This document shows, piece by piece, positions 1-64,000 of a stretch of DNA of 64,000 bases. How positions within the stretch are numbered: the first letter of the stretch is position 1; every line of letters starts with the position of its first letter. The position numbers and the translations under genes are program-made. The DNA lies in NCBI GenBank assembly GCA_022564055.1, contig JADFMD010000002.1:1-64000 (forward strand), written 5' to 3'. The notes below the pieces were generated by a model. The model was not told where the DNA came from and made no database searches. It saw only the letters and a list, made by a program, of their open reading frames with translations. This DNA is from Gemmatimonadota bacterium (GTDB taxonomy: Bacteria; Gemmatimonadota; Gemmatimonadetes; Longimicrobiales; Gaopeijiaceae).

Positions 1-156
1 TGTGCTCCCGCTCCTACCGCCGAGGCGATTCTTCGCATCCTCGCGGACGATACCCTCGCCCACGGGCTCTCCCAGGCAGGACGTAAGGATGTGGAGTCGC
101 GGTTTCGTGCAGAGGGAATGGTCGAGGCGCTCTCCGCCATCTACGGGGAGTCGTAG
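1..156 (+). CDS. Glycosyltransferase C-terminal fragment (truncated by window edge)
   Basis: Frame 1 is open from base 1 to TAG at 154-156; C-terminus ...LAHGLSQAGRKDVESRFRAEGMVEALSAIYGES resembles GT4 ends. Confidence 0.55.
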   Translation, partial: CAPAPTAEAILRILADDTLAHGLSQAGRKDVESRFRAEGMVEALSAIYGES

Positions 157-162
157 CGCATC

Positions 163-1512
163 ATGACCATGAAACGCTCCATGATCTACAACCTGCTCGC
201 TCAGGGATCCGTCTTTGTTTTCGGCCTGTTCAACGCCATCCTGTCGGCCCAGGTGCTGGGAACAGAGGGGAAAGGGCAACTGGCCATCTACTTGCTGGCC
301 ATCGACATGGCCATCGTGCTCCTGATCCTGGGCCTTGGCCAGGCGCTTCAGTATCACGCCTCTCGAGAGGAGTTTCACGGCCCAAAGACCATCAACACGG
401 CACTCGTCTACTCGGTTGGCTGCGCGGTCGTGTTCGGCGTGATGGTGCAGGCCATGTTCTGGCTGGGGCAAGGCTCCCGGGTACTCCCCCAGCCCTTTGA
501 TTCCTCCCTCTTTCGTGTCCTCATCACGGTCCACTTCCTCCACCAGTTCTTCGGGCACCTGATCATCGCCGTGATCAACTCCCACAAGCTGTTCGTCCAG
601 ACCAGCAAGATTCAGATGGTCACGGTCGGGTTGACCATGGTTTTGTACGCGGGGCTCTTCGTCGTGCACCGAGCGGGGACACAGGACGTATTCGCCAACT
701 ACTTCTACTTCGCCCTCGCCACTTCGGCGATCGTGCGTATCGGCATGGCAGTCTTCGTATACGCAAAGCACGTTCACCAGCGCGGCACACCGTACCGCTT
801 CGAGTTGCTCGACTCCGCAAGGGTAAGGACCCTGGTGGCCTTTGGTGTCTTCCCCTGGATGAGCAACTTCATGATGCGGGGTATCCTGAAGGCCGACTTC
901 TGGTTCGTACAGCACTTCGAGGGCCTGGATGGCCTGGGTGTCTATTCGGTGGCCTCGAATCTCGGCGAAACCCTATACCTGGTACCCAACACACTGGGCT
1001 TGGTCCTACTCTCCTACATCGCCGACGCCGAGACCCGAGATAGAACCACCGCACAAACGGCAATGATCACCCGGCTCTTCTTTCCGACCATGCTCGTCGG
1101 GGCGGTGGCGTTCTCCACCGTTTCTTCGTGGTTCTTCGGGTTCGCCTTCGGGGCCGAGTTCCGCGCCTCGGGCCCCATTTTCAACCTCCTGCTCTGGGGT
1201 ATCGTACCCTTCAGCCTCGCCACGGTGATGATCGGATTCCTCACGGGTGCGAACCAAGTCCGGCATATTTTCATTGCGGCGTCTGCCGGCCTAGTGTTGA
1301 CCCTGGTGCTCGACGTACTGATGGTGCCTCGGTTCGGGATGACCGGCGCAGCGATCGCCCGAGGCGTGGGCCTCAACGCCATGACCTGGTATCTGGTCAT
1401 GCGCTTCCATAGGACCACAGGTACCGCCTACAGGGACTTCCTCATCCCCCAAGCTGCCGACGTTGGTCGGATCATCCATCTGCTGAAGAGGAAGGGCCCG
1501 CTAGATCTCTAG
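163..1512 (+). CDS. Polysaccharide flippase / MOP-family membrane protein (Wzx-like)
   Basis: 449 aa, many TM segments; N-term YNLLAQGSVFVFGLFNAILSAQVLGTEGKGQLAIYLL typical of oligosaccharide flippases. Confidence 0.85.
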   Translation: MTMKRSMIYNLLAQGSVFVFGLFNAILSAQVLGTEGKGQLAIYLLAIDMAIVLLILGLGQALQYHASREEFHGPKTINTALVYSVGCAVVFGVMVQAMFWLGQGSRVLPQPFDSSLFRVLITVHFLHQFFGHLIIAVINSHKLFVQTSKIQMVTVGLTMVLYAGLFVVHRAGTQDVFANYFYFALATSAIVRIGMAVFVYAKHVHQRGTPYRFELLDSARVRTLVAFGVFPWMSNFMMRGILKADFWFVQHFEGLDGLGVYSVASNLGETLYLVPNTLGLVLLSYIADAETRDRTTAQTAMITRLFFPTMLVGAVAFSTVSSWFFGFAFGAEFRASGPIFNLLLWGIVPFSLATVMIGFLTGANQVRHIFIAASAGLVLTLVLDVLMVPRFGMTGAAIARGVGLNAMTWYLVMRFHRTTGTAYRDFLIPQAADVGRIIHLLKRKGPLDL

Positions 1513-1607
1513 AGGCGAGGCCACCAGAGAGGTACACTACCAGTGCTTGTTTCTCGGCCTGAACTGTAGTGGGGCTAGGTGCCCACGGTGGGCCGGAGCC
1601 CGCCGGC

Positions 1608-2486
1608 CTACTTTCCGCCGGGCCCGCTCAGTGAATCGATCAACGTTGTGGCTGGATCCCTGGGAAAGCCTTGGGTCGCCCATCGCGCAAGATCACCTCG
1701 TCGCACGAAACGCGATGCCCTCCGGAGGTGCAGGGGTCCCCACTCCCGTGTGAAGAAGGTTCTCCCCTCTCCGAGGGAGTCCTGGGGCACGCCCACAGGG
1801 ACATGCCCCTCGGCGATGGCTCGTAACACCCTGACATACATATCATGCCCGTGTGAGACGGTCCTAGAAACCGCATCGCCCAGCGTGTCGGTTGCTTGGA
1901 GGGGCGTGAACTCCGTGAGCAGGATGTCGCCGGAATCGATTCCAGGATCGAGCACGTGTATTGTAGCCCCCACGAGGTGGGGCTCCTGACGGGACAACGC
2001 CCAAAGTGTACAGTTCGGGCCACCCTTGTAGTAGGGTGAAAGTCCGGTGTGGAGATTGAGGAGCAGATCTGGGGGCTTCACGGCGAAGATCGGCTCCTTG
2101 ATTATCCGGGTTCCTGACACAGCGCCAACGTCGGGTCCTAGGCGCTCAAGGAAACGGACGACCTCACTCTCATTGATGTCCGCTACCGTGACGACTGGTG
2201 CGTCCGGCCAATCCAGTGCCTTTCCGGACTCTCCGAACCAATCCAGTTCACTCGCGGCGATTTCATTCATGACTCTGCGGAGGAAGAGACGCGTGACGAT
2301 TTTCTTGGCGAGCACCCCCGGCTGACGCATGATCGCCCTCCGAATCCAGGTCGACCGCATGGTCCTCGGTATCGATTGAACCACCACGCCGACCAAGGTC
2401 AACGCGTCGTCAGCGGCGATGCGGTTGGCCAGGGCACGCTGCCAGGGTGAGTCGCTGGTGAGAAGCACGACTCGAAGACCGCTCAC
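1608..2486 (-). CDS. Formyltransferase-family protein (Fmt/ArnA-like fold)
   Basis: LLNLHTGLSPYYKGGPNCTLWALS...GATIHVLDPGIDSGDILL; GTG start at 2486 overlaps the upstream gene's TGA (GTGA). Confidence 0.85.
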   Translation of the reverse strand: MSGLRVVLLTSDSPWQRALANRIAADDALTLVGVVVQSIPRTMRSTWIRRAIMRQPGVLAKKIVTRLFLRRVMNEIAASELDWFGESGKALDWPDAPVVTVADINESEVVRFLERLGPDVGAVSGTRIIKEPIFAVKPPDLLLNLHTGLSPYYKGGPNCTLWALSRQEPHLVGATIHVLDPGIDSGDILLTEFTPLQATDTLGDAVSRTVSHGHDMYVRVLRAIAEGHVPVGVPQDSLGEGRTFFTREWGPLHLRRASRFVRRGDLARWATQGFPRDPATTLIDSLSGPGGK

Positions 2487-3412
2487 GTTCGCCTCAATGT
2501 TCGCAACCAAGGGATGAAGCCGCTCAGTTCCATCCGAAGCATCCACGTTGGCCTGTCCGTGACGTCAAAGCGGGGAATTGCATAGGGTCTGGTGCCTGGC
2601 CTGACTCGGCGTTGCTCGACGGCAAATCCTGCGATGAACCCCGATTTCTGCGCCATCGATTCTATAGCCGGTCCGTACAGTCCCTGTGGATAGGATGTGA
2701 ACCGAACCCGGGCACCACACAGCCTTTCGAGCTCGAGCCGTGAATTCCTCAGCTCCCGCTCGGCCTCATGGGGAGCCACGCGACTCAAGAAACAGTGCGA
2801 GAGGGTGTGGGCTCCGACATCGACGTTAGCGTTCAGGAGCTGTGCAAGAGCATTGGTGCCGATCATGCGAGGAGGGAGGTCACCCTGGTCTTCAACCCGA
2901 TCCTCCCATTCAGAGAGAGACGCATCCCGGTCGACCCAGGGCATTCGGCTGAGGCGATCCAGGACTTGCGATCGAGGCTCTTTCGCCGGAGAGGTATCGA
3001 GTCGAAACAACCGAGCGAGCCTAGCGTTCCACGGCGGTCGCCCCGTGAGAACAGAGTCGACCACGAGAAAATGAGTCGCAGGTAGCCCTTTCGTTTCAAG
3101 AGCCGGAAGCGCTCCCGTAAGGAAGTCGGCATAGCCGTCGTCGAACGTCAGGGCACAGCACCCCCGCAGCGATTTGCGCACGGCCAGGCGGGCCACGAAC
3201 TCCTCAAGAGGTAGCACGTTGAATAGACCGGTGAGCAAATCCAGATGCTCACGAAATACATCGGGGTGTAGCGGAGGTGAGTCGGGACCGTCCTCAGCCG
3301 ACACACGATGGTAAAGCAACACCACGCCTCCGGCCCGCCGACGGGCCAAGTGTATCAAGGGCGCGCCAAGGACCGTGTCTAATACACGAAGTGCGTTGCG
3401 AGGGAAACTCAC
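2483..3412 (-). CDS. Polysaccharide deacetylase family protein
   Basis: VVLLYHRVS...CALTFDDGYADFLTGALPALETKGLPATHFLV (NodB motif TFDDGY); GTG start chosen just after the AKR stop. Confidence 0.88.
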   Translation of the reverse strand: MSFPRNALRVLDTVLGAPLIHLARRRAGGVVLLYHRVSAEDGPDSPPLHPDVFREHLDLLTGLFNVLPLEEFVARLAVRKSLRGCCALTFDDGYADFLTGALPALETKGLPATHFLVVDSVLTGRPPWNARLARLFRLDTSPAKEPRSQVLDRLSRMPWVDRDASLSEWEDRVEDQGDLPPRMIGTNALAQLLNANVDVGAHTLSHCFLSRVAPHEAERELRNSRLELERLCGARVRFTSYPQGLYGPAIESMAQKSGFIAGFAVEQRRVRPGTRPYAIPRFDVTDRPTWMLRMELSGFIPWLRTLRRT

Positions 3413-3425
3413 CGGACCGTCCGCC

Positions 3426-4361
3426 TCAGAAGCTCCTGAGCAACTCCCGCATCCGGCCCCTCGTAGCATCGTCCGGGAAACGCCCGAACGCCGCTTGAAT
3501 GTTCTCCTCCATGTGCTCGGGATTGGTGGTCTCGGTAAGAACGCAGGTCACAGCGGGATTCGCCAAGACGTACTTGAGCGAGAACTGCGCCCAGGTCTCG
3601 CAGTCGAACTCTGCTGCCCATGAGGGCAGCTCTTTGCCAGCGACCCTCCCGAAGTATGAGCCGTTCATGAACGGCCGATTGATCAACACCGCCATGCCCA
3701 TGTCTCGGGCGAGCGGCAACAAGCGGTCCTCGGCTCCGTTCTCGAGAGGCGAATAATTTACGTGCAAGAAATCGGGCGAATTCTCCCTCATGAACGTCTC
3801 CATCGAGCCGTGACGGGCATTGGCGGAGACGGTCACCCCGATGTAGCGTGCCTCACCGGAGTCCTTCCAGGCCCGGACGTTGGGCCAGTGGAGGTCGACG
3901 TCTCGCAGGCTCTCGACCTGGAGAAGATCCACGGTGCGACGCCCGAACAGCCTCTGGGTCTGTCGCCACTGATCGATGCCGTTCTGTTCACCGTCGGTGT
4001 TGATCTTGGCCGCGAGAAACAGCCGGCCCGTCAGCTCGGGATCCTGCAGCACACGACCGAAGTCCCGATCGATCGCTTCCGTGCGCGGCGACGTGTCGAT
4101 CACCCGGCCGCCGTATTCGAGCAGGGTCCGGATGACGTTGGCGATGGGCTCGGTGCCCTCGGTCGGGCTTTCGAGCACCGGCTTCGAGGAGCCAAACCCT
4201 ACCACGGGCAGGGCCTCGCCAGTGCTCGGGATCGGCCGGGTTGGAAGCGTCTCCTGCGCCAGAAGCCGCGCTGGCCGAGCGAGTAGCGCGCCCAGCCCCA
4301 GCGCCTGAGCGACGAAGTCACGCCGGCTTGGCTTCGGTTTCTCGCCGTAGTTTTCGCCCAT
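3426..4361 (-). CDS. Aldo/keto reductase-family protein with Tat-type signal
   Basis: N-term KPSRRDFVAQALGLGALLARPARLLAQ (twin Arg); GGRVIDTSPR...KINTDG...ARYIGVTVSA AKR barrel motifs. Confidence 0.85.
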   Translation of the reverse strand: MGENYGEKPKPSRRDFVAQALGLGALLARPARLLAQETLPTRPIPSTGEALPVVGFGSSKPVLESPTEGTEPIANVIRTLLEYGGRVIDTSPRTEAIDRDFGRVLQDPELTGRLFLAAKINTDGEQNGIDQWRQTQRLFGRRTVDLLQVESLRDVDLHWPNVRAWKDSGEARYIGVTVSANARHGSMETFMRENSPDFLHVNYSPLENGAEDRLLPLARDMGMAVLINRPFMNGSYFGRVAGKELPSWAAEFDCETWAQFSLKYVLANPAVTCVLTETTNPEHMEENIQAAFGRFPDDATRGRMRELLRSF

Positions 4362-4405
4362 GGGTCCCCTCCTTACACGTATCCGGATTGGCCGTCGGGT
4401 CCAGC

Positions 4406-5206
4406 CTATGGCATGTCACGCGCTCGCTCGACGAACTCGACTCGCGCGCCGTTGGGCCCCTCGATGTAAAAGAACGCGATCTGACCATTGGGAAGCGTCA
4501 TGTCCCGTCGGGCTGTGGTGATGTCCAGACCCTTCGCCGTGAACTCCGCGATCTTCGCGTCGAGCTCGATGGCACGCCAGCCGATGTGCTCGATCGCGGC
4601 GCCCCGGCTGGGGAACGACTCACCCCGAGAAACCAGCAGCCACACGTTGCCCGGGTAGAGGATTCCTTCGAGTTGGCTGCCTTTGACGGTCCGGCGGACG
4701 CCGCCGAAATTTTCATGATACCAATCGAGCGATGCTGTCGGATCGGTGTCGCGCAGGTGGACGTGGTGGAAGCCGAGATGCTGCGGATCCTCGATCAGTT
4801 CGAGCCGCACGCCCCAGGGGTCTACGATGAAGCTGAGCGGGAACAGACCCGGCACATCCCGACGGGGTGTCGTGACCGTCGCGCCTGCACCCTCCACCTC
4901 CGCGAGCTTCGCGGTGAGGTCCGTGAAGGAGAACCCGAGGTGGTCGATGACGCCTCCGGCGCTCGGCGGACTGTTTTCGCCTCGCAGCCACATGATTCGC
5001 GTTGTCCCGAACAGCAAGCGATCGGTACGGCCGTCGACGAACTCGCCCCCGATATGATCGTGGAACCACTGCGCAGAGGCCTGCGGATCTGGGACCCTCA
5101 TATGAACGTGGTCGTACATGAGGGTTTCGGGGAACTGGGCTTGGGCGATCGAAGCCGATACAGCGAGCACGGCAACTGCCCCCAGGACTGGAGAGATGAA
5201 ACGCAT
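4406..5206 (-). CDS. Exported VOC (glyoxalase/bleomycin resistance) family protein, two VOC domains
   Basis: Sec signal MRFISPVLGAVAVLAVSASIAQAQ then YDHVHMRVPDPQASAQWFHDHIGGEF...HHVHLRDTDPTASLDWYHENFGG. Confidence 0.85.
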   Translation of the reverse strand: MRFISPVLGAVAVLAVSASIAQAQFPETLMYDHVHMRVPDPQASAQWFHDHIGGEFVDGRTDRLLFGTTRIMWLRGENSPPSAGGVIDHLGFSFTDLTAKLAEVEGAGATVTTPRRDVPGLFPLSFIVDPWGVRLELIEDPQHLGFHHVHLRDTDPTASLDWYHENFGGVRRTVKGSQLEGILYPGNVWLLVSRGESFPSRGAAIEHIGWRAIELDAKIAEFTAKGLDITTARRDMTLPNGQIAFFYIEGPNGARVEFVERARDMP

Positions 5207-5466
5207 TACGACCTCCTGAATAATGATCATTACCGGTAGCTCGAGATAACTGGCCTCATCGTGCCTCGACGCCGGAGAAACCGGGCCGAGCCCGGGGCTT
5301 TCAGGCCCACGCGCGATTATCCGGCTACCGAACCTGGGAGGTGACTGCGGTTCGCGCAACGACTCGGGCGATGCAGGCATGACGCCCCCGCACGCCGCGG
5401 TCGACTTACGTCGGGCCCTCGTCGGCCTCGAACACGATCCCGTTTGCCATCAGCGCTGCGACCGGC

Positions 5467-6594
5467 TCATCGGCTATGACATCGGCCATGTTTTGAATTG
5501 GAGCGCATTCGGTGTCGGAAGGGCCGGATGCCGCCCTCGGCGAGCCATTTCTTGGGGGTTGCGGTGCGTTTCAGCTCCTTGGGGCGAAGCTCGAACCACC
5601 GAGCCACGAGCAGAATCTCGGCGGCGTCCTGTGGCTCCAACGACGCAGGGCCCTGTTCGGGTGCTCGGTACACGGATTCGACCACCTCGTCGATCTCCCG
5701 CCGTTCGCCCTGAGTCGTCGGGTACGGAAATTCGCCTCGGAGGCGTCCTCTTCGGATGAGGTAGAGACGGGTATCGCCCGCGAAACCGGGCACGCGGTAG
5801 AGAAACGTGAGACTCTCGACGCGCCCTCGAAACGCCGCCAAATGCTTCTGGAAGGTCTGGAGGCGTTCGAGTCGGTCACGAAGCCGGCCGGCGTACTCGA
5901 AGTCGAGGCGGGCCACGGCGATCTTCATGCGGGCCTCGAGTGTGGCGAGCGGTTCGCGGGTGCGACCCTCGAGGAAGCGCCGCGCGGTCGCCACTTTCTG
6001 TTGATAAACTGCGCCGCTCACACCTGCGCAACACGGCGCCAGGCATGTGCCCAACTCGGCCCTCATGCAGAGGGGAGTCCGTCCCTCGGCGAAGACATCC
6101 AGCTGATCGTCGAAGAAAATCGGCGTCGCGCCGGGGCAATCGCGGAGGCCGAGGACGTGAGCCAATTCGCGAACCGTGTCGCGCAGGTTTCCGACGGCTG
6201 GAAAGGGTCCGTAGTAGAGCGAGCCATCGGGAACAGCGCGCGTGACCGGTAGGATCCGGGGTGCGATTTCCTGGGTGAGCTTCACGAAGGCGTACATCCG
6301 CTTCCTCTTGTGCTGCACGTTGAAACGGGGTTGCCAGCGTTGAATCAGCTTCATCTCACGGACCAACGTCGAGAACTCGTTCGGAATGTACTCCCACCGA
6401 ATTCGGCCGGTCTCTCGGATCAGTTGGGTCGCTTTCTCTCCCGGCGGGGCCCTGAAGTACGAGAGGAGTCGTGTGCGCACGCGGATCGACTTTCCCACGT
6501 ACAGTGGGTCTCCGTTGGCACCCAGCATCTGATAAACGCCCGGACGGTCTTCGGCATGAGTCCGCACATATTCGCGGAGGGCGGAGGTGGGCAC
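5467..6594 (-). CDS. GIY-YIG nuclease, UvrC N-terminal-like (Cho-like, no RNase H C-terminal domain)
   Basis: DRPGVYQMLGANGDPLYVGKSIRVRTRLLSYF...LVREMKLIQRWQPRFN; GTG start at 6594 inferred from homology to UvrC N-termini. Confidence 0.8.
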   Translation of the reverse strand: MPTSALREYVRTHAEDRPGVYQMLGANGDPLYVGKSIRVRTRLLSYFRAPPGEKATQLIRETGRIRWEYIPNEFSTLVREMKLIQRWQPRFNVQHKRKRMYAFVKLTQEIAPRILPVTRAVPDGSLYYGPFPAVGNLRDTVRELAHVLGLRDCPGATPIFFDDQLDVFAEGRTPLCMRAELGTCLAPCCAGVSGAVYQQKVATARRFLEGRTREPLATLEARMKIAVARLDFEYAGRLRDRLERLQTFQKHLAAFRGRVESLTFLYRVPGFAGDTRLYLIRRGRLRGEFPYPTTQGERREIDEVVESVYRAPEQGPASLEPQDAAEILLVARWFELRPKELKRTATPKKWLAEGGIRPFRHRMRSNSKHGRCHSR

Positions 6595-6738
6595 GTGCGC
6601 TAGAAGAAGTCTCCGTGAAAGGAGCGTGGCTTCGTCAAATTCGGACTTTCGTGTTTCGTTCGGTAAGTTCGGTAGTATAGAGCGTGCCGGCTCAGAGAGC
6701 CATTGCCCCGGCCAGGCGGCTCCCGCTAACGTCCGCAC

Positions 6739-8031
6739 ATGTCGTCCTACAGTGAAGAGCGGATCATCCGCGACCCCCTTTGGAACACGATTCGGCTCGA
6801 CGCTACGGCGGTTCGAATTATCGATACCGCCGCGTTCCAGCGGCAGCGGTACATCAAACAACTCGGGTTCGCACACCTGGTCTATCCCGGCGCGACCCAC
6901 ACCCGATTCGATCACGCGGTGGGTGTATATCACCTGGCCGTGATTGCGCTGCGCCGCCTCCGGGATGGCGGCGGCATTGCGGAGGAGCTGTGGCAGGACG
7001 CCGGGCTGGTCCAGTACGCGGCCCTTCTCCACGACATCGGGCATTACGCCTTCTCCCACGCTCTCGAGGAGCTGGGCTCCGACATGCTCCCCGGTGACCA
7101 CGAAGCGGTGAGCGCCCGCTTTTTCGCCTCCACCGAGCTAGCGGAAGCCCTCTCGACTCTGGGCGAGGATGCGGCGCAGAAGATCCACGCCTTGATCCAG
7201 GGCCGGAGTGAAAACCCGTTCGGCGGGCTGGTCTCCGGGAGCCTCGACCTCGACAAAATGGAGTACCTTCGGCGCGACGCCCGGTTCTGCGGGGTCCCCT
7301 ACGGGGAGGTGGACGTCGATCGCCTGCTACAAGGCTTCACCATCCTCGCGGATCCCGAGACCGGCGTGCCCGAGGTGGGCGTGCATGAGAAGGCCGTCAG
7401 CGCCCTCGAGTCGCTGCTCTTCGCCAAATACCAGATGTTCAGAAATGTGTACTGGCACCATGCGGTTCGTGCCGCCGTCGCACTTTACAAGAGGATCATC
7501 AACGAGGCCGTAAGTGCGAACATTCTCGACGCCGAGGAGCTCGTCGGCCCCACCGATGAAGAGTTGTTGTACGAGACGGCGCGGCGGGCCCAGGCATTGG
7601 ACACGGAGGTTGCAGAACGGCTGGCCACGAGGTGGCTTCCTGCGCTCCGGGCCCGGAGACTTCCGAAGCGTGCACTGGAGGTGACGGCTGCGGAGTTGGG
7701 GGACCGAGTCGTGGAGGACTGGGTGCTCTCCGAGACTTCCTTGAAGCGGGGCGTCGAGGACAGCCTGGCGGACGAGGTCGGCCTCGAGCCGGGCGAGGTA
7801 TTCATCGACTTCCCAGCCAAACGAGCCATGTTCCAGCTCGACCTCTTAGTGGAGCGGCGCACCGGGCAGGTCGAGCGCCTCGGACCCGGCGGCCTTCCGG
7901 GACTCATCGACCTCCCGCGCTTGGCCGAGGGGCTCTACGCCACGACGCGAGTGCTTCGGGTCTTCACCTTCGAGCGACGCACGCTGGACCGGGATAGTGT
8001 GTTGGAGCGGATCACACGGCCCGCGGGGTGA
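6739..8031 (+). CDS. HD-domain phosphohydrolase (dNTPase/SAMHD1-like)
   Basis: THTRFDHAVGVYHLA...YAALLHDIGHYAFSHALEE...HEAVSARF HD motifs. Confidence 0.9.
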   Translation: MSSYSEERIIRDPLWNTIRLDATAVRIIDTAAFQRQRYIKQLGFAHLVYPGATHTRFDHAVGVYHLAVIALRRLRDGGGIAEELWQDAGLVQYAALLHDIGHYAFSHALEELGSDMLPGDHEAVSARFFASTELAEALSTLGEDAAQKIHALIQGRSENPFGGLVSGSLDLDKMEYLRRDARFCGVPYGEVDVDRLLQGFTILADPETGVPEVGVHEKAVSALESLLFAKYQMFRNVYWHHAVRAAVALYKRIINEAVSANILDAEELVGPTDEELLYETARRAQALDTEVAERLATRWLPALRARRLPKRALEVTAAELGDRVVEDWVLSETSLKRGVEDSLADEVGLEPGEVFIDFPAKRAMFQLDLLVERRTGQVERLGPGGLPGLIDLPRLAEGLYATTRVLRVFTFERRTLDRDSVLERITRPAG

Positions 8032-8071
8032 CATGCCTGTGGGATGTGGCCGAAAACCTGTTGTGACAACC

Positions 8072-8349
8072 TCATCCGCCGGCTATCGCACCGACCACCA
8101 TGAGGGCGTCGGTTCCGGAGCTCACGGCGTCGGGGAGCGGGGCGTCCGAGGGTTCGTGCGAGAGGTCACGCCCGCATGCGAAGAAACGTATGAACGCGCG
8201 TCGCCGTTCCGTTCCGTGGTCGCGGATCGTGCCCCGCAGCACCGGGTAGCGAGACTCCAGAGCGTCCAGCACCGTGTTGACCGTCACCGGCTCTACGACT
8301 TCGAGTTCTACCTCGGCGTCGACTCTCGCCAGCGTCCGCAGGTGCGCGG
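8072..8349 (-). pseudogene. MoaD/ThiS-family ubiquitin-like protein, N-terminus apparently lost
   Basis: [44 protein letters not shown]...VVGAIAGG (C-terminal GG); no own start codon, reading frame runs into the BNR remnant. Confidence 0.65.
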
Positions 8350-8831
8350 AGGGAGGCCCTTGCTGAGTGCCTCCCACTCGTTGCCCCCCGAGTGGCTGCG
8401 GTATACCCGCAGTTTTCCCTCGGGCGGATAGTGCTCCGAGTCACTGAGGATCGGAACCACGAAGATCGTGTTGGGCTCGGAAGGCGAGGGCTTCAGGTGC
8501 CAGGCCCGCTTGAACTCCCACGGATGTGGAGGGCCATCGTACCATTGGTGTGTTCCAGTGGCCCCATCGTATGAAAACTCGTTTCCCACGGCCTCCCACG
8601 ACTTTCCCCCGTCGTCGGAGCGCTGCATTACCTGGCCATGCCAGTCGGTCGACTGCGAGGCGTAGAGTCGATCAGGGTCCGCGGGGGACCCCCGAACGTG
8701 CAAAACCTCCCAGCCCCCGAAGTGCGGGCCTTCGATCTTCCAGTCTCGACGAGCCCCGTCAGAGGTGATGATGAAGGCACCTTTTTTGTCCCTACCAGGA
8801 CCCGAATTTTGGCCACGAACACCCCCCCCAT
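8350..8831 (-). pseudogene. Degraded BNR/sialidase-like (WD40/YVTN/BNR repeat) protein gene
   Basis: ATG at 8831 gives MGGVFVAKIRVLVGTKK in one frame; the continuation KGAFIITSDGARRDWKIEGPHFGGWEVLHVRGSPADPDRLYASQS...DDGGKSW is in another; middle and end appear missing. Confidence 0.7.
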
Positions 8832-9014
8832 GCCGTTCTCTCTGGTACACCGGTCCCACCGGCGAACATAGGACCCCCCTGAAGGGGCGGGCAAACGTAG
8901 TCTCCTCTCGTTGCTAGACCAGCCGGGGCGGATTACTCTGCGGACCCCCGGCACCGTGCGCGCACGGTCGCTTTCGGCACGGCCTGAGGGGAATCCTGTT
9001 TCAGAGGAGTGAGC

Positions 9015-9554
9015 ATGCGTGTGAGAGCCTCGGTTTGGGTGACCGCCGTGTTGACGTTCTTTCCCGCGGTGACTTCGGCACAGCAGAAATTTGCCGCCGA
9101 TATCACCCGTGAAGACATCAACACCGTGCTCGAAAGCATGGGCCGATCGATCGACCGCCAGCTGAAGGTTGTCGACATCGGCATCGGCAACGTCGCGGTC
9201 GGGATCCTTCACAGAACCGGTGACAACGATACCGACGGAGCCCTCAGGGGGATCATTCATGCTCAGGTTTCGGAGGTGTACTACATCCTATCGGGTGGTG
9301 GCACTCTCCTCACGGGTGGCGAAATCATCAACCCGACCGAACCCTCTGCTGGAAGCGACCTCATAGGACCCACTTTCAGCGGAGAATCCAGGAACGGCCA
9401 AATTCGCGAAATCTCCTCGGGCGACGTGGTGGTGATCCCGGCCGGGGTGCTGCATGCCTGGACGCACATTCCCGATCAGGTCACCTATCTCAGCGTCCGA
9501 TCCGATCCGCACAACGTCCTTCCCGCCGGTTTCGTCAATGAGCTGATCCGCTGA
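9015..9554 (+). CDS. Exported cupin-domain protein
   Basis: Signal peptide ...VTAVLTFFPAVTSAQQ; HAQVSEVYYILSGGGTLLTGG...SGDVVVIPAGVLHAWTHI. Confidence 0.85.
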   Translation: MRVRASVWVTAVLTFFPAVTSAQQKFAADITREDINTVLESMGRSIDRQLKVVDIGIGNVAVGILHRTGDNDTDGALRGIIHAQVSEVYYILSGGGTLLTGGEIINPTEPSAGSDLIGPTFSGESRNGQIREISSGDVVVIPAGVLHAWTHIPDQVTYLSVRSDPHNVLPAGFVNELIR

Positions 9555-9644
9555 CGGACGGCCTCCCTCATGTCGGACCGAGGGGAAGCCTTTGGTGCGA
9601 CTACTTCATCTTGTGTACCCGTAACGAAAAGGAGCCCGAAGGCC

Positions 9645-10781
9645 ATGAATAGGATGATTACCTCGGTGGGCGTCGCTTTGATGCTCGCCATGGGCGTCTC
9701 GATGGCGCAGGCGCAGGTTGGCGCGAATTTCGATCCGGCCGACTGGGTGTATGGGCCACGCGGCGTCGCTGAGGGCGAGGTCCCGATCTGGAACCCCGTG
9801 ATGCAGAAGATCAAGAACGGGGAACCGGTCATCGGGGGCACGATCCGCGCCACGGATCCCCGGACCTACTGCGCCATGGCCGGGGCCGGGTACGACTTCC
9901 TCTGGATCGAGATGCAGCACGAAGCCATGACCTGGGAACAGGTGTCTCGTATGTGGCTCGCCTGCCCGGGTCCGGCCGTGCCCGGCGTCCGCATCGCCCA
10001 CGAGAGCGAGGGAAACGTCCAGAAGCCGGTGGACATGGGGGCCCTGGTCATCGTGGTTCCGACCGTGGACTCGGTGGAGGAGGCCAAACGAGCGGTGGCA
10101 TGGACCTATTTTCCGCCGATGGGCCGCCGCAGCAACGGGGGAGGTCAGGCGTTCAGCAGCACAATGTGGGGTGATGTCCCCGGCGGCTACCGCGCCACTT
10201 GGAATGAGAACGTGGTGTTGATTCTCATGATCGAGACGTTGGAAGGCGTGCAGAATGCCCGGGAGATCGCCAAGATTCCGGGTGTGGACGGCCTCTTCGC
10301 CGCGTCCGGGGACTTGGGAAATTTCTCGGGATACCGCCAAGGCGATCCCGAATACGAGATGTTGATCACGGAAGTCGTGCAGGCGGCTCAAGCGGCTGGA
10401 AAGATCGCCTGCGGCCCGCTCCGCTGGATGGGGACTCGGCCCGACTTCATGTGCTTCCAGGCAGGGACGGAGGGGGCCAACATCCGCCGCGGTGCCCAGG
10501 CGGAGATCCAGGCCGCCAACCAACGTTTTTCGGATGCGCCCGCCCGCCCGAGGATTGCGGCTGTACTCGCCAACCTCACCGCTGACTGCGGCGAGATCGT
10601 CTATGAGGCCGACTGCCTCAGTGCGGTCCGAGAAGCGGCTAGCGCTTCAGGTGACCTGACGGCGCCGGAGCAGCAGGGCGTCCGAGCGAGGCTCATGGAG
10701 CTCATGGCCGCCCACCCGAGCCAAGCGGCGCGAATCCGTGAAGTGGCCGCGGGGGCGGGGCTTGCGATCGAAGGCCGGTAA
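9645..10781 (+). CDS. HpcH/HpaI aldolase/citrate lyase-family protein with signal peptide and C-terminal extension
   Basis: MNRMITSVGVALMLAMGVSMAQAQ signal; YDFLWIEMQHEAM...MIETLEGVQNAREIAKIPGVDGLFAASGDLG. Confidence 0.85.
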   Translation: MNRMITSVGVALMLAMGVSMAQAQVGANFDPADWVYGPRGVAEGEVPIWNPVMQKIKNGEPVIGGTIRATDPRTYCAMAGAGYDFLWIEMQHEAMTWEQVSRMWLACPGPAVPGVRIAHESEGNVQKPVDMGALVIVVPTVDSVEEAKRAVAWTYFPPMGRRSNGGGQAFSSTMWGDVPGGYRATWNENVVLILMIETLEGVQNAREIAKIPGVDGLFAASGDLGNFSGYRQGDPEYEMLITEVVQAAQAAGKIACGPLRWMGTRPDFMCFQAGTEGANIRRGAQAEIQAANQRFSDAPARPRIAAVLANLTADCGEIVYEADCLSAVREAASASGDLTAPEQQGVRARLMELMAAHPSQAARIREVAAGAGLAIEGR

Positions 10782-10803
10782 GAATCCAAGGCCGGAAAAA
10801 GAA

Positions 10804-10834
10804 GGGCACCCCCACATTTGTGTGTGGGGTGCCC
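10804..10834. terminator. Hairpin between convergent genes, possible bidirectional terminator
   Basis: GGGCACCCCCACA-TTTG-TGTGTGGGGTGCCC stem-loop; A-rich 5' flank ggaaaaagaa provides a U-tract for the minus-strand gene. Confidence 0.65.
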
Positions 10835-10848
10835 TAGCTGGCCGGTCC

Positions 10849-11598
10849 CTAGCTGTCGTCCTCCACCGCCATGAAACACAGCGTCACGTTGTCCGGGGCG
10901 CCCCGATCACGGGCGATGGCCACGAGCTCGGCGGATTTTTCGTCTAGTCCGGTGATCGCCAGACCCTGGAGAATATCCCCCAGTTCATCATCGGTTATCA
11001 GCCCGGCCAAGCCATCGGTACAGAGCAGGAAGATGTCGCCGGGTAAGACCTCTCCCCGGAAGATGTCCACTTCTACCGTTTCCTCGGTGCCTACGGCCCG
11101 GTTGATGAGATGGCCGAGCGGGTGATCCACCAACGACGACGGGGAAATCGCCCCCGAGTCCAACAGCTCCTGGACCACAGTATGGTCCCGTGTGATCCGC
11201 CGGAGCTCTCCATCCCGGAACAAGTATCCACGACTGTCACCGACGTGGCCGATGATCCATTGCGCGGTGTCGCCATCGAGGGCAAGCGCGGTGACGGTGG
11301 TACCCATGCCTTGGCGTGCCGGGTCGGCGACGGAAGCCTCCCAGACCTTCAGGTTGGCCGAGGAGATCGCTTCGGCCATTCGGTCGCCCGGTTCACCGAC
11401 CGATCCCTCGTGCGAGGACAGATGCGCCTGGACGACCTCGGCGGCCAGCGAGGACGCGTACTCTCCTCCTGGCCGGCCGCCCATACCGTCCGCAACGATC
11501 ACGACACCTTCGGCGTCATCGAGAACGAGCGTGTCCTCGTTCTGAGCTCGCCTGAGTCCGGTATCGGAAACACCGGTGGCTTGCCATCGAAGGGTCAA
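10849..11598 (-). CDS. PP2C-family serine/threonine phosphatase (Stp-like)
   Basis: GLRRAQNEDTLVLDD...VVIVADGMGGRPGGEYAS...GHVGDSRGYLFRDGELRRITRDHTVVQ...LCTDGLAGLI. Confidence 0.92.
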   Translation of the reverse strand: MTLRWQATGVSDTGLRRAQNEDTLVLDDAEGVVIVADGMGGRPGGEYASSLAAEVVQAHLSSHEGSVGEPGDRMAEAISSANLKVWEASVADPARQGMGTTVTALALDGDTAQWIIGHVGDSRGYLFRDGELRRITRDHTVVQELLDSGAISPSSLVDHPLGHLINRAVGTEETVEVDIFRGEVLPGDIFLLCTDGLAGLITDDELGDILQGLAITGLDEKSAELVAIARDRGAPDNVTLCFMAVEDDS

Positions 11599-11921
11599 AG
11601 GGACTCCCTGCTTGGAAGGGTCGGGGAGCCGAAACTAGGGTCGGGTGCCACCCGTACGCAAAAGTGGGAATAATTTGGCGCCCCGCTGACCGGCTCAGGC
11701 CGGGAACAGTGAACATACAGGGGGTTAAGATGAGGTCGTTGTCCACTGTGGCGTTGTTTTCGGACGCTTCGCCGTGTGCCCCCGCCGGAAGTAATGAGAA
11801 ACGTGTGGACAAGGCCGAGGTAAAGTGATAGCTTCCACGGCTGCAGATTTTACGCTACAAAAATCTGTGTCAAAACGTGTTTCCAATCTGAAAACTGAAG
11901 TGGTTGAGGAGATAAATTTCG

Positions 11922-12872
11922 ATGCCTACGGTAACCACGCGTAAGAAGGCTACGGTCAAAACGCGTAGGAAGGCTACGGTCACAACGCCTAGAAAGCGTA
12001 AGGGTCGTCGTAGTAATCCCCTTTCCGGGTTCGACGCCAGCATCGAGGAGAAGACGGCTCTCGACCAGTACTTGAGAGATGTCAGCCGCCACGAGCTCAT
12101 TACTCCCGATAAGGAAAAGGAGCTCGGTGCTCTGGCCCAGAAGGGCGACCAGGGTGCCATCCAGGAGCTCGCCCGCGCCAATCTACGCTTCGTTATCAGT
12201 GTCGCGAAGAAGTACCAGAACCGGGGCGTTGCTCTTACGGACCTGATTCAGGAAGGGAATGTCGGGCTGGTCACCGCGGCTCGGAAGTTCGATCCTGAGC
12301 AGGGCGTGAAGTTCATCAGTTACGCGGTTTGGTGGATTCGCCAGGCGATTCTGGCCTCGCTCGCGAACCACGGACGGGCCGTGCGTGTTCCGCTCAATCG
12401 TGCTTCCGACTTGGCGCGCATCTTCCGGGAGAAGGAGCGCCTCAAGCAGGAGTTGAACCGGGAGCCCACGTCAGAAGAATTGAGTGGCGCCACGGATCTG
12501 ACGCCGGAGTTGATCGAGTCGTTGCAGACGCTCAACGCCGCAGAGATCCGGCTGGACGCGCCCATCGGCGACAGCGAGGACTCTCAGCTCGTGGAGCGCT
12601 TCATTTCCGAAGAAGCTGCAGAGCCCGAGCAGGACGTCGAGGCCAGGCTTCTGACTGAGACCGTGGGGGTCGCGCTGACGATGCTCGAAGCTCGCGATGC
12701 CAAGGTGTTGCGCCTGTATTTCGGGCTCGAGGGAGAGCGCGAACACACGTTGGAGGAGATCGGCAATTTGCTCGGCGTTACACGCGAGCGTATTCGCCAG
12801 CTCCGCGATCGGGCACTACGGCGGCTCCGTGAGGGTGGCAAGGGAGATGCTCTGGAGTCCTTTGCCGCGTGA
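11922..12872 (+). CDS. RNA polymerase sigma factor, RpoD/SigA-type, with repetitive Lys/Arg-rich N-terminus
   Basis: DQYLRDVSRHELITPDKEKEL...LRFVISVAKKYQNRGVALTDLIQEGNVGLVTAARKFDPEQGVKFISYAVWWIRQAI; region 4 LEEIGNLLGVTRERIRQLRDRALRRLR. Confidence 0.93.
   Translation: MPTVTTRKKATVKTRRKATVTTPRKRKGRRSNPLSGFDASIEEKTALDQYLRDVSRHELITPDKEKELGALAQKGDQGAIQELARANLRFVISVAKKYQNRGVALTDLIQEGNVGLVTAARKFDPEQGVKFISYAVWWIRQAILASLANHGRAVRVPLNRASDLARIFREKERLKQELNREPTSEELSGATDLTPELIESLQTLNAAEIRLDAPIGDSEDSQLVERFISEEAAEPEQDVEARLLTETVGVALTMLEARDAKVLRLYFGLEGEREHTLEEIGNLLGVTRERIRQLRDRALRRLREGGKGDALESFAA
11928..11999 (+). repeat. 3 x 24-bp imperfect tandem repeat in the sigma-factor N-terminal codons
   Basis: ACGGTAACCACGCGTAAGAAGGCT / ACGGTCAAAACGCGTAGGAAGGCT / ACGGTCACAACGCCTAGAAAGCGT. 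Confidence 0.85.
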
Positions 12873-12887
12873 CCTTCCGCGAGGGAT

Positions 12888-12940
12888 GCCCCGCTCCCCG
12901 TGAGGCCGACGGCCTGTTCGGGGAGCGGGGCTTTTTTTTT
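12888..12940 (+). terminator. Rho-independent terminator after the sigma factor
   Basis: GCCCCGCTCCCCG ... CGGGGAGCGGGGC followed by T9. Confidence 0.93.
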
Positions 12941-12966
12941 ATTGGTGTGCCGAGGAGTAGAGCCCC

Positions 12967-13866
12967 GTGAAGGGGATGGTTCGCCGCGTCGGCGGCGGTA
13001 TCTACACGGTGGCGCTGGAGTCGGGCGAGATCGTCGAAGCTTCTCTGAGGGGTCGGCTCAAGCTCGAGGAAAGAACCGGGGACCAGGTGGTTATTGGTGA
13101 TCGAGTTCGGGTCGAGTTGATCGACGACGAGGCTCACGTCATCGAGGAGGTGTTTCCGAGGCAGACCTCGATCACCCGCAGCCGCTTCGGGGGCCGGACC
13201 ATCAAGGTTCTCGTGGCCAACGCCGACCGCCTGCTCGTGGTGGTGGCTGCCGCTCGGCCGAAACCCCGCCGGGATCTCATCGACCGCCTTCTCGTCGTGG
13301 GCGAATCAGGTGGCGTCACTCCGGTGATCATCATCAACAAGATGGATTTTGATGGTGCCGCCGACGTGGCGGACGGACTTGAAGAGGTTTACCTGCCTCT
13401 CGGATACGAGGTATTGCGGATCAGCGCACTCTTGAGCCAAGGTATGGATCGGCTGGCCGAGCAGCTCTGTGAAGGGATCGCCGCCCTCGCAGGTCCGTCG
13501 GGCGTGGGAAAGTCGAGTCTCGTGAACGCGCTCGAGCCGGAGCACGCGCTCCGGACCGGTGAGCTCAGCCGGAAGCACGGTACGGGCCGACACACCACCG
13601 TAAGCTCGAGCCTCATCCAGCTACGTTGCGGGGGATTGGTGGCGGATACACCGGGGTTCAGCGACGTGGGAGTCTGGGGCGTACCCAGGGAGGAGCTCGA
13701 TGGTTGTTTTCCCGAACTCCGGGCTCTGAAGGCCTCGTGCCGTTTCAGGGAGTGCAGCCATCTTCACGAGCCTGACTGCGCCGTGCGCCAAGCGCTGGAA
13801 GAGGGTGCGATCGACCCGGGCCGATTCGAGAGCTATCGAATTCTCTATGAAGAGTCAGAGGCTTGA
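12967..13866 (+). CDS. rsgA: Ribosome small subunit-dependent GTPase A
   Basis: OB-fold N-term; GPSGVGKSSLVNAL, ADTPGFSDVG, C-terminal CRFRECSHLHEPDCAVRQAL zinc motif; GTG start. Confidence 0.92.
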   Translation: MKGMVRRVGGGIYTVALESGEIVEASLRGRLKLEERTGDQVVIGDRVRVELIDDEAHVIEEVFPRQTSITRSRFGGRTIKVLVANADRLLVVVAAARPKPRRDLIDRLLVVGESGGVTPVIIINKMDFDGAADVADGLEEVYLPLGYEVLRISALLSQGMDRLAEQLCEGIAALAGPSGVGKSSLVNALEPEHALRTGELSRKHGTGRHTTVSSSLIQLRCGGLVADTPGFSDVGVWGVPREELDGCFPELRALKASCRFRECSHLHEPDCAVRQALEEGAIDPGRFESYRILYEESEA

Positions 13867-14727
13867 TCATGAGGAGTCAGCGGCTCGCTCCGGAGCCGGC
13901 TGCAAAGCAGTGGACAGCGGCGTCATCCGGGGTACGCCGGTGGCCGGGTCGTCGCTGACTGAGATGGGCCACCCGTAAACATGCTGAAGCGTTTCTTCCT
14001 GTAGCACGTCTCGAGGTCGGCCCTCGGCGGCGACTTTTCCGCGATCCAGCAGGAGCATTCGGTCCGCAAATCGTGCGGCGAGGTCGAGATGGTGGGTGAT
14101 CAGGAAAATGGTCATTCCACGGTCGGCCGACGCTCGCAGTAGCTCCAGAATTTCCATCTCGTGGCGGACGTCGAGGCTTGCCGTGGGTTCGTCCAACATC
14201 AGCACGTTCGGCTCCTGCGCGAGTGCCCGGGCCACCCTCGTTCGTTGGATTTCACCACCGGACAGGGTGGACAGGAATCGCTGCTCCAGGCTTTCCAGAT
14301 CACACAATCGCATGGCCTCCGAAATGGCCTCCCGGTCGGCGAGCGTCTCGGATTGGAGTGCGCCCAGATAGGGGTAGCGCCCCATCGCCACGAGATCCCT
14401 CACGGTAATGGGAAAGGCCATCGACTCCGACTGGGTCACGACACCGGCTTCCCGCGCCAGCGCTCGTCGGTCCCAATCCGAGACCAGCCGACCGAACACG
14501 TGGGCCCGACCCCCAGCGTGCGGCACCATGCCGAGGAGCGCCCGAAGCAACGTCGACTTTCCGGAGCCATTCGGGCCCAAAACGGCGTAGAATGTGCCCC
14601 GCGGCACGACCAGGGTTACCGAATCGAGTGCCGGCTCGGGCGCATGCGGGTATTGGACCGTCAGCTCGGTCGCCTCGAGGGCTGCGGATCGGGTCGGATC
14701 GGCCGGGTTTGTGGATTCGGTCGGCAT
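13867..14727 (-). CDS. Iron-siderophore/cobalamin-type ABC transporter ATPase
   Basis: LGPNGSGKSTLLRALLGM, LSGGEIQRTRVARAL, VLMLDEPTASLD. Confidence 0.9.
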   Translation of the reverse strand: MPTESTNPADPTRSAALEATELTVQYPHAPEPALDSVTLVVPRGTFYAVLGPNGSGKSTLLRALLGMVPHAGGRAHVFGRLVSDWDRRALAREAGVVTQSESMAFPITVRDLVAMGRYPYLGALQSETLADREAISEAMRLCDLESLEQRFLSTLSGGEIQRTRVARALAQEPNVLMLDEPTASLDVRHEMEILELLRASADRGMTIFLITHHLDLAARFADRMLLLDRGKVAAEGRPRDVLQEETLQHVYGWPISVSDDPATGVPRMTPLSTALQPAPERAADSS

Positions 14728-15741
14728 CTAGGATTCGATCCCTGCGCCGTGTCGCGCCCCCATACTACGTCGCAGAAGAAGCAAGAAGAGCGGGACCCCC
14801 ACGAACGCGGTAATGACGCCGATCGGCACCTCGGCGGGGGACATGACGGTACGGGCTACGACATCTGCCAGGGTGAGAAACACGGCTCCCGCGAGGAATG
14901 ACAGCGGAAGGAGGACCCGGTAGTCCGATCCGACCAGAAGCCGAACGCCATGGGGCACGATCAGCCCCACGAAGCCGATGACCCCCGTGGCCGCCACTCC
15001 GGCGGCCGTCAGGAGCGACGCGAGCACGTAGGCGACACGTTTGACGCGCTCCACGTTGGCTCCGAGATAACCCGCGGTCTCCTCGCCGATCGCCAACAGG
15101 TTGAGCGGGCGAGCCAGACCCACGAGCGCGATCGCGGCCGGGAGAGTGTACAGGGTGACCATCACCACCGTGGTCCAGTCGGAGCCCGCGAGGCTACCCA
15201 TCATCCAAAGGACCGCGCTACGCACCGTTCGGGCATCCGAGATCGAGAGTACGAAGGAGATGCAGGCCGCAAAAAATGCCCCAACCACCACGCCGGCCAG
15301 GAGCAGGACGCGCACGTCCACTCGGTTGTCGGCCGTGGCCGCGACCCTCAGCACGAGAACGATCGCGAGCAGAGCTCCCGCGAAGGCGGCTGCGGGAAGC
15401 GCCCAGGAAAGTGAAGCGGTCAGGCCCATCGCAATTGCGAGAACCGCCCCCGTGGCGGCGCCTCCCGAGATTCCGAGGATGTAGGGCTCGGCGAGCGGAT
15501 TACGAAGCAGAGCCTGGAAAACGGCACCCGCAAGCGAGAGTCCGCCGCCGACCAGGATGGCCATCGCGGCTCGGGGGGCGCGGAGATCCACGATGATGCG
15601 CTGGATATTGAGGTCTCCCTCGCCACGCAAAGCGGCGAACACCTCGCCGGTGGTGAGCCCCACGGAGCCGAGCCGGATGCTCAGCAGGAAGACCAGGATC
15701 ACGGCGAGCCCCAACAGAGCAGCCCAGGAGAGGGGTTTCAT
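14728..15741 (-). CDS. FecCD/BtuC-family ABC permease
   Basis: FQALLRNPLAEPYILGISGGAATGAVLA; GFVGLIVPHGVRLLVGSDYRVLLPLSFLAGA. Confidence 0.92.
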   Translation of the reverse strand: MKPLSWAALLGLAVILVFLLSIRLGSVGLTTGEVFAALRGEGDLNIQRIIVDLRAPRAAMAILVGGGLSLAGAVFQALLRNPLAEPYILGISGGAATGAVLAIAMGLTASLSWALPAAAFAGALLAIVLVLRVAATADNRVDVRVLLLAGVVVGAFFAACISFVLSISDARTVRSAVLWMMGSLAGSDWTTVVMVTLYTLPAAIALVGLARPLNLLAIGEETAGYLGANVERVKRVAYVLASLLTAAGVAATGVIGFVGLIVPHGVRLLVGSDYRVLLPLSFLAGAVFLTLADVVARTVMSPAEVPIGVITAFVGVPLFLLLLRRSMGARHGAGIES

Positions 15742-16631
15742 CGGGGACTCGGGTCAAAGGCTCCAGGGTGAATCAGGCGCGCGATGTCGCGCGCCGCCTC
15801 TCCGAGCCCGGGTCCCGGAATCTCCACTGAGGCCGGAAGAGTGGCGCTCGCCACGTGCGCGAGGGGCGAAGGAGGCGTCAGTCCATCAGAGAGGAGGATC
15901 AGGTCCAAATCCCGATCGAGTAACGCCTCCATACTCACCGGAGCGTACAAGGTGCCAAGGTCATCGAATACGTTGGTTCCGCCGGCGATGCCAATGAGCT
16001 CATCGATGTACGTACCCGGGCCGGCCACCCAGGGGGGATCGCCACCCAGGAGGTAAACAACGCGGGGCTCGGGCAGGCCGTCAACGCGGCGAGCCACGTC
16101 ATCGAGGGCGTCTCGGATCTCGCGTAGCATCGAGTCGGCCGCGTCTGACGCATCCGTAATCCTTCCCAGGTCACGGATGATGGTCAGAACGTCCTCTATG
16201 CCGTCGGGCTGGACGGCGAAGTGGGGAATCCCCAAATCCGTCATGCGCTCAGCCGAAGCCAGGTCGGAATCACCGGCGAAGCGAATGACGAGATCGAGAT
16301 CGAGAGAGACCAGGATCTCCAGATTGGGCTGGAGGCCGCCGCCCACCGACGGCAGACCGATGAGCTCGGGCATCCGATCGAATTCGGTTCGGCCGACCAG
16401 GCGGTCGCCCCGGGCCATCCCCAAGAGCGCCTCCGTGGCCGACGGGACGAGAGAAACGATCCTTTGGGGCGCTGAATCGAACGTGTGCTGCGCACCGGCG
16501 GCGTCGACCACGCGGAAGGGGTAACCGCTCGAGGGCTCGGGTTGCTCCGGCCTGGCAGGAAGCTGTTGGCCCGGGAATACGTCGCAGCCGAGCAGCGTCG
16601 CTAGAAGGAAACAGTTGAACGACCAACGCAT
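15738..16631 (-). CDS. Cobalamin/siderophore-type periplasmic binding protein (BtuF-like lipoprotein)
   Basis: Lipobox LLGCD; QRIVSLVPSATEALLGMARGDRLVGRTEFDRMPE...LPSVGGGLQPNLEILVSLDLDLVI. Confidence 0.85.
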   Translation of the reverse strand: MRWSFNCFLLATLLGCDVFPGQQLPARPEQPEPSSGYPFRVVDAAGAQHTFDSAPQRIVSLVPSATEALLGMARGDRLVGRTEFDRMPELIGLPSVGGGLQPNLEILVSLDLDLVIRFAGDSDLASAERMTDLGIPHFAVQPDGIEDVLTIIRDLGRITDASDAADSMLREIRDALDDVARRVDGLPEPRVVYLLGGDPPWVAGPGTYIDELIGIAGGTNVFDDLGTLYAPVSMEALLDRDLDLILLSDGLTPPSPLAHVASATLPASVEIPGPGLGEAARDIARLIHPGAFDPSPR

Positions 16632-16652
16632 GCCTGGCTTACCTAGACCGTG

Positions 16653-17663
16653 TCAGTTGGCCGGCGCTGAAGAACTGGGCGGTAGCCCACATGGGTCGCG
16701 GTACTCCTCCACCCAAGCTCCTCCCTGCCGACCCAGCGTGGAGAGCCACATGGCATCCTCCCCCATGACCTCGAGCACCATCTCGTCGCTTCCATCCCCG
16801 TCGACATCCAGGTGGTCGAAGTAACGTGCGGCCCCCTTGCCGTCGCGAGAGAACAACCGGTAGTCCGCGTACGTGCTCCGGTACCCCACCCCATCGTCGT
16901 CAGAGGCGAGAAAGACGGAGTAGGCTCCAAGGGCCGCCGGTCCCACGCGGAGATCGTCAGCGTATACAAACGTCGCGACCACCGTCGGCGCCCCGTTGGG
17001 CGTAGCCCGGAACATCTGGACGTCCTGCCGAATCCCGAGCACTGATACCGGCCAGAGTGCACCGACGGAGGGAATGATCTCCTGCATCGCCGTGAGTGAG
17101 GTCACCCGCAGATCCCTCGTCTGATCGACAGGGGAGTAGGCACCGTACTCGAAGGCGTTCCCCTCCGTCGCCGGTAGCGCCAGAAACCTCTCGACCGTCG
17201 CGGCGACCGGCGTCAGCTCGATCGGGCCCCGGATCTGGGGGCGGGCGCTGCAATACCGCCCGTCCACCGAAAACCTATCGGCGATCAATCTCCCGACCCG
17301 TGCCCCATCCGAAAACAGCGTAAATTCCATGCCGAGTGTAAGGTGTTCGGCCATGAACGCTCTGCTTGCCTCGACGGATCCGACGGCCTCGAGCGGGAAA
17401 AGACCCTCGGGCCGGATCTCCGCCACGGCCACCAAAGTCGCTTCCCCACCGGCACGGTGACCCAGGTAGAGGACCGGGCCCATGGGCCGGTCCTCGGGGA
17501 CGGGATCCTCGACGACCTCCCCCACTTCAGCGGAGGTCTCGGAGACCGGGCTATCGGCCGGCGAGCTAAATCCCAGCTCCACGCCTCCCCATTCTACGTT
17601 GTCGCAGCCTGTAGCGACGATTACAATCCCGAGGAGAGGGAGCCTTTTGAGGGCTGTATTCAT
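16653..17663 (-). CDS. Hypothetical lipoprotein
   Basis: 336-aa ORF with signal/lipobox LPLLGIVIVATGC. Confidence 0.7.
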   Translation of the reverse strand: MNTALKRLPLLGIVIVATGCDNVEWGGVELGFSSPADSPVSETSAEVGEVVEDPVPEDRPMGPVLYLGHRAGGEATLVAVAEIRPEGLFPLEAVGSVEASRAFMAEHLTLGMEFTLFSDGARVGRLIADRFSVDGRYCSARPQIRGPIELTPVAATVERFLALPATEGNAFEYGAYSPVDQTRDLRVTSLTAMQEIIPSVGALWPVSVLGIRQDVQMFRATPNGAPTVVATFVYADDLRVGPAALGAYSVFLASDDDGVGYRSTYADYRLFSRDGKGAARYFDHLDVDGDGSDEMVLEVMGEDAMWLSTLGRQGGAWVEEYRDPCGLPPSSSAPAN

Positions 17664-17753
17664 GCAGAAAAGTTATCTCGGCGCACGGGGGAAATCAAAG
17701 GCTCGGTATCGCGGCTGTGCGGTGCGTCAGGGTGGGAGCCGAGGGGGCTGGGG

Positions 17754-18404
17754 GTGTCTTTGAGGAATGGATTGGGGTGGGCACCGGCGTTTTTCGCGGG
17801 ATTTGCCGCGGGGGCGTCGGGAACCGTGGCCGTGGCTCTTCTGCTTTACTCCGGAGAGGGGCTGCTTCGATCGCTGACGCTGATCGTGGCGATCGAGCTG
17901 GGTGCGTTCGGTGTGGGCTTGGGTATGAGTGCGCCGCCGAAGGAGTGGAGCGACGCGGTGGAATCACTTAGGAGGCGCTGGCTGGTCGCACTCATGGCTT
18001 TTCTCGCTGCGGCCGGCTTCGCGCTCGCGTGGGCGTTCTTCGCGGGCTTCGGAGCGTCACCCATTTCACAAGCGCTTGGTCTCGCCTTGCTCGCGGGCCT
18101 TCCCCTGTATGCGGGGGGCCGTCTCTTGAGGGGCATAAGCACCGTGCGGATGATGGCGGGCCTGCCGGGTGACGGTGCGCTCGCATCCGTCGGCGCTGCC
18201 GCCGGCGTGTTGGTGACCGGCCTCGGTGCCCTCTCTGGCGTGGGCGTACCCTCATTCGCACTCTTTCTCCTCGTCATTCTTTCGGGGGCCGCACTTCTTC
18301 AGGGGTGGGTCCTGGTGCCCCTCGAAGAGAGTATCGCGGCGCTTGAGGTCGCCGAGCCCGACCCGGCGGATGGCGTTCAGGCGGCGGCGCCCAAAACGCC
18401 GTGA
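17754..18404 (+). CDS. Hypothetical multi-TM membrane protein
   Basis: LGWAPAFFAGFAAGASGTVAVALLL... repeated hydrophobic helices; GTG (or TTG 17760) start; TGA overlaps the next start. Confidence 0.7.
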   Translation: MSLRNGLGWAPAFFAGFAAGASGTVAVALLLYSGEGLLRSLTLIVAIELGAFGVGLGMSAPPKEWSDAVESLRRRWLVALMAFLAAAGFALAWAFFAGFGASPISQALGLALLAGLPLYAGGRLLRGISTVRMMAGLPGDGALASVGAAAGVLVTGLGALSGVGVPSFALFLLVILSGAALLQGWVLVPLEESIAALEVAEPDPADGVQAAAPKTP

Positions 18405-19480
18405 TCATCGCGCACTTATCAGATCTGCACCTCGGTTATCGGGCATTCGGACATATGGAGCAGGGCAGAAATGTCCGAGAAGCCGACGTCGCTCGTGCAT
18501 TTCACCAGGCGATCCAGAGGGTTCTCGAGATCGCACCGGCCGCCGTTCTCGTCGCGGGTGATGTGTTCGACCGGCCCGAACCGCCTCACTCCGCGCTCGT
18601 TGCGCTTGCCCAGGGGCTGCAGACCCTGAGGGAGGCTCTCCCCGATGTGCCCGTTCTGATGGCCGCGGGCGCCCGGGACACACCGCCCGGTCCTGCGGAT
18701 CCTGGTCCCCTCGGTGCCTTCGATACGTTGGCCGGCGTCGAGGCTGTGACGGCGACGACCCGGTCCGTGCACTACTCGAAGTTGAATCTGAACGTCGTCC
18801 TCGTTCCGCATCGATCCACGGTCCAAGGACCCCGGCCTGTGGTCGTACCGAACCCGGATGCGCGATGGAATGTACTCGTGGGGTATGGATCCGTGGACGA
18901 GGAGGCAGCTTCGCTACTCTCATTGGACTCGGGTGATTGGGATTACGTGGCGCTCGGCCACGAACATTTTCGACGCGAGGTGCTACCGGGTGTTCACTAC
19001 GCGGGTGCCCTCGAGCGTGTGGGAGCTACCCCTTGGGAAGAGGCCGCCGAGGAGAAGGGTTTCTTGACGTGCGATCTCGAGTCAGGCCAGACCCGCTTTC
19101 ACCCGATCCACGGTCGCCCGGTCGTATCGCTTGAACCGATCCCGTTCGAGGCGGATCGGCCCGAGCGCCTGCGGGAGCGCGTAATTGAGGTACTCGGCGA
19201 GGTGCCCGGCGGGATCGAAGAGAAGATCGTGCGGATTCGAATTCAGGGGCTCCCGCCAGGACAGCTGGACCTCCTCGAGGGGGTATTGCCTGAGTATCGG
19301 CGGCGGGCACTACACCTCGAGGTGCAGCTCGATGACGCGCCGCCCCTCTCTCTCTCTCAGGAGGTCAAGCCGTCCGTGCGAATGGCTTCCAGGCTGGTCG
19401 AGTGCCTTGCGGACCAGAGCGATAATTTTGACGCCTTGCTTGAGTTGGTGCAGGAATGTCTCCCGGAGCGTCGGGCGTAG
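18401..19480 (+). CDS. SbcD/Mre11-like metallophosphoesterase with degenerate active-site motifs
   Basis: IIAHLSDLHLGYRAF...AAVLVAGDVFDRPEPPHSAL...WDYVALGHEHF; GNHD position reads GARD; GTG start. Confidence 0.82.
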   Translation: MIIAHLSDLHLGYRAFGHMEQGRNVREADVARAFHQAIQRVLEIAPAAVLVAGDVFDRPEPPHSALVALAQGLQTLREALPDVPVLMAAGARDTPPGPADPGPLGAFDTLAGVEAVTATTRSVHYSKLNLNVVLVPHRSTVQGPRPVVVPNPDARWNVLVGYGSVDEEAASLLSLDSGDWDYVALGHEHFRREVLPGVHYAGALERVGATPWEEAAEEKGFLTCDLESGQTRFHPIHGRPVVSLEPIPFEADRPERLRERVIEVLGEVPGGIEEKIVRIRIQGLPPGQLDLLEGVLPEYRRRALHLEVQLDDAPPLSLSQEVKPSVRMASRLVECLADQSDNFDALLELVQECLPERRA

Positions 19481-19484
19481 TGTG

Positions 19485-20897
19485 GTGAGCGTGGACTCCG
19501 TCGCAACGGGTGCTGCAGGGGCGAAGGAGGGACCGCTCGATCTCCAGCTCGGTGCCGGCCTCACGGCTTTGGTCGGGGGGGACGGCCCCCTGCGTAGTGA
19601 GGTCATGGACCGGTTCGCTCGTCGTCTGGCCCAGGACGACGAACGCCTTCAGACGCTGATCGCCGGCCCGGGCACCGTCGGGCCCGCACATGCGTGGCGC
19701 CGCGCGGTGCGCATTCTGGCGCAGTGGACGGGCCTCGACGGCGTGGACAAAGAGATCTCGGCCGTGATCCACGGAGGTTCCCGAGCCGGCGGTGACTCAC
19801 TGTGGTCGGACTCGGGCGTGGAAGGGCTCCGCGGGCGGGTTCAGGAGTTGAGGCGGCTTCCGGAGGCACTTCGCGTCAAGGCCCGTGAGCTGAGGGCATT
19901 ACGTGCGGACGCCGTGGAAGTGGGCGGAGATCTCGAAGTCGCAAACATGGATTGGCTGCGGGAGCGACAGGATGCCGAGACGCATCTCCTCGCCTATCGC
20001 GATCGCGCGCGGGAGCTCAAGGTCCGCCTCCACCAGCTCGAGGAAGGAGGCAGCGATACGGCGTGCCCGACCTGCGACCGCGTGCTCAGCGAGAGATTCG
20101 AGTCTGTCCTGGAGGTGCTCCGTGAGGAGTGGGAGTCGGTGGTACAGGACGGGAGCTGGTGGAAGCGCCGGAAAGACCAGTTGGACTTGAAGCCCCCTCA
20201 TCTTCAGGACCTCGAAGGGAAATCCCTTCGGCTTCATGCCACGATCGAGGAGTCCACCGAAGAGGTTGAGCGGCTGAGGGCTCGCTTGCCGGAGCTGACC
20301 GAAGCGGAAGACACGCTTGCGATGGCCCAGGTAGGGGAGAGCCCGTCGAAGTCGGATGAGGGTGGGCGCGCCGGACGGCCTACGGACGAGCGGGATCTCC
20401 GTCGCCGCGCGTTGGAGGCTCTACGAAGAGAGCTTCTGTCGGACGCCTTTGAGGCGTTGACCGACCGGACTGGGCGCTACCTGAATCATTTGACAAGCGG
20501 CCGTGTGCTCGGGGTCGGCGTGACCGGCGATGGCGAGCCCACGATCGTTCGAGACGAGGGCGCTCGGAGAATCCAATCCGACGAGGAGGCGGCCGCGTAT
20601 CTGTTCGCCTTACGGCTCGCCCTTGTCGACCTGGCTGCCGGTTGTGGCGTACACGCCCCCGAGATCCTTCTGGGAGACACCTTCGATCGCCTCGAGCCCG
20701 ACGCCAAGTTGAGGGCGGTCGGCCTCCTTCGAACGCTGCTCGTCCGCGTGCCGAAGATTCTTCTCTTCTGCCGCGGTGACATCCTCGACGCAACACCCGA
20801 ACGGTTCGATTGGATCGTCGAATTGGGGGTCGATCGGCGTGGATTTCCGTACGCTCGAGTGCAGCGAAGCGGCGTGGGGAAGCTACGGATTCACTGA
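19485..20897 (+). CDS. Miniature SbcC/Rad50-like protein with zinc hook and degenerate nucleotide-binding motifs
   Basis: GLTALVGGDGPLRSEV (Walker A-like), coiled coil, ACPTCDRVL hook, YLFALRLALVDLAAGCGVHAPEILLGDTFDRLEPDAK; GTG start after the SbcD-like stop. Confidence 0.75.
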   Translation: MSVDSVATGAAGAKEGPLDLQLGAGLTALVGGDGPLRSEVMDRFARRLAQDDERLQTLIAGPGTVGPAHAWRRAVRILAQWTGLDGVDKEISAVIHGGSRAGGDSLWSDSGVEGLRGRVQELRRLPEALRVKARELRALRADAVEVGGDLEVANMDWLRERQDAETHLLAYRDRARELKVRLHQLEEGGSDTACPTCDRVLSERFESVLEVLREEWESVVQDGSWWKRRKDQLDLKPPHLQDLEGKSLRLHATIEESTEEVERLRARLPELTEAEDTLAMAQVGESPSKSDEGGRAGRPTDERDLRRRALEALRRELLSDAFEALTDRTGRYLNHLTSGRVLGVGVTGDGEPTIVRDEGARRIQSDEEAAAYLFALRLALVDLAAGCGVHAPEILLGDTFDRLEPDAKLRAVGLLRTLLVRVPKILLFCRGDILDATPERFDWIVELGVDRRGFPYARVQRSGVGKLRIH

Positions 20898-20906
20898 CCC
20901 CTGGCG

Positions 20907-21350
20907 CTACACCCGCTGGTGGTCAGCGCGCCAATTCGTCACGCGTTTCTTGATTTCCTCACGGTCATCGATTCCCTCCGCGGTTACGGCCGCGACCAAA
21001 TCCACGACCTCACCATCCGAGGCGAACCGAAGCCCAATGAGCTGACCGGTGGTCAGCTTGTCGATGGTGTGTTTCTGATCCGCCGGTAGCAGCTCCTGTA
21101 GGCGGAGTCGTTCCTCGAGGCGGATGACGCGGTCCTGTGCGCCGAGCGCGAACATCCGGGCGTAGAGCCCGATGATAATCAATGCAAAGGCGACAAGTAG
21201 CGCTATTACCGAGTCCATGGAGAGGGAAGTAACGGCAACATACGCCGAAAAAATCAGGTTGATCAGAAGAATCGGGAGGGCCACCAAGTGGAAAGGCCGA
21301 ACAAATTTTCGGTGGTTGCCATAGTTCTGAGCGGGCGCATCCGTCGCCAT
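20907..21350 (-). CDS. DUF6526-like membrane protein
   Basis: PAQNYGNHRKFVRPFHLVALPILLINLIFSAYVAV; two TM helices. Confidence 0.7.
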   Translation of the reverse strand: MATDAPAQNYGNHRKFVRPFHLVALPILLINLIFSAYVAVTSLSMDSVIALLVAFALIIIGLYARMFALGAQDRVIRLEERLRLQELLPADQKHTIDKLTTGQLIGLRFASDGEVVDLVAAVTAEGIDDREEIKKRVTNWRADHQRV

Positions 21351-21503
21351 GAGATTCTCCTTGGGTCCGTGAGAGGGCGGAGGTCTGTTGCGCCGCCCCG
21401 TGGTGATCGTCCGTGAACGGTGTCACCTAACCGTAAGTGAGGTGCCCTAGGATACCAAAGCAGGGGCGTGCCCGCCATCTCCCCCTTTTAATGGCTCTCT
21501 TTC

Positions 21504-23870
21504 CTACTGCGCGAGCGTCTGCCAAGCGATCAAGCGGTCCTCGTACGCGATGCGAACGTCGTCGTCACCCGTCTGGACGGCGCTCTGCGCGAGCGCCGCA
21601 AAGACCCAGGCGTAGTAGGCCGGAATTCCGATGGTGGAGCGGTCGGGCCAATGATCCCATTCATCGGGGATTCCGGTCCGATGTATGAAGACCTCTTCCG
21701 CCAGGGTTCGAGTCCGCGCCACGTCCAACCAGGCCCCGGTGACCGGGATGATTTGCGGGTCTTCGAGCAAGACGTTCCGGGGGTCCAGATCAGGAGGACC
21801 GGCGGAGAGTCGAAAGGCCAGGCCATGCCGTACGAGGTAGGGCATCACCCCCAGGTCCCGGGCCGCGCTTCCGCTCGAGGCAAAATAGATCGGACGGTCG
21901 CCGAGGCTGTTTTGAATGAGCAGCAGGGCGAACTGCTGCCACGGATAGATTAGGGTTCCCGCCGCCAAACTTGCCACCACGGGCCCGAGGGGAAAATCGC
22001 GGTCTTCGTCGAGATTTACGTAACCCGCTGGTCCGGCCACCTGTTCGATGATTTCGTTTTCGAGAGGCAGGGCTGTGCGGGTGGGCGGGGTAATCGGACT
22101 CTCCGTGAGGATGGCGATCCGTCCCTGCACGTTTGCGGCGCCCGGGTCGGCGGTATACACGGGTTCACCCTCCTGAGGCTCGTACGGCCGCTGGCATACG
22201 ATGAGGGTCCGGTGGTCGCTCGCCTTCTCACCCGGTAGGCATGGGGTGGTGAGGTCCCGAATCTGCTTGACGTACCAATCCAAATTGAGGTAGGACGTGA
22301 CGACCACGGTTACGTCGCGGCGTATGCCTTCGGTCTCCTGCAGGTACCAGAGTGGAAACGTGTCGTTGTCACCGTTGGTAAAAAGAACGCCATAGGGCTC
22401 GACGCTCATCAACAGGTTGTACGCCCAGTCCCGTGCGGAGTAGTCCGCCCGTCGGGTCGCCCACGGCCAGTTCGACACGAGCGGGATCAGAGCCAGCAAG
22501 AGTACCGGCGCGGCTCGTGACCACGAGCCTTTCAGCTTTGTGGCGGCCTCCTGCCAGAGCATGGCGATTCCGATTCCCGCCCAGAGCCCCCATACCGAGA
22601 AACTGACCATGAAGAAGTAATCCCGCTCGCGGACCTCATGGATGTCCTGGGGACTCGGCGAGGCGAGCGAAAAGCCGTAAGGAAAGTTGAGGTAGAAGAT
22701 GAGGCCGAGGGAGAGCGTCGCGAACAGGGCCAGGAAGTAGAGACCTGTGGCCGTGTCTCTCCGCAAATGTTGCACCGCGCCGTAGAGTCCAAGACACGCG
22801 AACAAGAAGGTGAATGGGAGTCTGACGAGCGGGAGGACCGTTTGGGAACCGGCCATGCCTCTCGCCCACTGCCAGTCGAAATACTGCAGGTACATCGTGA
22901 GCTGTGACAACAGGGGTGACGCCCGTGGCATCAAAGGGGGCTTGAGGTACTGCTGCCTCGAGAGCGCGGCCGAGAGCTCGCTACAACCCGCCTGGCCCAT
23001 CGTCACGATGCTCGTCAGGGCACTCCCGAGACCTTCACAGGTCGGATCGGCCTCATTGATGATGGGGCCGAGCGCAGCCCGTAGCGGCAGAAAGAGGTGT
23101 ACGGAAAGACCCAGAAAGACGGCGACCGCCCCGACCGCGTAGAGGCGCCAGTTGAGCAGGACCCCGGGAGAAACCCAAAGGATGAACAGGCCAAGAGCCG
23201 GGGCGGCGAGGAACGCCATCAGATGGTTTCCCACCGACAGCGCCAAGATGAACGCCATGAGTATCAGAAGGTTGTCATCACGGCCCTTGCCGAGGTTCTC
23301 ACGCCAGTGAAAGGCCAGCCAGGTGAGCAGTGCGATGGTCATGAGCGAGACCGTGTAGACCTTCTCGTTCACGTTGGATTGGTTCCAGACGGTGAAGGCG
23401 GTCGCACTCACGACCACGGCGGTGATCGCGCCGACGAGGCGGAACCGCCGATCGTCAGAGAAAAACGAAAGAATGTGATGGACCGCCAGGAACCAGAGAG
23501 CGTGGGCCACACTGCCCATGAGGGCCGAGAAAAGGTTGATCCGTGTCGCAACCGAGAGCCCCAGGGGCGCAAGGAGAAGCTCCCAGGTTCGCGCCATCAG
23601 CACGAAAAGAGGATTTCCGGGTGGATGGGGGATTCCGAGGATGTGCGCCGTCGCGATGTATTCGCTGGTATCCCAGAATGCGGTCGACGGTGACAGCGTT
23701 ACCGTATACAGGAGACCGACACCGAGGCCCACGATCAGCGCCCAAAGATAGATCGGATCCCTGTCCTCGGGTGTGTCGGCGGCCGGTTTTTCTCCGTCCG
23801 GCACGAGCGTGGGGGTGGGGCGCTTTTGACTCCGGTTCATCGTTGCTCTGCTTGAGTTGCCAGGTGCCAA
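21504..23870 (-). CDS. DUF2723-domain membrane protein (PMT-like glycosyltransferase)
   Basis: YTVTLSPSTAFWDTSEYIATAHILGIPHPPGNPLFVL...GVLFTNGDNDTFPLWYLQETEGIRRDVTVV. Confidence 0.88.
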   Translation of the reverse strand: MAPGNSSRATMNRSQKRPTPTLVPDGEKPAADTPEDRDPIYLWALIVGLGVGLLYTVTLSPSTAFWDTSEYIATAHILGIPHPPGNPLFVLMARTWELLLAPLGLSVATRINLFSALMGSVAHALWFLAVHHILSFFSDDRRFRLVGAITAVVVSATAFTVWNQSNVNEKVYTVSLMTIALLTWLAFHWRENLGKGRDDNLLILMAFILALSVGNHLMAFLAAPALGLFILWVSPGVLLNWRLYAVGAVAVFLGLSVHLFLPLRAALGPIINEADPTCEGLGSALTSIVTMGQAGCSELSAALSRQQYLKPPLMPRASPLLSQLTMYLQYFDWQWARGMAGSQTVLPLVRLPFTFLFACLGLYGAVQHLRRDTATGLYFLALFATLSLGLIFYLNFPYGFSLASPSPQDIHEVRERDYFFMVSFSVWGLWAGIGIAMLWQEAATKLKGSWSRAAPVLLLALIPLVSNWPWATRRADYSARDWAYNLLMSVEPYGVLFTNGDNDTFPLWYLQETEGIRRDVTVVVTSYLNLDWYVKQIRDLTTPCLPGEKASDHRTLIVCQRPYEPQEGEPVYTADPGAANVQGRIAILTESPITPPTRTALPLENEIIEQVAGPAGYVNLDEDRDFPLGPVVASLAAGTLIYPWQQFALLLIQNSLGDRPIYFASSGSAARDLGVMPYLVRHGLAFRLSAGPPDLDPRNVLLEDPQIIPVTGAWLDVARTRTLAEEVFIHRTGIPDEWDHWPDRSTIGIPAYYAWVFAALAQSAVQTGDDDVRIAYEDRLIAWQTLAQ

Positions 23871-23936
23871 TCGCCGGGTGCGGGTGCCGGGGGATTTTCA
23901 GCGAAGGTGGTCGGCGCGCGCCCTTCCGCGCTCGTG

Positions 23937-25937
23937 CTACGTCGCGGAGAGGTGCAGGTTCCCCCATTCATCGACTCTGAGCCCCCAGCCTCGGGGGATC
24001 CAGGTGGTCGAACTGTATTCTAACACCAGAGCGGGCCCATCGAGCGTCTGGTCCCGGCCCAAGTCGCTGCGCCAGACACGGTCCACCTCAGTCCACTCGC
24101 CCTCGGTATACGCCCGTGTGTGCCCGACGGTCGGAGGGCTGTCCGTGTGCGGAATGTGTTCCAGTTCGAGGGGTGGTCCGGGCGCCGAGGCGATGGCGCG
24201 AAGGGTGACCGCCTCCACGGGTGTTGTGGGGCGCCGATACCCGTATCGTTTTTCGTGAAGAGCGTGGAACTGAGCGGCCCAGTCCTCGCCCGGGACTCTG
24301 AGCTCGAAGCTCTGGCGTTCGTAACGGGCATCGACCCATTTCCGCAAGGAAAGGTGGTCATCGGGCACGCCCTCCTCCGCCAGGGCGGCTACGGCGGCCT
24401 GTTCCAGCTCGGCGAACACGCTCTCGATACTCGCCTCGGCGTCGGCCGAGGCGGTAGAAATCAACACCGTCCTGGAGACCTCTCGTGTGATGTCCGCGGC
24501 GAGCATCCCGTATGCCGAAAGAAGTCCTGGGCGGGGAGGCACCATGGCGCTGGGGGTACCCAGCCGATCGGCCAAATGTGCGGCGTGTAACCCGCCGGCG
24601 CCGCCGAAGGCTACGAGGGTGAACTCCGCCGGGTCGTGTCCCCGTTCCACCGAGATGACCCGTAGGGCGCGCTCCATGGCCGCGTTGGCGACCTCCAGGA
24701 TGCCCTCGGCCGCAACTTCGAGACTCGCTCCGAGACGCTCCGCGATACTTCGGAGGTGCGGTTCGACCGCTGAGCGGTCCAGTGTTTGCTCCCCTCCCAA
24801 GAAGGCATCGGCGGGCATCCTTCCCAGCCACACGTGCGCGTCTGTAACCGTGACCCCGGTTCCGCCCTTCCCGTAACAGATGGGGCCGGGGTCGGCGCCC
24901 GCGGACTCCGGTCCCACGCGCAGGGCCCCGCCGGGGTCGATTCGTGCCAACGATCCGCCCCCTGCGCCAACCGTATGGATGTCTATCACCGGGATCGCGA
25001 TGGGCTGTCCGCCGATCTCCAACTCTCTCGTGTGGAGGGGGGCTCCTGGGCACAACGAAACGTCGGTGGAGGTTCCTCCCATGTCGAAGGTGATGATGCG
25101 CTCGTGCCCGGCGCGACGCCCATATGCGAGCGCGCCGACCACGCCTCCCGCCGGGCCCGAGAGGACCATGTGCACCGGCTCCCGTGCGGCACGGTCGACG
25201 GGAAGCGACCCGCCGTTCGATCCCATGACGATCACGCGCTCCGCCCCGGCCTCCCGGGCCAGGCGCTTCAGGTAGGCCGAGATTCTCGGTGCGATGTAGG
25301 CGTTCACGACGGTGGTCGAAGTGCGTTCGTACTCCCGGTATTCGGGGAGGAGTCTGACAGACACGGACAGCGGCACGTCCAGCTTTGCCAAGGCGTCGGC
25401 CACGCTCTCCTCATGGCTGGGATTCGCATAGGAGTGCAGGAGCACGACCGCAACCGATTCCGCGCCCGCCAGCAACTCCGGTAGCGCCTCCAGTTCAGCG
25501 GGGTCGAGCGCCGCAATCACCTCCCCGTCGGGACCGATTCTGCCCTGGATGCCGTGGCGGTCGTCTCGGTCCACCAGTGGGGGGGGACGGTGGCCGACGA
25601 GGGCGTATAGCTGGGGCCGATTCTGCCTGCCGATCTCCAGGATGTCCTCGAACCCCGCGTTCGTAACGAGCATCACCCGGGCTCCCTTCCGCTCGAGAAG
25701 GGCGTTGGTGGCGACCGTGGAGCCATGCAGAAGCAGAAACGTCCCGTCGGCTTCGCGACCGGCGTCGTCCAGTACCTGCCGCAGGCCCTCCAAGACTGCA
25801 TCGGACGGATCGTTTGGCGTGGACGCAAGTTTCAAAGAGCGCAGGCGTCCCCCGTCCAGGAGGAGGACATCCGTGAACGTTCCTCCCGTATCCACGGCCA
25901 CCACCAGCGGGATCTTTCCCTTTTTCACTTCGCTCAT
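23937..25937 (-). CDS. Hydantoinase/oxoprolinase family protein (HyuA-like)
   Basis: VAVDTGGTFTDVLLLDGG...FDMGGTSTDVSLC...GAGGGSLARIDPGGALRVGPESAGADPGPICYGKGG. Confidence 0.92.
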   Translation of the reverse strand: MSEVKKGKIPLVVAVDTGGTFTDVLLLDGGRLRSLKLASTPNDPSDAVLEGLRQVLDDAGREADGTFLLLHGSTVATNALLERKGARVMLVTNAGFEDILEIGRQNRPQLYALVGHRPPPLVDRDDRHGIQGRIGPDGEVIAALDPAELEALPELLAGAESVAVVLLHSYANPSHEESVADALAKLDVPLSVSVRLLPEYREYERTSTTVVNAYIAPRISAYLKRLAREAGAERVIVMGSNGGSLPVDRAAREPVHMVLSGPAGGVVGALAYGRRAGHERIITFDMGGTSTDVSLCPGAPLHTRELEIGGQPIAIPVIDIHTVGAGGGSLARIDPGGALRVGPESAGADPGPICYGKGGTGVTVTDAHVWLGRMPADAFLGGEQTLDRSAVEPHLRSIAERLGASLEVAAEGILEVANAAMERALRVISVERGHDPAEFTLVAFGGAGGLHAAHLADRLGTPSAMVPPRPGLLSAYGMLAADITREVSRTVLISTASADAEASIESVFAELEQAAVAALAEEGVPDDHLSLRKWVDARYERQSFELRVPGEDWAAQFHALHEKRYGYRRPTTPVEAVTLRAIASAPGPPLELEHIPHTDSPPTVGHTRAYTEGEWTEVDRVWRSDLGRDQTLDGPALVLEYSSTTWIPRGWGLRVDEWGNLHLSAT

Positions 25938-25988
25938 AAGTTTCTTGGCCGCTCTCGGGGCGCCTGCTCACGCTGCCTGCCGGAATCC

Positions 25989-27488
25989 ATGGAACTCAAG
26001 CCTACACTAGAGGAATTTCGCGCGCAGGCGAGTGGCACGGGCGTCCTCCCAGTGTGGAGGGAGTTCCTTTTCGACGTCGACACGGCGGTTACCGCCTACG
26101 CAAAGATTCGTCGTCCACCTTTCGGTTTTCTGCTCGAGTCCGTGGTCGGGGGAGATCAATGGGCGCGGTACACCTTTCTTGGGAGTGCGCCGGCCCAGGC
26201 ATGGCGCCTCCATGGGAACCGGGCGGAGTTGTGGACGCCTGGCGACGGGTGGACGCCGATCGTCACGGACGACCCACTGACCGACCTCGAGGAGCGGTTG
26301 CGGGCCCGACGGCCACTGGACACCGGGGGCCTCCCGAGGCTGTGGGGAGGTGCAGTAGGGTACTTCGGGTACGATGTGGTGCGCCAGATCGAGCACCTTC
26401 CCAACGAACCGGAGGACGATCTGGGGCTGCCCGATGGGCTGTTCATGTTCATGGACGTCGTGCTCGCCATCGACAATCTCCTCGGCCGTGCCATGGCGAT
26501 CGCCACGGTCGAGGTCGAGGCGGGCCTGGACGACGAAGAGCTCGGCCGCAGGTACGATGAGGCCGCCGACAAGACGCAGCAGCTGGTCGACCAGCTTGCC
26601 GAGGGGGATTCGCCCCCACCGCTCGATGTGGGCCCCGAACCCACCGAGGACCCCGATTTTTCGAGTACGATGACCCGTGCGGAGTTCGAAGCGGGCGTCG
26701 AACGGATTCGCGAGTACATCTTCGCCGGCGACGCGTTTCAGGTGGTTCTGAGCCAACGGCTCGAGATGCCCCTGCCCGCCGAGCCGTTCGAGCTTTACAG
26801 GGTGCTGCGTTCGCTCAACCCGTCACCCTATCTGTATTTCCTCGAGCTCGATGGGTTTTGCCTCGTAGGAAGCTCGCCCGAGGTCCTCGTGCGACTCGAG
26901 GACGACGTCGTCACCGTGCGGCCCATCGCCGGCACCCGTCCACGGGGGGCGACACCGGAGGAGGACCGGGCTCTGGCGCTCGAGCTCCAGGCGGACGAGA
27001 AGGAGCTCGCCGAACACCGGATGCTGGTGGATCTGGGCCGGAACGACGTGGGTCGTGTGGTCGAGTATGGGTCCATCACGGTGCCCGATCTCATGATCGT
27101 CGAGCGGTACTCGCATGTCATGCACCTCGTGAGCCAGGTCGAGGGCAGGCTCAAGCGGGGCTTGTCGGCCATGGACGTGTTCAGGGCCTGTTTCCCGGCC
27201 GGTACCTTGTCGGGGGCGCCCAAGGTCCGCGCGATGGAGATCATCGATGAGCTCGAACCGAAGCGGAGGGGCCCCTACGGGGGCGCGGTCGGGCACTTCG
27301 GGTGGGGTGGCACTTCGATGGACATGGCCATCACGATCCGCACGGTGCTGGTCAAGAACGGTACCGCTTACGTGCAGGCGGGCGGAGGTATCGTGGCCGA
27401 TTCCGATCCGGGCCGGGAGTACGAAGAGACGCTGAACAAGGCCCGGGCCCTCCTACGAGCGGCCGCGATGCTCACGTCCCGACCCTAA
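25989..27488 (+). CDS. trpE: Anthranilate synthase component I
   Basis: MELKPTLEEF...; GDAFQVVLSQRLE, SSPEVLVRL, IAGTRPRG, FPAGTLSGAPKVRAMEIIDELE, YVQAGGGIVADSDPGREYEET. Confidence 0.92.
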   Translation: MELKPTLEEFRAQASGTGVLPVWREFLFDVDTAVTAYAKIRRPPFGFLLESVVGGDQWARYTFLGSAPAQAWRLHGNRAELWTPGDGWTPIVTDDPLTDLEERLRARRPLDTGGLPRLWGGAVGYFGYDVVRQIEHLPNEPEDDLGLPDGLFMFMDVVLAIDNLLGRAMAIATVEVEAGLDDEELGRRYDEAADKTQQLVDQLAEGDSPPPLDVGPEPTEDPDFSSTMTRAEFEAGVERIREYIFAGDAFQVVLSQRLEMPLPAEPFELYRVLRSLNPSPYLYFLELDGFCLVGSSPEVLVRLEDDVVTVRPIAGTRPRGATPEEDRALALELQADEKELAEHRMLVDLGRNDVGRVVEYGSITVPDLMIVERYSHVMHLVSQVEGRLKRGLSAMDVFRACFPAGTLSGAPKVRAMEIIDELEPKRRGPYGGAVGHFGWGGTSMDMAITIRTVLVKNGTAYVQAGGGIVADSDPGREYEETLNKARALLRAAAMLTSRP

Positions 27489-28852
27489 GCCAGGCCGAGC
27501 TCTTCGTAAAGATAGGCGAGCGTCCGGATTCCCAGCTCGATATTTTCTTGGGGGAACCACTCGTTGGGGGCGTGTAGGTTGGCTCCGGGCAGAGAAAATC
27601 CCATCAGGAGTACCGGCGCCTCCAGGATCCGCTCGAACTCGCCGACGATCGGGATGCTGCCACCACCGCCTGCCAAGACGGGAGCGGATCCGAAGGCCTT
27701 GAGGAGGGAGGACGTCGCCGCTTCTTTGAGGCGTCCATCGAGCTGCGCACGCCAGGGCATCCCTCCTTGCAATTCCTCGACGGTCACCGTGACTCCCGGC
27801 GGAGTCACGGCGGCTACGTGCCCTCGGAAGAGCTCGGCCACGCGCTGCGGGGTCTGATCGCAAACCAGGCGGAAGCTCACTTTGGCCATGGCCTCGGCGG
27901 GCAGTACCGTCTTGGCACCCTCGCCCGTGTAGCCCGAGAGGAGTCCGTTGATCTCGCACGTAGGCCGGATCCAAAGTCGCTCGAGAATGGAGAAACCGGG
28001 TTCGCCGCCCTCTGGTGCGGCACCCAGGGACTCCGCGAAATCGTCTTCACTGAAGGGGAGATCGCGGATCGCGTCCCGCGCCTCCTGATCCCACTCCAGC
28101 ACGTCACTGTAGAAGCCGTCGATCGCAATGCGTCCCTGGTCGTCATGAAGGGTGGCGAGAATCCGCCCGAGGGCCATCGCGGGATTCACCACCGGGCCGC
28201 CGTACTCTCCCGAGTGGAGGTCGCTCGACGGGCCCACGACCCGAATCTCGAAGTACGCGAGGCCCCGGAGCGAAAAAAGGAGTGCGGGCAGGCCCGGCGC
28301 GAACATCCCGGTGTCGGAGATCACCACCGCGTCACAGGCCAGCCTCTCCCTGTGGGCCTCTACGAACGGCACGAGATTCGGCGAGCCGACCTCCTCTTCA
28401 CCCTCGGCCAGGATGATCAGATTGACCGGAAGGGCCCCACCTCCCTTCAAGTGGGCTTCGGCGGCCTTGATGTGGAGGTAGAGTTGCCCTTTGTCATCCG
28501 TGGAGCCTCGGGCGTATAGGCGCCCGTCACGAAACTCCGGCTCAAAGGGTGGGGAGTCCCACAGATCCAAGGGCTCCGCCGGCTGGACGTCGTAGTGGCC
28601 GTATACCAAGACGGTAGGAGCGTCGAGGCCGGCACCTCGCCACTCCCCCAAAACGACCGGATGGCCGGCGGTCTCGAGTACCTCGGCCTCGAGGCCGGCG
28701 CCCTCCATTCTGTCACGGAGCCACTCCGCGGCCCGGCGCGTGTCGGGATTGTGCTCGGACTTCGCGCTTACCGAAGGAATTCTGAGAAAGTCCAGGATCT
28801 CAGCGGTGAAGCGCCCCAGCTCCCTCCCGATGTAACCCTGAACGTCACCCAT
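27485..28852 (-). CDS. M20-family dipeptidase
   Basis: VLVYGHYDVQPAEPLDLWDSPPFEPEFRDGRLYARGSTDDKGQ...EGEEEVGSPNL. Confidence 0.92.
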   Translation of the reverse strand: MGDVQGYIGRELGRFTAEILDFLRIPSVSAKSEHNPDTRRAAEWLRDRMEGAGLEAEVLETAGHPVVLGEWRGAGLDAPTVLVYGHYDVQPAEPLDLWDSPPFEPEFRDGRLYARGSTDDKGQLYLHIKAAEAHLKGGGALPVNLIILAEGEEEVGSPNLVPFVEAHRERLACDAVVISDTGMFAPGLPALLFSLRGLAYFEIRVVGPSSDLHSGEYGGPVVNPAMALGRILATLHDDQGRIAIDGFYSDVLEWDQEARDAIRDLPFSEDDFAESLGAAPEGGEPGFSILERLWIRPTCEINGLLSGYTGEGAKTVLPAEAMAKVSFRLVCDQTPQRVAELFRGHVAAVTPPGVTVTVEELQGGMPWRAQLDGRLKEAATSSLLKAFGSAPVLAGGGGSIPIVGEFERILEAPVLLMGFSLPGANLHAPNEWFPQENIELGIRTLAYLYEELGLA

Positions 28853-28857
28853 GTGGC

Positions 28858-29136
28858 TCAGATGAGACCGCGAATTCCCCAGCGGTAAAGGAAGCTCATG
28901 AAGACCGCGAAGGTGGCCGCGCCAGCCATGCCGCCCCTGCTCATGGCCAGCGGGTCATCGAACTCGAACAGGCCCACTCCCAGCATACCGCCTATCACCG
29001 CACCGAAGGCCCCGATTACGACGAGCACCGGTACGTGCCCCGGAGTCTCCTCCGGTCTCTTGATCACGGCTCTCATCACCAGGGCGATGAACGCACCCAT
29101 CACGATCCAAATGCCGATACCGATCCAGTTTTCCAT
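28858..29136 (-). CDS. Small membrane protein, GlsB/YeaQ-like
   Basis: 92 aa, three hydrophobic helices with GAFGAVIGGMLGVGLF. Confidence 0.6.
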   Translation of the reverse strand: MENWIGIGIWIVMGAFIALVMRAVIKRPEETPGHVPVLVVIGAFGAVIGGMLGVGLFEFDDPLAMSRGGMAGAATFAVFMSFLYRWGIRGLI

Positions 29137-29141
29137 TCAAC

Positions 29142-29801
29142 TCAGCCTTTTTTTTTCATCGCTTGCTTCAGGGCCTCGAGCCGGGCATCCACGTCGATTT
29201 CCCCGGGATCGGGCCGGCTCGCAAAACGCTCGTGCCGCTCGCCCGAGAGATCGTCCAACTCGCTGTCGGCTTTCCCTCGGGCATCATCTTCCCCGATCTC
29301 GTCGGCGATCCGGTCCAGCTGCGAAAAGAGGTCGTCGGCCTCGTCGATGGAGTTGCGCGCCGAGGCACGTCCAGCGGTGGCTTTGAGCGCGTCCCGGTTC
29401 TCGTCCGCCTCCTTGATCGCCTCGATCATCTCCCCGAACTCCTCCTCTCGCATGTCCAACTCCTCCTTCAACGCGAGGGCCTTGCGCTCGAGGACGCTCC
29501 GGCGGTGTTCGTGCTTCTCCGCATACTCGCGGGCCACACCGGCGGTCTCTTCATCCGAGATGTCGAGCGCCATCTTTTCGCGGCGACGGCACGTCTTCGC
29601 CTCGCCTTTTTCTTTCTCTGCTTTGTCGATTGCCCCGCGGATGGCCTCTTCGAGCCGCCGGATCTCGGCCTTCGTATCCGCGGCCTCTCTCTTCATCTCG
29701 CGGAGAAGGCGGCTCACGGCCTCCGGAACGTCGTCCCGACCCAATTCATCCTTGAAGTTGTCGACGGCTTCGCGGAAGGCCTGACGGAGGTTGTCGAACA
29801 T
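29142..29801 (-). CDS. Coiled-coil protein, PspA/IM30-like
   Basis: MFDNLRQAFREAVDNFKDEL...highly charged helical heptads. Confidence 0.55.
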   Translation of the reverse strand: MFDNLRQAFREAVDNFKDELGRDDVPEAVSRLLREMKREAADTKAEIRRLEEAIRGAIDKAEKEKGEAKTCRRREKMALDISDEETAGVAREYAEKHEHRRSVLERKALALKEELDMREEEFGEMIEAIKEADENRDALKATAGRASARNSIDEADDLFSQLDRIADEIGEDDARGKADSELDDLSGERHERFASRPDPGEIDVDARLEALKQAMKKKG

Positions 29802-29817
29802 GTTTCGACTCAGAAAC

Positions 29818-30450
29818 CTAATTGAGGAACGGTTCGATCCTCTGGGCGAAAGAGTTTCGGGCGCGGTGCAGCCTGCTTTTTACGGTCCCGAGGTTGACGC
29901 CGGTGATTTCGGAGATCTCCTCGTAGCTCTTTCCCTCCAACTCGCGCAGCTGGAACACCAACCGGTGGTGCTCGGGCAACTCCTGCACCGTGTCTTCCAC
30001 GAGGCGTTTGAGATAACGCTTTCGATAGAGATCGTCGGGTCTCATCCGGAAATCTTCGAACTGGATGGGGCGGTGGTCATCGTCCCAATTGTTGGTGAGC
30101 CGTTGGAAGAGAACCAGGGGACTCCGTGACCGGTTGCGGAGCTCATTCTTGGAGAGATTGCTCGCGATCGTGTACACCCAGGTCGAGAATTTCTTCGAGG
30201 TGTCGAACCGGTGGAGGTGCCGTGTGACTCGGATGAACGCCTCCTGAACCAGGTCCTGTGCCTGGTCCCCATCTCCGGTCTTGCGGGTGACGAAATGTAC
30301 GAGCCGGTCGCGATACCGGTGGTAGAGGTCCTCGAACGCACCGTTCCGGCCGTGGAGATGGGCGGTCACGAGCTCCTCGTCGCTCAACGTGTCGAGGGCT
30401 TCTTCGTTCGGCCCCGCCAGAACATCGTTATCTATCTGACGCTTTCCCAT
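29818..30450 (-). CDS. ECF-type RNA polymerase sigma factor
   Basis: FEDLYHRYRDRLVHFVTRKTGDGDQAQDLVQEAFIRVTRHLHRF...LEGKSYEEISEITGVNLGTVKSRLHRAR; ATG at 30450. Confidence 0.9.
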   Translation of the reverse strand: MGKRQIDNDVLAGPNEEALDTLSDEELVTAHLHGRNGAFEDLYHRYRDRLVHFVTRKTGDGDQAQDLVQEAFIRVTRHLHRFDTSKKFSTWVYTIASNLSKNELRNRSRSPLVLFQRLTNNWDDDHRPIQFEDFRMRPDDLYRKRYLKRLVEDTVQELPEHHRLVFQLRELEGKSYEEISEITGVNLGTVKSRLHRARNSFAQRIEPFLN

Positions 30451-30724
30451 ATTTATCCCGACGGGATCGGGTCGTTGGCAGAGACCGGGCCGATCCCACT
30501 CGATGATGGTTCCCACATTCGGTCGGAATATGCTCCGTCCTGATCTCACCTTCAAGGGTGGGTGCGATTGGAGGCCCGATTGGGGGCGGGAATCTGTACG
30601 CCCCTCGGAACGTGGGGCACCTGCGTTGCCCGGTGACCACCCGCCTGCGAGATTGTCGGAGCCCACCACGTCGGGGAGATAATCGTCCCGGCACGTGAAG
30701 GCTGTTGAAGGAGTACAGCCATCG

Positions 30725-31357
30725 ATGATCGACCGCCGCACGGAGCAAAGCGAAACTACGGATTCTCGTGTCAGTGGGCGCCAGCGGGTGTCGGCGCTGG
30801 TCGCCCTCACGTTTCTGGAGGTCATCCAGGCGAGTGATCGGCCCTTCGAGGTGTTCGAAGAGGAGGACACGTCGATCACCATGCCGCGCCGGTTGGGTCT
30901 GAGTGGTGTGGTAGAGCGCCGCATCCGGAACTACAAGGAAGAGAACAGGAAGGGCCGAAAAATATCGGACGAGGAGTTCAACGATTTGGTTAAGCTCGTG
31001 GTACGGCGCCCCGATGCCAGGGCGGTCTTTCTGGAGTGTGGGGCCAGGCTGGCGGGGAAACCCCCGCGTCAACCGCGGCTCGTGCCACGCAAGCTGGGGT
31101 TGGCCCTCGCCAAGCGGAGAGTCAGGAGGAGGCTCAAGGCGCTCTTTGGGCGCCGGGTCGGAGGTTTCGCGGAGGGTGCGTTCGTTTTGGAGGGGCGTTC
31201 GCTCCTGTTTATCCAGAGCGACTCTGGAGGCGACGCCTGCTCCCTCGTGTCGGGCCTGTGCTCTGCGATGCTGAGCGGGTCGATCAAGGACCCGCCGACC
31301 GTGGGGCACATCTCATGCGAGGCTCGTGGTGACGCCTACTGTCGGTGGGGAATTTAG
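30725..31357 (+). CDS. Hypothetical protein, V4R-like C-terminus
   Basis: ORF with C-term VGHISCEARGDAYCRWGI resembling the Cys-rich end of V4R domains. Confidence 0.55.
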   Translation: MIDRRTEQSETTDSRVSGRQRVSALVALTFLEVIQASDRPFEVFEEEDTSITMPRRLGLSGVVERRIRNYKEENRKGRKISDEEFNDLVKLVVRRPDARAVFLECGARLAGKPPRQPRLVPRKLGLALAKRRVRRRLKALFGRRVGGFAEGAFVLEGRSLLFIQSDSGGDACSLVSGLCSAMLSGSIKDPPTVGHISCEARGDAYCRWGI

Positions 31358-31396
31358 TAGGGGTTCGGGGAGAGATTCACGATCATCGAGGAAAGT

Positions 31397-32149
31397 ATGG
31401 ACGCACTGACTGTTGGAGCTGTTGCTGTTGCGGTGGCGGTCGCTGCCGTTGTGGGATTTTTCTTGGGAAGAAAGACAGGACGGGCCTCGGGTGGATCGAC
31501 CGGCGGCACGCCGGCCCGGGCCGAGTCGTCCGGCCAGACCACCGAGGCCGACGCGGCGTTCCGCCTGGCGCTCTCTCGCATCGGGGCCTACCTGCGCGAA
31601 AATGTCGATGCTCCGCTCGCAGCGGCGTTCAAGGATCGCAGCCTCTCACTCCGGCGAGCGGCCGAGGATGCCGTGGCGGCCATCGATGATCTCCACTTTT
31701 TCTTGGAGGAGCCGGAGGGAGAGATCCACGAGGACGATCTTACGCGGATCGTCAAAGAGGCGGTCCAGGCCTATGAATCGGAGTGGGACATCTCCGTGCT
31801 CTTCTCTTCAAAGGGGTCGGTCCCGGTCCGTGTGAACGCGGATACTCTGCTCGACGCGCTTTACCTCGTCCTCCACAACGCCGCCGTGTTCGGCAAGGGC
31901 GAGGGGGTTACGTCGACCGTATCGAGCGATGATGAGTGGGGTCGGGTGCTCATCCGGGATGGGGGTCCGGGGTTTTCTGCCGAGGCGTTGTCCAGGGCGT
32001 ATGATCCGTTTTATACAACGTCGGAGGGTGGCTTGGGCCTTGGGCTATCGCATGCCCGGAGGGCCGTGGAGCTCCAAGGCGGTCGAATCCACCTGCGGAA
32101 CCACGCCGACGGGGGCGCGGAGGTAGAGATCTCGGTTCCCCTGACGTAG
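31397..32149 (+). CDS. Membrane-anchored HATPase_c protein (histidine kinase-like)
   Basis: N-terminal TM; N box LYLVLHNAAVFG, DGGPGF, YDPFYTTSEGGLGLGLSHARRAVELQGGRI. Confidence 0.82.
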   Translation: MDALTVGAVAVAVAVAAVVGFFLGRKTGRASGGSTGGTPARAESSGQTTEADAAFRLALSRIGAYLRENVDAPLAAAFKDRSLSLRRAAEDAVAAIDDLHFFLEEPEGEIHEDDLTRIVKEAVQAYESEWDISVLFSSKGSVPVRVNADTLLDALYLVLHNAAVFGKGEGVTSTVSSDDEWGRVLIRDGGPGFSAEALSRAYDPFYTTSEGGLGLGLSHARRAVELQGGRIHLRNHADGGAEVEISVPLT

Positions 32150-32156
32150 AGGCCTG

Positions 32157-33056
32157 TTGGAGAGGTTTATCGAAGAGGTGGGGCGAGCCGTCGGATTGGA
32201 TTCGCGGCAGGAGGGCAGCCCGATCGTCGATCCGAGGGGGGTTTTGGGATTGGGAACACTGGTCAGGATCCTGGCGTTGGCGTATCTGGGTTACGTCGCA
32301 CTTCTCTTCGTACTTCAGAGGTCGCTTCTCTTCCCTGGAACCCGGCTGGCCTCGCCTCATGCCCTTGACTCTGCTCCCCTGGGAGTCGAGCAGGTGTGGC
32401 TGGGCACGTCCTTCGGGCGCGTGGAGGCCTGGTTCTTCGACGGCTCGGACGGCGCTCCCACGGCCACCCTGATTTTCGCCCACGGAAACGGTGAACTGAT
32501 CGATCACTGGCGCTTGGAGATGGAGGATTTTTCAGACCGGGGCGTGAATGTCCTCCTGGTCGAGTTCCCCGGATACGGACATTCCGAAGGCAAACCGACG
32601 AGGGCCACGCTGCACGAGACCTTCACGCAGGCCTACGACTGGTTGATCGAGCGGCCCGGAGTGGACCCCGAGCGGGTCGTTGCCTGGGGGAGGTCGATCG
32701 GTGGGGGTGTGGCGAGTGACCTGGCGCTCTCCCGTCCGGTGAAGGCACTGATACTTCAATCGACGTTCAGCTCCATGGCCGCATTGGCGAGGCGGAGCTT
32801 TGGAGCTCCCGGATTCCTGCTCCGGGACCGATACGATGTGGCCAGGGATGTGGCCGAGTTCGAGGGCCCCGTGCTCCTGATCCATGGCACCCGGGACGAG
32901 GTCATCCCCTATCCGCACGCTGAACGGATCGCCGGGGTTCGGGATGGACTGGAGGTCGTAGCGCTCGATTGTGGGCACAACGACTGCGCTCCCCTTTGGG
33001 GAGAAATCAGGGGACGGATCGCACGATTCTTGGAGATCTCCGTTCCCTCGAAGTGA
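32157..33056 (+). CDS. Alpha/beta hydrolase (serine aminopeptidase/BEM46-like)
   Basis: TLIFAHGNGELIDHW...VVAWGRSIGGGVASDLA...VLLIHGTRDEVIPYPHAER, terminal DCGHND. Confidence 0.88.
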   Translation: MERFIEEVGRAVGLDSRQEGSPIVDPRGVLGLGTLVRILALAYLGYVALLFVLQRSLLFPGTRLASPHALDSAPLGVEQVWLGTSFGRVEAWFFDGSDGAPTATLIFAHGNGELIDHWRLEMEDFSDRGVNVLLVEFPGYGHSEGKPTRATLHETFTQAYDWLIERPGVDPERVVAWGRSIGGGVASDLALSRPVKALILQSTFSSMAALARRSFGAPGFLLRDRYDVARDVAEFEGPVLLIHGTRDEVIPYPHAERIAGVRDGLEVVALDCGHNDCAPLWGEIRGRIARFLEISVPSK

Positions 33057-33069
33057 GGGACTGAGCCAC

Positions 33070-35322
33070 TCACCCCTGCAGGCGAAGCCGCATCCCTGCC
33101 GTCAGCCTTCTCGGGTGGCCGGGCGTGAGGAAGGGCTCCACCCCCACGGCTGGTCCCCGCACATTTTCCGAGAGGATACCGAAGCTGTGGTAGTCGACGT
33201 CGAGGAGGTTGGAAACTCGTAGGTACACCGACGCTGCCCCGAACCTCCTCTCTATGCTCGCATCCAGGAGCGTGTACCCATCCAGTTTCCCGGTGGTCGC
33301 ATCGTTCCCTTCATCCCCCACCATGAACTGTCCACCGACCCAGGCTCCGGTCAGTTCGACCGAAGTTTCGTTCAGGTCGTAACGCAGGCCCATGTTTGCC
33401 GTAACGCTCGGTACCATGGGGAATCGGTCTCCGGGCTCCACCCTGGGTGGGGTCGGGCCGTTTGGGTCGGCGGGCCCGCCGGACCCGTCGTCGCCATTGA
33501 GGAACGGCGCCGACAGGACCGCCTCCGACTCGAAGGTCGCCCGGGTCCAGGCCATTGCCGTACGGACCGTCAGGGACGGCACCCTTGAGAAGGGGACGAG
33601 CGTCAGCGAGGCCTCCACGCCCACGCGGCGGGTCCGGTCGAGATTCGTGAAGAAACCGCGCGTCGGCGTAACGATGTCGACGACGTTGAAGATGTCGTCG
33701 CGGACCTCGGACCAGAACGCCGCGACCTCACCTTGGCCGCGGGGTTTGGCCACCCGGACTCCGACCTGCCAGGTGTCGGAGGTAACGGGCTTCAGCGGGG
33801 GGTCGGGTCCGAGCTCGAAGGGAAGTTGGCAGGGGTCCTCTGGGTCCGCGCACATCACCTCCAGGATCACGGGCGTCCGAAAACCTCGACCAAAGCTCGC
33901 GAAGGCATTCCAAGCCTGGTTGAGACGTTTGCTGAGGCCGAGCCCGCCGGACCACTGCGCGAACTCGTTCCGCCCACTCCCTGATGGATCGAGGAGGTCC
34001 CGCACCGGGAGATCGACGTAGTCGAACCGGATGGAACCGTAAAACGATACGGTTGGACGAGCCCTCCACCAGACCTCGCCGAATGCGCCGACGTTGTTCT
34101 CGTCGGTTTCCAGACGCTCCGTCGTGGCCGGAGGAATGAGGGGAAACGCCTTGTTGGGGATCTCCCGGATCTCGATTTCCACATCATTCCGCGTCCACTC
34201 GGCACCCACGGTGGCCAGTAAGCGGTCGTTGGGCTCGTAGCTCACCTGCGCTGCAGAACCCAAGGTGCGGATGTGGGTGAGGCCCAGTGCGTCGGGCTCG
34301 CTGATGTTGTCGTTCGATTGACGGAAGTCCGCCAGGCGCCCGAATGAGCTCGCCTGAAGGGTCCAACCCTCCTGGAGCCGTCGCTCTATCCGCCCGCTCA
34401 GGAAATGAAGACGCGGGACAAAGGTATCTCCGGTGCCTCCCGTGTACTGGAGTTGTCGCCGGTCCGCGGGGGGTTGGGTGATGTCGGGAGGTAGCGCACC
34501 GCCGGCGAGCCAGGACTCGGGCAGCGGCCCGGCACCCGCTATGGAGTGGGATGCGAACGAATAGGAGAGCCATCCATCTGTCCGTTCGCCGCGCCCACCG
34601 ACCTTCGCGAAAATACTGCGCTCCTCGCTGCTGCTGAGTTGTCTCCAGCCGGCGGACCGGTCGTACGAACCCACCACGAGTCCGTCGAAGCTACCCACGG
34701 TTTCCGACGCTCGGACGGTTCCTCGCAAAGACCCGAAGGACCCGCCCTCGATCTCCAAATCGACGGATCGTTCCATGCCCCTCTGGGTGACGATGTTGAG
34801 CGCTCCAGCGAGTGAGTTCTTCCCAAACACTCCCATCGAGCCTCGGATCAACTCGATGCGGTCGACGGCGCCTCCAGGAATCAACGAGAGGTGCACCTGC
34901 GCGGCGTCCGCCTCATTCACTCGTACACCGTCAACGAAAACGCTCACACCTTGGGGGACACCGACAATCGGGGAGAGCGCGAAACCGCGGAGTCGAATAT
35001 CGGATTGCGAGGGGCTACCGGTCTGGTTCGTGAAGTTTATCCCGGCGGACCCTGCCAGCGCGTTGGCGACCGACGACCCTGTGGCTCCTCGAACCTCGGA
35101 TCCCGCGATGATCTGAACGGGGAACGGGACGTCGGCGATGGGCACGGACCCCGTCCTCAGACGGACGACCTCGACCCTCAACTCCGGTAAGGCCAGGACG
35201 GAGTCGGGGGATACCGGAGGCGTGCGATCCTGCGCGGCGAGGGGGGTGAGGACACCCAGGGCGAGGGTGATCACCGCTGTTGTGGTCCTCAATAGCTCAT
35301 GCGGACACCTGCCTGAACACAT
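33070..35322 (-). CDS. TonB-dependent receptor (start uncertain: ATG 35322 or TTG 35292)
   Basis: Plug domain VRGATGSSVANALAGSAGINFTNQTGSPSQSDIRLRGF..., C-terminal YLRVSNLLDVDYHSFG...GMRLRLQG. Confidence 0.88.
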   Translation of the reverse strand: MCSGRCPHELLRTTTAVITLALGVLTPLAAQDRTPPVSPDSVLALPELRVEVVRLRTGSVPIADVPFPVQIIAGSEVRGATGSSVANALAGSAGINFTNQTGSPSQSDIRLRGFALSPIVGVPQGVSVFVDGVRVNEADAAQVHLSLIPGGAVDRIELIRGSMGVFGKNSLAGALNIVTQRGMERSVDLEIEGGSFGSLRGTVRASETVGSFDGLVVGSYDRSAGWRQLSSSEERSIFAKVGGRGERTDGWLSYSFASHSIAGAGPLPESWLAGGALPPDITQPPADRRQLQYTGGTGDTFVPRLHFLSGRIERRLQEGWTLQASSFGRLADFRQSNDNISEPDALGLTHIRTLGSAAQVSYEPNDRLLATVGAEWTRNDVEIEIREIPNKAFPLIPPATTERLETDENNVGAFGEVWWRARPTVSFYGSIRFDYVDLPVRDLLDPSGSGRNEFAQWSGGLGLSKRLNQAWNAFASFGRGFRTPVILEVMCADPEDPCQLPFELGPDPPLKPVTSDTWQVGVRVAKPRGQGEVAAFWSEVRDDIFNVVDIVTPTRGFFTNLDRTRRVGVEASLTLVPFSRVPSLTVRTAMAWTRATFESEAVLSAPFLNGDDGSGGPADPNGPTPPRVEPGDRFPMVPSVTANMGLRYDLNETSVELTGAWVGGQFMVGDEGNDATTGKLDGYTLLDASIERRFGAASVYLRVSNLLDVDYHSFGILSENVRGPAVGVEPFLTPGHPRRLTAGMRLRLQG

Positions 35323-35366
35323 CCGTACCCTTAGAAAAAAACGTACACCTAGACATATCCGTACCC
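35312..35366 (-). repeat. Two 19-bp direct repeats, 36-bp spacing, at the TonB receptor 5' end
   Basis: Minus strand GGGTACGGATATGTCTAGG and GGGTACGGATGTGTTCAGG. Confidence 0.75.
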
Positions 35367-35408
35367 ATCGTAGAGCAAGACGTAGACCACAAATCCGGTA
35401 ATGGATAC

Positions 35409-35567
35409 CTAGAGCCAGGCTGGAATGACCCGGCGAGCCCACCGACGGTGGTCCTGAAAGCGTTCTTTCCAGAGCGGGTACAGGAGTCGAAGAAAGACCG
35501 GCACGATCAGAATCGCCAGGATGACGAGGGTGCCGAGCGCCTCAGCCTCCATGTCGGACCGCTCCAT
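35409..35567 (-). CDS. Small membrane protein (about 52 aa)
   Basis: MERSDMEAEALGTLVILAILIVPVFLRLLYPLWKERFQDHRRWARRVIPAWL; starts inside the end of the COX15 gene. Confidence 0.5.
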   Translation of the reverse strand: MERSDMEAEALGTLVILAILIVPVFLRLLYPLWKERFQDHRRWARRVIPAWL

Positions 35568-35598
35568 GTGGGACCGCGCCCTGTCCGACCGTGCCATG
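35539..35598 (-). repeat. 4 x 15-bp tandem repeat spanning the COX15 stop
   Basis: Plus strand GCCTCAGCCTCCATG/TCGGACCGCTCCATG/TGGGACCGCGCCCTG/TCCGACCGTGCCATG. Confidence 0.8.
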
Positions 35599-36531
35599 TT
35601 CCGATGCTCCGAGCTCGGACGGGCTGCTCGCTCCGCCCTGGCCTTCGCCAGGTGCCCACGTCATCACCGCCACGCCCACGGTGACGGTGAGAATTCCCGC
35701 GGCCAGGAGCGTGTGAAAGGACACCGGTAGCACAGCCAAGCGCGTATAGACGGAAAGAGCGCCCAGAAGCACCTGGAGCGTCACGAGGACGCCCGACGAG
35801 ATCGCCAGAGTACGTGCAGCGGAAGGACCCAGACTCCGAGCGGCCCGCACCGCGAGGGCCAACAACGTGATCAAAAGGAGTAACCCCGTGACGCGATGGC
35901 CGAAGTGCACGGCCACGGTCGCGGTCTCCAGGGGCGGGATCCACTGCCCGAGGCAAAGAGGAACGTCCGGGCACACCAGCCCCGCATCCATGTGACGGAC
36001 GGCGGCTCCCAAGACCGACTGGAAGAACGTGAGACCGGCGCCGAAAACGGCCAGGGTGCGAAGGTCGAGGAGGCGCCCTGCGGCGCCACTGCCCGTGCTC
36101 CACCCTGGAGCGGTGACCACGGTCAGGCCCGTCACCAAAGCGAGAAAGAGGAACGCCAACGCCAGGTGCGTGGTGGAGACGGCGTCCGGAAGTTGCATCA
36201 GAACGGTGAGCCCGCCGAACAGACTTTGAACCAGCAAGAGTCCGATTCCGGCCAGCGCCCACTTGCGAATCGCTGGGCGACGGGCCTCGGGTTTCCACGC
36301 CATGTACGTCGCCGCCATGAAGATCAGGACGAGGCCCCCAGCGACGAGGCGGTGCAGGTGCTCCCAGAAAACCCCACCGGTCATTTCGGGGAAGAGCGTC
36401 CCGAAGCAAGTGGGCCAATCGGGACATGCCAGGCTCGACTCCGTAGCGTGAACGACGCTGCCGAGAAACAACAACCCGAGGGTCCACACCATCGTGATGT
36501 AAAATGCTCTATAATGTTGTTCTGTGTTCAT
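35542..36531 (-). CDS. COX15/CtaA heme A synthase family protein
   Basis: VVHATESSLACPDWPTCFG...FWEHLHRLVAGG...LVCPDVPLCLGQWIPP...VHFGHRVTGLLL. Confidence 0.9.
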   Translation of the reverse strand: MNTEQHYRAFYITMVWTLGLLFLGSVVHATESSLACPDWPTCFGTLFPEMTGGVFWEHLHRLVAGGLVLIFMAATYMAWKPEARRPAIRKWALAGIGLLLVQSLFGGLTVLMQLPDAVSTTHLALAFLFLALVTGLTVVTAPGWSTGSGAAGRLLDLRTLAVFGAGLTFFQSVLGAAVRHMDAGLVCPDVPLCLGQWIPPLETATVAVHFGHRVTGLLLLITLLALAVRAARSLGPSAARTLAISSGVLVTLQVLLGALSVYTRLAVLPVSFHTLLAAGILTVTVGVAVMTWAPGEGQGGASSPSELGASEHGTVGQGAVPHGAVRHGG

Positions 36532-36623
36532 CCCGGATTCTCGCTCATGTCTCGGTTTGGAATCAACCCTTGCGACGAAATCACCCATCCACCGATGGAT
36601 CGAATGCTTGAGAAGGCGCTTCC

Positions 36624-38399
36624 GTGTCGAATGAAGAGCGCCTGACCGCCAAGGGGACCATGGGGTTCCTCCGGCGGCTGGGCCCCCGTGTACGGCCGTA
36701 CCGGGCGCCGCTTCTGTTGGCCGGCGTGCTGATGTTCTGCAGCGTCGGAATCGGCTTGGCGTTCCCCTTGATCGTCCGGGAACTCCTCGACGCGGCCTTC
36801 CTGGCTGAAGATGGCGCACTCCTCAACCGCATCGCCCTCGGGTTGCTTTTGCTGTTCGCCGCCTTGGCGGTGATCAACTTTCTTCAAAGTTATTTGACCG
36901 CTTCGGTATCGGAAAAGGTCGTGGCTGATCTGCGGCGGGACATCTTCGGCAGCTTGGTCTGTCAACCGCCCGGATTCTTCGCCAAGCGGAGAGTCGGCGA
37001 ACTCTCCTCCCGACTCGCTTCGGACTCGGGCTTGATCCAAGGCGTTCTCCGCTTCGGTGTACCGGAGATCATTCGCCAGGTCACCTTCTTGATCGGGGCC
37101 TTGGTGTTGGTGACGATCACCCACCCGCGGCTCACGCTGGTCACGCTTACCGCCATTCCGATCGCCGCCTCGGTGGGTTGGTTCTTCGGGCGCCGGGTGA
37201 GGCGTCTGAGCACGCGAATTCAGGATCGCCTGGCCGATGCGGTTGCGAGGGCGGAGCAGGTGTTCACGCAAATCCGCACGGTCCAGAGCTTCACGCGTGA
37301 ACGCTACGAGAACGAGGCCTACTCGAGCGCGATCAACCAGGCGCGTGACGAAGGACTTCGGAGAGCCATGGCACGAGCGAGCCTCACCGGGGCGGTCACC
37401 TTCGCGGCGTTCGGCGCCATAGTCATGGTGCTCTGGGAGGGGGGCCGCCTGGTCTTGGCCGGGGCCCTGACGCCGGGGACCCTCGTCGCATTCCTGCTCT
37501 ATGCCGTTACGATTTCGGGGGCGATCACGTCCCTGGCGGGGTTCTGGGCGAACCTTCAGGAGGCCGCGGGTGCAGCGCGACGCATCTTCGAGATCCTGGA
37601 CCACCCCGTGGCCATCAAATCGCCCATAAACCCCCGGGTATTGCCGACGCCCGTCCGCGGCGAGATACGTTACGAGGGTGTCACGTTCCGGTACGAGCCC
37701 GACCTCCCCAAGGTTCTGGACGGCATCGATCTCGTCCTCGAGGAGGGAGCGACCGTGGCTCTCGTGGGGAGCTCGGGATCTGGCAAGAGCACCCTCGCCT
37801 CGCTGATTCCGCGCTTCTTCGATGTCGAGGAGGGCTCGGTTACGTTCGACGGAATCGATGTCCGAGATCTGTCCCTCGAGGAGTTGCGGAGCCGGGTTGG
37901 GATCGTTCCACAGGAGCCGATGCTCTTCGCGGGGACGGTGCGTGAGAACCTCGTGTACGGCAATCTCAATGCGAGCCAGGCGGAAATCGAAGAAGTTTCA
38001 CGGGCCGCTCACGCCGCCGAGTTCATAGAGACCTTCCCCGATGGATACGATCAGGTCGTCGGGGAGCGGGGTGTCACGCTCAGTGCCGGACAGAGGCAGC
38101 GGATTGCCATCGCCCGCGTGATGCTCGAGCGGCCCAAGCTCCTCATCCTCGACGAGGCGTCGAGCAGCCTCGATTCCGAAAGCGAGGCGCTGGTTCAGGA
38201 CGCGCTGGAGCGCCTCATGCGTGACCGGACCACTCTGGTTATCGCCCATCGCCTCTCGACGGTGATTCGGTCAGACCGGATTCTGGTTCTCGATCAAGGG
38301 AGAATCGTCGACGAGGGCACGCACCGGGACTTGCTGGAACGGAGCGAGGTGTACGATCGGCTCTACCGCCCTCAGACGCACGAGCCAGCCCTCCCGTAA
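36624..38399 (+). CDS. ABC transporter, fused permease/ATPase (MsbA-like exporter)
   Basis: VGSSGSGKSTLASLIPRFFDVEEG, LSAGQRQRIAIARVMLERPKLLILDEASSSLDSESE. Confidence 0.93.
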   Translation: MSNEERLTAKGTMGFLRRLGPRVRPYRAPLLLAGVLMFCSVGIGLAFPLIVRELLDAAFLAEDGALLNRIALGLLLLFAALAVINFLQSYLTASVSEKVVADLRRDIFGSLVCQPPGFFAKRRVGELSSRLASDSGLIQGVLRFGVPEIIRQVTFLIGALVLVTITHPRLTLVTLTAIPIAASVGWFFGRRVRRLSTRIQDRLADAVARAEQVFTQIRTVQSFTRERYENEAYSSAINQARDEGLRRAMARASLTGAVTFAAFGAIVMVLWEGGRLVLAGALTPGTLVAFLLYAVTISGAITSLAGFWANLQEAAGAARRIFEILDHPVAIKSPINPRVLPTPVRGEIRYEGVTFRYEPDLPKVLDGIDLVLEEGATVALVGSSGSGKSTLASLIPRFFDVEEGSVTFDGIDVRDLSLEELRSRVGIVPQEPMLFAGTVRENLVYGNLNASQAEIEEVSRAAHAAEFIETFPDGYDQVVGERGVTLSAGQRQRIAIARVMLERPKLLILDEASSSLDSESEALVQDALERLMRDRTTLVIAHRLSTVIRSDRILVLDQGRIVDEGTHRDLLERSEVYDRLYRPQTHEPALP

Positions 38400-38432
38400 T
38401 GTCGCTGAGCTGGCGCGGGGCCGGTTGCCTCG

Positions 38433-38510
38433 GTGTCCCGCGGGCTTTGGCGTGTCCTGCCGGTTTTAGAGGTGTCCTGCCCGTTTTAGGCGTGTCCTGC
38501 CGTTTCGCGG
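38433..38510 (-). repeat. 4 x about 20-bp tandem repeat spanning the acyl-CoA dehydrogenase stop codon
   Basis: gtgtcccgcgggctttggc / gtgtcctgccggttttagag / gtgtcctgcccgttttaggc / gtgtcctgccgtttcgcgg. Confidence 0.9.
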
Positions 38511-40462
38511 ATGGAGGCCGAGTCTTGATCTCCCGATGACTGGTCGGGAGCGCTCTCTCCCGTACTCTCGTCTTCGGCTCCGCCATCGGTCTGGGGCGGC
38601 GTCCAGTCGACGTTGAGCAGCCCTTCCTCCAGCCACTCGAACGTCCCCTCCATCGCCTCTTGCGCGATGCGGTACGTCACCGTGTCGTTGTTGGCGAAGA
38701 GGTGGTCGAAACGCTCTCGGATACGCGTCCGGGCCTGGCGGCAGAACACATCGGCCAGTTGGTACGGAGACCGGTCGGATGGTTTCTTGTCGACCAGGGA
38801 CTTGGCGTGTACGGCGGTGGCCACCATGACGAAGAGCTCGGCTCCGATCTCGACGATCCTGCCGAGGACCGCCTGTTTTCGCTCCAGGCCGGGGCCGAAG
38901 CGGATCATCGCGTAAAAGATGGAGCGGGCGAGGCGCCCCGAGGTCCGATTCGCGTAGCGCAGGTGCTTGGCTAACGGGCCGAACTCCCGGTAACGGGGCC
39001 ACCGTCCCCATGTGAGCCAGCGGCTCGGATACCACACGGCGTAGTGGAGCCCCGAGCGGACGAGCGCCGCGAGGCGCCGGCCGATGGGGGCGTCGGGATC
39101 GATCAGGTCCCCGGCGACGCTCAGATGGCTATCGACCGCCTCCCGGGCGATGAAGAGCCTCATGATCTCACTGGAACCTTCGAAGATGAGGTTGATTCGC
39201 GAATCCCGGAGGCCCCGCTCCAGTGGGTAGGGATACTCACCACGCTCTCGCAGGGAGTCGGCCCTCTCGTACCCTCGGCCTCCCCGGATCTGAACCGCGT
39301 CGTCGATCAACCTGTAGCTGACCTCGCTGTTCCACATCTTCGCGATGGCCGCCTCGAGACGAATGTCGAAGGTCCCGGCGTCGGCCATGAGGGCCGTGAG
39401 CTCTACCACGCTATCGAGCGCGAAGGTATTGGCTGCCATTTTGCCCAACATTTGAGCTACCGCTCCGTGCTTACCGACCGGTGCTCCCCACTGGAAGCGC
39501 TCCGCGGCCCACTTGCGGCTCACGAGCAGGGCGGCTTTGGCTCCGCCCGCACAGAACGCGGGGATCGAAAGGCGGCCCGTGTTCAGCGTGATCAGAGCGA
39601 GCTTCAGTCCCCTGCCCTCGCCCCAGAGCAGGTTCTCCTTCGGGACCTTCACGTTGTCGAACGTCAGCACGCCATTGGACAGCCCGTTGAGCCCCATGAA
39701 TGTGCACGTCTGTACGACCTCGACACCTTCCCACGCCGTCTCGACGAGAAACGCGGTGATCGGCTTGCGGCTTTTTACGCCCTCCCTCGCGGGCGTGCGA
39801 ACCATGACCACGATGATTCCGGCCCGTGGTCCGTTCGTACACCAGAGCTTCGTGCCGTTCAGGATCCAGTGCTCACCGTCGTCGGACAGCTCGGCGTGTG
39901 TGGAGAGGTTGGCGGGGTCCGAGCCGACATCCTGCTCCGTCAGGGCGAACGCGGAAAGCTCTCCCGCGGCCAAGCGCGGCAAGTATTTCCGCTTCTGCTC
40001 CTCCGTACCGAAATACAAGAGGGGCTGGGGAGCGCCGATCGACTGATGAGCCGAAAGGAACGCCCCGGTGGACGCGCACCGGCTACCCACGATGATCAGG
40101 GCCTTGTTGTACTGATACTGCGAGAGCCCGAGCCCACCATATTCGATCGGGATCTTGATTCCGAACGCGCCGATCTCCGCCAAGCCGTCGAGCACCTCCT
40201 GGGGCACCCACCGGTCCCGGTCGATGGCATCGCCGTCGATATGCTTGCGGGTGAATTCCTCCAACTTTCTCAGGAACGGCTCGGCCCGGGCCTCCACCTC
40301 AGGATCCGGCTCGGGCAGCGGATAGACGAGGGAAAGGTCCAGCTTCCCGTTGTAGATTCCGCGAGCGAAGCTCCGGTTTTTCCACTCGGTTTCACGAGCG
40401 GCTTCTACCACTTGGCGGGCTTCCTGCTCGGTGGCGAGGCTCTGTTTGGTTTCCTGAGACAT
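38486..40462 (-). CDS. Acyl-CoA dehydrogenase family protein
   Basis: GAFGIKIPIEYGGLGLSQYQYNKALIIVGSRC...FALTEQDVGSDPANLSTHAELSDDGEHWILNGTKLWCTNG; ATG 40462. Confidence 0.93.
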   Translation of the reverse strand: MSQETKQSLATEQEARQVVEAARETEWKNRSFARGIYNGKLDLSLVYPLPEPDPEVEARAEPFLRKLEEFTRKHIDGDAIDRDRWVPQEVLDGLAEIGAFGIKIPIEYGGLGLSQYQYNKALIIVGSRCASTGAFLSAHQSIGAPQPLLYFGTEEQKRKYLPRLAAGELSAFALTEQDVGSDPANLSTHAELSDDGEHWILNGTKLWCTNGPRAGIIVVMVRTPAREGVKSRKPITAFLVETAWEGVEVVQTCTFMGLNGLSNGVLTFDNVKVPKENLLWGEGRGLKLALITLNTGRLSIPAFCAGGAKAALLVSRKWAAERFQWGAPVGKHGAVAQMLGKMAANTFALDSVVELTALMADAGTFDIRLEAAIAKMWNSEVSYRLIDDAVQIRGGRGYERADSLRERGEYPYPLERGLRDSRINLIFEGSSEIMRLFIAREAVDSHLSVAGDLIDPDAPIGRRLAALVRSGLHYAVWYPSRWLTWGRWPRYREFGPLAKHLRYANRTSGRLARSIFYAMIRFGPGLERKQAVLGRIVEIGAELFVMVATAVHAKSLVDKKPSDRSPYQLADVFCRQARTRIRERFDHLFANNDTVTYRIAQEAMEGTFEWLEEGLLNVDWTPPQTDGGAEDESTGESAPDQSSGDQDSASIRETAGHA

Positions 40463-40596
40463 CGTGGAACTCCCCGTTTTCGGGTCGGCCGGGAGGCGGC
40501 CTGCGATCTCGCGCATGTCTAAATCTAACGCGGAAAGACCCGAGGTGGATCCTTCAATTTAGTGCCGAAAGACCCGCCGTGGTTTCTTCGCCTGCG

Positions 40597-41838
40597 TCAG
40601 AACCTCGGTTCCGGCTCCTCTTCTGCGGCGCTGGGTGTTCCGGCTCGGATGAACTCGTCGATCTCGTCGGCGCGGGCCTCCGCGTCCGCTTCGCCGATTT
40701 CGATGAGCCGGCCGATGTAATCCGGTTGGAATAACACCATGCTCAGAAAATCCGGACTCTTCGTCTGTCTGGTACCGAGACCGCGGGTGAGGAATCGAAA
40801 CGTCTTGGGAAGCTGAGGCTCGAACTCGTTCGCGAGGCGCCCCAGGTCGACCGAGGGTCGCAAGACCAGCAATTTCAGCGGTCGTAGACCATCTCTCTCT
40901 TCGGGTGGCAGCTTTTTCAGCAGGTGGTTCAGGCGCTCCAAGCGCAGAGCGTCCTGGTCCAAGAGGTCGAGAAATACCGAATTGAGGAGGACACCCAGAA
41001 CCTGAGCGGGAGGGGGGTAGCCCGTGACGTTGGGAAGCTCGGCCTCGGCCGTGGTCCGGTTGTACCGGGTGGAGATCGCCATGATCTTTTCCGCGCCGAG
41101 ATGAATGGCGGGCGAAAGGGGAGCTGAGAGCCGCATGCCGCCGTCTCCGAAGAATTCACCGTCGATTTCGACTGCAGGAAAGAACAGGGGAAGGGCCGAC
41201 GACGCCATGATGTGATCGATGGTCAACACGGCCTGCTGGGAGCGGCGCTGGGGACGTGTCCAGTCGTCGAGATCTTGTCCCTGGATCCACGTCAGCGACT
41301 GCCCCGTCGTGTAGCTCGAGGTACTCAGCGCGACCGCCTTGAGCCTTCCCAGCGCCAGGTTGTATTGAATGCCCGTCAGCTCCCCGTCGACCGCATGGAG
41401 CACCTCGGACAGGTAGTTTCTGAGGGGTGTGGTATCGACCAGACCCCGGACACGGACCGCACCGCCCACTCCTCCGGAAAGGAGCTGGAAGATCCACCGT
41501 AGACCGATCCAGGTCAGAGACGGCGCGTCGACCCGAAACACCTCCTCTACCGTCAGGCGCTCCCAAAGCGAAACCAACTCGCGAACGGCTTGGGCGAAGG
41601 ATCCATGATGGGACGCCAAGTGGGCTGCGTTGATTCCACCCGACGACACGCCAGTGACGATCGGCACGTGCAGATCCGGGAACTGCCCGGCGAGATACCG
41701 TAGAAACCCGACCTGATAGGCCGCTCTCGCGCCCCCACCACCCATCACCAGACCCAGGTCGGCACTCGCACCGGAGGCGATGTCACCCTGCGAGGCGCTT
41801 TCCGCCGGGGAGGTCCGGGTCTCGGGCAGCGTGGTCAT
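40597..41838 (-). CDS. Patatin-like phospholipase family protein
   Basis: LGLVMGGGGARAAYQVGFL...VTGVSSGGINAAHLAS (GXSXG), FFGDGGMRLSAPL. Confidence 0.92.
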   Translation of the reverse strand: MTTLPETRTSPAESASQGDIASGASADLGLVMGGGGARAAYQVGFLRYLAGQFPDLHVPIVTGVSSGGINAAHLASHHGSFAQAVRELVSLWERLTVEEVFRVDAPSLTWIGLRWIFQLLSGGVGGAVRVRGLVDTTPLRNYLSEVLHAVDGELTGIQYNLALGRLKAVALSTSSYTTGQSLTWIQGQDLDDWTRPQRRSQQAVLTIDHIMASSALPLFFPAVEIDGEFFGDGGMRLSAPLSPAIHLGAEKIMAISTRYNRTTAEAELPNVTGYPPPAQVLGVLLNSVFLDLLDQDALRLERLNHLLKKLPPEERDGLRPLKLLVLRPSVDLGRLANEFEPQLPKTFRFLTRGLGTRQTKSPDFLSMVLFQPDYIGRLIEIGEADAEARADEIDEFIRAGTPSAAEEEPEPRF

Positions 41839-41840
41839 TT

Positions 41841-41918
41841 GGCGTCTTCGGACAAGGTCTGGGCCTCAGCAGACAAACTGGGCCTCAGCGGACAATCCAG
41901 GCCCTAACCGACAATGGG
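41841..41918 (-). repeat. 4 x about 19-bp tandem repeat spanning the stop of the upstream membrane-protein gene
   Basis: ggcgtcttcggacaaggtctg / ggcctcagcagacaaactg / ggcctcagcggacaatcca / ggccctaaccgacaatggg. Confidence 0.88.
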
Positions 41919-42305
41919 ACGTCCGATGGCCAGGATTCCAGAGGCGATCAGGCCCAGCGCCACAAGCGCTCCGATACCGTGGGGCAGGTAGGACTTCTGC
42001 TCCTCCGCACGCCGGCGCATAACCGACACCGGAATCTGTGCCGCCGCCGCCGCGAACAGCATCATGAAGAGGTGGCCCATCAGCGCTGGCTGAAACCGTC
42101 CGGAAAATAACAAAGCCAGCCCGAGCAGGATCTGTAGATGTATGGTGCCGACGAAGCTTGTCGCCAGGATTCTCATCGTCCTGTCATAGGTCCGCCGCGC
42201 CGCCCATCCATACGCTGCGTAAAGAACAGTCAGGACACCCCCGAGGAGGATCAGGTAGCGGAGACCCGAGTGTGCGTTCAGCAGGAAATTACTCATCGAT
42301 TTCAC
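41904..42305 (-). CDS. Hypothetical four-TM membrane protein
   Basis: NAHSGLRYLILLGGVLTVLYAAYGW...HLQILLGLALLFSG; GTG start overlaps the TGA of the exonuclease gene. Confidence 0.75.
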   Translation of the reverse strand: MKSMSNFLLNAHSGLRYLILLGGVLTVLYAAYGWAARRTYDRTMRILATSFVGTIHLQILLGLALLFSGRFQPALMGHLFMMLFAAAAAQIPVSVMRRRAEEQKSYLPHGIGALVALGLIASGILAIGRPIVG

Positions 42306-43111
42306 TCATGTTGGTTAAGGCCTTCCTTCGTGAAGGTCGGATTATTGTGGTCGAGCGCCGCACGGACGACTTCCAAGACCTCCTCGCCCATGTCGTCCGC
42401 CCCGAGCATCCACTCGAGGTAACCCGTCTCTTGAGCCGCGACCTCGGCAAGTGGACGCCCTTTGTGTTTTCCTCTCCGGAAAATCAACTCCGCGCCCTCC
42501 TTTTTGAACCACTGTTCGATTGCCGTGCGGATGGGGAGAACCTCGTCACAATAGGCGTGGAGCGCATCCATGTCTCGAGGAAGGTGAGGATAGCGCTCGA
42601 TCTGGGCGGCCAGGACCGCCGCTGTCGTGCGGATGTCGCCGAGAGCGGTGTGCGCCTCCTGATGCTCCCGGTCGAGGTAGAAGCGTGCGGCTGCGGAGAG
42701 ATCCCGCGGCTCCTCACGGTGAAAGATTCCTTGCATGTCGATCACCCTCCGACTCCGGTGGTCGAAGTCGAGGTCGGCTCGCTTGAACTCAGCGATCAAC
42801 ATCGGCAGGTCGAAGCGCCGGATATTGAAACCCCCGAGGTCACAGGGGTCGATCAACTCGAACAGCGATTTGGCGCGAGCAGTGAAGGGTTTTTCGTCCG
42901 TGAGGTCCTCGTCGGAAATCCCGTGGACCGCGGTCGCTTCGGGAGAAATGGGGATGCCCGGTTTGAAGCGCCTGACCCGTTCCATCACGTCGCCCTGCGG
43001 AGAAACTCTCAGGATCGCCATCTCGATGATGCGATCCTGCTCGGTGCTCAGTCCGGTGGTCTCCAGGTCGAAGAAAACGAGCGGCCGGTCGAGCTTGATG
43101 GGCAGGAGCAT
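42302..43111 (-). CDS. 3'-5' exonuclease, DnaQ-like (DEDDh)
   Basis: PLVFFDLETTGLSTEQDRIIEMAI...VHGISDEDL...REHQEAHTALGDIRTTAAVL. Confidence 0.9.
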   Translation of the reverse strand: MLLPIKLDRPLVFFDLETTGLSTEQDRIIEMAILRVSPQGDVMERVRRFKPGIPISPEATAVHGISDEDLTDEKPFTARAKSLFELIDPCDLGGFNIRRFDLPMLIAEFKRADLDFDHRSRRVIDMQGIFHREEPRDLSAAARFYLDREHQEAHTALGDIRTTAAVLAAQIERYPHLPRDMDALHAYCDEVLPIRTAIEQWFKKEGAELIFRRGKHKGRPLAEVAAQETGYLEWMLGADDMGEEVLEVVRAALDHNNPTFTKEGLNQHE

Positions 43112-43155
43112 CAGGACGGGTGCCGTACGGGTTGCATAGCCCTATCATAGCCTTC

Positions 43156-44154
43156 ATGAGCGAATCAAGCAGCATGCAGGCGGTGGTCATGGAGGGCCAA
43201 GGGGACGGTGGAACCCTCTCGCTGAAGGTGGTGCCCAAGCCGACCCCGGGCCCCGGTGAAATCCTGGCACGCGTCTGTACGTCCGGCGTCAACCGTGCGG
43301 ACCTGCTCCAGCGGCGCGGAAAGCACCCCGCACCCGAGGGGTGGCCGAAGGACATCCTCGGGCTGGAATTCTCGGGAGTCGTAGAGGCCTTGGGCGCCGA
43401 TACCGCGCGGTGGAAGGTAGGGGATCGGGTGATGGGGCTTCTCGGCGGAGGTGGATATGCCGAATACGTGACGACGCACGGGTCGAATGTGCTCCCGGTG
43501 CCGGACGGCATAACTGAACATGACGCGGGGGCGATCCCAGAGGTGTTCCTGACCGCCTTCGACGCCGCCGTTCTCCAGATGGAGCTCAGCGACGGAGAGG
43601 TCATGCTGATCCACGCCGTCGGAAGCGGGGTGGGGACCGCGGCACTTCAAATCGGAAGGGCGCTCGGTGCGGTGACGATCGGAACCTCTCGAACGCCCGA
43701 GAAACTGACGGCGGCTTCCGCGCTCGGTTTGGATGATGCCGTCTTGGCGGACGCCGACTGGCCCGAGAAGGTGCTGAGCGTGACCCGTGGGCGAGGGGTC
43801 GATTTGATCCTGGACCTCGTGGGTGGACCCTATATGGAGGGTAACCAGAGGGTAATCGCCCCGCGTGGCCGGCACATCGTCGTGGGTGTGCCCGGTGGGG
43901 CAGCCGCGCAAATCGACCTAGGGGCGATGATGCTGCGTCGGGTGACGCTCAGGGGTACGGTTCTGCGCGCGCGCCCGGTGCAAGAAAAGGCCATTTTGAC
44001 GAGGGCCTTCGAGGACCGCCTTCTTTCCTTCTTCTCGATCGGCGAGCTGAAGCCCGTGATCGACCGGGTGTTTCCGCCAGAGGACGCGGCTGTGGCTCAT
44101 GACGTCATGGCGTCCAATAAGAATTTTGGGAAGCTGCTCATTCGTTGGGAGTGA
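43156..44154 (+). CDS. NAD(P)H-quinone oxidoreductase (zinc-independent MDR family)
   Basis: GVNRADLLQRRGKHPAPEGWPKDILGLEFSGVVE...LIHAVGSGVGTAALQIGRALGA. Confidence 0.92.
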   Translation: MSESSSMQAVVMEGQGDGGTLSLKVVPKPTPGPGEILARVCTSGVNRADLLQRRGKHPAPEGWPKDILGLEFSGVVEALGADTARWKVGDRVMGLLGGGGYAEYVTTHGSNVLPVPDGITEHDAGAIPEVFLTAFDAAVLQMELSDGEVMLIHAVGSGVGTAALQIGRALGAVTIGTSRTPEKLTAASALGLDDAVLADADWPEKVLSVTRGRGVDLILDLVGGPYMEGNQRVIAPRGRHIVVGVPGGAAAQIDLGAMMLRRVTLRGTVLRARPVQEKAILTRAFEDRLLSFFSIGELKPVIDRVFPPEDAAVAHDVMASNKNFGKLLIRWE

Positions 44155-44165
44155 GCTAGCTGGGC

Positions 44166-47045
44166 TCATGACTCCGGCGGGGCAGGTTCGCCAAAGGCCT
44201 CCAGAATGATCCGGGCCTGCTCAACGAGGTGGTCGATGTGCTTTCCCTCCGCCGTGCTTGCGCGCTCGGGGCGGGTCACGTAGTCGAGCTTCACTTCCCG
44301 GGGGACGAGGGTTCTCAGGCGAGGACCGACGAAGGCGAGCGCGCCCATGTTCCTGGGCTCCTCTTGAACCCACACGACCTCATTGACGTTGGGGTACCGG
44401 GCGACGAGTTGATGGGTCTCGCTCGCGGGGAACGGGTAGAGTTCCTCGAGGCGGGCGATGGCGACATTTCCAGCGTCCTCACGTAGTTCGCTCCCGGCCA
44501 GATCATAGAAGAGCTTGCCGGAGCAGAGAACCAAGCGGGTCACCGCCAAGCGGTCGAGGCCCTTGGGGTCCGCAGAGGCTGGGTCGTCGAGCACGGGGTG
44601 GAACTTGCCCCGGTCCAGATCCGATATGCGAGACTTGGCCTGGGGATGCCGCAGTAGGCTTTTCGGAGACATGATCACGAGCGGCCGCTGCGGTCGGAGG
44701 TAGGCCTGCCGCCGGAGTAGGTGGTAGTACTGCGCCGGTGTGCTCGGCGATACGACCCGCATGTTGTCTTCGGCGCACAGCTGGAGAAATCGCTCGAGGC
44801 GGGCACTCGAATGCTCTGGCCCCTGACCCTCGTAGCCGTGCGGCAGCAGCATCACAAGGCTCGCGAGCTGTCCCCACTTTTCCCAGCCCGAGGCGACGAA
44901 TTGGTCCACCGTTACCTGAGCGGCGTTGGCGAAGTCTCCGAACTGGGCCTCCCACAGGACCAAAGCTTTCCGCGACGCCACGCTGAAACCGTACTCGAAC
45001 CCCAGGACCGCCATCTCCGAGAGTGGTGAGTTGTGAACCTCGAAGCGGGCGCTCCCGAAATCGGCGAGGGGCCTGTGCTCCTGTCCGGTCTTCGCGTCGT
45101 GGAAAACCAGATGCCTGTGGCTGAAGGTGCCTCGTTGCGTGTCCTGGCCCGTGAGACGAATGGGGATCCCCTCGCGGAGTAGCGACCCGAAAGCCAGGGC
45201 CTCCGCATGGGCCCAATCCACGGATAGCTCGGGGCCGAAGTCTTCCTCGCGGTGGGCGAGTACGCGTTCGAGCTTAGGGTGGACGGTAAAGCCCGGGGGG
45301 GTCGCGAGCGCGGCCACATTTATTTCGGCGAGTATCTCCAGGGGCACGTCCGGCGGTACGGCTCCGTCGGTCTCCAGAACCAGGCCGTCCCCTAGCTCCG
45401 TGTGGGACTCGCCTTGGCTTTGGACCTGTTCGCGTGCGTCGCGGAGGTATACGGCGACGCGTTCCTGCATCGCCTCCACATCCTGAGCCGTCAGGACACC
45501 TTGTCCCACGAGCAGGTCCCCGTAAACGGTCCTGACCGGCGGGTGCTTTTCTATGGCCTCGGTCATCAGCGGTTGGGTGTAGGCTGGCTCGTCGCCCTCG
45601 TTGTGCCCGTACCTTCGGTATCCGACGAGATCGATGATGACGTCGTCGTGATATTCCGCTCGGTACGCCATGGCGAGTCGCACGGCCGCGAGACACGCTT
45701 CCGGGTGGTCGGCGTTGACATGCATGATCGGAAAGCTGAACCCTTTGGCGAGGTCGCTCGCGTACCGTGTCGACCGACCGTGGACGGGCAGCGTCGTGAA
45801 TCCAAGCTGATTGTCGACGATGATGTGGATCGTCCCGCCCGTCGTGTACCCCTCCAGCCTGCCGAGATTGAGGGTCTCGGCAACGACGCCCTCGCCCGCG
45901 AAAGCGGCATCTCCGTGGATGAGGATCGCGATCACCGACGCTGTATCCTGCTTCGCGTCCTGGTCGAATCCGGTGTTCTGGAGCGCCCTGGTCATGCCCT
46001 CGACGACCGGATTCACGAACTCGAGGTGACTGGGATTGGGAGCGAGCGTTATGTGAATCGTGGAGCCGTCGTGCAGACTCCGCTCTCCCTGGGCGCCTTG
46101 GTGGTACTTGACGTCCCCGGTTCCCTCCACGCTAAAGGCCCCCTTGGCCTGGATCCCCTCGAATTCTCGGATAATCTCCTCGTATCCTAACCCTACGATG
46201 TGGGCCAAAACGTTCAGGCGGCCGCGGTGGGACATTCCCAAGACAACCCGCTTTCCGCCGCCCCGAGCCGCCTCATCGAGTGCCAGATCCAACATGGGGA
46301 CCATGATGTCCGTCCCTTCGATGGAAAAGCGCTTCTGACCGAGGTAGGCACGGTGGAGAAACTGCTCCAGGCTCTCGACCTCGGTAAGCCGTTGGAGGAG
46401 GAGCACCCGGTCTCCGGGCTCTAGCGGGCCCGTGTGTACGCCGGACTCCACCTGATCCCGGAGCCACCGCACGACGCCGGGGTCCTCGAGGTGTTCGAAC
46501 TCGTATCCGATGGCTCCGCAGTAGGCCTCCTGGAATCGCTCGAGCACGTCCGCCACGGACTCGTCGCGCGGGCTCTCTAAGACCAGCGAGGCAGGGACCT
46601 CCCGGAGCTCTTCCAGACTCGTGCCGAAGAAGGACGGGTCGAGTTGTGGGTGCCCGGGAGGCTCGGAGCCCAAAGGATCGATGGTCGCGAGCTGGTGCCC
46701 GTGGTTTCGGTAGGCCTGAAGGAAGGACGTTGCCCGGGCGACGACACCGAGAAGACGACGCATCTTGTCCGCCTCTTCTCGTGCAGCGATCAGTTCGGCG
46801 GCGATGGTGGGCGAGCCTACGTCGGCCTGGAATCCGCGGTCTTCGCCACCATTCTGGGCCAGGCCCTCACCACCATTCTCCGCCAGGCCTTCGGGGACGA
46901 TCAAGCCGGCCTCGACCGCGGCTTGTGGACCCAAGGCGAAGAACTTCCGCCACTGTTCCGGTACACCCTCCGGGTTACGCGCAAACTCCTCATAGAGGGC
47001 CTGCGCGTAGCCGGCGTTCTGGCTGTCGAACGGCTTTTCGTCCAT
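44166..47045 (-). CDS. sucA: 2-oxoglutarate dehydrogenase E1 component
   Basis: 959 aa; RKFFALGPQ...GMSHRGRLNVLAHIVG, VIAILIHGDAAFAGEGVVAETLNLG, DDVIIDLVGYRRYGHNEGDEPAYTQPLMT. Confidence 0.95.
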   Translation of the reverse strand: MDEKPFDSQNAGYAQALYEEFARNPEGVPEQWRKFFALGPQAAVEAGLIVPEGLAENGGEGLAQNGGEDRGFQADVGSPTIAAELIAAREEADKMRRLLGVVARATSFLQAYRNHGHQLATIDPLGSEPPGHPQLDPSFFGTSLEELREVPASLVLESPRDESVADVLERFQEAYCGAIGYEFEHLEDPGVVRWLRDQVESGVHTGPLEPGDRVLLLQRLTEVESLEQFLHRAYLGQKRFSIEGTDIMVPMLDLALDEAARGGGKRVVLGMSHRGRLNVLAHIVGLGYEEIIREFEGIQAKGAFSVEGTGDVKYHQGAQGERSLHDGSTIHITLAPNPSHLEFVNPVVEGMTRALQNTGFDQDAKQDTASVIAILIHGDAAFAGEGVVAETLNLGRLEGYTTGGTIHIIVDNQLGFTTLPVHGRSTRYASDLAKGFSFPIMHVNADHPEACLAAVRLAMAYRAEYHDDVIIDLVGYRRYGHNEGDEPAYTQPLMTEAIEKHPPVRTVYGDLLVGQGVLTAQDVEAMQERVAVYLRDAREQVQSQGESHTELGDGLVLETDGAVPPDVPLEILAEINVAALATPPGFTVHPKLERVLAHREEDFGPELSVDWAHAEALAFGSLLREGIPIRLTGQDTQRGTFSHRHLVFHDAKTGQEHRPLADFGSARFEVHNSPLSEMAVLGFEYGFSVASRKALVLWEAQFGDFANAAQVTVDQFVASGWEKWGQLASLVMLLPHGYEGQGPEHSSARLERFLQLCAEDNMRVVSPSTPAQYYHLLRRQAYLRPQRPLVIMSPKSLLRHPQAKSRISDLDRGKFHPVLDDPASADPKGLDRLAVTRLVLCSGKLFYDLAGSELREDAGNVAIARLEELYPFPASETHQLVARYPNVNEVVWVQEEPRNMGALAFVGPRLRTLVPREVKLDYVTRPERASTAEGKHIDHLVEQARIILEAFGEPAPPES
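46842..46889 (-). repeat. 2 x 24-bp tandem duplication within sucA
   Basis: Encodes GLAENGGE/GLAQNGGE; plus strand ttcgccaccattctgggccaggcc / ctcaccaccattctccgccaggcc. Confidence 0.85.
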
Positions 47046-47318
47046 CGGTCTCGTCGCTTGCGTAGAGCTTTTCGAGCGCGGCCCCTCCCACCGCCGTCGG
47101 CGCCGGTTCTAAGCTAGTCACATTTTTTTCTCTGGGGAGCCCTTTTCCGCCCCTGGTATCGCTTGCCCCGGTTCCCCTTACGAGGTACCATTGGTGCGGT
47201 TGAGACTCGTTCTCATCTTCTGGAGGGGAGAGCGAGGCCCACCTCGAGAAGAAAAACGCACGGAAAACCGGCGCTCCTTACCGTGGGGTGCCTTGAAGGG
47301 ATAGATGGTCGTGGTCCG

Positions 47319-49775
47319 ATGCATTTAGACAAGATCCTGCCGCTCGCCGCGTTCACCGCGACGCTGCTCCTGGTTTCTCCCCTGGCTGCCCAGAATGGAC
47401 CCGCATCCGTCGAGGGTGTGGTCAGCGCATACGATGACGGCTCTGCCATTTCCGGTGCTACGGTCGAGGTCGTTGGTGCCTCCGTCGGCGTGCTTACGGA
47501 CAAGGCGGGACGGTACATGCTGGGCGGGATTTCCCCCGGAACGATCTCGTTGCGGTTCATACGAATAGGATTCACGACGCTCACGAAGACCATCACGCTT
47601 GGTGCCGATGAAGCCGTGGTCGTGGATGCCGAGTTGGGAACTGCGCCGCTCCGGATGGACCCGATCAGGGTGCTTCTCAAGCGCACGCGCATGGTCGGCG
47701 ACCCGCTTGGCACGGATGCGGTTCCGGGTGCCGTCCATGTGCTGGTGAGGGAAGATCTCGACTCCCCGGCATTCGTATTCGACAACGTTCACGATTTTCT
47801 CCGGCAGGTGCCCGGCGTGAACATCCAGGAGGAGGACGGATTCGGATTACGCCCGAACATCGGATTGAGAGGGACGGGCGCCGAGCGCAGTGCGAAGATC
47901 ACCCTGATGGAAGACGGCGTGCTGATCGCGCCCGCACCCTATGCGGCTCCGTCGGCCTACTACTTCCCGGTCGCGGGACGGATGGAGGCGCTGGAAGTTC
48001 GGAAGGGGTCGAGTCAGATACGGTATGGCCCACGCACCATCGGTGGGGCTCTCAATCTGGTGTCTGCTAGCATCCCGGACCGTTTGACCTGGTTCGTGGA
48101 GGGCTCGGGAGGGGAGTATGGCAGTCTCCAGGGCCATGCTCGGGCAGGGGCCTCTGGGGCACGATTCGGTTGGTTGCTGGAGGCGTATTCCCTAGGAACC
48201 GATGGCTTCAAGGAGCTGCCGAATGGGACGGGCACAGGTTTCGATGTGGACGATTACATGGCCAAGGTGCGCGTCAACTCCGATCTCCTTGGGGAGTCCT
48301 ATCAAGAGCTGGAGCTGAAGCTGGGCTACACTACAGAGGCGTCCGATGAGACCTACCTGGGGCTGACCGATGAGGACTTCGGCCGTAACCCCTTGGCTCG
48401 CTATCCGGCCTCGGGATCGGATCTCATGGAGGCCGATCACTCACAAATCCAGCTCCGGTACTTCTGGGCCGGAGGCAACGCGGACGTCACGACGACCGCC
48501 TACCGGAATGACTTCTCCCGCAATTGGTACAAGCTCCAAAGCGTTTTGGGCACGAGCATCAGTGGCGTGCTCGGAAAGCCGGACGACCACGCAGTGGCCC
48601 TCGGCATCTTAAAGGGGGGAAGCAGCGCCCCCGACGCGTTGAGACTTCGCGCGAACAACCGCGAGTACTTCGCCCAAGGCGTGCAGTCGTCTCTGGGCCT
48701 CTCGTTGGGAAGGCACGAGGTGGAACTGGGTGCACGGTTTCACCAAGATGAGGAGGACCGTTTTCAGTGGGAGGACGGTTTTCAGATGCTCGATGGCTCG
48801 TTGCGTCTCACGAGTTCGGGAGAACCCGGGACGCAGTCCAATCGGGTCAGCTCCGCGACGGCGGTAGCCGTTTTTCTGCAAGACGAAATTTCGCTAGGGC
48901 CGTGGATAATCACGCCGGGCGTCAGGTTCGAGCACATTGATTTCAAGCGCCTGGACTACGCTGGGGACGACCCGACCCGCACGTCGCCCACGCGTACCCG
49001 AGTGAACCAGATTCGCGCCTGGATCCCTGGGGTGGGGTTCTCTTTTCGGAGGCGTGCCCTGAGCCTTTTCGGTGGAGTGCACCGTGGCTTCGGCCCGCCG
49101 GGTCCCGGCGCGGATAAGGCCACCCGCTCCGAGAGTAGCGTGAACTATGAAGTGGGGGTGCGGTGGCGGCGCTCCGGGCTAGCGGCGGAGGCCACTGGAT
49201 TCCTGACTTCGTACGACAACATTCTGGGTCAGGCAACCCTGGCCACCGGAGGGGATGGGAGTGGACAAGCGTTCAACGGGGGCAACGCACGGGTCGCTGG
49301 TGTCGAGGCGTCCCTGGACTACGACCTTGCGTGGGCGGTCCGCGGGGTAACGCGGGTGCCGTTACGGCTGGCCTATACGTTTACTCGCGCGTCGTTTCGG
49401 TCCGGGTTCGTTTCAGAGTACGATCCGTGGGGCACGGTCGAGGCCGGCGATCGGTTGCCCTATTTACCCGAGCACCAACTGAGCGGGAGCATCGCCTATG
49501 ACCAAACGGCTTGGAGCCTCTCGATCTCCATGAACGCTTCCGGAGCGATGCGGACACAGGCGGGCTTTGGTCCCATTCCCGCGGGGCAGGGGACGGACTC
49601 CTTCGTAGTCTTCAACGCCTCCGGCAAGGTCCAACTGAACGAGCGTGGAACCCTCTTTGCCGGACTGCAGAACCTTACGAACCGGATTCACAGCGTGGCT
49701 CGACGCCCGGCAGGCCTACGCCCGGGGCTGCCCCGCACGCTCGTGGTCGGTTTCCGTATCGAGGGTGGGCGATAA
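47319..49775 (+). CDS. TonB-dependent receptor with CarboxypepD_reg-like N-terminal domain
   Basis: SVEGVVSAYDDGSAISGATVEVVGASVGVLTDKAGRYMLGGISPG...VPGVNIQEEDGFGLRPNIGLRGTGAERSAKITLMEDGVLI. Confidence 0.9.
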   Translation: MHLDKILPLAAFTATLLLVSPLAAQNGPASVEGVVSAYDDGSAISGATVEVVGASVGVLTDKAGRYMLGGISPGTISLRFIRIGFTTLTKTITLGADEAVVVDAELGTAPLRMDPIRVLLKRTRMVGDPLGTDAVPGAVHVLVREDLDSPAFVFDNVHDFLRQVPGVNIQEEDGFGLRPNIGLRGTGAERSAKITLMEDGVLIAPAPYAAPSAYYFPVAGRMEALEVRKGSSQIRYGPRTIGGALNLVSASIPDRLTWFVEGSGGEYGSLQGHARAGASGARFGWLLEAYSLGTDGFKELPNGTGTGFDVDDYMAKVRVNSDLLGESYQELELKLGYTTEASDETYLGLTDEDFGRNPLARYPASGSDLMEADHSQIQLRYFWAGGNADVTTTAYRNDFSRNWYKLQSVLGTSISGVLGKPDDHAVALGILKGGSSAPDALRLRANNREYFAQGVQSSLGLSLGRHEVELGARFHQDEEDRFQWEDGFQMLDGSLRLTSSGEPGTQSNRVSSATAVAVFLQDEISLGPWIITPGVRFEHIDFKRLDYAGDDPTRTSPTRTRVNQIRAWIPGVGFSFRRRALSLFGGVHRGFGPPGPGADKATRSESSVNYEVGVRWRRSGLAAEATGFLTSYDNILGQATLATGGDGSGQAFNGGNARVAGVEASLDYDLAWAVRGVTRVPLRLAYTFTRASFRSGFVSEYDPWGTVEAGDRLPYLPEHQLSGSIAYDQTAWSLSISMNASGAMRTQAGFGPIPAGQGTDSFVVFNASGKVQLNERGTLFAGLQNLTNRIHSVARRPAGLRPGLPRTLVVGFRIEGGR

Positions 49776-49893
49776 CGGGCTGCCAGCGTTCCAACGTCCC
49801 GTTACAATTCAACGCATGGTCGCCGGGGGCCGAGTTTCCCTCGCCGCCCGTTCGATCCACCGCACCCGTTCGACCCACCCGGGCCTGGATCGC

Positions 49894-50640
49894 ATGACCG
49901 AAAAGATCGCAGACGAAGGCGTTCCGCTATACGAGGTCACCGACTGGGCCGATCGGTTTCCGTGGGTGTTTGCCGGAATCACGCACGCCGGATCCAGCCC
50001 CGATCCGTTCGATCTCCGACTGTTCGGTGATCCGCCGTCCCCGCAGGCACCGGAGCGGTGGAAGAGCCTGCTCCGCGCTTCCGCGTTCGAGACCATCGTG
50101 TACGCCCGTCAGATCCACGAAACGCGGATCGTCGTCCATGACGACGTCGGGAAGGGCGTCCGGGAAGCGCAGGGAGCGGCGGACGGCCATACCACTGCCG
50201 ACTCCGGTGTGCTCCTGGCGGTAACCGTCGCCGACTGCGTACCCATTTATCTTCTGGATGCCGACGCGCGTGCGGTGGCGCTTCTGCACGGGGGATGGAG
50301 GGGGATCGCCGCGGGTCTCCTTCTCCGTGCCACCACCCTTCTCGGTGTGAGGTGGGGGACCGATCCGGGACGCCTTCTCGTGCACATGGGTCCGGCCATC
50401 TGTGGAGAGTGTTACGAAGTGGGCCCGGAGGTGTTCGAGGCGCTCGGGATGGAGGGACCGCCGCGTGCGGCCCCGGTGGATCTACGGGGGGCATTGGCGG
50501 AGCGAGCGAGGGCCGCTGGGGTGCCGCAAGAGAGCATTACCGTCTCCGGCCTCTGCACGCTGTGTGGGGATGGTAACCTGTTTTCTCATCGCGGTGGACG
50601 GTCGGAGCGGCAGGTGGCGGTGCTGGGTATTCGACCGTGA
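49894..50640 (+). CDS. YfiH/laccase-domain (polyphenol oxidase, PgeF-like) protein
   Basis: GVLLAVTVADCVPIYLLDADARAVALLHGGWRGIAAGL...HMGPAICGECYEVGPEV...CTLCGDGNLFSHRGG. Confidence 0.9.
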   Translation: MTEKIADEGVPLYEVTDWADRFPWVFAGITHAGSSPDPFDLRLFGDPPSPQAPERWKSLLRASAFETIVYARQIHETRIVVHDDVGKGVREAQGAADGHTTADSGVLLAVTVADCVPIYLLDADARAVALLHGGWRGIAAGLLLRATTLLGVRWGTDPGRLLVHMGPAICGECYEVGPEVFEALGMEGPPRAAPVDLRGALAERARAAGVPQESITVSGLCTLCGDGNLFSHRGGRSERQVAVLGIRP

Positions 50641-50843
50641 GCACGGAGGAAACGGGCGGGGGCGGCCGTGGGGCGGGGCTTTGCGAGACGTGTACATTCG
50701 TGCGGCGGATCGAAAACCGGCGAGGATCGGTCTTCTACCGGTGTGCCCGTTCGGCGGAGGATCCCCGTTTCCCTAAGTATCCACCTCTCCCGGTCCTGAC
50801 GTGTCCCGGGTTCGTGGCGCAGGAGCCTCCCCCTCACCCCTGA
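50637..50843 (+). CDS. Small Cys-containing conserved hypothetical protein
   Basis: LCETCTFVRRIENRRGSVFYRCARSAEDPRFPKYPPLPVLTCPGF; GTGA overlap with the YfiH-domain gene. Confidence 0.65.
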   Translation: MSTEETGGGGRGAGLCETCTFVRRIENRRGSVFYRCARSAEDPRFPKYPPLPVLTCPGFVAQEPPPHP

Positions 50844-51660
50844 GAAACTTCAGGACGATCTCGAGCGATTCCTTCGGGAATTCCTCGGGAGGCACGTGCC
50901 CACAGTCTTCGATGATTTCGAGCTGCGCGCCTGGAAGGTCCGCCAGGAGTCGCTCAGCTACCTCGAGCGGGACGACCCAGTCGTGCCTTCCCCAAAGGAG
51001 TAGCGTAGGCAGTTTGATCTCGGGAATGCGCTTCGTTACCTCCGCGAGATCTGGAGGTATCAACTTCCCGGCGGTCTTGATCAGGGCGGTGCGGTGGGCG
51101 GGGCTGTTGAGGGGCTCCGCATAGGCCGTGACTTGCGCCTCCGTCACACCCTGCCGGTCGAAGACGATGGAGCGCAGGACCTTGCGAATCAGCCAGCGCT
51201 TCGGGCAAAACCGAAGCCCCCATTCGGCCAGGCGCCCTAGCGCGGCCAAGGCGATGAATGGAGGAAGTCGTTGTGGGTAGGCGGCGCTAGCCACGAGGAC
51301 CAGCCGCTCCAGGCGCCGCTCGTCCAGAAGTCGGAGCGCCACTAGGAGTGCGATGCCCCCACCCATGGAATGACCGACCAGGGTCAGATTACGGAGGTCT
51401 TTTTGCAGGATCAGGCGGTGCACGAGGTCGGCATGATCGTGCAGAGAGTAAAGGTCGTCCGGTGGTGCAGGCGCCGAACCGTGACCCTTCAGCTCCACCG
51501 ACCACACGCGATGATCCTTCGCCAGCCCCCCGACCCAACCCAGCCATGTGTAGGAGTTCGCCCCGAAGCCATGGAGCATCATGATTTGCCGGTCCCCGTC
51601 CCCATATTGCTCGACGTGAAGCGGTAAGGTGTATGGGCTGGACCCCGGCGTTGAAGTCAT
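50773..51660 (-). CDS. Alpha/beta hydrolase
   Basis: IMMLHGFGANSYTWLGWV...LVGHSMGGGIALLVAL...LLLWGRHDWVVPLEVA...EDCGHVPPEEFP. Confidence 0.92.
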   Translation of the reverse strand: MTSTPGSSPYTLPLHVEQYGDGDRQIMMLHGFGANSYTWLGWVGGLAKDHRVWSVELKGHGSAPAPPDDLYSLHDHADLVHRLILQKDLRNLTLVGHSMGGGIALLVALRLLDERRLERLVLVASAAYPQRLPPFIALAALGRLAEWGLRFCPKRWLIRKVLRSIVFDRQGVTEAQVTAYAEPLNSPAHRTALIKTAGKLIPPDLAEVTKRIPEIKLPTLLLWGRHDWVVPLEVAERLLADLPGAQLEIIEDCGHVPPEEFPKESLEIVLKFLRGEGEAPAPRTRDTSGPGEVDT

Positions 51661-51837
51661 GCCCCAAAGCTAGAAGATCCGGGTGTGCGTCGGCCAGGGT
51701 TGGACAAGTCTCCCCCGCTCCCATCAGGGTTGAACGGGCCCGTCACCTCTCTCTATCTTTCAGGTGTATGATAAGACGGTCCTCATTCCACACTTGATCG
51801 CGGTCCTGAAGCGAAAAAGCTCAGACCGGCCTGACCC

Positions 51838-54800
51838 ATGAGCGACACCCTCAGCGCGGTGGTTCGCCGCCTCCGTGAAGAGTCTCCGACAATCGACGCC
51901 GTAAGCCGCCAACTCCAGCGGCAGGTCGATCCGAAAGAGTCGGAGTCGGTGGTCGCGTTCGCCGAAATTTTCCTCGCCAGGGCTACCAAGGAATTTCTTC
52001 TCGGGCGGAGTCCGGAGACCCTCGCTCACATCACCCTGGGCGCGTGGCGTTTCTTGCAGGAGAGTGAGCCGGACAAGGTCCAGGTTGAGGTCTTCAACCC
52101 CGAGGTGGAGAACGAGGGCTGGCACGCGCCGGTAACGGTCCTGAGGACCAACATCTCCGAGCGACCGTTCATCGTGGATTCCCTTCGCGAGTTCCTCCAC
52201 GAAGAGGGTCTGTCGATCGAGCATCTCATCTACCCGGTCATGCACGTCGAGAGGAACGGGAAGGGTGAAATCGTCAGCTTACAACCCTCACAGGACGGTG
52301 ACAGCAGAGAATCCTTCGTGCACTGTGAGGTCTCGCGGATCATGGACGCGGAGGCGCGGGAAGCACTCCGGAGCGAGGCGCGCCGACGCCTCCAGGATGT
52401 GATCCGGGTCACCGACGATTTCCATCCCATGGTCGATGCGGTGAACAGCACCGTGGTCGAGCTCGCCGAATGTGTGGCGTCCCTGCCCGACCTCCGCGAG
52501 GAGTTGGAGGAGGTACAGGCGTTTCTCCGGTGGATTCGGGACGGCGCGTTCGTGTTTCTGGGTTATCGCGAATACGACATCGTCGACCTCGACGCCGGTC
52601 CCGCCATCGTCGTAAAGCCGGGGTCGGGCCTAGGAATGCTCCGTAACGAAGCGGATTCTTCTTTCTACGAGCCTGTGCTCGTCAGCGAGGCCGACCCGGG
52701 AATCAGGGACCTTGTGATGGGGGGCCCCCACTTGATCATCACCAAGACCAATCACCGCTCGACCGTACACCGATTGGCCAGAATGGATTACGTCGGAATC
52801 AAGAAGCTCTCGAGTGACGGCGAGGTCGCGGGGGAACACCGCTTCATCGGTCTCTTCACGTCGAAGGCCTTCGGAGAGGACGCCAACAAGATCCCCATTC
52901 TCCGGCGCAAGCTTCAGGTGATTCTCGAGGGCCTGGATGCTCAAGAGGGGTCGCACGACTACAAGGAAATCAACACGATTTTCAGCTCGATGCCGAAGGA
53001 GGAGCTCTTTCTTTCGTCGGCCGGCCAGATTGCCGCGGACATCCAGACCGTGCTCACGGCGTACCACACGGGCGATGTTCACGTGACATTGCGTGAGGAC
53101 CCGCTACGCCGTGGCGTCTCGGCCATGGTAATCCTGCCCAAGGAAAGCTTCTCAGGCGAGATCCGACGCGCCATCGAAGAGGCGTTGATCGGCCGGTTTC
53201 AGGCGGAAGTCCTGAACTACCATTTGGCCCTCGGCGAGGGAGACCAGGCCCGGCTCCATTTCCATCTGGCCGCACGTGCGGAGGCGGTGGCGGGGGTGGA
53301 GAGCCGTGACCTCGAGGCCGAGTTCAGAGAGATCATTCGGTCCTGGTCCGACCGTGTGCAAAACGCTCTGGAGAAAGTGCGGCCGGCCGATGTGGCCCGG
53401 CGTCTTGCGGGCCGCTATGGCGAGGCGTTCAGCCCCGAATACAAAGCATCGACCGAGCCCGACGTAGCGGTGCAGGACATCCTGGAACTCGAGGCGATGG
53501 CTGCGGATGATCGTGTGGTGTCCATCTCGTTTTCTCAGGATCATGAGGTCGGCTCAAACGGGGGGGAGCCCCTGGGCTCCACCACCCAACTCAAGCTCTA
53601 TCTCCGCGGAGAGCGGCTCATCCTCTCGGATTTCATGCCGATCTTGGAGAACGCGGGCCTGCGGGTCATCGAAGTAACGCCCTACCAGGTGAGCGGTCCT
53701 GAGGACCTCGCGGCCGTGATTCACTCGTTCTCGGTACAGGACTCGACAGGGTCGCAGTTGGATGTGGACGACCAGGGGACGCTGCTGGCCGAAACCATTC
53801 TCGCGGTGCGGCGTGGCGACGCTACGAATGATTCGCTCAATGCGCTCGTTCTTCTCGCCAGGCTCTCTTGGCGGGAGGTGGACGTTCTGAGGGCCTACGT
53901 CGCATACGCGTTTCAGCTGGGGGTGGTCCCGAGTCGCCTATCCCTTCCGACGGCGCTGTTATCCCACTCGAGTATCGCAAGGGTTCTCTTCGATATCTTC
54001 GATGCGAAGTTCAGCAACGACGGGGGAACCCTCGAGCAACGCGAGGAACTGGTTGACGATCTCACGGCGCTGCTTACGCAGCTCATGAAGTCGGTGTCGT
54101 TTCTCGCGGATGATCGTGTGCTTCGGCGGATGGCCGCCCTCCTCGGCGCCACGGTTCGCACGAATTACTTCCGGCACGGAGGACGGGCCCCAACGCACCG
54201 ATCGGGGGGCGTGCCGTACCTATCGTTCAAGATCGCGGTACGAAGGCTCCAAGACATCGCACCGACGAAGCTGCTCTACGAGGTGTGGGTGCGATCCTCG
54301 AGGGTGGAGGGGATCCATCTGAGGGGCGCGGCAGTAGCGCGCGGAGGAATCCGCTACAGTGAGCGGCGGGACGACTTCCGCACCGAGGTCCTCGGGCTGG
54401 TGAACACTCAGATGGTCAAGAATGCGGTCATCGTCCCCGCCGGATCCAAGGGAGGGTTCATTACCCTCCGAACGCTGGACGACAAGGATGCGATGGTGGA
54501 AGAGGCTCGCGAGCAATACAAGACCTTGATACGGGGTCTGCTCGATCTCACCGATAACCTCGCCGGCGACGGCACCACGGTGGCACCGGAAAACGTGGTC
54601 TGCTGGGACCCGCCCGATCCGTACTTGGTGGTGGCTGCGGACAAGGGAACGGCGCGGTACTCCGACGTGGCCAACGCGGTGGCGGATGAATACGGCTTCT
54701 GGCTGGGAGACGCGTTCGCGTCGGGAGGGTCGAAGGGCTACGACCACAAGGCGGTCGGGATCACCGCGCGCGGCGCGTGGGAGTGCGTCAAGCGCCACTT

Positions 54801-56742
54801 CCGGGAGGAGGGCAAGGACATTCAGTCCGAACCCTTCACGGTGGTGGGCATCGGGGACATGAGCGGTGACGTTTTCGGAAACGGGATGCTTCTCTCGAGG
54901 CAGATCAAACTCATCGCGGCTTTCGACCACCGACATGTCTTCATCGATCCTTCTCCTGATCCGGAGATCGCCTTCCGCGAGCGAGAGCGGGTATTTGGTC
55001 TGGGGCCCTCGAGCTGGGAGGACTATGATCGGGGTTGCATGAGCGAGGGTGGGATGATCGTTCCACGGGGCGCCAAGGAGGTGGACCTCACGCCCGAGGC
55101 CAAGACGGTGTTGGGCATTCCCGACGACGCGGGAGCCCTCGACGCGGAGTCGCTGATCCAGGCCGTACTGCGCGCACCGGCCGAGCTTCTTTGGAACGGA
55201 GGAGTCGGCACCTACGTGAAGGCACCGGAGGAATCCCATGCCGACGCGGGCGATCCCCCTAACGACGCGGTTCGGGTGAACTCCGATGAGTTGCGCTTCC
55301 GAGTGGTAGGGGAGGGTGGCAATCTCGGATTCACGCAACGCGCCCGCATTGATTTCGCGTTACGTCGAGGTCGGATCAATACGGATGCCTTGGACAACTC
55401 CGGGGGTGTCGACCTTTCCGACCGCGAAGTCAACCTCAAGATCCTCCTCGGGCACTCGGTCGGTTCCGGGCGCATGGATGAGGAGCAGCGTAATCGCCTT
55501 CTGGAGGAAATGACCGACCCTGTCGCAACGCTCGTGGTGGCGGATAACGAGGCACAGAGCCTCGCAATCTCCCTGGACGAAATCCGAACCAGGGAGGCGC
55601 TGGATGACTTTCGGGATCTCATGTCCTCGCTGGAAAAGACCGGGGGTCTCGACCGGGCAGCCGAAAATCTGCCCACGTGGGAGGTGCTGGGGGTGCGGCT
55701 CGACGAGCTCGGCCAGTCTCTTTCACGCCCTGAACTCTGCGTGCTCTTGGCCTACTCCAAGCTCGACCTGATGGGTTGCCTGCTGAGGAGTGACCTTCCG
55801 GACGATCCGGCGGCCCAAAACTACCTGCGGGATTACTTTCCGGCCGCTGTACTGGCGGCGGCGGGTGAGGAGAGCCTCGAAAGCCATCGCCTGCGCCGCC
55901 AGATCATCGCCTCCCAGCTCACGAATGACCTCGTCGACCTCATGGGGTCCACGTTCGTCAATCGTCTCTCGCGGGACACTCGGTTCAGCCCTTCCGAGGT
56001 CACTAGAGCTTGGCTGATCGCCGGCAGGCTTTGCGACCACGCTGCCCTGGTGCGACGCGTCACCGCTGAAACGCTGCCGTCGAGCGTGGCTTATCGGTGG
56101 CTGCTGGGCCTCGCTCGTGTGCTGGAACGCACCACACGTTGGCTTCTTCTCAACGTAAAAGCGGACCAAGACACGACCGAAATCATTGAGCGGCACCGAG
56201 ATGGGCTGGAGAAGTTGCGCACCGACTTCTCAGATTTCGTCACCGGGGATGACCGGGTCGTTTTCGAAGAAAGAATGGCGGAGATCGAGCGTTACGGCGC
56301 GGAGCCGGATCTCGCGAGAAATCTCATCACGCTTCGGTTCCTCGATCAACTTCTCGAGATCCTGCGGCTGGCCGAGGAAACGGGTGCGAAACCGCTGGTG
56401 GCCGGACGTGCGTACTTCCAAATAGCTGAACTTTTCCATGTTCCCTGGTTGCGGGAGGCGATCTTGGCCTCGCCGGGGGAGGACCGGTGGAAGAAACGAG
56501 CGGCGCGAGCGCTGGCTGAGGATCTGGGCCGCGCTCACCATCGCTTGACCAAGCGGGCACTGAGGTCCACGGGCGAGAACGGGGGAGTCGAGACCCGCTC
56601 GAGTGAGTTTGCTCGTTTCCGCGAGTTGATGGAGGAAATCCGGGCTGAGGACGCCATCTCTATCTCTGGACTTGCGGTGGCGGTGCGTGAAATTACGCGG
56701 TGGGCTACGGATGGCGATGGGCCAGGGGTGGCACCCGAGTGA
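51838..56742 (+). CDS. NAD-specific glutamate dehydrogenase, large (about 180 kDa) class
   Basis: 1634 aa; [41 protein letters not shown]...[19 protein letters not shown]...[21 protein letters not shown]. Confidence 0.95.
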   Translation: [1634 protein letters not shown]

Positions 56743-56879
56743 GGCGGTCTTTCTTGTGCCGGAGATCATGAAATGGTTGAGCAAGGGGCGTTGGTGGCCG
56801 ATCTTTTAGTAGAGCATTGGAACCGAAGAAAGTTCTAGTGGCCAAGGGCATGAGGCGTATCAGCGGCGATGTCGTGGCG

Positions 56880-57356
56880 ATGAGTGACGAATCATCGACC
56901 CAATTAGGGTTTACGGTGGTCGAGTTGTTGGTGACCCTCATTCTCTTCACGATAGCGATGGCGTTGGGTTCGTCCGTGTTTTCGGGATACCAATCTCGAA
57001 CGGCCGCCCAACGGGCCGCGCAGGTTTTTGCGATGGACCTGAGTCTTGCGCGGACCAGTGCTGTGAGGGGCCGGGAGGTCGTTATCGTGGATTTTGATGA
57101 GGCTGGAGGTAGTTACGTAATCAGGCTGGAGTCGGGCGATACCATTCTAAGGAGGGAGTTTGGTCGGAACGATGATTTTCCGCTCGACTCTCTGAATCTT
57201 CAATTGACTGGGGACAGTTTGGCCTTCGATTCTCGGGGTGTAGGTGACTTGAGTGGCTCGGCGTCTCCGCTCGGGACGGCCAGCTTTGCGGCTGGAGCGA
57301 ACATATACGATGTATCTTTTAACGTCATGGGAGCCTCAAAGGTCGACCCGCGTTGA
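56880..57356 (+). CDS. GspH/FimT-type minor pseudopilin (ATG 56817 possible)
   Basis: Prepilin motif QLGFTVVELLVTLILFTIAMALG; AQRAAQVFAMDLSLARTSAVRGRE. Confidence 0.82.
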   Translation: MSDESSTQLGFTVVELLVTLILFTIAMALGSSVFSGYQSRTAAQRAAQVFAMDLSLARTSAVRGREVVIVDFDEAGGSYVIRLESGDTILRREFGRNDDFPLDSLNLQLTGDSLAFDSRGVGDLSGSASPLGTASFAAGANIYDVSFNVMGASKVDPR

Positions 57357-57745
57357 GTACAGGACACCACAAGGCTCTGCGTTTATCGACGGATGGCTTT
57401 ACGCTGATCGAAGTCATCGGCGCCCTGGTAATTTTCTCCATGGGGGTCCTGGCTGTCATGGGACTGGGAGCCGCCCTGACCCTGCAGATGGAGATGGCGG
57501 CTCTGCGGTCCGAACTCGCTCTGGTAGGGCAGGAGCGGATGGACAGCCTGGAGTTGGTGGATTACGCGACGCTGAGCGTCGGTACGACTACGTCCTCGAC
57601 GTCGATTCGCGGGCAGATATATGTCTGGTCGGTGACGGTGAGCGACTCGTCGGCGATCATCCGCCATGTGGCCGTCACGGGGGTCCCCTCGAGTGGCTCG
57701 GGGCCATACTTCAAGGGTTCCGCCTTCGTGGACCGCGACTGGTAA
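57353..57745 (+). CDS. PilV-like minor pilin
   Basis: DGFTLIEVIGALVIFSMGVLAVMGLG; TTG start overlapping the previous TGA (TTGA). Confidence 0.8.
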   Translation: MSTGHHKALRLSTDGFTLIEVIGALVIFSMGVLAVMGLGAALTLQMEMAALRSELALVGQERMDSLELVDYATLSVGTTTSSTSIRGQIYVWSVTVSDSSAIIRHVAVTGVPSSGSGPYFKGSAFVDRDW

Positions 57746-58572
57746 GGGGTCGCCGAGCCGGCTTCACCCTCCTCGAAGCCCTGGTGGCCCTCACTCTTTC
57801 TTCCGTCATCGTGGCTCTTGTGTCCTCCGTGTTCCTGACGCAGAACAACTTCTACCGCTTCGTGATCCAACGGACGCGGGTTCAGGATAATCTCCGGGTG
57901 GTGACCGATCTGATCGCCTCCGAAGTCCGGGGTGTGGCGGGGGGTGGGGTGACCACCGCCGAGAGCCGTCGCTTCGTGGTGCGCCTACCGATCGGAATGG
58001 CCGGCGTATGCCGCGCCGAAGCCGGGGCCGGTCACGTGTACATGCCGGGCCTCTCCCAGGTTTACGGAAATGAGGTGGCCGGGTACGCCAGGCAGGACCC
58101 CGGTGGAAATTGGACCTACACGACGGACACCTGGTCCAACCTCCTCACCTCGTCTGGCAGCGGCGACGCCAATTCATGCCTCACCACCAGCGGTGCCGAC
58201 ACCGTTGGAGCCACCGCAGACTTCGGACGTTTTCTGATCCCCGGAGGCACCACGCTCGGCGAGATCGTCATGATCTACCGGGAGGTGGAGTTCAAGATCG
58301 ATCGCTCGCAACTCGATCCGAAGACGCTGGCGGTATACCGTGGAGTTACGGGAGACACGCTCCGGGAGTTTGCGACCGGCATCACGCCCAACACGAAATT
58401 CCAGTACAGACTCCCGAGCTCCCCCTACCAGAATTCGATCACGGGTGCATCATTGGCCTTGATCGAAAACATTCGCGTGACCGCTTCCGCCATCGCCACC
58501 GACTCGATCGGAGGTATCAAATCCTACTCCTATGAATGGACGGTAGGCATCCCCTTGAGGAACAGCAATTGA
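57739..58572 (+). CDS. PilW-like minor pilin, probable CTG start
   Basis: RGRRAGFTLLEALVALTLSSVIVALVSSVFLTQNNFYRFVIQRTRVQDNLRVVTDLIASEVRGV; no ATG/GTG/TTG near the leader. Confidence 0.75.
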   Translation: MVRGRRAGFTLLEALVALTLSSVIVALVSSVFLTQNNFYRFVIQRTRVQDNLRVVTDLIASEVRGVAGGGVTTAESRRFVVRLPIGMAGVCRAEAGAGHVYMPGLSQVYGNEVAGYARQDPGGNWTYTTDTWSNLLTSSGSGDANSCLTTSGADTVGATADFGRFLIPGGTTLGEIVMIYREVEFKIDRSQLDPKTLAVYRGVTGDTLREFATGITPNTKFQYRLPSSPYQNSITGASLALIENIRVTASAIATDSIGGIKSYSYEWTVGIPLRNSN

Positions 58573-59645
58573 GCGCCGTGTTTTTAGACTCGGCGGCGAG
58601 GGATTCGAGCCGGAGCGGGCCAGAGTTCGTCGACGACCCCAGGGGCGGGTTCGTGCTCGCGCTGGTGGTCCTGCTCCTTTTTGGCATCGGGGTGGCCGGC
58701 GCCGCGGGCTACCAGGTCGTGCTCAGTGAGGCGCTCCTGTCGGTCCACGCCAAGGAGACACAAACTGCGCTCTCCATCGCCCGGGCCGGTCTGCGGTCCT
58801 ACATCGGGAAGCAGATCGGCATTCACGACGATACCGTCATCTATTCGATCGAGGGTGGGGACGCGGTGGTCACCGCGCGACTCGTGTCCGTAATCGATGA
58901 CTTTCAGACCCTCTACCTACTCGAGTCGGAAGGGGTGTATACCGATCCGACCTTTACCGGATCTCCGGCGCGCCGGACCGTCTTTCAGTATGCCGTCAAG
59001 CGGGAGGTCGCACTGAACCACGTGGCGATGATGACCCAGGTGACTGGGGATCTTTACGTCGAGGGGAATGCGCATATAGACGGCAACGACGGCGCCAGTA
59101 GCGGCACGTGCCAGCAGAGCTCCGTGGACCTCACCGCCGTGATAATGGGTTCTGGGTCTTTTAACAAGGAGGAGGATCCGATCGACGGCCCGAACCCCGA
59201 GGTGATTTATGTCGGGTCGGCAGCAGCTCTCGACTCGATCGGAATCGACTGGGATGTGCTTACCGATACCGCCTTCCCGGTCGACTACGAGGATACGTGG
59301 CCTTCCTGCGCTCTGCCGGCGGATTCGTTCACCGTTACTCGCTTCAACGGAAACCTGAGTGCCCCTTCCTCTGTTTGCGGTCAGGGCGTCCTGATTGTGA
59401 CGGGAGACTTTACCGGGGGCGACGGATTCCAGTGGGACGGCATTCTGCTCGCCGGCCACATCGTCACCACCAACAACAACTACAGGATCGACGGGCTGGT
59501 CGTGGGTGGCCTGGACGGCAACGGGACCCTGACAAGACTCGACGACAACACTCATATCGACTACCATCGCTGCTACGCTTTCCAGGCGGGCAAGCGCTTG
59601 AGCCACTTCGAGATGGTGGGCAGTACCTGGTGGGAGGAGATGTAG
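58569..59645 (+). CDS. PilX-like pilus assembly/pilin-associated protein
   Basis: DPRGGFVLALVVLLLFGIGVAGAAGYQVVLSEALLSVHAKETQTALSIARAGL; TTG start overlapping the previous TGA. Confidence 0.65.
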   Translation: MSAVFLDSAARDSSRSGPEFVDDPRGGFVLALVVLLLFGIGVAGAAGYQVVLSEALLSVHAKETQTALSIARAGLRSYIGKQIGIHDDTVIYSIEGGDAVVTARLVSVIDDFQTLYLLESEGVYTDPTFTGSPARRTVFQYAVKREVALNHVAMMTQVTGDLYVEGNAHIDGNDGASSGTCQQSSVDLTAVIMGSGSFNKEEDPIDGPNPEVIYVGSAAALDSIGIDWDVLTDTAFPVDYEDTWPSCALPADSFTVTRFNGNLSAPSSVCGQGVLIVTGDFTGGDGFQWDGILLAGHIVTTNNNYRIDGLVVGGLDGNGTLTRLDDNTHIDYHRCYAFQAGKRLSHFEMVGSTWWEEM

Positions 59646-59693
59646 GGACGGCTTCCTGCTTGCCACACGCTCCTGTGGTCCCGAAGTTGCCCC

Positions 59694-60113
59694 ATGGCCA
59701 AAATCGCGTCGCTGATGGATCTGGTGGACCGCATTCTGGACGGTCTGGAGGACGGGACCCTTGTCGCGGGTTTCGAGGAGCCGATCGAGCGGGGCTCGGC
59801 CCGGGGCTCGGTAAGCGTCGTGAGCGACCCCGAGCATTCCGAAAGCCTCGTTGTGGTCCGCCTCTCGCTCATGAGGGTTCCCGAGAACGCTGGTGCCGAT
59901 TTTTATGAGCGGCTGCTCGAGCTGAACCATGCCTCTCTCGGTCGCGCGGCATTTTCGGTGCACGGCGATGGCCTGGTCTACCTCACCGCGGGGCGTCCTG
60001 TCGAGGACCTGGATCCGGGCGAGCTCATCGATCTCATCCTCTGGACTTCAGAGTACGCCGACGCACTCGACGACAAGCTGCTCGCCGAGTTCGGAAGCGA
60101 GAACGCCCTGTGA
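59694..60113 (+). CDS. YbjN/CesT-like small protein
   Basis: ENAGADFYERLLELNHASLGRAAFSVHGDGLVYLTAGRPVEDLDPGELIDLI. Confidence 0.6.
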   Translation: MAKIASLMDLVDRILDGLEDGTLVAGFEEPIERGSARGSVSVVSDPEHSESLVVVRLSLMRVPENAGADFYERLLELNHASLGRAAFSVHGDGLVYLTAGRPVEDLDPGELIDLILWTSEYADALDDKLLAEFGSENAL

Positions 60114-61219
60114 GCGAGGCCACCGGGAAGGGGGAGACTTCCAAGGCGAAGGCGCGGGGCGGGGGTGGAAACGGTCGGCCGTTGATTCGAGTCGCTGGCT
60201 ACTACGTCGTTTTCTTGGGCGGTGTGGGGGCTCTTCTGTGGGCGTTCCCTTGGCTGACCGAGGCGATCCTCGAAGCCGGCGGTGACACGGCCTTTGCGGA
60301 CGAGATCACGAGGACGTTCGGTGGTATCCCGCTGATTGAGGAGCCAGGTGTTGGAGGCTGGCAGGGCCTGGCTGTTCAGGGCCTTTCCTTGATTGGAGCC
60401 CTCGCCATAATGATGCCGGTGGCTTGGACGTACATCATCATCAAACGAAGCGGCGGATACGACCAATCGGTCGTACACACCCTGATCATCTTACCGGTCG
60501 CGGTGACCGGGATCGTCTTAATAGTCAAGACCAGCGTGGCTCTCGCCTTCAGCCTCGCCGGAATCGTCGCGGCCGTGCGGTTCCGCACGACCCTGGAGGA
60601 CACGAAAGACGCGGTGTACGTCTTTCTCGCAATCGGTGTCGGCCTGGCGGCTGGCAGCGGAAGACTCGGGACCGCACTCGTCGCGTCCTTGGTTTTCAAT
60701 GTCGTCAATCTGGTTCTGTGGAAGTTGAACTTCGGCAACATCTATGTGGACCAGATGGGCCGGACGTCCGCCCTTGCGCTCGGAGACGTTTTGGCCGGGC
60801 CGGCGTCGGCGCAGACCGCGCTTTCGATCGGAGACAAGGCGTTGCTGACGGCGATGCCGCAAAGGGATCTTGGGGAGATGGTTGGCCGGGTGGCTCGCCT
60901 CGAGCGGTACCTGGACGAGGAGACGGACGTTCAGACGGAGAAAAAGCTCTACGCGCTCCTGCTCATCTATACGAAGCTCGCCGGCGATGCGCAGAAGGTG
61001 GTCGAGGGCCCGCTCAACGAGATGGCCGTGCGATGGCGGTTGGCCGAGATCATCCCGGGGCAGGACGGTGTATCCGTGCTCCAGTACCTGGTCCGGCTCA
61101 AACCCGGCGTGCAGCCCGGCGTCTTGTTGGACAGGATTCGCAAGGACGGTGGCGACCATGTCCAGGCCGCCGAGTTACGATCACTCAAGAGTCGAACCAA
61201 GCGGAGGAAACCGGCATGA
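60110..61219 (+). CDS. DUF4956-domain membrane protein
   Basis: IVAAVRFRTTLEDTKDAVYVFLAIGVGLAAGSGRLGTALVASLVFNVV; GTG start in a GTGA overlap. Confidence 0.85.
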   Translation: MSEATGKGETSKAKARGGGGNGRPLIRVAGYYVVFLGGVGALLWAFPWLTEAILEAGGDTAFADEITRTFGGIPLIEEPGVGGWQGLAVQGLSLIGALAIMMPVAWTYIIIKRSGGYDQSVVHTLIILPVAVTGIVLIVKTSVALAFSLAGIVAAVRFRTTLEDTKDAVYVFLAIGVGLAAGSGRLGTALVASLVFNVVNLVLWKLNFGNIYVDQMGRTSALALGDVLAGPASAQTALSIGDKALLTAMPQRDLGEMVGRVARLERYLDEETDVQTEKKLYALLLIYTKLAGDAQKVVEGPLNEMAVRWRLAEIIPGQDGVSVLQYLVRLKPGVQPGVLLDRIRKDGGDHVQAAELRSLKSRTKRRKPA

Positions 61220-62274
61220 AAAACACCTATCCCGTACTGCTGTGTTGTGTCACGGCGCTCGTCGCTTCAATCGCCCCGATGAGGGCGGCTGGGCAGGATA
61301 CGGCTTCCGGTGAACGAGCGGTTCCGGCCCTCTTCTCCTCCCATGAGCTCATCGAAATTACGATCGAGACCGACTATGGGGCTCTTCGGCGCGACCGGGA
61401 GCAGGAAAGCGAATACCGACCGGCAATTCTGAGAATGACTGACGATGAGGGGGCTGAGCGCGCGATCGATATCCGGGTCAGGACGCGGGGGCGCTACAGG
61501 CTCGAAAACTGCCGGTTCCCTCCCCTGCGGGTCAACTTTCCCAGGAACAGCATGGGCGGAACGGTCTTCGACGGGCAGAACGGGATCAGGCTGGTCAGTC
61601 ATTGCCGGGACCGAGACGACGACGAACAGAACCTCATCGAGGAATATCTCGTGTACCGAACCTACAACCTCCTGACCGATGAGAGCTTCCGTGTGCGGTT
61701 GGCCCGCGTCACGTATGCCGACGGGGAAGACGATAATGACCCAGTAGTTCGGTATGCCTTCTTCAGGGAGGAATCCGAGGCGATGGCGGAGCGGTTGGGG
61801 GCGGTGTTCCTGGAGATTCGACAGGCCAGCCCAAGTAACTACCGTGCCGAAGAGGCCGTGCGCATGTCGGTCTTCCAGTACATGGTCGGTAATACCGACT
61901 GGTCGATGGTGCGCTTTCACAACGCTGAGGTCTTGCAGACATCGAGCGGTATTTACGTTCCGGTCCCGTTCGACTTCGACTGGACCGGTTTCGTGTCGGC
62001 GCGGTACGCTCGGCCCAACGAGGGTCTAGGCATCAGGAATGTCCGGCAGCGGGTCTATCGGGGATTCTGTCGTCCGAACTTCGACTTTTCCACGGTCTAT
62101 GCTCAGTTCCTGGAGATTCGTGCTGATCTCGAGGCGCTCTACACCGGCCAAGAGGGATTGGACGAGGACAATAGAAGGGATGCGGTGGAATACGTCGACG
62201 ACTTCTACGAAGATATCGAAACCCCGGACAGGGCCGAGGATCGCCTCGAGGACGATTGCCGAAGAATGGGTTAG
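61216..62274 (+). CDS. Exported CotH-like/hypothetical protein
   Basis: Signal peptide ...ALVASIAPMRAAGQ; RVRTRGRYRLENCRFPPLRVNFPRNSMGGTVFDGQNGIRLVSHCRDRDDDEQNLIEEYLVYRTYNLLT; ATGA overlap. Confidence 0.7.
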   Translation: MKNTYPVLLCCVTALVASIAPMRAAGQDTASGERAVPALFSSHELIEITIETDYGALRRDREQESEYRPAILRMTDDEGAERAIDIRVRTRGRYRLENCRFPPLRVNFPRNSMGGTVFDGQNGIRLVSHCRDRDDDEQNLIEEYLVYRTYNLLTDESFRVRLARVTYADGEDDNDPVVRYAFFREESEAMAERLGAVFLEIRQASPSNYRAEEAVRMSVFQYMVGNTDWSMVRFHNAEVLQTSSGIYVPVPFDFDWTGFVSARYARPNEGLGIRNVRQRVYRGFCRPNFDFSTVYAQFLEIRADLEALYTGQEGLDEDNRRDAVEYVDDFYEDIETPDRAEDRLEDDCRRMG

Positions 62275-62311
62275 CCCTGGTCGAACCCCGAGGGCTCCAC
62301 CAGCAGGCCGG

Positions 62312-62716
62312 CTACTGCTTCTTGCGTCCGGCGTTGGCGTGGTCGAGATGTTTCCACGTGTCGCCGCGCCGCACCGCCAGAATCGTACTCGGTGAGACCT
62401 TGAGAAGTTTAGCCCAGTGTCCGGCGGCGTTGCGCCAGTAGCCCTTTCCATCGTCCCAGTCGTCCAAGACTTGCCGGACCTGTTTTTCGTCCAGGAGCGC
62501 GTGGGGCGACTTTTCCCCCTGGAGCCAGGGGTTGTCCAACCACCGCCTGCGTTTTTGTATGGGACCCGGAGCTTTGGCGCCGGAGTGTCCGAGGCAATAA
62601 TGCCGGATCTGACTCGCCGTATAGTCGGGAAAGCCCTTGGCAATATCGGTGTAAAATTGACCCTCTTGAGCGAGGTCTCGCCACTTCACAATCAGGGGCA
62701 GGGGGGGCTTGGCCAT
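62312..62716 (-). CDS. Hypothetical DNA-binding-like protein (two HTH-like segments)
   Basis: [20 protein letters not shown] and [27 protein letters not shown]. Confidence 0.55.
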   Translation of the reverse strand: [134 protein letters not shown]

Positions 62717-62774
62717 GATCTGTTCTTCACCCTCGTCCGAGCAATGAGCTTGAATTGGTCCGTTAAATTAGTCA

Positions 62775-62802
62775 CCCCATGGGTAGAAGTACACCCGTGG
62801 GG
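62775..62802. promoter_or_regulatory. Inverted repeat upstream of the HTH-like gene
   Basis: CCCCATGGGT-AGAAGTAC-ACCCGTGGGG, 10-bp arms with one mismatch. Confidence 0.5.
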
Positions 62803-62975
62803 GCCGGAGGTAAAAGGTCGAACTGACCCGCCACCGTGTGTCGGGCCGATACTTGCACCAGGACCCTCGGAGCGCCAGCTTGGCCTCGGTGTGGGGAAGC
62901 GTGGGGGCGAAAATCCGTCGGTTCCGAGTCCGGGTTTGTCCGGGGTGTGGCCGACCAAGCTCGAGGAGGTCGCTA

Positions 62976-63947
62976 ATGGGCCGGATCGCAGCACTCCTTT
63001 ACGGAATCGTCGCTTACCTGGTGTTTTTCGCCAGCTTCCTCTATGCAATCGGCTTCATCGGAAACTGGGTGGTCCCCCAGTCGGTTGACGTCGGTGGTGC
63101 AGCGTCCCCGTTTGGTACGGCGCTGCTCATCAACGTCCTTCTGCTCGGCCTCTTTGCCGCGCAGCACAACATAATGGCCAGGCCCGCCTTCAAGGCCGTG
63201 TGGACCAAGATCGTGCCGGAGCCGGTGGAGCGAAGCACCTACGTGCTCTTCGCCAGCCTGCTGCTGTTCCTCCTTTTCTGGCAGTGGCGGCCCATGACCG
63301 ACGAGATTTGGAATGTCCAGGGTGCGGCCATCGCGCCCCTCCTTACAGGACTCTCACTCGCTGGCTGGGGTCTGGTTCTCGCATCCACGGTCCTCATCAA
63401 CCACTTCGATCTCTTTGGGCTGCGCCAGGTCTACCTGCACTTCACGAAGCAGGAATACGTACCTTCGGGTTTTACCACACCGCTGTTCTACCGCCTCGTG
63501 CGGCACCCGCTCCTGCTCGGATTCATGATCGCCTTCTGGGCCACCGCCGTGATGACGGTCGGCCACCTGGTGTTCGCCGCGGTTACGACGGTCTGGATGC
63601 TCTTCTCGATTCAGCTCGAGGAGCGGGATCTCGTCGCTTTCCACGGCCAGGCCTACAAGGACTATCAGAAGAGCGTGCGCATGATCATTCCGCTGCCGAA
63701 GAAGGGTCCGGCACCCGAGTCTACCGCGCCCGCGCCTGCCGCATCCGAGCCTCCGGCATCCGCACCTTCGGCGCCCGAGCCTATAGTAGCCGCCCCTTCG
63801 GCGCCCGAGCCTACGGTAGCCGCTCCTTCGGCGCCCGAGCCTACGGCTCCGGAGCCCCCGGGGGACATCGCCGAGCAATCAGGCGGCGGCGAGGCAGCGG
63901 ACCCAGCCGATAGCGGGGACCCGGAGCCTTCTAGCCGAGACGCGTAA
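62976..63947 (+). CDS. MddA-like (methanethiol S-methyltransferase / NnrU-family) membrane protein with Pro/Ala/Ser repeat tail
   Basis: LYGIVAYLVFFASFLYAIGFIGNWVVPQSVD...LFAAQHNIMARPAFK...PEPVERSTYVLFASL...LINHFDLFGLRQVYLHF...LVRHPLLLGFMIAFWATAVMTVGHL...LEERDLVAFHGQAY; RBS gaggagg. Confidence 0.82.
   Translation: MGRIAALLYGIVAYLVFFASFLYAIGFIGNWVVPQSVDVGGAASPFGTALLINVLLLGLFAAQHNIMARPAFKAVWTKIVPEPVERSTYVLFASLLLFLLFWQWRPMTDEIWNVQGAAIAPLLTGLSLAGWGLVLASTVLINHFDLFGLRQVYLHFTKQEYVPSGFTTPLFYRLVRHPLLLGFMIAFWATAVMTVGHLVFAAVTTVWMLFSIQLEERDLVAFHGQAYKDYQKSVRMIIPLPKKGPAPESTAPAPAASEPPASAPSAPEPIVAAPSAPEPTVAAPSAPEPTAPEPPGDIAEQSGGGEAADPADSGDPEPSSRDA
63741..63860 (+). repeat. 4 x 30-bp in-frame tandem repeat in the MddA-like C-terminal tail
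   Basis: gcgcccgagcctatagtagccgccccttcg / gcgcccgagcctacggtagccgctccttcg and flanking degenerate copies; encodes APEPxVAAPS. Confidence 0.9.
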
Positions 63948-64000
63948 CGCCAAGCCGAGTTCGGTCGAAGCGACGGCCCGGGCATCACGGAATCCGAAGC

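Follow-up and report, generated by a model that had tools for sequence, protein, structure and literature searches.

A gene pair of the SbcCD (Mre11-Rad50) type that very probably represents a conserved non-catalytic derivative of this complex was identified in the window, that is, the whole stretch of 64,000 nucleotides analyzed here. The first gene encodes a degenerate SbcD/Mre11-fold protein, named SbcD' (P0001; 18401..19480, + strand, 359 aa, GTG start), and the second one a shortened degenerate SbcC/Rad50-fold protein, named SbcC' (P0002; 19485..20897, + strand, 470 aa, GTG start). As judged from sequence comparisons, the pair is a descendant of SbcCD that lacks the catalytic features of this group. 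It is the native SbcCD of the lineage, modified at its original locus, and with slightly better than even probability it works as a zinc-hook tether that is independent of nuclease activity and ATP; that it acts as a structural tether of DNA is about an even call. Together with an upstream gene for a transmembrane (TM) protein (17754..18404, + strand, about 216 aa), the two genes form a tightly packed trio on the + strand. The 4-bp overlap of the TM and SbcD' genes (GTGA at 18401-18404) and the 4-bp gap preceding the SbcC' gene (19481-19484), both reported in a preliminary description of this DNA, were verified in the sequence. The source genome is a 3.38-Mb assembly of 259 contigs that is 87% complete. 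In the following, f1 denotes the family of the window, and f2 and f3 are sister families of the same order.

The assignment to SbcCD is based on profile and structure comparisons. P0001 matched the Metallophos and SbcD/Mre11 models of Pfam and NCBIfam, the latter mostly in the N-terminal part and below the cut-offs, as well as Mre11 among PDB sequences, and the SbcD' family alignment (A4) matched Mre11 structures in a profile search with an E-value of about 1e-22. The AlphaFold2 model of P0001 (pLDDT 90.0) gave top Foldseek matches that were all Mre11 (5dny, 3av0 and 4tug). For P0002 alone, the Pfam search yielded no family of its own; the SbcC' family alignment (A5) matched Rad50 over the C-lobe with an E-value of about 2e-9, and the AlphaFold2 model (pLDDT 88.4) matched Rad50/SMC heads in Foldseek (3qkt, 7zr1 and 5xei). 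The operon thus combines a phosphoesterase fold of the Mre11 type with a protein of the Rad50 fold. Both the sequences and the AlphaFold2 model indicate that the antiparallel coiled coil of SbcC' carries a CxxC hook at its tip (hook and flanking coiled coil at 19896..20231, + strand, residues 138-249; CPTC at residues 194-197). The Pfam zinc-hook model does not match this hook and is uninformative for other hook proteins in the genome.

The residues of SbcD' were counted in 71 distinct proteins of the family with the numbering of P. furiosus Mre11, and the metal ligands were allotted to site 1 and site 2 by alignment and in accordance with Mre11 structures. The site-1 residues D8, H10, D49 and H208 are kept in 70, 69, 68 and 67 of the 71 proteins, respectively, all four of them together in 67, and they correspond to D8, H10, D54 and H189 in SbcD' of the window. 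N84 and H85 are kept in 0/71 proteins, H85 being replaced by Arg in 70/71 and by Ser in 1/71. D86 is kept in 70/71, H173 in 45/71 and H206 in 6/71, and the three site-2 residues occur together in 0/71, which bears out across the family the degenerate nuclease motif that the preliminary description had reported. Every scored residue is kept in 10/10 intact sister-family proteins of the same alignment. In the window itself, SDLHLG, GDVFDR and ALGHEH are present as described, with both His residues of ALGHEH remaining, GNHD reads GARD exactly at 18668..18679 (+ strand; Asn84 to Ala and catalytic His85 to Arg), and motif IV reads LVGYGSVD, so that three residues have been lost, namely the Asn, the catalytic His and the His of motif IV. 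His85 is essential in Mre11 (PMC4996933). The complete two-metal site with the catalytic His (GNHD and the His residues of motifs IV and V) is missing from SbcD'. By alignment, SbcD' is a protein that keeps the predicted metal site 1, has lost site 2 and the catalytic His, and carries a near-invariant Arg in place of the latter. The retained site 1 and this Arg suggest that the SbcD' pocket may still bind something phosphate-like; a retooled enzyme with one metal would likewise be compatible with the retained site-1 ligands and the invariant Arg/Asp.

In SbcC', all features of the preliminary description were recovered, namely the length of 470 aa, GGDGPLRS at the P-loop position (19575..19598, + strand, without Lys), the ACPTCDRV hook and EILLGDTFD at the Walker B position (LLGDTFD at 20667..20687, + strand, Asp-Thr replacing Asp-Glu). 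The signature position reads QSDEE, and SGGEE in the sister families. The degenerate state of the ATPase motifs extends well beyond the window, as a pattern search of 69 related loci detected none of the canonical motifs, neither a P-loop with the Walker A Lys nor a signature of the LSGGE type nor a Walker B with its Glu. The retention of the zinc hook is likewise general, since both cysteines of the CxxC are present in 69/69 loci with varying intervening residues (CRSC, CGRC, CANC and others). The distance from P-loop to hook is 375 residues in intact SbcC and 163 in SbcC' of the window, and that from hook to Walker B is 330 and 201 residues, respectively. In pairwise comparisons between f1 genera, SbcC' shows a mean identity of 59% in the hook, 23% in the P-loop region and 33% in the C-lobe, the respective values for intact SbcC being 52%, 54% and 79%. 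The evolutionary depth of the two sets may not be the same, but the reversed rank order within each set is independent of it. The aligned sequences thus indicate that conservation in SbcC' is inverted relative to intact SbcC, with the hook conserved best and the heads worst. A TrpTrp motif follows the hook, and the hook-flanking motif is largely common to SbcC' and intact SbcC.

With respect to the genomic context, the gene order sigma70 - RsgA - BtuDCF - secreted 336-aa protein - TM gene - SbcD - SbcC - DUF2723 - hydantoinase - TrpE is common, wholly or partly, to f1 genomes, in which the pair is degenerate, and to f2 and f3 genomes, in which SbcCD is intact wherever a pair was found and examined, with one partial exception (G135, see below). 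Since the degenerate pair occupies the slot of the intact SbcCD of f2 and f3, it is the orthologue of the native SbcCD, and in view of this synteny a paralogue that accompanies an intact native copy was rejected. Intact homologues in close relatives had been named in the preliminary description as a sign of recent decay, and every same-genus or same-family copy that was examined at the locus turned out to be degenerate; among the copies examined, intact ones were found in the sister families only. In SbcD trees computed after removal of the motif columns, the degenerate proteins are set apart from the rest by a branch, which has a support of 83 in one tree and no support of its own in the other, where the intact group is supported by 99, long branches being flagged. 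This placement, adjoining intact SbcCD, is consistent with a single conversion. The SbcD' gene was found in at least 90 of 116 f1 genomes, and all of the 69 named loci that were fetched (69/69) belong to Gemmatimonadota metagenome-assembled genomes (MAGs), some of them labelled Longimicrobiales or Gemmatimonadales. In the listed genomes of genus g11 of f1 (G013, G062, G079, G090 and others), no SbcD' was detected and an E. coli-type SbcD is present instead.

The dN/dS values within the genus of the window (80-86% identity), estimated by the Nei-Gojobori method, were 0.09-0.17 for SbcD', 0.11-0.15 for SbcC' and 0.07-0.15 for the neighbouring RsgA gene, and are approximate, as synonymous divergence is near saturation for some of the compared pairs. 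Within SbcC', the lowest values were obtained for the hook (0.04-0.10), those of the heads being 0.09-0.22, and no sign of relaxed constraint was seen in dN/dS of either gene in this genus. Maintenance of the pair by selection is thus supported by values of about 0.1 in both genes, and together with the family-wide conservation they rule out recent decay. Since the nuclease and ATPase motifs are gone and the hook is the most constrained part, dimerization and tethering would be the simplest surviving function. The hook of Rad50 has been described as a stable, constitutive dimerization interface that resembles the hinge of SMC proteins in this respect (PMC6969161).

The SbcD' and SbcC' coding regions lie in one open frame in 37 of the 69 loci (725-1183 codons from stop to stop), and no fewer than five changes between the fused and split states have to be assumed on the tree. 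The fusions are evidence that both proteins still act together. An apparent split of SbcD' in G042 was dismissed, the gap consisting of masked bases. In the genome G012 (JAHEKN010000015.1; L040:7201-7818, identical to L119), the slot contains a 206-aa ORF with hook and coiled coil only and, just upstream of it, an 84-aa coiled-coil ORF, with neither SbcD' nor heads; this single case from a low-coverage MAG may represent either a functional mini-hook or what is left of a lost complex. A slow decay of a dispensable operon might be read from such a solitary hook, from the strong divergence of the heads and from the loss of the locus in some genera, but we regard it as highly improbable, given the dN/dS values of both genes, the open frames in nearly all copies of independent assemblies, including the single-contig genomes G006, G040 and G043, the invariant CxxC and the near-invariant GxRD.

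In the partial exception in f3, G135 (L155/L173, G135:C53), the syntenic locus is occupied by an SbcD that contains GDRDTP and ALGHHP and adjoins a fully intact SbcC of 820 codons. The nuclease motif has been lost by the same His-to-Arg change and the ATPase has been kept, and in the SbcD tree this protein groups with intact proteins on a long branch. G135 may be either INTERMEDIATE or a parallel case, which means that nuclease loss preceded ATPase loss or that the His-to-Arg change arose twice; either way, there is a hint, short of proof, that the Arg is useful. An additional SbcCD-type pair of another lineage, in which P-loop and signature of SbcC are intact, was detected elsewhere in G135 (L164) and in the f1 genome G055 (L147:1800-5632). 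The change in G135 beside an intact SbcC speaks for the view that the one-metal site and the new Arg of SbcD' hydrolyse a different phosphoester, the hook being a mere scaffold. This view would also account for the site-1 ligands in 67/71 and the Arg in 70/71 proteins and for the good conservation of SbcD' itself (dN/dS of about 0.1). Nevertheless, it is quite unlikely in our estimation, as the catalytic acid and the second metal site are both gone, site-1 residues are also lost in four of the 71 members, and SbcD' has been dropped altogether in one genome.

Other Mre11-Rad50-like nucleases were found in the same genomes. The genome of the window contains at a separate locus a YhaO/YhaN-like pair with intact motifs (L065:3296-7347, G000:C126), in the YhaN-like protein of which no CxxC hook was seen; E. 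coli-type SbcCD was not found in this 87% complete assembly. An E. coli-type SbcD is present in 34 of the 116 f1 genomes, 20 of which also have SbcD', and an intact homologue is therefore neither required nor excluded by the degenerate pair. A mutual exclusion of the pair and E. coli-type SbcCD, considered for the first 39 genomes, was rejected, as 20/116 genomes have both. The coexistence with these homologues would fit a role of the degenerate complex as a regulator or decoy that binds to DNA ends or enters into mixed complexes and thereby restrains other Mre11-Rad50-like nucleases, and for inactivated but conserved paralogues of replication enzymes a function alongside an active copy has been proposed (PMC2527604). 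We consider this role unlikely, since the YhaN-like protein shows no CxxC hook for a hook-mediated mixed dimer, an E. coli-type SbcD is missing from most f1 genomes with SbcD', and the pair derives from the sole native copy and not from a duplicate.

Within f1, the pair is consistently accompanied by the upstream TM gene. This gene is short in the window, and its homologues in other members and in the sister families are longer, one of them with a sub-threshold spermidine-synthase-like domain that is missing in the TM protein of the window. The preliminary description had considered a membrane link through this protein; this proposal did not stand, as the same TM gene also adjoins intact SbcCD in the sister families, and membrane anchoring was rejected as a specific feature of the degenerate pair. 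The TM protein is probably a conserved neighbour and not a functional part of the complex. The constant neighbourhood, along with the conserved hook region and the subsequent TrpTrp motif that could form a binding surface, might also point to a scaffold off DNA, in which a zinc-hook dimer holds other proteins and is possibly placed at the membrane by the TM protein. Such a scaffold seems improbable, because neither the TM gene nor the hook-flanking motif, mostly common to intact SbcC, is specific to a new role.

Under the tether reading, the native SbcCD of the lineage would have been converted in place into a pseudoenzyme, the subunits of which, found as a single polypeptide at over half of the related loci, would still associate. 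SbcC' would dimerize by its Zn2+ hook on shortened arms and give rise to a (SbcD'-SbcC')2 tether that would neither cut DNA nor cycle ATP. The SbcD' pocket probably holds one metal ion at site 1 (D8, H10, D54 and H189), and the Arg at the place of the former catalytic His could grip a phosphate without hydrolysis. The tether may bridge or cap DNA, which the ancestry of the complex suggests as ligand, or may keep partner proteins on DNA. The most specific version, a Mre11-Rad50 complex devoid of nuclease and ATPase chemistry that serves as hook tether only and holds DNA-end phosphates uncut in a one-metal-plus-Arg pocket, is put forward tentatively and at somewhat less than even probability.

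A comparison with known systems delimits the pair further. With the intact SbcCD of f2 and f3 it shares the locus, the two-gene order, the folds and similar hook and hook-flanking sequences, whereas it lacks GNHD, the metal-site-2 residues, P-loop, signature and Walker B, its arms are much shorter and its two genes are often fused. The YhaO/YhaN-like pair likewise consists of a metallophosphoesterase and a large ATPase of the wider SbcCD group, but differs by its intact motifs, the lack of a visible CxxC hook, its separate locus and its own branch of the SbcD tree; a YhaO/YhaN-type identity of the degenerate pair was rejected, as the YhaO-like group is separate on the SbcD trees with a support of 100. 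Lamassu LmuB and other SMC-like proteins have the SMC/Rad50-type fold of P0002 and are in line with its Foldseek matches, and P0002 gave a weak PADLOC match to LmuB over the coiled coil (E=2e-5), P0001 giving no PADLOC match. A Lamassu or SMC-like defence system was dismissed in view of missing LmuA/LmuC partners, housekeeping neighbours and the lack of ATPase motifs in P0002. The B-subunits of eukaryotic replicative DNA polymerases have a calcineurin-like, Mre11-related phosphoesterase fold and are non-catalytic structural subunits (PMC4996933). They resemble SbcD' in the dead fold, but belong to a different complex without a Rad50-type partner and without a zinc hook. Inactivated archaeal family B DNA polymerases are widespread and conserved and are thought to stem from an ancient duplication (PMC2527604); in the present case, by contrast, the single native copy was changed at its original locus.

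Structural subunits with a dead phosphoesterase fold and conserved inactivated replication enzymes are accordingly already known. A doubly inactivated, hook-retaining SbcCD was not described in the literature searched, most subscription journals being outside our reach. As a practical consequence, a nuclease label assigned from the fold alone would be wrong for these genes. The fused proteins, with about 850 residues in a single chain, are well suited to structure determination and imaging. The separability of tethering from nuclease and ATPase activities in Mre11-Rad50 has so far mostly been addressed with engineered mutants. Evolution appears to have separated tethering from both chemistries across a bacterial family, in which the subunits are often fused, and if this is true, the pair would be a natural separation-of-function complex in which the hook is left with its structural role alone.
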